Part shown: positions 1 to 28,254 of the stretch, piece after piece
Numbering within the stretch: position 1 is the stretch's first letter
Layout: each line of letters opens with the position of its first letter
Source of the DNA: a virus
Length of the DNA stretch: 28,254 nt
Reading direction: 5' to 3' (one strand)
IMG/VR virus record: IMGVR_UViG_3300032242_001654
Coordinates: 1-28,254 of that record
Made by a program: the position numbers and the translations under genes
The notes under the pieces: model-generated
Seen by the model: the letters and a program-made list of their open reading frames with translations, nothing else
Database searches by the model: none
Told to the model about the DNA's origin: nothing

Positions 1-3000
1 CCTATCGCAGGTACAGTTAAAATAGGTACCGAACTAATTTCATATGAAACTGTAAATCTTGAAACATATACTTTAAGTGGATTGTCAAGAGGATTGAATG
101 GTACTACAATTTGTAATCATTTGCCAGGTGAATTGGTTTACATTGACTTACCACCAGTACTAGTGGTATATGGTGCTCATGGTTATACTGAACCTCCTAA
201 GGTTACTGCATACATTGATATATCAATTTACCCAGCTCCTCGTACTCCTGCTGTATTTGCAGCAGTTATGAATGTAGATTCGGTATTAGAAATTCAAGTA
301 ATTAATCCAGGATCAGGGTATGCGGTGTTACCGACAATTGTTATTGACCCTGCCGAAACATATACTTTTGGTAGCGGCTCAGTTAACACCGTTCTTAACA
401 CGATTACATTAACAGCGCCAAACTTAGTTACTGGTGACCAGGTAAAATATGAAGTTGGTGTAGCTACAACTGCAATTGAACCTCTGGTTGATGGTGAATG
501 GTATTATGTAAACGTACTATCTAGTTCGCCAGTCACTACCATTGCATTGTATACAAGCTATGAAAATGCAGTAAATGACAATTTTAGAATTAATTTTGTT
601 AATACTGGTACTGGGTCTAGCCAATCATTGAACTTGGGTGCTAGAGCATACGCTATTACAAATTCGACTCCAGTAAGAGAAAATATTATTACCATGCGTT
701 TTGATAGAACCTCTTATGAGCCTCAGGTTGTTGAATGGGTACCTGAACAGTTCTATGGCGCTAGCTATGCTGGAAACTACAATCAGATTTCTAGTTCTTC
801 AATTCAGTTGGAAAGCACAAGTCCTCCGATTGGTTCTGTTCTTGCTAGTGGCCAAGGTGTTGGATTAGAAATTCAAGATGTTGAAAATCAAGTTATATAT
901 TCTTGGTCAGGGTTCCCCCGTAGAATAACAAACACCTATTCAGGTTCTAATACTATCAAGCTTGTTCCTTATGACGGTGGGGTTGGTGAACCTACAGCGT
1001 CAGGATCTACAATTGGTTTCTATATAGGGATGCCAATTAAAATTGACGGATCATCAATTGGTGGTATTATAACTGATGTAACTTATTATGTTCATAGCAT
1101 TGTAAGTGATGTATTGTTTACTATTTCTCAGACACCAACTGGAGCTGTGTACCCGTTAACTACAGCTACCGCAACTCTTGGTTCTGTACAATGTTACACC
1201 GCTCAGGTAATTAATCAAGCTATATTAACTGTAAACTATCCTGGTATACTTGATGTAACTTCTATAGAAGATTCAAATATTATTACAGTTCCTCTTAATC
1301 CTACTGGAACAGGCGGAACCAATGGTTTTTATGTTAATATGCCAGTATTCTTTACTGGTGAGGTGTATGGCGGAATAATTGCTAATGAAGTATATTATGT
1401 TCATACAATTTGCAGTTCACAGACATTTACGATATCAACTCAAACAGATCCAATTACATATACACTAGCCAGTACTAGTGCAAGTGGTAATTTAGTAACT
1501 CTAACGAATCAAACTATGGATTTGGTTGCAAATGATACTATCATATTTACCAACTTTGTTTTCACTAGTGGAAATTTTATTGTTGGTCAAACTTATACTA
1601 TTGTTTCTCTTGGTACTACAGACTTTACTACAATTGGTGCACCATTCAATGGAACAGGCGTTACGTTTACAGCAACAGGTGTTGGTACTGGAACTGGCTC
1701 AGCATCATCTAATGTTTTTGGTAATATTGTATCTGGTCAACTTTACTATGTGGCTAGCGTATCAGGTGCAAATAGCTTTAGCGTAAAAGCACAGATAAAT
1801 TCGTCACCGGTAACTTTAATTAATTCTGTTGGTACAGGTCTGGTTACTGCCCAATATACTACAGTTGATTTGGCAGCTAGCACTGGATCAATGACTATTA
1901 ACTGCAACTTGCCAATCAGTCCAGGTCAAATTACTGGTCAACAGTTTTCAATGTATACAACGTCAGGACAGTATCCAAATGTAAGTGGATCAGTCAGTAA
2001 TTTAATTACTAGAACTGTAACAAGATCATTAGCTGGTTCAAATAGATTACCTATTACTACAAATAGCGGTGGAGCATCAAACATCTATGTTAACATGCCA
2101 ATACAGTTTGCAACTGCAATTGGTGGATTAAGTGCAAGTCCTACAACATACTATGTAAAAGAAGTTGGTGCAACTACTTTCCCTGTAACATCTACCAGTG
2201 CTCCAAGCACAGTAGGTGTTGTAACAGGTACTATAGCTGGTTATGTATTAACTGTAACCGCAGTGACTTCGGGTTCTCTAGTAAATGGGGTAACTATTAC
2301 AGGTACAGGAATCGCAGCAGGAACTACGGTTATTACGCAATTGTCAGGTACGCTTGGTGGCATAGGAACTTATCAAGTAAGTGCTTCTCAAACTGTGGCG
2401 TCAACAGCAATCACTGCATCTACTAGTTATTTGACTATTCCAAATGCGTATTCAACTAACGTATTGTATTCAGGAATGCCTGTTATATTTGATACACTAA
2501 GCATAGGCGGAGTAGATTTAAATACCGAATATTATGTATTATCTATAATCAGTGCAACTCAGTTCTCTATCTCAACTATACCCGGCGGTGACGCTGTTAT
2601 CTTATCTACTGGTACTGGCAATTATATGCGTTGTACAGGTGAAGATTATATAACAGTTAGTGCCACTCAAGGTGGGGGAGTATTACCATTATACACTTCA
2701 GGTCTTGCTGTAAACTTTACTCAAAAAACTGGTACAGCACCTGTATTTGATGTAAGTTGGATATTAGGTGGATACAATGTTGTTATAACCAATCCTGGGT
2801 TAGGTTATGCAGTATCTAATACTATAACAATTCCTGGAACCTTAATTGGTGGAACTTCTAATAACAATTTAACAATAACTGTAAACAAACTTCAGGAGTA
2901 TGCAGTTAATCAAAGTTACGGAGCTGTAGCTGATGTTATTACAGCAGGAACCGTTCCTGATCAGCCAGTTAAATATTTCTTAAAAGCAGTTACGCCTAAT

Positions 3001-6000
3001 CAATTAGCAGTCTACAGTAATTCTCAATTAACTGTTCCAGTTAGTGGTATAAACTTCCCGTACGTTGGTACAACAGAAACAACAGTAACAGGTACACTTG
3101 CAACAAGTAATGTAGTAGTCGTAAATAGCACTACTGGATTTAACTTAAACGATCCTGTTGTGTTTACCGGTAATGTAAGCGGTGGATTAATATTAGGTCA
3201 AGTCTATTACATACTTACTGTGACTCCTAATTTAACTGTAAGCTTAAAGCCAGGCGATAGTTCAACTATAGTTACATTGTCAACTGTCCCGTTTCAAAAT
3301 TTTACAATGGCTACGTTAGGCGATTATGCATTCTTACCTGAACCAGTGCCCTTCAATCAGAGCATAGTTAAATTCAATAATAAAGTCTATGCTTGTGTGG
3401 TAAGTAACAATGACGCAGAATTTGTATTAGGTAAGTGGGCACTACTAAACAGTAGCGACCGTAGATTAAATGCACTAGACAGAATTGTAGGATATTATGC
3501 ACCTACTGTGAATATGCCTGGAGCAATAACTAAGTTAGGGCAAACCTTATCATATGATATAATCACATATGATAGCTATCCATATAATGATGTTATGTCA
3601 TTGAATATAGATTTGTCACAGTTATTAACTGGTACAACTTATCCAAATAGTACATACTATGGTGACAGCTTTAATCCTAATCTAAATTTTGTATTAGATA
3701 CAGAACTGAGTAGTCCTTCATTTACTAGCACAGAAAATACAGTGTACGATGTAGAAGGTGCACCATTTACATTTGGATATGCCCCTGAAGAATTAGTCGC
3801 AGGATTAATTACTGATAATTTAACCTTTTTAGCTACTACTAGACCAGGTATAGATTGGTCTGTTCCTGAGTATCAAAACAACGGCTTTAATGTTGTTAGT
3901 GTGGAAATACCACAGAGTTCCCCTACACAAACTGTGTATAGTTTTGCTGATTTGGTTCAAGTACCAGCACAACTTAAAGTGTTTGTCATAAATCCTACTT
4001 CAATGGTAAGTGTATCTACATATGATGTTCAAAACTATACAGTTGATTGGGTCAACAGTACAATCACACTAAATAGCCCTCTAGCATCAGGTAATATATT
4101 AAGAATTGATGTATATGAGACTGGTAATGGTTATCAATTAGATAGGTCTAACACTATCATTAGTCCTTTGCGTGATAATACAGTAACAGTATTGCAAGAA
4201 ATATACTTGGATTCTAAATATGCAGGCACTATTAACGATGGTAATGGTTTAGTAGTGCCGTATACCCAATCTCAAAATGTAGAAGTTGTTGCAACTGAAA
4301 GTGATGTAAATCTATTATATTGTGCGAATGTTGACCAATTTGTTCTGAATAACCCTATAACATTCCAAGGTAACACTTTTGGTAATATTCAAGCAAACAC
4401 CACATACTATGTAAAAACTATTGACTTGGCTACATTGTCAATAACTGTATCTCTGTATTATGATATTATTAATGGTACAGCAGGCCCTGAATTTACATTA
4501 TCAACGGCAACTGGTTCAATGGAAGCTGTTATAAATGTGGGATCGGAAGAGCTTTATACTCCACCATTAGTAATGGTAAATGGTAATGAGTTAGCATTAG
4601 GAGCATACGGTCAGGTTACTCAGCTAAATGGTGATTCAATAGTTGCAGGTAATTTCATTGTAGGAAAAACTTATATTATAGTATCAGTTGGGACTACTAA
4701 TTTTGTTGCATCAGGCGCGGCATCCAACACAGTTGGTATAACATTCGTGGCAACCAATACAGGATCAGGTACTGGTACAGCAGCCAAGTATACTATAACT
4801 TGTACTAATACTGGAGTATTAAATGTTAATGATACTATAGTATTTTCTAATGAAATATTTGGTTCAGTGATTCAACCATTAACAACATATTATGTCAAAA
4901 CAATATGGAATGCTAATGAGTTTACGATTTCAACAACTCTTGGTGGCTTGACTTTAGCTTTAACTTCGGCTACAGGATTGGCAACATTTGTTACTAACGA
5001 ATATACAGTTGGTAGAGTTGCCGATAGTAATTTAGCTAAGCTAGTATTTGCTAACCAATATGACACTGCTACGGATTATATTTCATACACCGTATTAGGA
5101 CAAACAGAGCCAACTCAGTATGGTTATACTATACCTGAAACCCAAGTGTTTAGTGGAACTGGATTTAATTCTGTCTTTAATCTATATAATTATGTTGGTG
5201 GAGAAAATGTAACTAACGCAATTGTAGAAATTAACGGACTTAGACAGACTAGTAGTTCATATACTATTAATCCTACAACTAATCAAATTACGTTTACTTC
5301 TCCCCCTGCAGGAGGTAGTACTATAGCGGTTACTACATACAACTTGACCGATAATCAATATTTACATACTCAATATGGCATAACTAATGCTGTTAATAAC
5401 GTGGTATCTCCTATTGCTAATATTAGTAGAAATATTACTACTCCTATATTTACAACTTCAACCGCTACACAAGCAGGAACTAATTATATTACATGTTTGT
5501 CTACCACTGGATTTGTAGTTGGTGCTACAGTTACATTTACAGGCAATGCTAGTTACGGTAATCTTAACGTATCAGGTACTGTTTACTTTGTTGCATCTAT
5601 AGTTAGTCCAACTCAGTTCACTATTAAGGATCAATATGGAACAACAATCGTATTAACTACAGCGAGTGGTTTCTTATTGGGCACATATGTAGGTGGTCAA
5701 CCTGCTGTTCGGGTTACAACCAGCATTAATCATGGATTTGCAAATAATGATATTGTTAGAATCGCTGATACAGTTGGAAGTGTTGGATTAAACAATCAAA
5801 TATTCTATGCAAGAGTCATTAGTAATACAATATTTGATTTGTATACCAAGCAAATTAATTTCTCAGTAGGAGCAATTAATTATCCTCTAGTTGCAACTGA
5901 GGCTTATATCAGTGGCGGTTTTACTTGGATTAATGGAACATTTATACTAACTACTACATTAGCTAGTGCGACTTCTGGTGTAACTAATATCATAACCGTA

Positions 6001-6447
6001 GCGTCTACTAGTGAATTAGTGGTAGATACCCCTATACTATTCAGACAAGTAGGAATACCAATTGGAAGTGTTTCAGCAGGTGGTATGGTAGTAGGAGCTA
6101 TATATTATGTAAAAGAAATATTAAGCCCGACAGAATTTACTATATCCGCTACCTTAGGTGGGTCATTATTTGGATTAAGTACCAGTTCAGTTACTATTAA
6201 CGTAACAGAGTTCCAACAAATTGATGTTGATAGACTTTGGGTAACAGTAAATGGATATAGAGTAGCATCTTCATCTTTATATTTGAACCCAGGAAATGAG
6301 CTAAGTATTCTTACTAAGGTTGAGGCAAACCAAGAAGTGATAATTACTAATATGATACCAAACGCTACACCTAATAAACTGAAGTACTTGTTAAATGTAA
6401 ACCAGTTAAATTACGGGTCTGTTTATAGAGGAACTACGCAATCATGA
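1..6447 (+). CDS. Giant repeat-built phage structural (tail/baseplate-type) protein, 5'-partial
   Basis: The frame is open from base 1, so the N-terminus lies outside the window; at least 2148 residues are present. It begins with a LSGLSRG-type module (about residues 9-32) also found in the next gene. About eleven divergent copies of a 70-100 residue module follow, each with a core like YYVKxI-S-x-T-x-FTIS followed by a LxTATG-like strand (YYV cores near residues 167, 361, 464, 582, 717, 843, 1068, 1468, 1629, 1861 and 2034). A GNFIVGxTYxIVSxGTT segment occurs twice, near 515 and 1550. An APEELV segment near 1260 and a region near 1720 reading IVEINGLRQ then [10 protein letters not shown] resemble modules of large T4-like marine phage tail proteins. 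No enzyme motif is visible. Virion role is inferred from composition, repeats and neighbours; exact location in the particle is unknown. A TTG at 82 is not a believable start because the frame continues upstream. Confidence 0.85.
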
Positions 6448-7814
6448 GTCAAAATTTAGTTTCTTCTTCTACTACTTGGTTAACTGAACCATTGACTATT
6501 ACTGATAATACCATTTATGTAGCCTCAGTTAATAATATCACTAATACCACGGTACAAAACGTAACGGCACCTGTAGCGGTTTCAGGAGTAATGAGTATTG
6601 GGTTAAATGCCGATAAAAATTCTATTGTTAATATTGTAGTTTATAATAACACTACCAGTGCAATAATTTCAAGTTCACATTACAGCATAGTGATAGAAAA
6701 CACAGCTCCTATATTAAAAATAACAACAGGTGCTTGGGTCGCAACGGGGAATTCTTTAACTATTACTACTATAAATGGTAATTTAATTTATATCAATGGT
6801 GAACAGATAAAATTTAGTTCAGTGAATACTACGGATAACACGTTGAGTGGTTTATCTCGTGGGCAGTATGGAACCGGAGTACAGGATTTAATACCACTGT
6901 ATACTGAAGTTTGGGGCCTGTTACTAAAAAATAAAATGAATAATGCAGGATACGTGCATACTTGGAACAGTTATAACTATAATACGACCTTAGGAGATCC
7001 TCTGCAAATTAGTACTACCCCTGAGGCTCTATTTTTAACTAACAACAAGTATATAGCACCCTTTCCTGTTATATCACCTTTCCCACAAACCACAACTTCT
7101 ACTACTACAATTGCTCCTCCTACAAGCACTACTAGTACAACATCAACTTCAACGTCTACTACATCAACCACTTCAACATCAACTTCAACATCTACTACAT
7201 CAACATCAACAACAAGTACATCAACATCAACAACATCAACCACTACTTCAGGACCAACAACTACGACTACATCTACAACAGCAGCACCTACTACATCAAC
7301 CACATCTACTTCTACATCAACCACATCTACCTCAACCTCAACAACGTCTACATCTACGACGACCGCAGCAGGCCCAAGTCTAGTGTTTAATAATAGTGAT
7401 CCGTTTGATTATGTTAATGATTTGCCTGGATCTTTATCTGTGTCTACTGATTGGATTTTTGATGCCGACGGTAATGTAAATGGTACAAGTTCTTTTGATA
7501 CAGCGCAGCTTTCAGGACCAACTCAATATCTAAGCCCTGTCACCGCTGGTGCAGGATCAGGATATGAAATAAAGGTTACTCTTACTAATGGTGTGTCTAT
7601 CCCATCAGTATTTAGGATAAATGGAGTAACTATTGGAAATGGCGGCACATCGGCATACTATGGATTAACCAGCGGTATTACTATAAATTATACATTAAGT
7701 GATCCTAGTAATATTGGGTTTACTAGAACCGCTACCGGTACAGTCTATGTTAGAAATACCTCTACACTCACTGAGATATCTAGAGCATTTACCATAGTAT
7801 TGAACTCTGCTTAA
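6444..7814 (+). CDS. Fibre-like virion protein with long Thr/Ser mucin-like linker
   Basis: The ATG overlaps the previous stop (ATGA), implying translational coupling. The protein has 456 residues in three parts. Residues 1-213 contain an INGEQIKF then [12 protein letters not shown] module related to the start of the upstream giant protein. Residues about 214-310 are almost only Thr and Ser, with rare Pro, Ala and Gly. Residues about 311-456 form a beta-rich domain ([47 protein letters not shown]) that is duplicated at the C-terminus of the gene ending at 12042. The linker is encoded by ACA/TCA/ACT/TCT-rich, slippage-prone DNA at 7085-7374. The Thr/Ser tract could be an extended stalk and a possible O-glycosylation target. 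A fibre or decoration role is inferred from domain style and context. Confidence 0.85.
7085..7374 (+). repeat. Low-complexity Thr/Ser codon tract (mucin-like linker)
   Basis: About 290 bases made almost entirely of ACA, ACT, TCA and TCT codons with ACATCAACN-like internal periodicity. It encodes the Thr/Ser linker of the surrounding gene. Shorter, more Thr-pure tracts occur at about 10820-10945, 11445-11600, 13068-13118 and 13746-13785 in the two later fibre genes. Confidence 0.85.
7382..7814 (+). repeat. Duplicated C-terminal fibre domain, copy 1
   Basis: Encodes the approximately 145-residue C-terminal domain that recurs at 11611-12042. The two copies align end to end in protein, and a 39-base stretch (7647-7685 versus 11875-11913) is identical in DNA. 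This points to recent domain copying or gene conversion between fibre genes. Confidence 0.85.
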
Positions 7815-7839
7815 AATGCTAAATGGATACTCTCACAAT

Positions 7840-7848
7840 GATAAATAA
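7840..7848 (+). promoter_or_regulatory. Candidate T4-type late promoter box (GATAAATAA)
   Basis: Contains ATAAATA, the core of the T4 late promoter TATAAATA. If its first base is at -13, as in T4, transcription would start at 7853, exactly the A of an in-frame ATG. It could equally serve the gene starting at 7999. Confidence 0.4.
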
Positions 7849-7852
7849 TAAT

Positions 7853-7999
7853 ATGAATAACCAACAGAATCAAAAACCTGCTGAAGATAAGACGGAAAAA
7901 CGTCCTAATGAATTGGGAGGATTTTATTTTTCTTCTCATTTAAAAATTCACGATCCCAATACTAAAGAAGTATTGGTGAAAATTAGGGGCGACCAATAA
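7853..7999 (+). CDS. Small protein paralogous to the N-terminus of the next gene
   Basis: A 48-residue reading frame fills the gap between two structural genes; in-frame ATGs at 7838 and 7823 would give up to 58 residues. The 7853 start fits a leaderless transcript from the box at 7840, but no Shine-Dalgarno site is visible, so the start is uncertain. The stop TAA shares its last base with the next ATG (TAATG). The C-terminal half (HLKIHDPNTKEVLVKIRG) closely matches residues 14-30 of the next protein (FLKIYDPNNGEVFVDKKN), so the two share a short module. It may be an independent small virion protein or a remnant of a duplicated gene. No function is assigned. Confidence 0.6.
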   Translation: MNNQQNQKPAEDKTEKRPNELGGFYFSSHLKIHDPNTKEVLVKIRGDQ

Positions 8000-8619
8000 T
8001 GTCTATTATTAACTTATCTTATAAAATTGAAGGGTTCCTAAAGATTTATGACCCCAATAATGGCGAAGTATTCGTAGACAAGAAAAATGCCATTAATTAC
8101 GAAAACATGTCTGATGCTATAGCACTAACCTTAAGTGATCGAGGTTATGGACAGATTTATCAAATGGCATTTGGTAATGGTGGCGCCACAGTAGACAATA
8201 CAGGCATAATAATATATCTGCCTCCTAACACTACTGGTATTACAGCATCACTTTATAACCAAACCTATGCTAAGATTGTTGATGATAATAGTGTGTTTAA
8301 TCTAGATCCAACTAGAAATAAAATGTCTGTATTCCATACTGCAGGTAGTGTGTATTCAGATATTCTTGTACAGTGTTTATTAGATTATGGCGAGCCTGCA
8401 GGTCAAGCAGCATTTGATAACAGCACACAAACAGATGGTGAATATGTTTTTGATGAGTTGGGCTTATTGGCTAATTATGGTACTGAAGATAATGGTACAG
8501 TAATAACTAGATTGTTAACTCATGTTATTTTTCACCCTGTTCAAAAGAGTTTGAATAGACAAATTCAAATAGACTACACAGTTAGGATTCAATCACTAAC
8601 TAATCAAGTGACAATTTAA
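7999..8619 (+). CDS. Phage virion-type protein of unknown role
   Basis: This 206-residue protein overlaps the preceding stop by one base. It opens with the KIYDPNNGEVFV module shared with the small upstream protein, then has mixed alpha/beta-looking sequence with GQIYQMAFGNGG near residue 55, an FDELGL motif near 150 and LLTHVIFHPVQKSLNR near 173. These patterns resemble conserved structural proteins of T4-like environmental phages, but I cannot name the family. There is no signal peptide or membrane segment. Its place between fibre-type genes suggests a tail, neck or fibre-attachment role (inference). Confidence 0.8.
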   Translation: MSIINLSYKIEGFLKIYDPNNGEVFVDKKNAINYENMSDAIALTLSDRGYGQIYQMAFGNGGATVDNTGIIIYLPPNTTGITASLYNQTYAKIVDDNSVFNLDPTRNKMSVFHTAGSVYSDILVQCLLDYGEPAGQAAFDNSTQTDGEYVFDELGLLANYGTEDNGTVITRLLTHVIFHPVQKSLNRQIQIDYTVRIQSLTNQVTI

Positions 8620-8628
8620 GATAAATAT
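8620..8628 (+). promoter_or_regulatory. Candidate late promoter box (GATAAATAT)
   Basis: An ATAAATA core directly after the stop at 8619. A start site about 13 bases on (8633) would leave a short leader containing GGAG at 8637-8640 and the ATG at 8650. Confidence 0.5.
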
Positions 8629-8649
8629 AGAATACCGGAGTAATTGAAA

Positions 8650-9873
8650 ATGGCATATACGATTGTAAAAAGTGATGGAACTGTATTAACTACCATTGCA
8701 GATGGAACGATTAATACTACTAGTACCTCACTTGGCTTACCAGGTAAAAATTATGCTGGTTATGGACAGCCAATGGACACTAACATGGTGCATCAGCTAG
8801 AAAGCTATGCTAACACTAGTCCACCAGCTAATCCATTGCGTGGTCAATTATGGTACAACATCAGTAATGGTATACTGTATGTTTGCCCAACAGACGGTGA
8901 AACAAATGGCTCTAATTGGTCAGCTATTACTCTTACCGCAGCAGGCGGCGTAACTACATTTGGCAATATCGCAGTTACAGGTAACATTACATGTAATAAC
9001 ATTGTAGCTACAAACAATTCTAACGCCAACGCAATTACTGTATCGTATCTAACAGTTACTAGTAACGCTAACATAGCAACAGGTAATATTACTTTAGCCA
9101 ACATAACAACACTAAGAACAACTACCATCACTACAGGCGCAAATGCAAATGCCGGTACACTAACAGGTACATTTACTATTAATGGTACAGGTGGTGCTGC
9201 AGGCGATGCTATGATATTCCAAACTGGTGGAATTAATATTCCTAATACAGGTGGTTCTAATTTATATGGCATTAAATGCGACAGATACATGTATGCAAAT
9301 GGTACTCCTATTAACTTTGGTGGCACATACGGTGATAGTAACGTGGCTGCATTTTTACCCACATACAATGGTAATATTTTAGCAAACGTGGTCCAATTGA
9401 AAACATTGTCAACCGGGGCTAATACAACAGCAGGTAATATAACTGGTAACTTTACACTAACAGCAGGATCTAGGCTAAATGCTACTTATGCTGACTTGGC
9501 TGAGCGTTTTGAAGCCGATACTTCATATGATTCAGGTACGGTAGTAGAACTAGGTGGCGACAAAGAAATTACTGCGGTTAAATACGAATTAAGTGAAGAT
9601 GTGTTTGGTGTTATTTCTGATTCGGCTGCATATCTAATGAATTCAGGTGCAGGATCAGACTCTACTCATCCGCCTGTTGCGGTATCAGGCAGAGTTCCTG
9701 TTAAAGTAGTAGGTCTAGTTAAAAAAGGTCAGCGACTAGTTAGTGCTGGTTCAGGATATGCAAGGGCCGCTAAACCAGGCGAGGCAACGGAATTTAACAC
9801 AATAGGCAGAGCATTAGCTGATAAAGACACAACAGGTGAAGGCACGGTCGAGGCAGTGGTTATAATTAGATAG
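8650..9873 (+). CDS. Tail-fibre-like protein with peptidase G2-like C-terminal domain
   Basis: The ATG at 8650 is preferred over a TTG at 8644 because GGAG (8637-8640) lies nine bases upstream; this gives 407 residues. Residues 1-95 (IVKSDGTVLTTIADGTINT, GKNYAGYGQPMD, NPLRGQLWYN) match a common N-terminal module of T4-like marine phage fibre proteins. The middle (about 100-270) is a low-complexity Asn/Thr/Ala-rich beta-repeat region. From about 272 the sequence YADLAERFEAD, then VFGVISDSAAYLMN and PVAVSGRVPVKVVG, resembles the peptidase G2 / intramolecular-chaperone C-terminal domain of phage appendage proteins, which in known cases releases itself by autoproteolysis. Family assignment is from memory and moderate; self-cleavage here is inference. 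Confidence 0.8.
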   Translation: MAYTIVKSDGTVLTTIADGTINTTSTSLGLPGKNYAGYGQPMDTNMVHQLESYANTSPPANPLRGQLWYNISNGILYVCPTDGETNGSNWSAITLTAAGGVTTFGNIAVTGNITCNNIVATNNSNANAITVSYLTVTSNANIATGNITLANITTLRTTTITTGANANAGTLTGTFTINGTGGAAGDAMIFQTGGINIPNTGGSNLYGIKCDRYMYANGTPINFGGTYGDSNVAAFLPTYNGNILANVVQLKTLSTGANTTAGNITGNFTLTAGSRLNATYADLAERFEADTSYDSGTVVELGGDKEITAVKYELSEDVFGVISDSAAYLMNSGAGSDSTHPPVAVSGRVPVKVVGLVKKGQRLVSAGSGYARAAKPGEATEFNTIGRALADKDTTGEGTVEAVVIIR

Positions 9874-9882
9874 GGCTAACCT

Positions 9883-12042
9883 ATGACCTATGCACAGTAT
9901 GGAAAAATTCAAGCTACTGATTATAATGTTACCTTAGTTGGCGCAAATATAAGCAATGTTGCAAATAAGTTAAACACAGTATGGTCAGTAGGTAACAATA
10001 ATGCTGGGTATGGTCAAACAGCGGTAGGCAATGTTACCGTAGGAAATAAGGTCGATAATACCGAGTGGGATAATTTAATTAATACCACTGCAAACGTAGC
10101 CACTCAACAAAATTCCAGTATCACTAGTGTTACACCTCCTGTAGCAGGAGACAAGATAACATATACTTCTGCTATTCCAACAAACTTAACAACCATTTAT
10201 ACAAATAGGTTGAATGCTGCTAGCCAAGGATCTACTACTTCAGTTGATACTGTATACGGTAGTACTTGGGACAATGGACTACTATTCACCCAAACTGCAA
10301 CTTTTGCTAATGGTGATGCAGCCAGATACTTTTTTAATGCAGGTGGACAACTTGGTATTTCATGTTCACACCCCACAGGACCAAATGCTAATGCAACAAT
10401 AAGCACCTTAGCTAGTGATGTTGGTAATATTTTTCTAAGCTCGCCTATATCAGGTACCGCCACAATCGCAGGTACATCATATACTGGAATCACTAAAGTG
10501 GGCGGCGGTGGATCTTCTAGTATATCTACCAATACAGGTTACTACGCATTAACTACCAGTAACGCTACAATTTTAACACAAACATCAACTATTGATAGCA
10601 GTACTATTGTAATAGCGACGAAATCTAACGGGACTCAAGGGTCATATAATGATGCGGGCAGCGTTATAACATTTTATACAACATGGCAAGAATCTCCAAA
10701 TGGTATTGAAGCTACCGCAGGGACAACTACTCGGATATCAGCTAAATACCCATCTACTTCAATTCTTGCTAATACATGGGGTACGGTATCATTGTCAGGT
10801 TCGGTAAGTTCATTGGGCCCAGCCCCTACAACTACTACTACAGCAGGACCAACTACAACAACAACTACTATACCAGGAACTACAACAACTTCTACTACTA
10901 CAGCAGGACCAACTACAACTACCACGACAACTACATCTTCAGGTACAGCTGGATTTACAGGTTCTCCATCAGGAGCACCATATGATTATGAAAATACAAC
11001 TGGCAACGACCCTCCTTCAGCATCTACTTCTATTGATTTAAATTTCACTAATCAAGGCGTTGTGTCAACTTTTGACACTACTGGAAATCCTCCCGAAATT
11101 AATAATGTTCCTACACAGTGGTTTACTCCTACTGGTGGCGGAATTGGCGGTAGTTATGATATAAGAATAACTTCAATGAGCGGTACATGCACTGGTGGTA
11201 GCCGAGCATATTATAATATATTTGGTGCAGGAAATACAGGTATCAATCCAAACACATTTACAACGCCAACCGCATGGTATTCGTTAGCTTCCACTCAAAC
11301 AGTAAAAGTTGGTATAGGAAGCGCACCTATTGTAGGATGTGGTACAGCACTTACGTTTGATGTAGAAATAGCGCCTAGTGGTGATCATAGTAGTCCTATT
11401 ACAGGTAACTTTACACTAGTTATAGGTCAAGTTACTCCGACACCACCGGCAAGTACTACCACTACCACTACAACATCAGGTCCAACAACTACTACAACTA
11501 CTACAACTACTGAAGCTCCGACTACCACAACAACCACAGTAGGCCCAACAACTACTACAACTACTACTCTATCACCTACAACTACGACAACAACGGGAGC
11601 TGGTCCTTCATTAGATTTTAATAGTTTAGCCGACTTCTCTTATAATAATGATAACCCTGGTGGAAGTACTGCAACATTAGATTGGACATTTGATGCTGAT
11701 GGTAACATTATTTACGCAGGTGAAACTGCTAGTCAAATCTCTGGATCAACGGCATATTTAAGTCCTATAACGACTGGTGCAGGATCAGGATTTGAGATTA
11801 AGGTTACTCTTACTACCGGTATATCTCTCGCATCTGCGTTTACTATAAATGGAATAAATGTTGGAAATGGCGGAACATCGGCATACTATGGATTAACCAG
11901 CGGTATTACTATATCATATGCTCTTAGTGATCCTAGTAACCTTGGACTTACTAGAACCGCTATAGGTACTGTATATGTTAGAAATACTTCAACTCTTACA
12001 GAAATATCTAGAGCATTTACTATTGTGTGTAACACTATATAA
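9883..12042 (+). CDS. Modular fibre protein with two Thr-rich linkers
   Basis: A 719-residue protein. Residues 1-310 form a module (MTYAQY start, GYGQTAVGNV near 42, WDN near 64, FANGDAARYFFNAGGQL near 140, GITKVGGGG near 202, TFYTTWQE near 264) that is clearly paralogous to the first 315 residues of the gene at 12122. A Thr-rich linker (about 312-353) leads to a middle beta-type domain (355-518). A second Thr-rich linker (519-573) leads to a C-terminal domain (575-719) that nearly duplicates the end of the gene at 6444. The build suggests a fibre or decoration protein with exchangeable tips on glycan-prone stalks. No clear Shine-Dalgarno site is seen in the nine-base gap before the ATG. Receptor binding is inference. 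Confidence 0.85.
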   Translation: MTYAQYGKIQATDYNVTLVGANISNVANKLNTVWSVGNNNAGYGQTAVGNVTVGNKVDNTEWDNLINTTANVATQQNSSITSVTPPVAGDKITYTSAIPTNLTTIYTNRLNAASQGSTTSVDTVYGSTWDNGLLFTQTATFANGDAARYFFNAGGQLGISCSHPTGPNANATISTLASDVGNIFLSSPISGTATIAGTSYTGITKVGGGGSSSISTNTGYYALTTSNATILTQTSTIDSSTIVIATKSNGTQGSYNDAGSVITFYTTWQESPNGIEATAGTTTRISAKYPSTSILANTWGTVSLSGSVSSLGPAPTTTTTAGPTTTTTTIPGTTTTSTTTAGPTTTTTTTTSSGTAGFTGSPSGAPYDYENTTGNDPPSASTSIDLNFTNQGVVSTFDTTGNPPEINNVPTQWFTPTGGGIGGSYDIRITSMSGTCTGGSRAYYNIFGAGNTGINPNTFTTPTAWYSLASTQTVKVGIGSAPIVGCGTALTFDVEIAPSGDHSSPITGNFTLVIGQVTPTPPASTTTTTTTSGPTTTTTTTTTEAPTTTTTTVGPTTTTTTTLSPTTTTTTGAGPSLDFNSLADFSYNNDNPGGSTATLDWTFDADGNIIYAGETASQISGSTAYLSPITTGAGSGFEIKVTLTTGISLASAFTINGINVGNGGTSAYYGLTSGITISYALSDPSNLGLTRTAIGTVYVRNTSTLTEISRAFTIVCNTI
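11611..12042 (+). repeat. Duplicated C-terminal fibre domain, copy 2
   Basis: Second copy of the domain at 7382-7814, with closely matching protein ([46 protein letters not shown]) and a 39-base identical block at 11875-11913. Confidence 0.85.
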
Positions 12043-12085
12043 ATGATAGTAAAAAATATGGCACTATAAGTCTGTGATTGGTTTT

Positions 12086-12094
12086 GATAAATAC
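12086..12094 (+). promoter_or_regulatory. Candidate late promoter box (GATAAATAC)
   Basis: An ATAAATA core in the 79-base gap before the gene at 12122; a start near 12099 would leave a 23-base leader that includes AGGAAT at 12111-12116. Confidence 0.5.
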
Positions 12095-12121
12095 TCGTAG
12101 AATATATTTCAGGAATATCCC

Positions 12122-14221
12122 ATGACCTATGCACAGTACAATTCTATAACAGCCTCTGATTTCAATAGCTTAGTTGGTAATAACCCTAGTGGTCAATTTT
12201 ATGAAGGATCACTCAACCAAGTGTGGGCTATTGGCAACGGTAGGGCTGGTTATGGCCAAACTGCGGTATCAAATGTTGCTATAGGTAATACGGTCGGTAA
12301 TCTAGAATGGGATAGTCTAATTAACCTTACCGCAACTGCGGCAGCTCATCAAGGTTCGACTATTACTAGTGTTACCGCACCCTCTACAGGAAATACAATC
12401 GCTTATCTTTCTGGGGTTACAAACAATTTAGCTACAATTTATAATAATCGCCTTAATGCTGTAGCACAAGGTACTACTGCCTCTAACACTATTACCAATG
12501 CCAGTACTTGGACGAATAATTTAGTATTCACTCAGTCAGCATATTTTGCAAATGGTGATGCGGCTAGATACTTTTTTAATGCAGGTGGACAGTTAGTTAT
12601 CACTTGTTCTCATCCAACAGGTACCGCGGTCGACAATGTTTTTCATGGTTTAGCAGCAAACATCGGTAACGTTACATTAAGTTCTACCACAGGGGGTACA
12701 ATAACTATTGCTGGTAATTCATTTAGTGGGATTACTAAAGTAGGAGGAGGTGGTCAAACACCTACTATAATGGCTGACGATGGTTATTATGCATTGAGTG
12801 CTGGTAACGCAAACGTCTTTACACAAATTGATGGTGTAGATGCTACCTTTAGTGCTAGTTATATTAATATTCAAGTTAAAACTAATGGTACTGTGGGTAC
12901 ACACGGTGACGTAGGAAATACTGTTACATTTTACACAACTTGGCAAGAAGTACCTTCGGGAACTACAGTAGCAGCAGGTACAACAACTACTCTAACCGCT
13001 ATATTCCCATCAACTGGTAATATCGCAAACACTTGGGGTGCAATAAGTTTTACAGGACCACCTTCACCTATTACTACTACCACTACATCTACCACTAGTA
13101 CAACAACTGTTCCACCTACATTAGATTATGTATATACTGTACCGGGATCTTATAGTTTATCTCCGATACCCGGGTATCCTTATCTTACACTAACAATGGT
13201 TGGTGGAGGTGGTGGAGGCGGTGGCAATGATGGTTATGGCGATACTCGTGCAGGTGGTGGTGGTGGTTCCGGAGGTTACTCCTCTTTAATACTAAACACT
13301 ACCGGCACTGTTGGTAGTTTTGCTATAACTGTTGGTGCTGGAGGAACTCCTGCAAACGTAACCTTCAATGGTATAGCATATCCAGGTATCCCCAGTATAC
13401 CTAGAACAGGTACAAAGAGTGGATACAGTGGTGGTCAATCTTCACTGGTCTATAGTTTAGGAAATTATGGCGCTGGTGGCGGAGATGGTGGTATTGGTAA
13501 TACAGGTGACAATGGTGATGGTGTTGGCGGCGCAGGTGGTACAGGTATAACTACTCCAGGTAATGCTGGTGTTACTCCTATTACTGACAGAAACATTTAT
13601 GTAGCGGCAGCAGGTGGAGCTAGTGTATTTGGTGGTTATGGCGCAGGTGGAGCTAGCCAAAATAGTAACTTTGGTACTAATTTAAATGCTGACTTGCCGC
13701 AACCCGGTGGGAATGGTTATGTAAGATTGCAATTCTCTAGTACTATGCCTACTACAACAACCACTACAACAACCACAGCAGCACCAGTTGGCACTATTAA
13801 TACTGCACTATTTACCTACTTAACAAGTAGTTCTTTTTATGCATCATCTTATGGTCCTACCGCCGGCGCATATCTAACTTTTTATAATTCTGGTGCTTTT
13901 GCAATCATTGATCAAAACGCAGTTAGTTTAACGGATGGTGCACCTAATCATGCTTATTGGATCAGTGGAGCTGTAAATCCAGGTAGTAGTTATTGGGTAA
14001 GATTTACTCAAACTGCTGTATTTGGCTATACTACATCTCCCTCAACCGGCTGGCTTTGGTTACAAGCAGACCAAACGATTTATGTTGAAAATGCCTATAA
14101 TGGAACTACAGATTCAACCTATACTATAGAAATCTCAACCAATAGTTCAGGTACTAACATTGTGGCAACAAGTACAGGTGTGTTCTTATCTGCAACACAA
14201 TATATTGTTCCAGGAATCTGA
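12122..14221 (+). CDS. Modular fibre protein with polyglycine-rich domain and Thr linkers
   Basis: A 699-residue paralogue of the preceding gene. Residues 1-315 carry the same N-terminal module (MTYAQY, GYGQTAV, FANGDAARYFFNAGGQL, GITKVGGGG, TFYTTWQE). After a short Thr/Ser linker (316-332), residues 333-541 form a glycine-rich domain with a run of eight Gly near 360 and many GAGG and GGxGG stretches, resembling glycine-rich receptor-binding domains of some phage adhesins (analogy only). A second Thr linker (542-555) leads to a distinct C-terminal domain (556-699) ending in SATQYIVPGI. Sharing an N-terminal module with different distal domains suggests a common attachment part with variable tips. 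Receptor specificity cannot be read from the sequence. Confidence 0.85.
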   Translation: MTYAQYNSITASDFNSLVGNNPSGQFYEGSLNQVWAIGNGRAGYGQTAVSNVAIGNTVGNLEWDSLINLTATAAAHQGSTITSVTAPSTGNTIAYLSGVTNNLATIYNNRLNAVAQGTTASNTITNASTWTNNLVFTQSAYFANGDAARYFFNAGGQLVITCSHPTGTAVDNVFHGLAANIGNVTLSSTTGGTITIAGNSFSGITKVGGGGQTPTIMADDGYYALSAGNANVFTQIDGVDATFSASYINIQVKTNGTVGTHGDVGNTVTFYTTWQEVPSGTTVAAGTTTTLTAIFPSTGNIANTWGAISFTGPPSPITTTTTSTTSTTTVPPTLDYVYTVPGSYSLSPIPGYPYLTLTMVGGGGGGGGNDGYGDTRAGGGGGSGGYSSLILNTTGTVGSFAITVGAGGTPANVTFNGIAYPGIPSIPRTGTKSGYSGGQSSLVYSLGNYGAGGGDGGIGNTGDNGDGVGGAGGTGITTPGNAGVTPITDRNIYVAAAGGASVFGGYGAGGASQNSNFGTNLNADLPQPGGNGYVRLQFSSTMPTTTTTTTTTAAPVGTINTALFTYLTSSSFYASSYGPTAGAYLTFYNSGAFAIIDQNAVSLTDGAPNHAYWISGAVNPGSSYWVRFTQTAVFGYTTSPSTGWLWLQADQTIYVENAYNGTTDSTYTIEISTNSSGTNIVATSTGVFLSATQYIVPGI

Positions 14222-14248
14222 TTATTTCGTAGTAAGCTAAAATTTATC

Positions 14249-14289
14249 ATCACACTCATAATTAGCTATATAAAGCTATACGGTGTGAT
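14249..14289. repeat. Intergenic inverted repeat ATCACAC...GTGTGAT
   Basis: A seven-base inverted repeat (14249-14255 and 14283-14289) separated by 27 AT-rich bases, ending three bases before the ATG at 14293. No T-run follows, so it is not an obvious terminator. It could be an operator or an mRNA structure near the start codon. Confidence 0.3.
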
Positions 14290-14292
14290 AAC

Positions 14293-15231
14293 ATGACAAA
14301 AAAACTAAGATTTATTTGCGTACAACCTGCCATTGATTATTATACTTGGCAAGTTGAAGTTATGATTAATAACTTCATGGAAAAAGGAATAAACCCCAAC
14401 TACATTGATGTAGTGTGCGGTATTCAAAACAATCATGTTCCTGAAAGATGGCAGAAATTAGCCAATCATTATAATATGGTCAGATTCTTTTTCTATAATG
14501 ATACTAGACAGTCTCCTGGTTATATTAGTTCACTAAGACCCCATGTATTGAAAAAGCATTTTCAAGCTAGACCCGAATTGTCGGATGAAGCTATATTCTA
14601 CCATGACAATGACATTATGTTTACTGATCGGATAAACTTTGATCAATTTTTACAAGATGATACATGGTATGGTTCAGATTGTCGTTGGTATATTTCCCAT
14701 GACTACATCATCAGCAAAGGTGAAGATATCCTAGATGCTATGTGTAACATCGTTAAAATTGACAAGGCTTTGGTTAAAGAAAATGAATTAAACAGTATTG
14801 GTGCTCAATACTTAATGAAAAATCTTACAGCAGAATTTTGGGAAAATGTTGAACGTGACTGTGAAAAATTATTCGTAGACATAACTGCCATGAATAACAT
14901 CAAAAAACAGGCTGACCCCAAATACCATGAACTACAAATTTGGTGTGCTGATATGTGGGCTGTGCTTTGGAATGGTTGGAAGTTAGGAAATAAAACAGAA
15001 TGTCACAAAGACCTAAGCTTTAGTTGGGCTACATCATCAGCGAGGGAATGGACAGACCATAAAATATTTCATAATGCCGGAGTCACTGGAACAGCTAGTG
15101 GACAGTTTTACAAAGCTGACTACATGCAAAAGTTGCCATATAATGAACCTTTAGAAATAAAACCTGACTATTGTAGCTACCATTATTGGCATTGGGTACA
15201 AAAAGTTGCCCAAATATCTTGCTTAATATAG
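14293..15231 (+). CDS. Probable GT-A-type glycosyltransferase
   Basis: A 312-residue soluble protein with no membrane segment. The N-terminus (RFICVQPAIDYYTWQVEVMINNF) and a DND triplet at residues 105-107 within IFYHDNDIMF look like the start and metal/nucleotide-sugar DxD motif of a GT-A glycosyltransferase. The layout (a YxxWQ near 20, then DxD near 105, then a C-terminal HNAGVTG near 262) recalls the eukaryotic peptidyl-serine galactosyltransferase / hydroxyproline arabinosyltransferase families; this resemblance is from memory. It follows directly after three proteins with Thr/Ser-rich linkers, so modifying those linkers is an attractive but unproven role. It could instead act on host surface sugars or on another substrate. 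No convincing Shine-Dalgarno site is seen; the start follows an inverted repeat. Confidence 0.65.
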   Translation: MTKKLRFICVQPAIDYYTWQVEVMINNFMEKGINPNYIDVVCGIQNNHVPERWQKLANHYNMVRFFFYNDTRQSPGYISSLRPHVLKKHFQARPELSDEAIFYHDNDIMFTDRINFDQFLQDDTWYGSDCRWYISHDYIISKGEDILDAMCNIVKIDKALVKENELNSIGAQYLMKNLTAEFWENVERDCEKLFVDITAMNNIKKQADPKYHELQIWCADMWAVLWNGWKLGNKTECHKDLSFSWATSSAREWTDHKIFHNAGVTGTASGQFYKADYMQKLPYNEPLEIKPDYCSYHYWHWVQKVAQISCLI

Positions 15232-15242
15232 AGCCAATGCTG

Positions 15243-15250
15243 TATAAATA
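15243..15250 (+). promoter_or_regulatory. T4-type late promoter (TATAAATA, exact match)
   Basis: An exact match to the T4 late promoter -10 element, 12 bases after the glycosyltransferase stop. A start near 15256 would leave a 25-base leader with AAGGAG at 15268-15273 before the ATG at 15281. Confidence 0.6.
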
Positions 15251-15280
15251 ATATTGTATACTTTATAAAGGAGTTACAAC

Positions 15281-15598
15281 ATGCGAGCAAAAATTTTAGC
15301 CAGTATATTATTCTTGTTACCTTTAAGTGCCTTGGCTCAACATCATCATGGATTCCATCCAGGATTTTATCGTCCATATTATGGACCAAATTGGGGTTGG
15401 GTTGCACCTGCGGTTATTGGTGGTGCTGTAGTATATGGACTAACTCGCCCTGCTCCTGTAGTAGTTCAACAGCCAGTCTATATTCAGCAACCTGTTGTTG
15501 TAGATCAGCCACAGGTTGTATATATTGATGGAATAGCGTATACTAAACAAGTTATGATAGTTAATGGTGTATCACAAGAAGTGTTGATACGCCAGTAA
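15281..15598 (+). CDS. Small secreted His/Pro/Val-rich envelope-type protein
   Basis: A 105-residue protein with a strong AAGGAG site. Residues 1-19 form a classical signal peptide with a likely cut after SALA (A19/Q20). The mature protein starts with a His-rich stretch (QHHHGFHPGF), then an aromatic/Pro segment, a short hydrophobic Gly-rich stretch WVAPAVIGGAVVYGL (about 45-59), and a Val/Gln/Pro repeat (VVVQQPVYIQQPVVV). This resembles small exported proteins common in proteobacterial genomes rather than a virion part, so it may be a host-derived accessory gene acting in the periplasm or outer envelope. The function is unknown. It has its own late promoter candidate and is followed by the tmRNA gene. 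Confidence 0.75.
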   Translation: MRAKILASILFLLPLSALAQHHHGFHPGFYRPYYGPNWGWVAPAVIGGAVVYGLTRPAPVVVQQPVYIQQPVVVDQPQVVYIDGIAYTKQVMIVNGVSQEVLIRQ

Positions 15599-15612
15599 AG
15601 TATTGTTGTAAA
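15584..15612 (+). promoter_or_regulatory. Possible sigma70 promoter for the tmRNA gene
   Basis: TTGATA (15584-15589), a 17-base spacer, then TGTAAA (15607-15612). This is a moderate match that overlaps the end of the preceding gene and would start RNA near 15619, just before the acceptor half of the tmRNA. Confidence 0.35.
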
Positions 15613-15853
15613 AACCGCAAGGAAAGAAGCAAGTCCAAAGACGAGCAAGACGCGGGTTCGATTCCCGCCGGTTCCAAATCAGGGGGACCGACATGGTATC
15701 GATTGACGGGTGAGTAGATGAGTGGACAACACGATAGGCGATGGACGTAATCCAAGCAAAAACGATAATCGCAAATGATGATTATTTCGGAGAAGTGCGC
15801 CTCGCAGCGTGACCTTCGCGGAGTAGGAAAGACTCTGTAAAATAACCAACCTG
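15611..15853 (+). ncRNA. ssrA: Circularly permuted (two-piece type) tmRNA
   Basis: The tRNA-like end is split and reversed in order. First comes the 3' (acceptor) part: a T-arm with a five-pair stem (15652-15656 with 15664-15668) around TTCGATT, then the acceptor strand CGGTTCC (15669-15675) and discriminator A15676. After only seven bases (AATCAGG) comes the 5' part: GGGACCG (15684-15690), which pairs fully with CGGTTCC (one G-U), followed by a GATTGACGGG element like the conserved UUCGACGGG of tmRNAs. The tag frame starts at GCA 15771 and ends at TGA 15810-15812, encoding ANDDYFGEVRLAA; the bases just before it (GCAAAAACGATAATC) resemble the E. coli resume-codon context. A candidate helix P2 is TGGAC 15723-15727 with GTCCA 15633-15637. 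CCA is not encoded. The outer ends are approximate. Role: rescue of stalled ribosomes and tagging of their products for proteolysis. Confidence 0.85.
15771..15812 (+). other. tmRNA tag-peptide reading frame
   Basis: The resume codon GCA and 12 more codons encode ANDDYFGEVRLAA, followed by TGA. It starts AND and ends LAA like proteobacterial degradation tags (E. coli ANDENYALAA), so products should be recognised by ClpXP-type proteases of the host (inference). Confidence 0.8.
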
Positions 15854-15890
15854 TAATAGGCTCGCAAGGGCCTATTATTTTGTTGTTTTT
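15854..15890 (+). terminator. Rho-independent terminator after the tmRNA
   Basis: A perfect eight-pair stem TAATAGGC (15854-15861) / GCCTATTA (15870-15877) with an eight-base loop, followed by TTTTGTTGTTTTT. Confidence 0.85.
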
Positions 15891-15908
15891 CCGCAACAGA
15901 TCCGAAAA

Positions 15909-15937
15909 TTGACATTAATTGGGTACTAGCGTATACT
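15909..15937 (+). promoter_or_regulatory. Strong sigma70 promoter (TTGACA-17-TATACT)
   Basis: TTGACA at 15909-15914, a 17-base spacer, then TATACT at 15932-15937, directly after the tmRNA terminator and 30 bases before the ATG at 15968. It shares the 12-mer TTGACATTAATT with the promoter at 16446. Confidence 0.85.
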
Positions 15938-15967
15938 GTATCTATAGTGAGAAACAAGGAGAGCGAG

Positions 15968-16339
15968 ATGAGCGAACTGACTTACAAGACTTGGGAAGAG
16001 TACACCCCGCTTGAGCAGGCTGCAATGACCTACTGGGACATGTACAAGGACGCTTACAATTTCCGTCCCCGTAGTGTAGACACGTCCACATGGACGTTGG
16101 CCGACTTCCGAAAGGAGTTCGAAACCCTGCAGTTCATCATCAACCGCAACGAGGCCCAGCGTATCGAGGACGAGACTGCGGCTGTGACTCGGTTCGAAGC
16201 CCGTATCGCTAGCATCATCCAGTTGGGTGCTAAGGACCGTGCAATGGCTCTGCGTTGGATTCACGAGGCCGAGGAAACTAACGGTGACGATGAGTACCTC
16301 TGCTACACGGTTGGCATCCCTTATGGATATTTCAAATGA
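15968..16339 (+). CDS. Conserved small protein of unknown function
   Basis: The start at 15968 has AAGGAG at 15956-15961; an upstream in-frame ATG at 15947 lies before that site and is less likely. The product has 123 residues, is charged and mostly helical, and has no signal or membrane segment. Recognisable stretches are LTYKTWEEYTPLEQAAMTYW at the N-terminus and NGDDEYLCYTVGIPYGYFK at the C-terminus, which look like a small family shared by phages and plasmids (from memory, no function known). The DNA is more GC-rich than the structural genes. It is the first gene after a strong host-type promoter and overlaps the next small frame by ATGA. Confidence 0.8.
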   Translation: MSELTYKTWEEYTPLEQAAMTYWDMYKDAYNFRPRSVDTSTWTLADFRKEFETLQFIINRNEAQRIEDETAAVTRFEARIASIIQLGAKDRAMALRWIHEAEETNGDDEYLCYTVGIPYGYFK

Positions 16340-16449
16340 CATTCACCTTAACTACCCCAACTGGCAAGGTCATGCGGTTCTATTTGCAGGCTATGGCCGA
16401 ATTGTATCAAGTATTGTACCAAGGCACAATCACTAAGGCCCCTGCTTGA
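16336..16449 (+). CDS. Small overlapping ORF, 37 residues
   Basis: The ATG overlaps the previous stop (ATGA at 16336-16339), the coupling style used throughout this phage. The product is MTFTLTTPTGKVMRFYLQ followed by a short amphipathic helix (AMAELYQVLYQG) and TITKAPA. It fills the space exactly to the next promoter, and its stop lies inside the -35 box at 16446-16451. No function is assigned. The main support is position and overlap. Confidence 0.5.
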   Translation: MTFTLTTPTGKVMRFYLQAMAELYQVLYQGTITKAPA

Positions 16450-16474
16450 CATTAATTCAGGTAGTTGCTATAAT
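16446..16474 (+). promoter_or_regulatory. Consensus sigma70 promoter (TTGACA-17-TATAAT)
   Basis: Perfect -35 (16446-16451) and -10 (16469-16474) boxes with the ideal 17-base spacer and a TG extension one base before the -10. It drives the MoxR-type ATPase gene. Confidence 0.9.
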
Positions 16475-16508
16475 CTTTTTATCGTAGTTTTTTCAACAGG
16501 AGTAAGAA

Positions 16509-17609
16509 ATGGCTCAAGTATCTGACAATCTCACCGTTACTAGTGTTCAGGCCCGTAAGGCAATTCTCAAGGCTTTCAAGGTCAAGCGTCCCGTGTTTCT
16601 CTGGGGCCCTCCCGGTATCGGTAAGAGTGAGGTTGTTTCTGAAATCACCGAGGAGCTTGGTGGTTTTATGATTGATTTGCGTATGGCGCAAATGGAACCC
16701 ACTGACATTCGTGGTATTCCCTTCTTCAACAAAGACATTGGCAAGATGGACTGGGCTCCCCCGGTTGATCTCCCTGACGAGGAACTTGCTAGTCAGTATC
16801 CTATCGTCTGTCTGTTCTTGGACGAGATGAACTCGGCTGCCCCTGCCGTACAGGCTGCAGGATATCAGTTGATTCTCAATCGCCGTGTTGGTAAGTACAA
16901 ACTTCCTGACAATGTGGTTATTGTTGCGGCAGGTAACCGTGATAGCGACAAAGGTGTTACTTATCGCATGCCAATGCCCCTTGCTAATCGGTTCTTGCAT
17001 ATTGAAATGCGCCCCGATTTTGCTAGTTGGCAGAACTGGGCAGTTAACAAAGGCATTCACAAGGATGTGGTTGGTTATCTGTCGTTCGCTAAACAGGATC
17101 TCTATGATTTTGATAGCAAATCGTCTAGCCGCGCATTTGCTACTCCCCGTAGCTGGTGCTTTGTCAGCGATTTGCTGAATGATGAAGAGGACACTGATTC
17201 TGATACCCTGTTCAACTTGGTTGCAGGTTCAGTTGGTGAAGGTCTTGCTGTTAAGTTTATGGCACACCGTAAGGTTGCAGGTCAAATGCCCGAGCCCAGC
17301 GATATTCTTGCAGGTAAGGTCAAGGATCTGCGTGTCAAGGAAGTGTCGGCAATGTACTCCCTCACGATTAGCCTGTGCTATGAATTGAAAGACGCACTGG
17401 ACAACAAGCGTGTCAACACCAAACAGTTCCATGAAATGGCTGATAATTTCTTCAGTTATATCATGGCTAACTTTGAAACTGAGTTGGTTGTGATGGGTGC
17501 AAAGGTCGCTCTGAAAACGTATCGTCTTCCGATCGAACCCAGTCAGTTGAAGCATTTTGACGACTTCCACAAGAAGTACGGCAAGTACATTGTAGAAGCA
17601 GGTAACTAA
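16509..17609 (+). CDS. MoxR-family AAA+ ATPase
   Basis: A 366-residue protein with AGGAG at 16498-16502. It has a Walker A motif GPPGIGKS (residues 33-40), Walker B LFLDE (102-106, D105/E106), a sensor-1 region AAGNRDSD (N143) and an arginine-bearing ANRF near 160, followed by a C-terminal helical domain. The IRGIPFF and MPLANRFLHI stretches fit the MoxR branch, which works as a chaperone-like remodelling ATPase with a VWA-domain partner. That partner type is encoded next, 87 bases downstream. Both genes have their own consensus promoter and the ATPase gene ends in a strong terminator, so dosage may be set independently. Target in the infected cell is unknown; complex maturation or anti-host remodelling are both possible. 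Confidence 0.9.
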   Translation: MAQVSDNLTVTSVQARKAILKAFKVKRPVFLWGPPGIGKSEVVSEITEELGGFMIDLRMAQMEPTDIRGIPFFNKDIGKMDWAPPVDLPDEELASQYPIVCLFLDEMNSAAPAVQAAGYQLILNRRVGKYKLPDNVVIVAAGNRDSDKGVTYRMPMPLANRFLHIEMRPDFASWQNWAVNKGIHKDVVGYLSFAKQDLYDFDSKSSSRAFATPRSWCFVSDLLNDEEDTDSDTLFNLVAGSVGEGLAVKFMAHRKVAGQMPEPSDILAGKVKDLRVKEVSAMYSLTISLCYELKDALDNKRVNTKQFHEMADNFFSYIMANFETELVVMGAKVALKTYRLPIEPSQLKHFDDFHKKYGKYIVEAGN

Positions 17610-17611
17610 TC

Positions 17612-17637
17612 AAAGGGGAGGAAACTCCCCTTTTTTT
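17612..17637 (+). terminator. Rho-independent terminator
   Basis: A stem AAAGGGGAG (17612-17620) / CTCCCCTTT (17625-17633) around a GAAA tetraloop, followed by more T. It separates the ATPase gene from the next promoter. Confidence 0.9.
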
Positions 17638-17639
17638 AT

Positions 17640-17668
17640 TTGACAATAAATCCTTGATTTGCTATAAT
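17640..17668 (+). promoter_or_regulatory. Consensus sigma70 promoter (TTGACA-17-TATAAT)
   Basis: TTGACA 17640-17645, a 17-base spacer, then TATAAT 17663-17668 with the same TTGC just before the -10 as at 16446. It precedes the metallopeptidase/VWA gene. Confidence 0.9.
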
Positions 17669-17696
17669 ATAGCATATATACGATAAAGGAGTAAGC

Positions 17697-18986
17697 ATGA
17701 GCGATGTTGTTGCCCCAACTAAAAAACGCAAGCGCAGTAAAAAATTTGAGAACTTGGTCGGGCCTACCGACGCTAAAGTAGACTTCAATGCCCGTGAGCG
17801 GTTGGTAACTGCCCGCATTGGTCTGCTTCTCCGTCATTCATTCTTTGGTAACCTTGCGACCCGTATGCAACTGGTTAACGCTGATGAATGGTGTAGTACA
17901 GCCGCTACCGACGGCTTGAAATTCTATTACAATTCTCGGTTCATTATGATGCTCAAGCCTAAGGAAGTTGAATTTTTGGTTGGGCATGAAGTACTTCACG
18001 TGGTATACGATCATATGGGTCGCCGAGGCACCCGTGACCCACAACTTTGGAACATTGCCGATGACTACGCCGTTAATGCCGATTTGAAGCGGCACAAGGT
18101 TGGTGAGTTTATCAAAACAGTTCCTTGCTTGTATGAAGCAAAGTATGATGGTAAGAGTGCCGAAGAAATTTATGATGACCTTTATGAAAAGGCTGAAAAG
18201 ATTAACATTGAGGATCTGATCGATCAAATGATTGATGATCATATGGAAGGTGAGGGTTCTGAGTCTGAAGGTGACGGCGAAGAGGTTGACGGTAGTGGTA
18301 AGGTCAAGAAAAAACGTCCTAAAATGTCTGGCGAAGAACGTGAACGTATTCGCCAAGAAGTAAAACAGGCTATCATCAATGCGGCAGCTTCTGCTGAAGC
18401 AGGTTCTATCCCTAAAGGTGTTGAGCGGCTAATCAAACAGCATACTAACCCAGTGATGCCTTGGCGTGAATTGATTCAGACTAATTTGACAAGTGCTATT
18501 CGCACTGACTTTAGTTTTATGCGTCCCAATCGTCGCGGTTGGCACATGGATGCTATCATGCCTGGTATGACCCCGGGCGAAGAAATTGATGTTGTGGTTA
18601 GTCTTGATATGTCAGGATCTATCACTGACAAACAGGCTCAGGCATTCTTGGGTGAGATCGCTGGTATGATGGATGCGTTTGATGGTTACCGAGTGCATGT
18701 ATTCTGTTTTGATACAGAGACTTACAACCCGCAAGACTTTACCAGTGAGAACATGGATACAATTGATTCATATGAACCAACTGGTGGAGGTGGTACTGAC
18801 TTTGATTGCATTTTTAGTTATCTTAAAGAAAATGCAATTGAACCTAAGCGTTTGATTGTATTTACAGATGGCTACCCCGGTGGTAGTTGGGGAGACCCTG
18901 ACTATTGTGATACGACATGGATCATTCATGGCGATAAGGATCCAAACCCCCCGTTTGGAACATTCGCTATCTATGACGAGAAATGA
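17697..18986 (+). CDS. Metallopeptidase-like plus VWA-like domain protein (MoxR partner)
   Basis: A 429-residue protein with an AAGGAG site. The N-terminal part carries HEVLH (residues 97-101) followed by IADDYAVNADL near 120, the zinc-site pattern of the DUF2201_N putative metallopeptidase domain. The middle (about 160-215) is acidic then Lys/Arg-rich (a flexible linker). From about 295 lies a VWA-like domain with a MIDAS motif DMSGS (D304, S306, S308) and TDG (T390-D391), as in DUF2201. Such proteins pair with MoxR ATPases. Both metal sites look intact. The same block shows host-like promoters and higher GC than flanking genes. Whether it cuts protein or only binds is not known for the family. 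Confidence 0.85.
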   Translation: MSDVVAPTKKRKRSKKFENLVGPTDAKVDFNARERLVTARIGLLLRHSFFGNLATRMQLVNADEWCSTAATDGLKFYYNSRFIMMLKPKEVEFLVGHEVLHVVYDHMGRRGTRDPQLWNIADDYAVNADLKRHKVGEFIKTVPCLYEAKYDGKSAEEIYDDLYEKAEKINIEDLIDQMIDDHMEGEGSESEGDGEEVDGSGKVKKKRPKMSGEERERIRQEVKQAIINAAASAEAGSIPKGVERLIKQHTNPVMPWRELIQTNLTSAIRTDFSFMRPNRRGWHMDAIMPGMTPGEEIDVVVSLDMSGSITDKQAQAFLGEIAGMMDAFDGYRVHVFCFDTETYNPQDFTSENMDTIDSYEPTGGGGTDFDCIFSYLKENAIEPKRLIVFTDGYPGGSWGDPDYCDTTWIIHGDKDPNPPFGTFAIYDEK

Positions 18987-19221
18987 CCTGATATATGAAT
19001 CCCCCGATAAGGGGGAAACTATATATGCTAGGAAAGCAGGCTCTACAGAAAGAGTGTTAATTTCAATGAGTGACAAGGCTTGGTCTCGTATCAATGAACA
19101 AGAGCAAGCCGAGATTTGGAAAGACATTAGAGGATTGGCAAAAACCAATCCATCGTTGAATGATGTATTAGATAGGTTGTTAGTAGTTTATAATCTTATT
19201 AAAAAAGAAAATTCACTATGA
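18973..19221 (+). CDS. Small protein of unknown function
   Basis: The start at 18973 overlaps the end of the VWA gene by 14 bases and gives 82 residues; an open frame extends upstream to 18856, but that part is out of frame with the VWA gene it would overlap and looks spurious. The sequence is charged and mainly helical (SDKAWSRINEQEQAEIWKDI, then DVLDRLLVVYNLIKKENS). An internal ATG at 19069 is a less likely start. There is no recognisable domain. The stop overlaps the next ATG, so the three genes to 19861 look translationally coupled. Confidence 0.6.
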   Translation: MTRNDLIYESPDKGETIYARKAGSTERVLISMSDKAWSRINEQEQAEIWKDIRGLAKTNPSLNDVLDRLLVVYNLIKKENSL

Positions 19222-19625
19222 TGTATATTGGTAGTAGTTTGGGCGGTTGCTTACAGAGTATCCTAAACGGCGAAGTGTCCGAGGACCAAATTTTAATGAT
19301 TATTACTAGGACTCGGTGTGAAACCTATGAACAGTATGTTGGGGTAATTAAGTTATATTATGATGAAGGTAATCAGTACGCTAGGAATTCTCAAAGGTAC
19401 GACTTCTCAAGATTTGATTTTGAAACCGTTATGGAATTGGCTTCCAAACTTTACAATTCAGGTAGAATTCATCAACCTAGGATCTACTCAGAGGGTGAGT
19501 ATTTACCTATTACCTTTGCTTTTCGAGACCTTTGGTTAGAAGTAGTGCCAACCAATACGAATTCTTCACCTGCGGTAGTAGAGGCGTATGAAAAATATAA
19601 AATGCTAGATACACTAACACGATAA
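19218..19625 (+). CDS. Conserved phage protein of unknown function
   Basis: A 135-residue protein starting MMYIGSSLGGCLQSILNGEVSEDQ; ATG overlaps the upstream stop. The N-terminal MYIGSSLGGC and the ITRTRC stretch near residue 30 look like a conserved phage family of unknown role (from memory). The Arg/Tyr-rich middle and FRDLWLEVV near 101 suggest a compact globular protein. No catalytic motif is visible. Its stop shares a base with the next start (TAATG). Confidence 0.75.
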   Translation: MMYIGSSLGGCLQSILNGEVSEDQILMIITRTRCETYEQYVGVIKLYYDEGNQYARNSQRYDFSRFDFETVMELASKLYNSGRIHQPRIYSEGEYLPITFAFRDLWLEVVPTNTNSSPAVVEAYEKYKMLDTLTR

Positions 19626-19861
19626 TGGGTATCGATCCTATCACTTGGTTTAGTGACAGGGAGGTTTCTTTTAAACCTCCGCATTTTGTTATGGCTAATA
19701 CTCAAGGTAATGAAGAATCTAAATTTTGGATTCTTGCTAACTTGCGAGGAAGGTTTGTACTAATTCAAGACAGTAATTATACACCAACAGATAAGAAAAA
19801 ATTTATTCCTGCATTTGAAGATCCACAGGAAGCAATTCTTTATGAGTTGGCTTGGTCTTGA
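19625..19861 (+). CDS. Small protein of unknown function
   Basis: A 78-residue protein with one-base overlap to the upstream gene. The pattern ESKFWILANLRGRFVLIQDS then FIPAFEDPQEAILYELA suggests a small alpha/beta fold. The family is not recognised. It is the last gene before a 59-base gap at 19862-19920 that holds AT-rich sequence and an AGGAG site. Confidence 0.65.
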   Translation: MGIDPITWFSDREVSFKPPHFVMANTQGNEESKFWILANLRGRFVLIQDSNYTPTDKKKFIPAFEDPQEAILYELAWS

Positions 19862-19920
19862 TAAATTTTAATATATAGTAAAAATCAATTAAATAATCAC
19901 ATAATCTAGGAGAATATGAT

Positions 19921-20604
19921 ATGAGTTTTTTAAGACATGTTGGTAAACACGGTGATCGTAAAGTTGCAGTAATCTTCCGTGAAGTACCTGGTGAATCACA
20001 TATGTGTTTAGTCACATATACAGAAACGTTGAATATGCATATTCATGATCCACTTATTAAATGCATTGAAAGTGACATTGGACAAAATAGTCAAAATTTA
20101 GCCGATGCATTACACCGTACGCATACAAGAGACGGTAAACCAATTCTTCAAACACTTCACCTTGAAGGGCAGTTGAAAAAAGTTCAAACCGCTCAGATTG
20201 TCATGACTCCTCAGCCTAATACACAAATTAGGCTAGATGAATTGAACAAGATTTTAGATGAGATGCAACAGGGCGAGGCGGCTGTAAAACGATTGGCTGA
20301 AATGGATAAGAGCATGGGAATGCAAACTAAATCTGAAGTTATCAGAAAAATGCGTGGCCCACAAACTACACCTACTTACCCAAGTGGTGATGTAATGGGT
20401 GATCAACAATTGGCTAAACAGCGTTTAGATCAGGCAATTAAAATGGAAAGTGAAGCACAAGGTCTTATCAATGAGGCAAAACGTTTGAAAGCCGAAGCAA
20501 GGTCACTTGATCCTAATGTAGCACCTACTGGTGAAGCATCAATTGTTGTAGAGGCTCCTGCACCAAAAGCAAAAAAACCCCGAGCCACTAAAGTTGTTGC
20601 ATAA
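19921..20604 (+). CDS. Conserved T4-like phage protein of unknown role
   Basis: A 227-residue protein with AGGAG at 19908-19912. Residues 1-75 (MSFLRHVGKHGDRKVAVIFREVPG, HMCLVTYTE) form a conserved globular start; LHLEGQLKKVQTAQIVMTP follows near 80. The rest is a long helical, probably coiled-coil region (about 100-200) ending in an Ala/Pro/Lys-rich tail (APAPKAKKPRATK). The N-terminal pattern is familiar from T4-like cyanophage-type genomes (memory), but no function is known to me. The stop overlaps the next ATG (ATAATG). Confidence 0.75.
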   Translation: MSFLRHVGKHGDRKVAVIFREVPGESHMCLVTYTETLNMHIHDPLIKCIESDIGQNSQNLADALHRTHTRDGKPILQTLHLEGQLKKVQTAQIVMTPQPNTQIRLDELNKILDEMQQGEAAVKRLAEMDKSMGMQTKSEVIRKMRGPQTTPTYPSGDVMGDQQLAKQRLDQAIKMESEAQGLINEAKRLKAEARSLDPNVAPTGEASIVVEAPAPKAKKPRATKVVA

Positions 20605-20900
20605 TGTCACCTGAATTTCTTGAAAAGTGGGAGCACATTCTAGAGGATGTGGAAAAACAAAAAATCCCTATTAACTTTATTAAAAAGGTAGTGATTAAGT
20701 TAATGGGGAAGAAACAACAAACTCTGAATATTGAGAAATTTTTAAATCAAGGCTTAGAACCAGAGCAAGTAGAAGATTTAGTTAATAAACGATTAACTGA
20801 ATTAGATGATTTGGTCACTAGCGTTGAATTCATTCTTAATGTACAGAGTATTGCGGACACTGTCCAACCTGAAACGGACCGTCTGTTAGGTAATTTATGA
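20604..20900 (+). CDS. Conserved small T4-like phage protein
   Basis: A 98-residue, almost wholly helical protein (LEKWEHILEDVEKQKIPINF, IKKVVIKLMGKKQQTLNIEK, then an acidic DLVNKRLTELDDLV). It looks like a conserved small protein that sits beside the preceding gene type in T4-like phages (memory only). There is no signal or membrane segment. It overlaps both neighbours by 1 and 4 bases, so it is embedded in the nucleotide-metabolism operon. Confidence 0.7.
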   Translation: MSPEFLEKWEHILEDVEKQKIPINFIKKVVIKLMGKKQQTLNIEKFLNQGLEPEQVEDLVNKRLTELDDLVTSVEFILNVQSIADTVQPETDRLLGNL

Positions 20901-21394
20901 GACTGATTTTGGCATGTGATCCAAAAGGTGGAATCGGATATCACAATAAATTGCCTTGGAGTAAAATCGAGGGCGATTTGCCAAGATTTAAAAAATTAAC
21001 TCAGGATCAAGTTGTTGTTATGGGTCGTAATACGTGGGATAGTCTTCCAGTAAAACCATTACCTCACAGAATTAATGTTGTAGTAACTACAAAACCAATC
21101 ACTTTACCTAACAATGTTAAAACAATTGCTCATCTAGATGACTTGAAATATTTTCATGAACCATGGATCATGGGTGGGGCAGCATTAATTAAATCATGTT
21201 GGGAAAGAATTACCAAAATTCATTTGACCACTACCTTTGTTGAATATGCCTGCGATACTTTTATAGATTTAAGAAAGCTACGCGGGGAATTTAGAATTTC
21301 TCATGAAGAGGTTCATGGTGACCATATATATGAAATTTGGGACAGAGATCATCCTGATTATTGGAAATACACACAAAAATGCAATTATACTTAG
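20897..21394 (+). CDS. Dihydrofolate reductase
   Basis: A 165-residue protein of the usual bacterial/phage length. It shows the substrate-side LPW (19-21) and an acidic D27, matching the catalytic Asp of E. coli DHFR, then VVMGRNTWDSLPVKPLPHR (about 49-63) and the nucleotide-binding IMGGAAL near 95. It regenerates tetrahydrofolate from dihydrofolate with NADPH, which thymidylate synthase encoded next makes during dTMP synthesis. The start overlaps the upstream stop (ATGA) and the 3' end overlaps thyA by 16 bases. Confidence 0.95.
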   Translation: MRLILACDPKGGIGYHNKLPWSKIEGDLPRFKKLTQDQVVVMGRNTWDSLPVKPLPHRINVVVTTKPITLPNNVKTIAHLDDLKYFHEPWIMGGAALIKSCWERITKIHLTTTFVEYACDTFIDLRKLRGEFRISHEEVHGDHIYEIWDRDHPDYWKYTQKCNYT

Positions 21395-22293
21395 ATTTGC
21401 TTAAAGATATATTAGAGAACGGCGAAGCTAAAGACGATAGAACTGGTGTAGGTACATTATCGGTATTTGGTAGACAACTGCGTTTTGATTTACGCAAAGG
21501 ATTTCCTGCTGTTACTACTAAAAAACTAGCATGGAAAGCCTGTGTAGGTGAATTGTTATGGTTCATCGAAGGTAGCGGGGATGAACGTAGACTAGCTGAA
21601 ATTACGCATGGCCGTAAAGATGGGACAGTTACCATATGGACCCCAAATGCTCTATCAAGTTATTGGAAACCTAAAGCTAAGTTTGAAGGTGATTTAGGTA
21701 GAGTATACGGTGTGCAGTGGCGAGATTGGAAGATTAATACTATTAAATCATCCAAACACGATATTCATCATAGTGAAACCGCTAAAACTCATTATGATTC
21801 AACCGTCTTAGAAAGATCCGTTGATCAATTAGATAATCTGATTAAAGGATTAATTGAAGATCCTAATGGTCGTAGGCATATTCTTAGTGCATGGAATGTT
21901 GGTGAACTAGACCAAATGGCATTGCCACCTTGCCATGTCATGAGTCAATTCTATGTAAACAAAAATCGTGAATTGTCCTGTCATATGTATCAAAGAAGTC
22001 AGGATGTCTTTTTGGGAGCCCCATTTAATTATGCAAGTTACGCCCTATTAACTCATATGATTGCACAAGTATGTGGATATACAGTGGGAGAATTGATTAT
22101 TAGTACAGGTGATACTCATATCTATAAAAACCATATTGAACAAGTAAAAGAGCAATTAACACGGGAACCTTATCCCTTACCTAATTTATGGTTAAATCCC
22201 GATATAAAAGATATTAATAAATTTACTATGAATGATATTCACCTAGAAGGGTATACTAGTCATGGCCCAATCAAAGCTGAAATGGCTGTATGA
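21379..22293 (+). CDS. thyA: Thymidylate synthase (ThyA type)
   Basis: The start at 21379 (MQLYLDLLKDILENG) is preferred to a TTG at 21361; it overlaps the DHFR end by 16 bases and gives 304 residues, longer than the E. coli enzyme (264). Motifs are complete: DRTGVGTLSVFG near 20, LGRVYGVQWRDW near 115, RRHILSAWN near 170, catalytic Cys185 in LPPCHVMSQF, QRSQDVFLGAPFNYASYA near 205 and GDTHIYKNH near 245. The extra length is partly an insertion between the VYGVQWRDW and RRHILSAWN motifs (about 125-150). It converts dUMP to dTMP using methylene-tetrahydrofolate, supplying DNA synthesis together with the upstream DHFR. Confidence 0.95.
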   Translation: MQLYLDLLKDILENGEAKDDRTGVGTLSVFGRQLRFDLRKGFPAVTTKKLAWKACVGELLWFIEGSGDERRLAEITHGRKDGTVTIWTPNALSSYWKPKAKFEGDLGRVYGVQWRDWKINTIKSSKHDIHHSETAKTHYDSTVLERSVDQLDNLIKGLIEDPNGRRHILSAWNVGELDQMALPPCHVMSQFYVNKNRELSCHMYQRSQDVFLGAPFNYASYALLTHMIAQVCGYTVGELIISTGDTHIYKNHIEQVKEQLTREPYPLPNLWLNPDIKDINKFTMNDIHLEGYTSHGPIKAEMAV

Positions 22294-22538
22294 AAGACTA
22301 CATTAAAACTAAAGTTCATACATTCAGCATAGGTGATGCTGATGATCCTGATATCTATGCTTCTCAACCTCTTTGGGAATTTCAACAATCAGAAAAAGGT
22401 AAGTGGATTATGGAAAATTCTATAGAAACACCAATTTGGCATAGGCATGTTGATCATACTCTGTTTGGTTATGTGTATACTATTACAGCCAAACTACCTA
22501 AAGAAAAATATACATTTTTCAAACTTAAGTTTGATTAA
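22290..22538 (+). CDS. Conserved small phage protein
   Basis: An 82-residue protein with ATGA overlap to thyA. The pattern HTFSIGDADDPDIYASQPLWEF, then KWIMENSIETPIWHRH and a C-terminal VYTITAKLPKEKYTFFKLKF matches, from memory, a conserved small family in T4-like environmental phages of unknown function. It is the last gene of this operon and is followed by an inverted repeat holding a late promoter box. Confidence 0.75.
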   Translation: MKDYIKTKVHTFSIGDADDPDIYASQPLWEFQQSEKGKWIMENSIETPIWHRHVDHTLFGYVYTITAKLPKEKYTFFKLKFD

Positions 22539-22544
22539 TTGAAT

Positions 22545-22562
22545 CCCGTAGATAAATACGGG
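22545..22562. repeat. Inverted repeat enclosing a late promoter box
   Basis: CCCGTA (22545-22550) and TACGGG (22557-22562) flank GATAAA; the late box GATAAATAC (22551-22559) occupies the loop and part of the arm. No T-run follows. Confidence 0.5.
22551..22559 (+). promoter_or_regulatory. Candidate late promoter box (GATAAATAC)
   Basis: An ATAAATA core whose predicted start (first base at -13) is 22564, the A of the i-spanin-like ATG, implying a leaderless message if it is active. Confidence 0.4.
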
Positions 22563-22563
22563 C

Positions 22564-23031
22564 ATGTGGATATTATCTGTTCTACCTGATTACGCTATAC
22601 ATGGTTTATTAACTGTTGGTATTATTGGTGTAATTCTAGGCTTTGTATTAGGGTTTATACCATTTGTTGGTAAGTATAAACTACCCATTCAAATCATCAG
22701 TATATTCATACTAACACTTGCCTTATACTTAGAAGGTGGGTTAGAAAATGAACGGCTATGGCAATTGAAAGTAAAAGAAGTACAAGCCAAAGTTGCTGTA
22801 TCAGAAACCAAAGCGGTAGAAAAAACAGTAGAAATACAAGAAAAAATTGTAAACAAGACTAAGATAATTAAACAAAAAGGCGATGATATAATACAATATA
22901 TTGATAGAGATATAGTTAAAAAAGAAGAGATTATCAAGTACATAGAAAATTGCCCAGTGCCACAGGAAATAATTGAGCAACACAACAAAGTTATAAATTT
23001 AACTAATCAATCTTCGGGAGAGAAGAAATGA
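22564..23031 (+). CDS. Inner-membrane spanin-like protein (Rz-like)
   Basis: A 155-residue protein with two predicted membrane segments (about 7-35 and 41-58), then a long charged, probably coiled-coil region (about 62-130) rich in Lys, Glu, Ile and Val, ending with a short Pro-bearing stretch. This fits an i-spanin, except that typical Rz has one N-terminal membrane segment rather than two. The stop overlaps the start of a lipoprotein gene (ATGA), the usual i-spanin/o-spanin arrangement. Spanins fuse the inner and outer membranes in the last step of lysis of Gram-negative hosts. No Shine-Dalgarno site precedes the ATG. Confidence 0.7.
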   Translation: MWILSVLPDYAIHGLLTVGIIGVILGFVLGFIPFVGKYKLPIQIISIFILTLALYLEGGLENERLWQLKVKEVQAKVAVSETKAVEKTVEIQEKIVNKTKIIKQKGDDIIQYIDRDIVKKEEIIKYIENCPVPQEIIEQHNKVINLTNQSSGEKK

Positions 23032-23303
23032 AAAAGTTAATTCCATTAGTATTATTATTGTCAGCTTGTGCTACTACGCCTGTTCCAATAGAGCGTAAAT
23101 TTCCTCCATATCCTAACGCATTGTCAGAAAAATGCGAACCACTAAAGCCGATTGAACCTACTGATAAAGTTCCTATTACAGATATGTTAAAGGTAGTGGT
23201 AGAAAACTATGTAGTATACTACAACTGTGCTACCAAGGTTGAGGGTTGGCAAGAATGGTACATTGAACAGAAGAAAATCTTTGAAAGTGTAAATGAAAAA
23301 TAA
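23028..23303 (+). CDS. Outer-membrane spanin-like lipoprotein (Rz1-like)
   Basis: A 91-residue protein with a lipoprotein signal: KKLIPLVLLLSAC, lipobox LSAC with Cys14. The mature part begins Pro-rich (TTPVPIERKFPPYP) and is short, as expected for an o-spanin that reaches across the periplasm to bind the partner encoded just upstream. Two further Cys (about residues 36 and 66) may form a disulfide. GGAGAG shortly before the ATG provides a ribosome site inside the preceding gene. Assignment rests on the lipobox, length and gene pair. Confidence 0.75.
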   Translation: MKKLIPLVLLLSACATTPVPIERKFPPYPNALSEKCEPLKPIEPTDKVPITDMLKVVVENYVVYYNCATKVEGWQEWYIEQKKIFESVNEK

Positions 23304-23322
23304 CTCATAAATACATTATGAG
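23304..23322. repeat. Inverted repeat CTCATAA-ATACA-TTATGAG
   Basis: A seven-pair inverted repeat with a five-base loop between the o-spanin stop and the next gene. It contains the late box CATAAATAC at 23306-23314, and no T-run follows. Confidence 0.5.
23306..23314 (+). promoter_or_regulatory. Candidate late promoter box (CATAAATAC)
   Basis: An ATAAATA core 20 bases before the ATG at 23334. Predicted RNA start is near 23319, leaving a GAGG site at 23320-23323. Confidence 0.5.
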
Positions 23323-23333
23323 GTTATGAAAAT

Positions 23334-23873
23334 ATGTCTACACAAGAAATCATTAATATAGGTACGTCGCCCAACGATGGTCAAGGTGATCCACTACGCA
23401 CAGCATTTGCAAAGATAAACAATAATTTTACCAGTTTATTTAATACTACCTTTAGTGCGTCTACCGCATACTCTTTGGGTAATTCAGCAAATCAAGTAAT
23501 ATATACCGCACCTGTTGAAACTTTTACGCAGGCTATGCTTCAAATTAGATCAAGTAACCCACTAACATCAGACAGCCAAGATATTACACTTTCAGCACAA
23601 ATTACAAATGATAATGCTAGTGTAAGATTTACGGGCTATGGTACTACTATCAATGGTAATGCTATAACCAATTATGATATGGATGTTTTTGATTCTAACG
23701 TTCGTGTACTAGTTAATCCATTAGTAAACGCTACATTGTTACATTTTATTTCATCTCAAGTGACTTTCATTGGTACACAAGTCCCTGGCTTAAACATTCA
23801 ACTAGATGGTTATGTACCAGGATATGACATGTCTACCGAAACTGACTTGTTTATAACCACAGAGCAGGCATGA
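23334..23873 (+). CDS. T4-like virion structural protein
   Basis: A 179-residue protein whose N-terminus IINIGTSPNDGQGDPLRTAF, followed by AKINNNF, is a hallmark start of structural proteins in T4-like marine and freshwater phages. The rest is beta-rich (DITLSAQITNDNASVRFTGY, LLHFISSQVTFIG). No enzyme motif is visible. It ends in an ATGA overlap with the first of three tandem leader-bearing genes, so it may be co-expressed with them from the late promoter at 23306. Confidence 0.8.
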   Translation: MSTQEIINIGTSPNDGQGDPLRTAFAKINNNFTSLFNTTFSASTAYSLGNSANQVIYTAPVETFTQAMLQIRSSNPLTSDSQDITLSAQITNDNASVRFTGYGTTINGNAITNYDMDVFDSNVRVLVNPLVNATLLHFISSQVTFIGTQVPGLNIQLDGYVPGYDMSTETDLFITTEQA

Positions 23874-24271
23874 GAGCAAAAGAATTTATAAACGAATCAG
23901 TGAGCCTCGGGCATACTGGTAGTTTACAGCAAGACATTGCATTGGCATTGCCCGGTGCATGGAAAATTCCTGCACTTAAAAATCAAGATCCGTATTTACA
24001 ATATCGTTTTGGTGTTGCGATTGCAGGTGCTAAAGGTGCTCACCAACGCAAATTAGATGGCGTTCCTCCTTTTGAAGAAGATAAAGTATTTGGTGAAAAT
24101 GAATTTGTAGTTAGTTATGATCCACGTACAGGTGAATATATCCGTGACGCATTAGTATCTATGGGATTAAAAGCTAGTGATGCTGTGCAAATTGCTACCA
24201 TGGCAAGTCAAGAAATGCCTGATGTAGTAAAAACAAGCCCAATTAAAGGCTTTAAAGGATACTCAAGATGA
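23870..24271 (+). CDS. Internal-head-protein-like paralogue 1 (leader MRAKEFINE)
   Basis: A 133-residue basic/mixed protein. The N-terminus MRAKEFINE resembles the T4 internal-protein capsid-targeting leader MKTYQEFIAE, which the prohead protease gp21 cuts after (L/I)-x-E; the equivalent cut here would follow E9. The body has YLQYRFGVAIAGA near 44 and SYDPRTGEYIRDALVSMG near 81, both with counterparts in the next two genes, and the C-terminus is SPIKGFKGYSR. The gene overlaps both neighbours by ATGA. Packaging in the head and injection are inferred from the leader only. A decoration or capsid-accessory protein processed by the same protease is the main alternative. Confidence 0.7.
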   Translation: MRAKEFINESVSLGHTGSLQQDIALALPGAWKIPALKNQDPYLQYRFGVAIAGAKGAHQRKLDGVPPFEEDKVFGENEFVVSYDPRTGEYIRDALVSMGLKASDAVQIATMASQEMPDVVKTSPIKGFKGYSR

Positions 24272-24639
24272 GAGCGTATGAGTTTTTAACTGAAGGTGAA
24301 GGAAAACCACATCCCCATCATGCACAAGCATCACTTGGTGTATTCAAAGCCCGTGATGTTGGTGGATATGATAGGATATACCATATGAATCGTCTTTGGA
24401 TGGCTATGGCAATGGCTGATGGCAAGAGTCAGGATGCCGTAGAAATGGATAATGCTAGCTTTGCTGAAAAATATAATACGGTTCATCCATATACAGAAGA
24501 AGAATATAATATGTATGTTTCGGCAACAAAAACTATTCCAACTGATAAAAAAGATGTTGTTCCTTATTCCAAGAGCAAAGAACCTGAGGATACAAATACC
24601 AAGAGTCTAGTAAAACCTTTTAAGGGCTATACAAGATGA
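24268..24639 (+). CDS. Internal-head-protein-like paralogue 2 (leader MRAYEFLTE)
   Basis: A 123-residue protein. The leader MRAYEFLTE ends in L-T-E, the best match of the three to the T4 gp21 cleavage rule. The next part is His-rich (HPHHAQASLG). Counterparts of the sister genes are YHMNRLWMAMAMAD near 38, VHPYTEEEYNMYVSATKTI near 72 and EPEDTNTKSLVKPFKGYTR at the end. The ribosome site appears to be AAAGGA, which lies inside the FKGY codons of the preceding gene. It most likely arose by tandem duplication with strong divergence. Function unknown. Confidence 0.7.
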   Translation: MRAYEFLTEGEGKPHPHHAQASLGVFKARDVGGYDRIYHMNRLWMAMAMADGKSQDAVEMDNASFAEKYNTVHPYTEEEYNMYVSATKTIPTDKKDVVPYSKSKEPEDTNTKSLVKPFKGYTR

Positions 24640-25016
24640 GAGCCATAGAATTTGTTATCGAAACCAAAAAAGCTAAAGTGCCAAAAGAACAAATAGCAAC
24701 ATGGAGCAATACATCTACACTACCAAATCATAATATGTACCATGGTAGTGGATATTTGCATTCACAGTTTATAAAAGCATTAGCTGGTGCAGGTGCCGGA
24801 GATACTCCTGATGCAGATATGGGTAAAGAAAATTTTGCAGGTGGAGATCCTATAGTCACTCCTTATCATCCTATAGAAGAAGAAATGATAGATCGTGCTA
24901 ATAAGGCAATTGGTGATAATAATAGAAAAAAATGGGGAACTAGAGATAGCCGTGAGCCTGAGGATACACACAAAGTTAGTCCTCATAAGCCATTTAAGGG
25001 CTACAAAAGAAAATAA
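24636..25016 (+). CDS. Internal-head-protein-like paralogue 3 (leader MRAIEFVIE)
   Basis: A 126-residue protein. The leader MRAIEFVIE has Val in place of the I/L at the cleavage motif, so processing is less certain than in the two sisters. The body shows GYLHSQFIKALAGAGAGD near 47 and VTPYHPIEEEMIDRANKAIG near 75; the end REPEDTHKVSPHKPFKGYKRK is the most basic of the three. It closes the array. The FKGY end is kept even though no gene overlaps it downstream, so that motif is not explained only by a ribosome site for a following gene. Confidence 0.7.
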   Translation: MRAIEFVIETKKAKVPKEQIATWSNTSTLPNHNMYHGSGYLHSQFIKALAGAGAGDTPDADMGKENFAGGDPIVTPYHPIEEEMIDRANKAIGDNNRKKWGTRDSREPEDTHKVSPHKPFKGYKRK

Positions 25017-25040
25017 TTTCATCATCAAAGCCTAGAATAA

Positions 25041-25058
25041 GTAATTTGTACAAATTAC
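25041..25058. promoter_or_regulatory. Perfect 18-bp palindrome
   Basis: GTAATTTGTACAAATTAC is its own reverse complement and lies ten bases before the methyltransferase ATG. It could be a repressor site or a hairpin controlling translation. Confidence 0.45.
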
Positions 25059-25068
25059 AAGGTTCTCA

Positions 25069-25758
25069 ATGATTGATATTAATAACACACTAGACCTAGT
25101 AAAACTAAAGTTTTACAATGACTACCTCTATCAATGCCACATCTATGATGAGGGCGAAAGTGGGTACCATAAACAGCTTACAGGCGAAATGGTAAAAAAT
25201 TATGTTGATCCGTTAAATCTAGCCAAAGATGCTTTAATCTTAGATTTAGGCTGTGGTCCGGGCTATTTCCTAGATGAAATGAAATCCAGAGGTTATACCA
25301 ATCTAGTTGGTGTTACTCTTAGTCCCAACGATGTTAAAATGTGCGAAGATAAAGGTCATACTATTAAAAAATACGACTTGTCGTTTTTGCCACAAGAACA
25401 GGGTTACTATGATGAAAGTGTGGACTTTATATTTCTTAGACATGCATTAGAGCATAGTCCATATCCAATATTCACATTAATGGAATATAATAGAGTATTA
25501 AAACAAAATAGTAAGATTTATATTGAGGTGCCTGCTCCTGATTGCGATAGAAAGCACGAATATAACTTGAATCATTATAGTATCTTTGGTGCTGCACAAT
25601 TGGCCGCACTACTTGAGCGTACTGGTTTCAATGTCAATACCTTTAATAATTTAGAATTTGATTTAGAAATACCCGGCGATAACGGTGAAACCGCTCCAGT
25701 TAAAGAAAGGTTTTTTTGTATAGTTGCTACTAAAGCTAGGCCGCTAGACATTAAATAA
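25069..25758 (+). CDS. SAM-dependent methyltransferase (class I)
   Basis: A 229-residue protein of the small Methyltransf_11/23 style. Motif I is ILDLGCGPGYF (57-67), followed by a candidate acidic ribose-binding region, then DFIFLRHALEHSPYP near 121 (motif IV-like with RHALEH typical of small-molecule or sugar methylases) and a C-terminal beta strand ending FFCIVATKA. No DNA-methylase target domain or NPPY/PC motif is present, so a metabolite, sugar or protein substrate is more likely than DNA. It may modify virion glycans along with the distant glycosyltransferase (speculative). Only a weak AAGG site is seen, next to the palindrome. Confidence 0.8.
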   Translation: MIDINNTLDLVKLKFYNDYLYQCHIYDEGESGYHKQLTGEMVKNYVDPLNLAKDALILDLGCGPGYFLDEMKSRGYTNLVGVTLSPNDVKMCEDKGHTIKKYDLSFLPQEQGYYDESVDFIFLRHALEHSPYPIFTLMEYNRVLKQNSKIYIEVPAPDCDRKHEYNLNHYSIFGAAQLAALLERTGFNVNTFNNLEFDLEIPGDNGETAPVKERFFCIVATKARPLDIK

Positions 25759-25761
25759 AAC

Positions 25762-25770
25762 GATAAATAC
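25762..25770 (+). promoter_or_regulatory. Candidate late promoter box (GATAAATAC)
   Basis: An ATAAATA core just after the methyltransferase stop, overlapping the 5' arm of a terminator-like hairpin. RNA would begin near 25775, inside the hairpin loop. Confidence 0.45.
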
Positions 25771-25791
25771 TCTCTATATGAGAGTATTTTT
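25765..25791 (+). terminator. Rho-independent terminator overlapping a late promoter
   Basis: A stem AAATACTCTC (25765-25774) / GAGAGTATTT (25780-25789) with loop TATAT, followed by T residues. It ends the methyltransferase transcript while its left arm contains part of a late box. Confidence 0.7.
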
Positions 25792-25826
25792 ATGGCTAGC
25801 CGTAAAATTACATAAAGGAATACAAT

Positions 25827-26204
25827 ATGAAACCTAGTGAGATATTACGCAGCTTAGCTGACATGATTGATGCAAGACAACAATCAGAAAGACCAATTGG
25901 CGCCCCAGGTAGATTATCACCTAGAATAATGCCACAAGAACCTGAAGTTGAAATGGCTGATGATTGTGGTTGTGATGATGAATTAGCACAACAACCTGAT
26001 GATATCATGATTCCTCCATTGCAACTGAAAATAGAATTATTAAAGAAAGCCACTGGTGTTGAAAGCGTATATGACGATGAAGAGTGTGATGAAGAAGATC
26101 CAAAGTCTCATTCATACGATGAGCTAGAGCTTATAAAAAAGAATGCTGGGCTTAATCCAGTAGTACTGGATGCATTAGGCGACGACGAACCGTTAGACGT
26201 TTAA
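25827..26204 (+). CDS. Acidic conserved phage protein of unknown function
   Basis: A 125-residue, very acidic protein (many Asp and Glu). It starts MKPSEILRSLADMIDARQQ (amphipathic helix), has a Cys pair in DDCGCDDE near 50, a conserved-looking PPLQLKIELLKKATGV near 70 and ends LDALGDDEPLDV. I recall similar proteins in T4-like environmental phages but no function. An AAGG site lies nine bases before the ATG. Acidity and small size would suit a scaffolding, chaperone or DNA-mimic role, but nothing in the sequence decides this. Confidence 0.7.
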   Translation: MKPSEILRSLADMIDARQQSERPIGAPGRLSPRIMPQEPEVEMADDCGCDDELAQQPDDIMIPPLQLKIELLKKATGVESVYDDEECDEEDPKSHSYDELELIKKNAGLNPVVLDALGDDEPLDV

Positions 26205-26213
26205 GGAGTTGCT

Positions 26214-28254
26214 ATGAGTAATGGTAACACCAACAATACAGTTTTCATCCAAAAGCTTTTTACTAGCCGTGATAATTTTGTAGACGGTAATGTACAACAA
26301 GCTACTGCTAATACAGCAAATTATGTAGGTCAAGAAGGCCGTATTTGGTGGAACCCTGACTTAAACGCATTCTATTATAGTGATGGTAATACTCCAGGTG
26401 GATTTCTAATTAACGGACCTGTTGGTAATGGTCAACCAGGCGGTCCAGTAAATTCAGTACAAATTAATAATGGTGACGGGAACTTTTACGGTTCTGCTAA
26501 TTTTATTTTTGATGGTAGCAATGCCAATCTAGCAGGGAATGTCAATGCTAGTTATTTTATAGGCAACGGGTCACAACTTACTGATATTAATACTAATAAA
26601 ATTGTTAATGGTACAAGTTATGCTAACATAGAGAACCCAAATGGTAATTTAGAAGTAAATATTAACAGTTATAGTTGGATTTTTGATAGTACTGGTAATT
26701 TAACTGTTCCTGCCAATTCAACTATTAGTCCTTTATCCGATGATCTTACTCTAGATGCTGGTGGAAACGTTTATATTAAATCCAAAGGTCATGTATTCTT
26801 ATTTGACAGTGACACCGTAGGTAGATTAATTATGCCACCAAGTGGTATAATAGCAGTTGATGATGCTGTTGGAAATGGATTAAACTTATTTGTAGGCAAT
26901 ACTAGTACTGAAGTTGGTAATACTTGGAACTTTGGTGTAGCTGGTAATTTAACATTACCTGATCTGGGTCTTGTTTGGAATAACGGTGGATTAACTACAT
27001 TGCAAGCAGGCAGTGATGGAGCACAGATAGGAAGCAACAATGGTCAAAATTATGTTATTGCCAATGCCAATGGCACTTATATGCAGACCTTGGCAGACAC
27101 AACAAATTATCTTTGGCACTTTGGTATAGATGGTAATCTAACAACGCCTGGTAATATTATTATAGATGTAGCCGGAAATGCTAACGTAAGTTCTGATTCA
27201 AATATCAACATTATTTCCAATGGTAATATATGGGATTTTGGTACAGATGGTAATTTAACACTGCCTGGTAACAGTGAGATTAGTATTAACTACGCCAATG
27301 GATATCCATATGGTGTGACTAATATAGCAGGTTTAGCTGCGGGCAATACCTCAGAAGTTCAATTCAACACTAATGGTAACTTTAGTGCTAGTGGTAATCT
27401 AAGATTTGATACAGGTAGTAATACACTATACACAGATGCCGTTGGTATTCCAGTTGGCACCTTGCTATCTGGCAATGCAGCCATTGTTTATGTTATTGCT
27501 ACATTAACTCTTAATCAAATATTAGCGAATAGTGACGGAACATTGACATCATTACCGGCAGGTAGTTATGGTAATCCTAATGAAGTTCCTGCTCCGTGGG
27601 CAGTATTTGAATTTACAACAACACCTAGTCCTACATTAGAAATAAATGATATATTATCTGGCGCAGGCGTTCCTGTTCCTAGCCCTGTAACATATATTGG
27701 TACAGGTGGTAATAGTAATATTGTAGTTACAACAAGTACATTCTATGGGTTACCTACACCTATTCCAGGATATGGTACACCAATTCCAGTAGCACGCCAA
27801 ACATTAAACGCAGGAATGCAGATTACAACTCAGCCTGTTACTGACATTGTTATAACACCCGGAGCAGGTGGTGGTATTATTTGGGCAGGTAATTTAGTTC
27901 CACTAACAAATCAAGAATTTACTATAGGTTCTGCTACTAGAAGAGTTAAACAGATTTACTTTGGTGGTCAAACGATTTTTATCTATGATGAATATTTAGG
28001 TATTGACCAAACCATCGGTGCTAATAACGGTAATCTGATTATAGGCGGTGGTAGTGGATTAACAGTTGGTAATTTTATTTTAAGTGGTAACACTCTATAC
28101 CTAAATAATCCAGCAGAAGAATTTAACATTGGTACACCGGGTGCGACTGGTAATCTTAACATCAATCGTCCTCTAACAGTTAGTGACAGTGCTGGACATA
28201 AAACATTCAAAGTTACAAGTGACGGTAAAGTACGAATTGATACTGGCGCCCAAC
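26214..28254 (+). CDS. Large fibre/structural-type protein, 3'-partial
   Basis: The ATG at 26214 has AAGGAG at 26203-26208. The frame stays open to the end of the window (680 full codons), so the C-terminus is missing. The N-terminal part (TVFIQKLFTSRDNFVDGN, then GRIWWNPDLNAFYYSDG) is a compact module. A four-fold repeat follows, with the pattern W-x-F-(G/D)-x-x-GNLTxP near residues 160, 240, 302 and 342, and Gly/Asn/Thr-rich beta-type sequence after that. The style matches tail-fibre or baseplate proteins of T4-like phages. Near the end KTFKVTSDGKVRIDTG resembles the stretch that often comes before fibre C-terminal chaperone domains. Function inferred from architecture. Confidence 0.8.
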   Translation, partial: MSNGNTNNTVFIQKLFTSRDNFVDGNVQQATANTANYVGQEGRIWWNPDLNAFYYSDGNTPGGFLINGPVGNGQPGGPVNSVQINNGDGNFYGSANFIFDGSNANLAGNVNASYFIGNGSQLTDINTNKIVNGTSYANIENPNGNLEVNINSYSWIFDSTGNLTVPANSTISPLSDDLTLDAGGNVYIKSKGHVFLFDSDTVGRLIMPPSGIIAVDDAVGNGLNLFVGNTSTEVGNTWNFGVAGNLTLPDLGLVWNNGGLTTLQAGSDGAQIGSNNGQNYVIANANGTYMQTLADTTNYLWHFGIDGNLTTPGNIIIDVAGNANVSSDSNINIISNGNIWDFGTDGNLTLPGNSEISINYANGYPYGVTNIAGLAAGNTSEVQFNTNGNFSASGNLRFDTGSNTLYTDAVGIPVGTLLSGNAAIVYVIATLTLNQILANSDGTLTSLPAGSYGNPNEVPAPWAVFEFTTTPSPTLEINDILSGAGVPVPSPVTYIGTGGNSNIVVTTSTFYGLPTPIPGYGTPIPVARQTLNAGMQITTQPVTDIVITPGAGGGIIWAGNLVPLTNQEFTIGSATRRVKQIYFGGQTIFIYDEYLGIDQTIGANNGNLIIGGGSGLTVGNFILSGNTLYLNNPAEEFNIGTPGATGNLNINRPLTVSDSAGHKTFKVTSDGKVRIDTGAQ

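Follow-up and report, generated by a model that had tools for sequence, protein, structure and literature searches.

In our study, three tandem genes (P1, P2 and P3) of a T4-like phage were found to share the nine-residue leader MRAxEF[ILV]xE and, judging from sequence comparison, they probably encode internal head proteins which carry this leader as a capsid-targeting signal, are cleaved and packaged, and are injected to act early on the host. The neighbouring genes suggest that P1-P3 would be synthesized late, and the leader would then tether each new protein to the core of the prohead. The S77 (gp21-type) prohead protease would cut the leader after E9 at [ILV]xE, and the mature proteins of 114-124 residues would stay among the packaged DNA and be ejected with it. 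Their most likely role at the start of infection would be that of small protein-binding inhibitors directed at host defence, or else of host-takeover factors. The analogy with T4 Ip1-3 makes an anti-host effector role plausible, and defence systems as the targets of the array proteins are put forward tentatively on the same analogy. Features of the leader itself stand against the explanation. Position 4 of the leader is variable here, though targeting by the T4 capsid-targeting sequence (CTS) depends on residue 4, which is aromatic in T4, and P3 has V where the T4 sites have L or I. If the explanation is true, the array genes, which are otherwise without annotation, gain a place in the infection cycle.

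The array, its relatives and its genomic site

The window (the whole stretch of 28,254 nucleotides that was analysed) is a 28 kb fragment of a T4-like phage, without head genes. The ORF coordinates have confirmed the three tandem reading frames with the leaders MRAKEFINE, MRAYEFLTE and MRAIEFVIE that the initial annotation had placed there, and these overlap as ATGA, each start lying on the previous stop (Table 1). The leader DNA pattern (MRAxEF[hydrophobic]xE) occurs three times in the window, compared with 0.00 in 100 dinucleotide shuffles. The three proteins had also been described as paralogous through their length, and this holds, as the other two share 25% and 31% identity with P1 over the full length and the P1-type and P2-type families match with 99.8% probability over 125 columns in a profile-profile comparison, a score to which the shared leader and tail add. 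Chance convergence as the source of this kinship was ruled out by the same comparison. A C-terminal block, SxExxDxxxxSPxxxFKGYxR, which the initial annotation did not mention, is common to P1, P2 and P3; its conservation is limited to array proteins, and it could serve as a second signal or a DNA-binding tail, or could belong to the fold.

Table 1. Features of the array and its conserved neighbours in the window
Feature	Position	Strand	Remarks
Rz-like spanin candidate, conserved upstream neighbour	22564..23031	+	weak Rz match; 82 array loci
Rz1-like lipoprotein spanin candidate, conserved upstream neighbour	23028..23303	+	90 array loci
Short protein with T4 gp9/10-like N-terminus, conserved upstream neighbour	23334..23873	+	stop overlaps P1 start; 100 of 152 array loci
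P1, 133 aa, array protein, family F1	23870..24271	+	>70 distinct relatives in viral contigs; leader and FKGY tail
P1 leader MRAKEFINE, predicted cut after E9	23870..23896	+	R2, A3, F6 and E9 invariant in 59 aligned family members
P1 C-terminal motif FKGYSR	24251..24268	+	
P2, 123 aa, array protein, family F0	24268..24639	+	
P2 leader MRAYEFLTE	24268..24294	+	R2, A3, E5, F6 and E9 invariant in 48 aligned family members
P2 C-terminal motif FKGYTR	24619..24636	+	
P3, 126 aa, array protein, family F9	24636..25016	+	different leader on orthologues in another phage group
P3 leader MRAIEFVIE	24636..24662	+	cleavage motif has V in place of L/I at its P3 position
P3 C-terminal motif FKGYKRK	24993..25013	+	
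Class I SAM methyltransferase, conserved downstream neighbour	25069..25758	+	Methyltransf_23, 4.5e-18; 97 array loci

The array proteins had further been called strongly diverged, which is true between the paralogues but not of the P2 orthologues, often 75-87% identical between contigs. The array is therefore not hypervariable in sequence, and its variable aspect is found in which cassettes are present and in their order. The fetched loci hold one to five array genes, which belong to about ten related families and are arranged in many ways (F1-F0, F0-F1, F0-F7-F2-F5, F2-F1, F1-F0-F9 and F0-F9-F1 among those seen), and in one locus (L121) an unrelated, DUF6321-type body with the array leader is located within the array.

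P1 and P2 are each encoded in more than 100 stretches in IMG/VR. No match to either was obtained by tblastn in 50,697 phage records, and P2 was not found in the GTDB genomes. Pfam and PHROGs gave nothing usable for P1-P3, nor did PHROGs for 59 members of the array family, and a profile search of solved structures returned chance-level matches only. AlphaFold modelled two array proteins with intermediate confidence (mean pLDDT 71 and 73, pTM 0.39 and 0.41), with pLDDT values of 45-48 in the leader compared with about 75-85 over much of the core. As the Foldseek search of these models against BFVD and PDB has given no match at E <= 0.001, no fold is claimed for the array proteins, and an effector function gains no support from fold similarity.

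The site of the array is fixed, with the spanin genes and the gp9/10-like gene upstream in 82-100 and the methyltransferase gene downstream in 97 of 152 array loci, which are to be taken as loci and not as independent phages due to overlaps between contigs and searches. Around the array, the window encodes gp9/10-like proteins, spanin candidates, thymidylate synthase and a MoxR/VWA pair. No T4 late promoter (TATAAATA) was found correctly placed near the array, and one is present in the window against 5.3 expected. Elsewhere in the window, ARAGORN predicts a permuted-type phage tmRNA gene at 15586-15903 with the tag ANDDYFGEVRLAA, and tail-fibre-like ORFs with long Thr/Ser repeats are present at 6444-7814, 9883-12042 and 12122-14221.

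The leader on unrelated bodies and the phages that carry it

In 59 P1-type and 48 P2-type sequences, leader positions 1, 2, 3, 5, 6 and 9 are 99-100% conserved, compared with 34-43% for the two variable leader positions, 36-46% for the next 11 residues and 60-63% for the core. The synonymous codons of the leader vary freely, which indicates that selection acts on the peptide. The leader pattern was found 40 times in 18 large relatives, and the reversed pattern 0 times. About 10 of these 40 matches are located off the array on unrelated bodies, namely GNAT with ART-PolyVal, GH19, LRV-repeat, DUF6321 and several without a Pfam match. Further, a scan of viral contigs by leader DNA alone, and thus independent of the body, has identified at least 120 stretches; when E and F were exchanged in the pattern as a control, 19 matches were obtained across the whole viral collection.

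After removal of the first twelve residues, 378 leader proteins fell into 39 clusters (any overlap) or 64 (50% mutual coverage), of which 39 is a working figure and not a count of folds, as BLAST clustering can split distant relatives. DUF6267, ParB_N-like proteins and ADP-ribosyltransferases were also found among the bodies with the MRA leader. Taken over all leader types, the leader-bearing ADP-ribosyltransferases are of the ART-PolyVal type, of the ADPrib_exo_Tox type or of an unclassified family with a YHYT motif. A mixed array away from the P1-P3 site (L194:2025-4443) has kinase-like, unknown and GH19 leader proteins in tandem with ATGA-type overlaps. Moreover, a WSxKYKxSINCSxPKGFSQxAHCxGKKK module and the string QGVAE are present inside several otherwise different leader proteins (L197:2957-4036, L261:8805-9308, L060:788-1309), possibly as a mobile internal segment.

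The S77 (gp21-type) prohead protease is encoded in 12 of the 18 large array contigs. Among 34 leader contigs of 30-345 kb, many of which are fragments, it was found in four, all of them longer than 190 kb. Four shorter S77-negative leader contigs encode T4-type DNA polymerase, sheath and baseplate proteins, which were recognised by eye. The non-leader neighbours have homologues in T4-like jumbo phages at 74 of 79 leader loci vs 1 of 19 control loci, a result which is expected in part because the reference set includes loci around arrays. On sequence grounds, the S77-negative leader contigs are likely fragments of T4-like phages, and the leader appears to be confined to a T4-like clade whose large contigs mostly encode S77. 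An early concern, that some leader-bearing phages lack S77, is weakened, and not removed, by the T4-type proteins seen by eye and by the neighbour result. The major capsid protein of the leader-bearing genomes has LLAE-SSAG where T4 gp23 is cut, a placement made by analogy.

Comparison with known systems and alternative explanations

The CTS of T4 has ten residues; targeting depends on residues 4 and 7, and residues 8 and 10 are needed in processing (PMC9026906). It is the sole conserved part of the T-even internal proteins (PMC3012670). T4 Ip1, Ip2 and Ip3 differ in the GmrSD enzymes that they inhibit (PMC12373910), an activity not common to all ip genes. The start MKTYQEFIAE, which had been given for IPI, IPII and IPIII alike, is correct for IPII and IPIII and wrong for IPI, which starts MKTFKEFTSTTTPVSTITE (MKTFKEFTS...ITE). 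As in the T4 internal proteins, a short N-terminal leader of about ten residues with the core EF[I/L/V]xE is common to otherwise diverged proteins, and the EFIxE found here matches the EFIAE of IPII and IPIII. The phages likewise appear to be of a clade whose large contigs mostly encode a gp21-type protease, and ipII and ipIII are adjacent in T4, comparable to the tandem array.

On the other hand, the leader is one residue shorter than the CTS and lacks an aromatic residue at position 4, which here is mostly R, K, S or H, whereas the F at position 7 of T4 is kept as position 6. The INE of P1 and the LTE of P2 fit the T4 cleavage motif [L/I]-x-E whereas P3 has VIE, and in 364 leader reads, unweighted for relatedness, position 7 is I in 209, L in 81 and V in 62. 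The bodies are unrelated to those of T4 by profile search, and the conserved C-terminal FKGYxR block, the tandem ATGA-overlapping paralogue cassettes and the presence of the leader on dozens of other bodies are further differences from T4. Due to the missing aromatic residue and the absence of detectable body similarity, the array is considered to work like the T4 system and is not filed as a member of it. The capsid-targeting role first proposed for the leader finds good support in the comparative evidence (at least 39 body clusters, the T4-like clade, S77 in most large contigs and leader exchange on an orthologous body). The system appears to be of the T4-internal-protein kind and much wider than the array first suggested.

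T4 Alt is an injected ADP-ribosyltransferase, and several leader bearers, which are other genes and not those of the array, are ADP-ribosyltransferases as well. The propeptide of Alt is described in the literature as seven residues long and differs from the leader. The packaging of polyvalent ARTs and GNATs was predicted independently (Iyer et al. 2017, PMC5512222), and in one leader-bearing protein (L193) ART-PolyVal and GNAT are combined in one polypeptide as in polyvalent proteins. In contrast to these, most leader bearers are short proteins of one or two domains, and P1-P3 (123-133 aa) have no Pfam domain or other recognisable domain, whereas polyvalent proteins have at least two disparate catalytic domains. 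The paralogues gp53 and gp54 of SPN3US (PMC5694885) are similar in that both are head proteins which have diverged strongly but start with the same 15 residues, in which there is a protease motif; they differ in belonging to a phiKZ-type phage, in their A-x-E motif and long propeptides, and in forming a pair with no general tag.

Packaged and cleaved internal head proteins could also serve DNA packing, core size or ejection, with no action on the host. A housekeeping virion role of this type would fit the good conservation of the P2-type proteins between contigs (many 75-87%) and the syntenic array site, and the FKGYxR tail is basic, which recalls the T4 internal proteins, whose lysines contact DNA (PMC3012670). 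It is nevertheless unlikely, as the cassettes come, go and change their order (one to five genes, about ten families) and the other leader bearers include catalytic domains (GH19, ART, GNAT, NUDIX) in place of structural folds.

The position of the array after a gp9/10-like gene, within the tail-fibre/baseplate region, and the GH19 enzymes, which could be tail lysozymes, may point to a leader that sends the proteins to the baseplate, tail tube or another virion part instead of the head core. Such a destination is improbable, since the core EFIxE is that of the T4 head internal proteins, gp21 cleaves at the motif [ILV]xE (PMC9026906) and the capsid protein of these phages has LLAE where such a site is expected; moreover, the T4 ip genes likewise do not lie beside head genes. 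It is very improbable that the leader acts as an intracellular signal unrelated to virions, in replication or membrane recruitment or as a degron or translation signal. Many leader bearers are indeed enzymes able to work within the infected cell, but the leader matches the core of the T4 CTS, the upstream neighbours are virion and lysis genes, and leaders of a second, MKI type are present in PA5oct on proteins annotated by MS as belonging to the virion. A DNA or RNA signal is excluded by the synonymous variation in the leader.

Leader exchange and the second leader type

An orthologue of P3 from another phage group, 56% identical, starts with MKITEIINE and its paralogues with MKIKDIITE and MKINEIVTE, and these MKI-leader relatives of P3 have different basic tails. 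The exchange of the leader on one body suggests that the packaging tags evolve with the core and the protease of each phage group. Of 12 large MRA-type contigs searched, 10 lack the MKI-type pattern (MKIxEIIxE-like), the other two being G008, which is mixed, and G007, where it is present once. The MKI leader was also found on NUDIX and ADPrib_exo_Tox bodies, a kinase-like body occurs with both MRA and MKI leaders, and four body clusters hold both leader types. One ART body starts with MRANEFLIE in one phage and with MKSTEFLTE in another, and is leaderless in Dickeya phage JA13. As a separate observation, one genome that is otherwise of the MRA type encodes an MKI-type protein (MKITEIVVE, L201:1538-1954) two genes downstream of its capsid gene.

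For the T4-like aquatic jumbo phages, we consider it an even chance that short, clade-specific and exchangeable leaders form a general packaging code, which would make dozens of unrelated proteins head-borne injected effectors, together with a second, C-terminal and clade-specific signal on the array proteins (FKGYxR; other basic tails with the MKI leader). The proposed cargo comprises peptidoglycan hydrolases, ADP-ribosyltransferases, acetyltransferases, NUDIX, kinase-like and ligase-like proteins and the array family. If this is true, a nine-residue motif would list from sequence the predicted injected proteome of many uncultured T4-like phages, which is otherwise known solely through virion proteomics of a few isolates, and many candidate effectors, enzymes included, would be nominated.

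The MKI-type pattern is present three times in PA5oct, and two of the three bearers (MKINDIITE and VKIKDILVE) are annotated as detected by ESI-MS/MS, a fraction which alone is not significant as 93 of the 443 PA5oct genes are MS-positive. A leader motif was found in 4 of the 93 MS-detected proteins vs 2 of the 350 others (p = 0.019; p = 0.13 for a broader motif), and this enrichment is no more than suggestive since the motif was written after seeing the list. The MR/MK..EF form of the leader was found in none of Phosso, 2.275.O, GAP32 and PA5oct. Three adjacent minus-strand genes of PA5oct (MK797984.1, 260677-262300; L337) start with VRLNEINLIE, MKILEFNLTE and MKLSEICILE, of which the first two are annotated ESI-MS/MS, and this trio has the look of a comparable leader array in an isolate. 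In Pseudomonas phage Lu11 (L421:1025-2358), the N-terminus [MV]KIQLAVA is common to two adjacent ART-like proteins, which are divergent thereafter, and it is possibly the leader of another clade.
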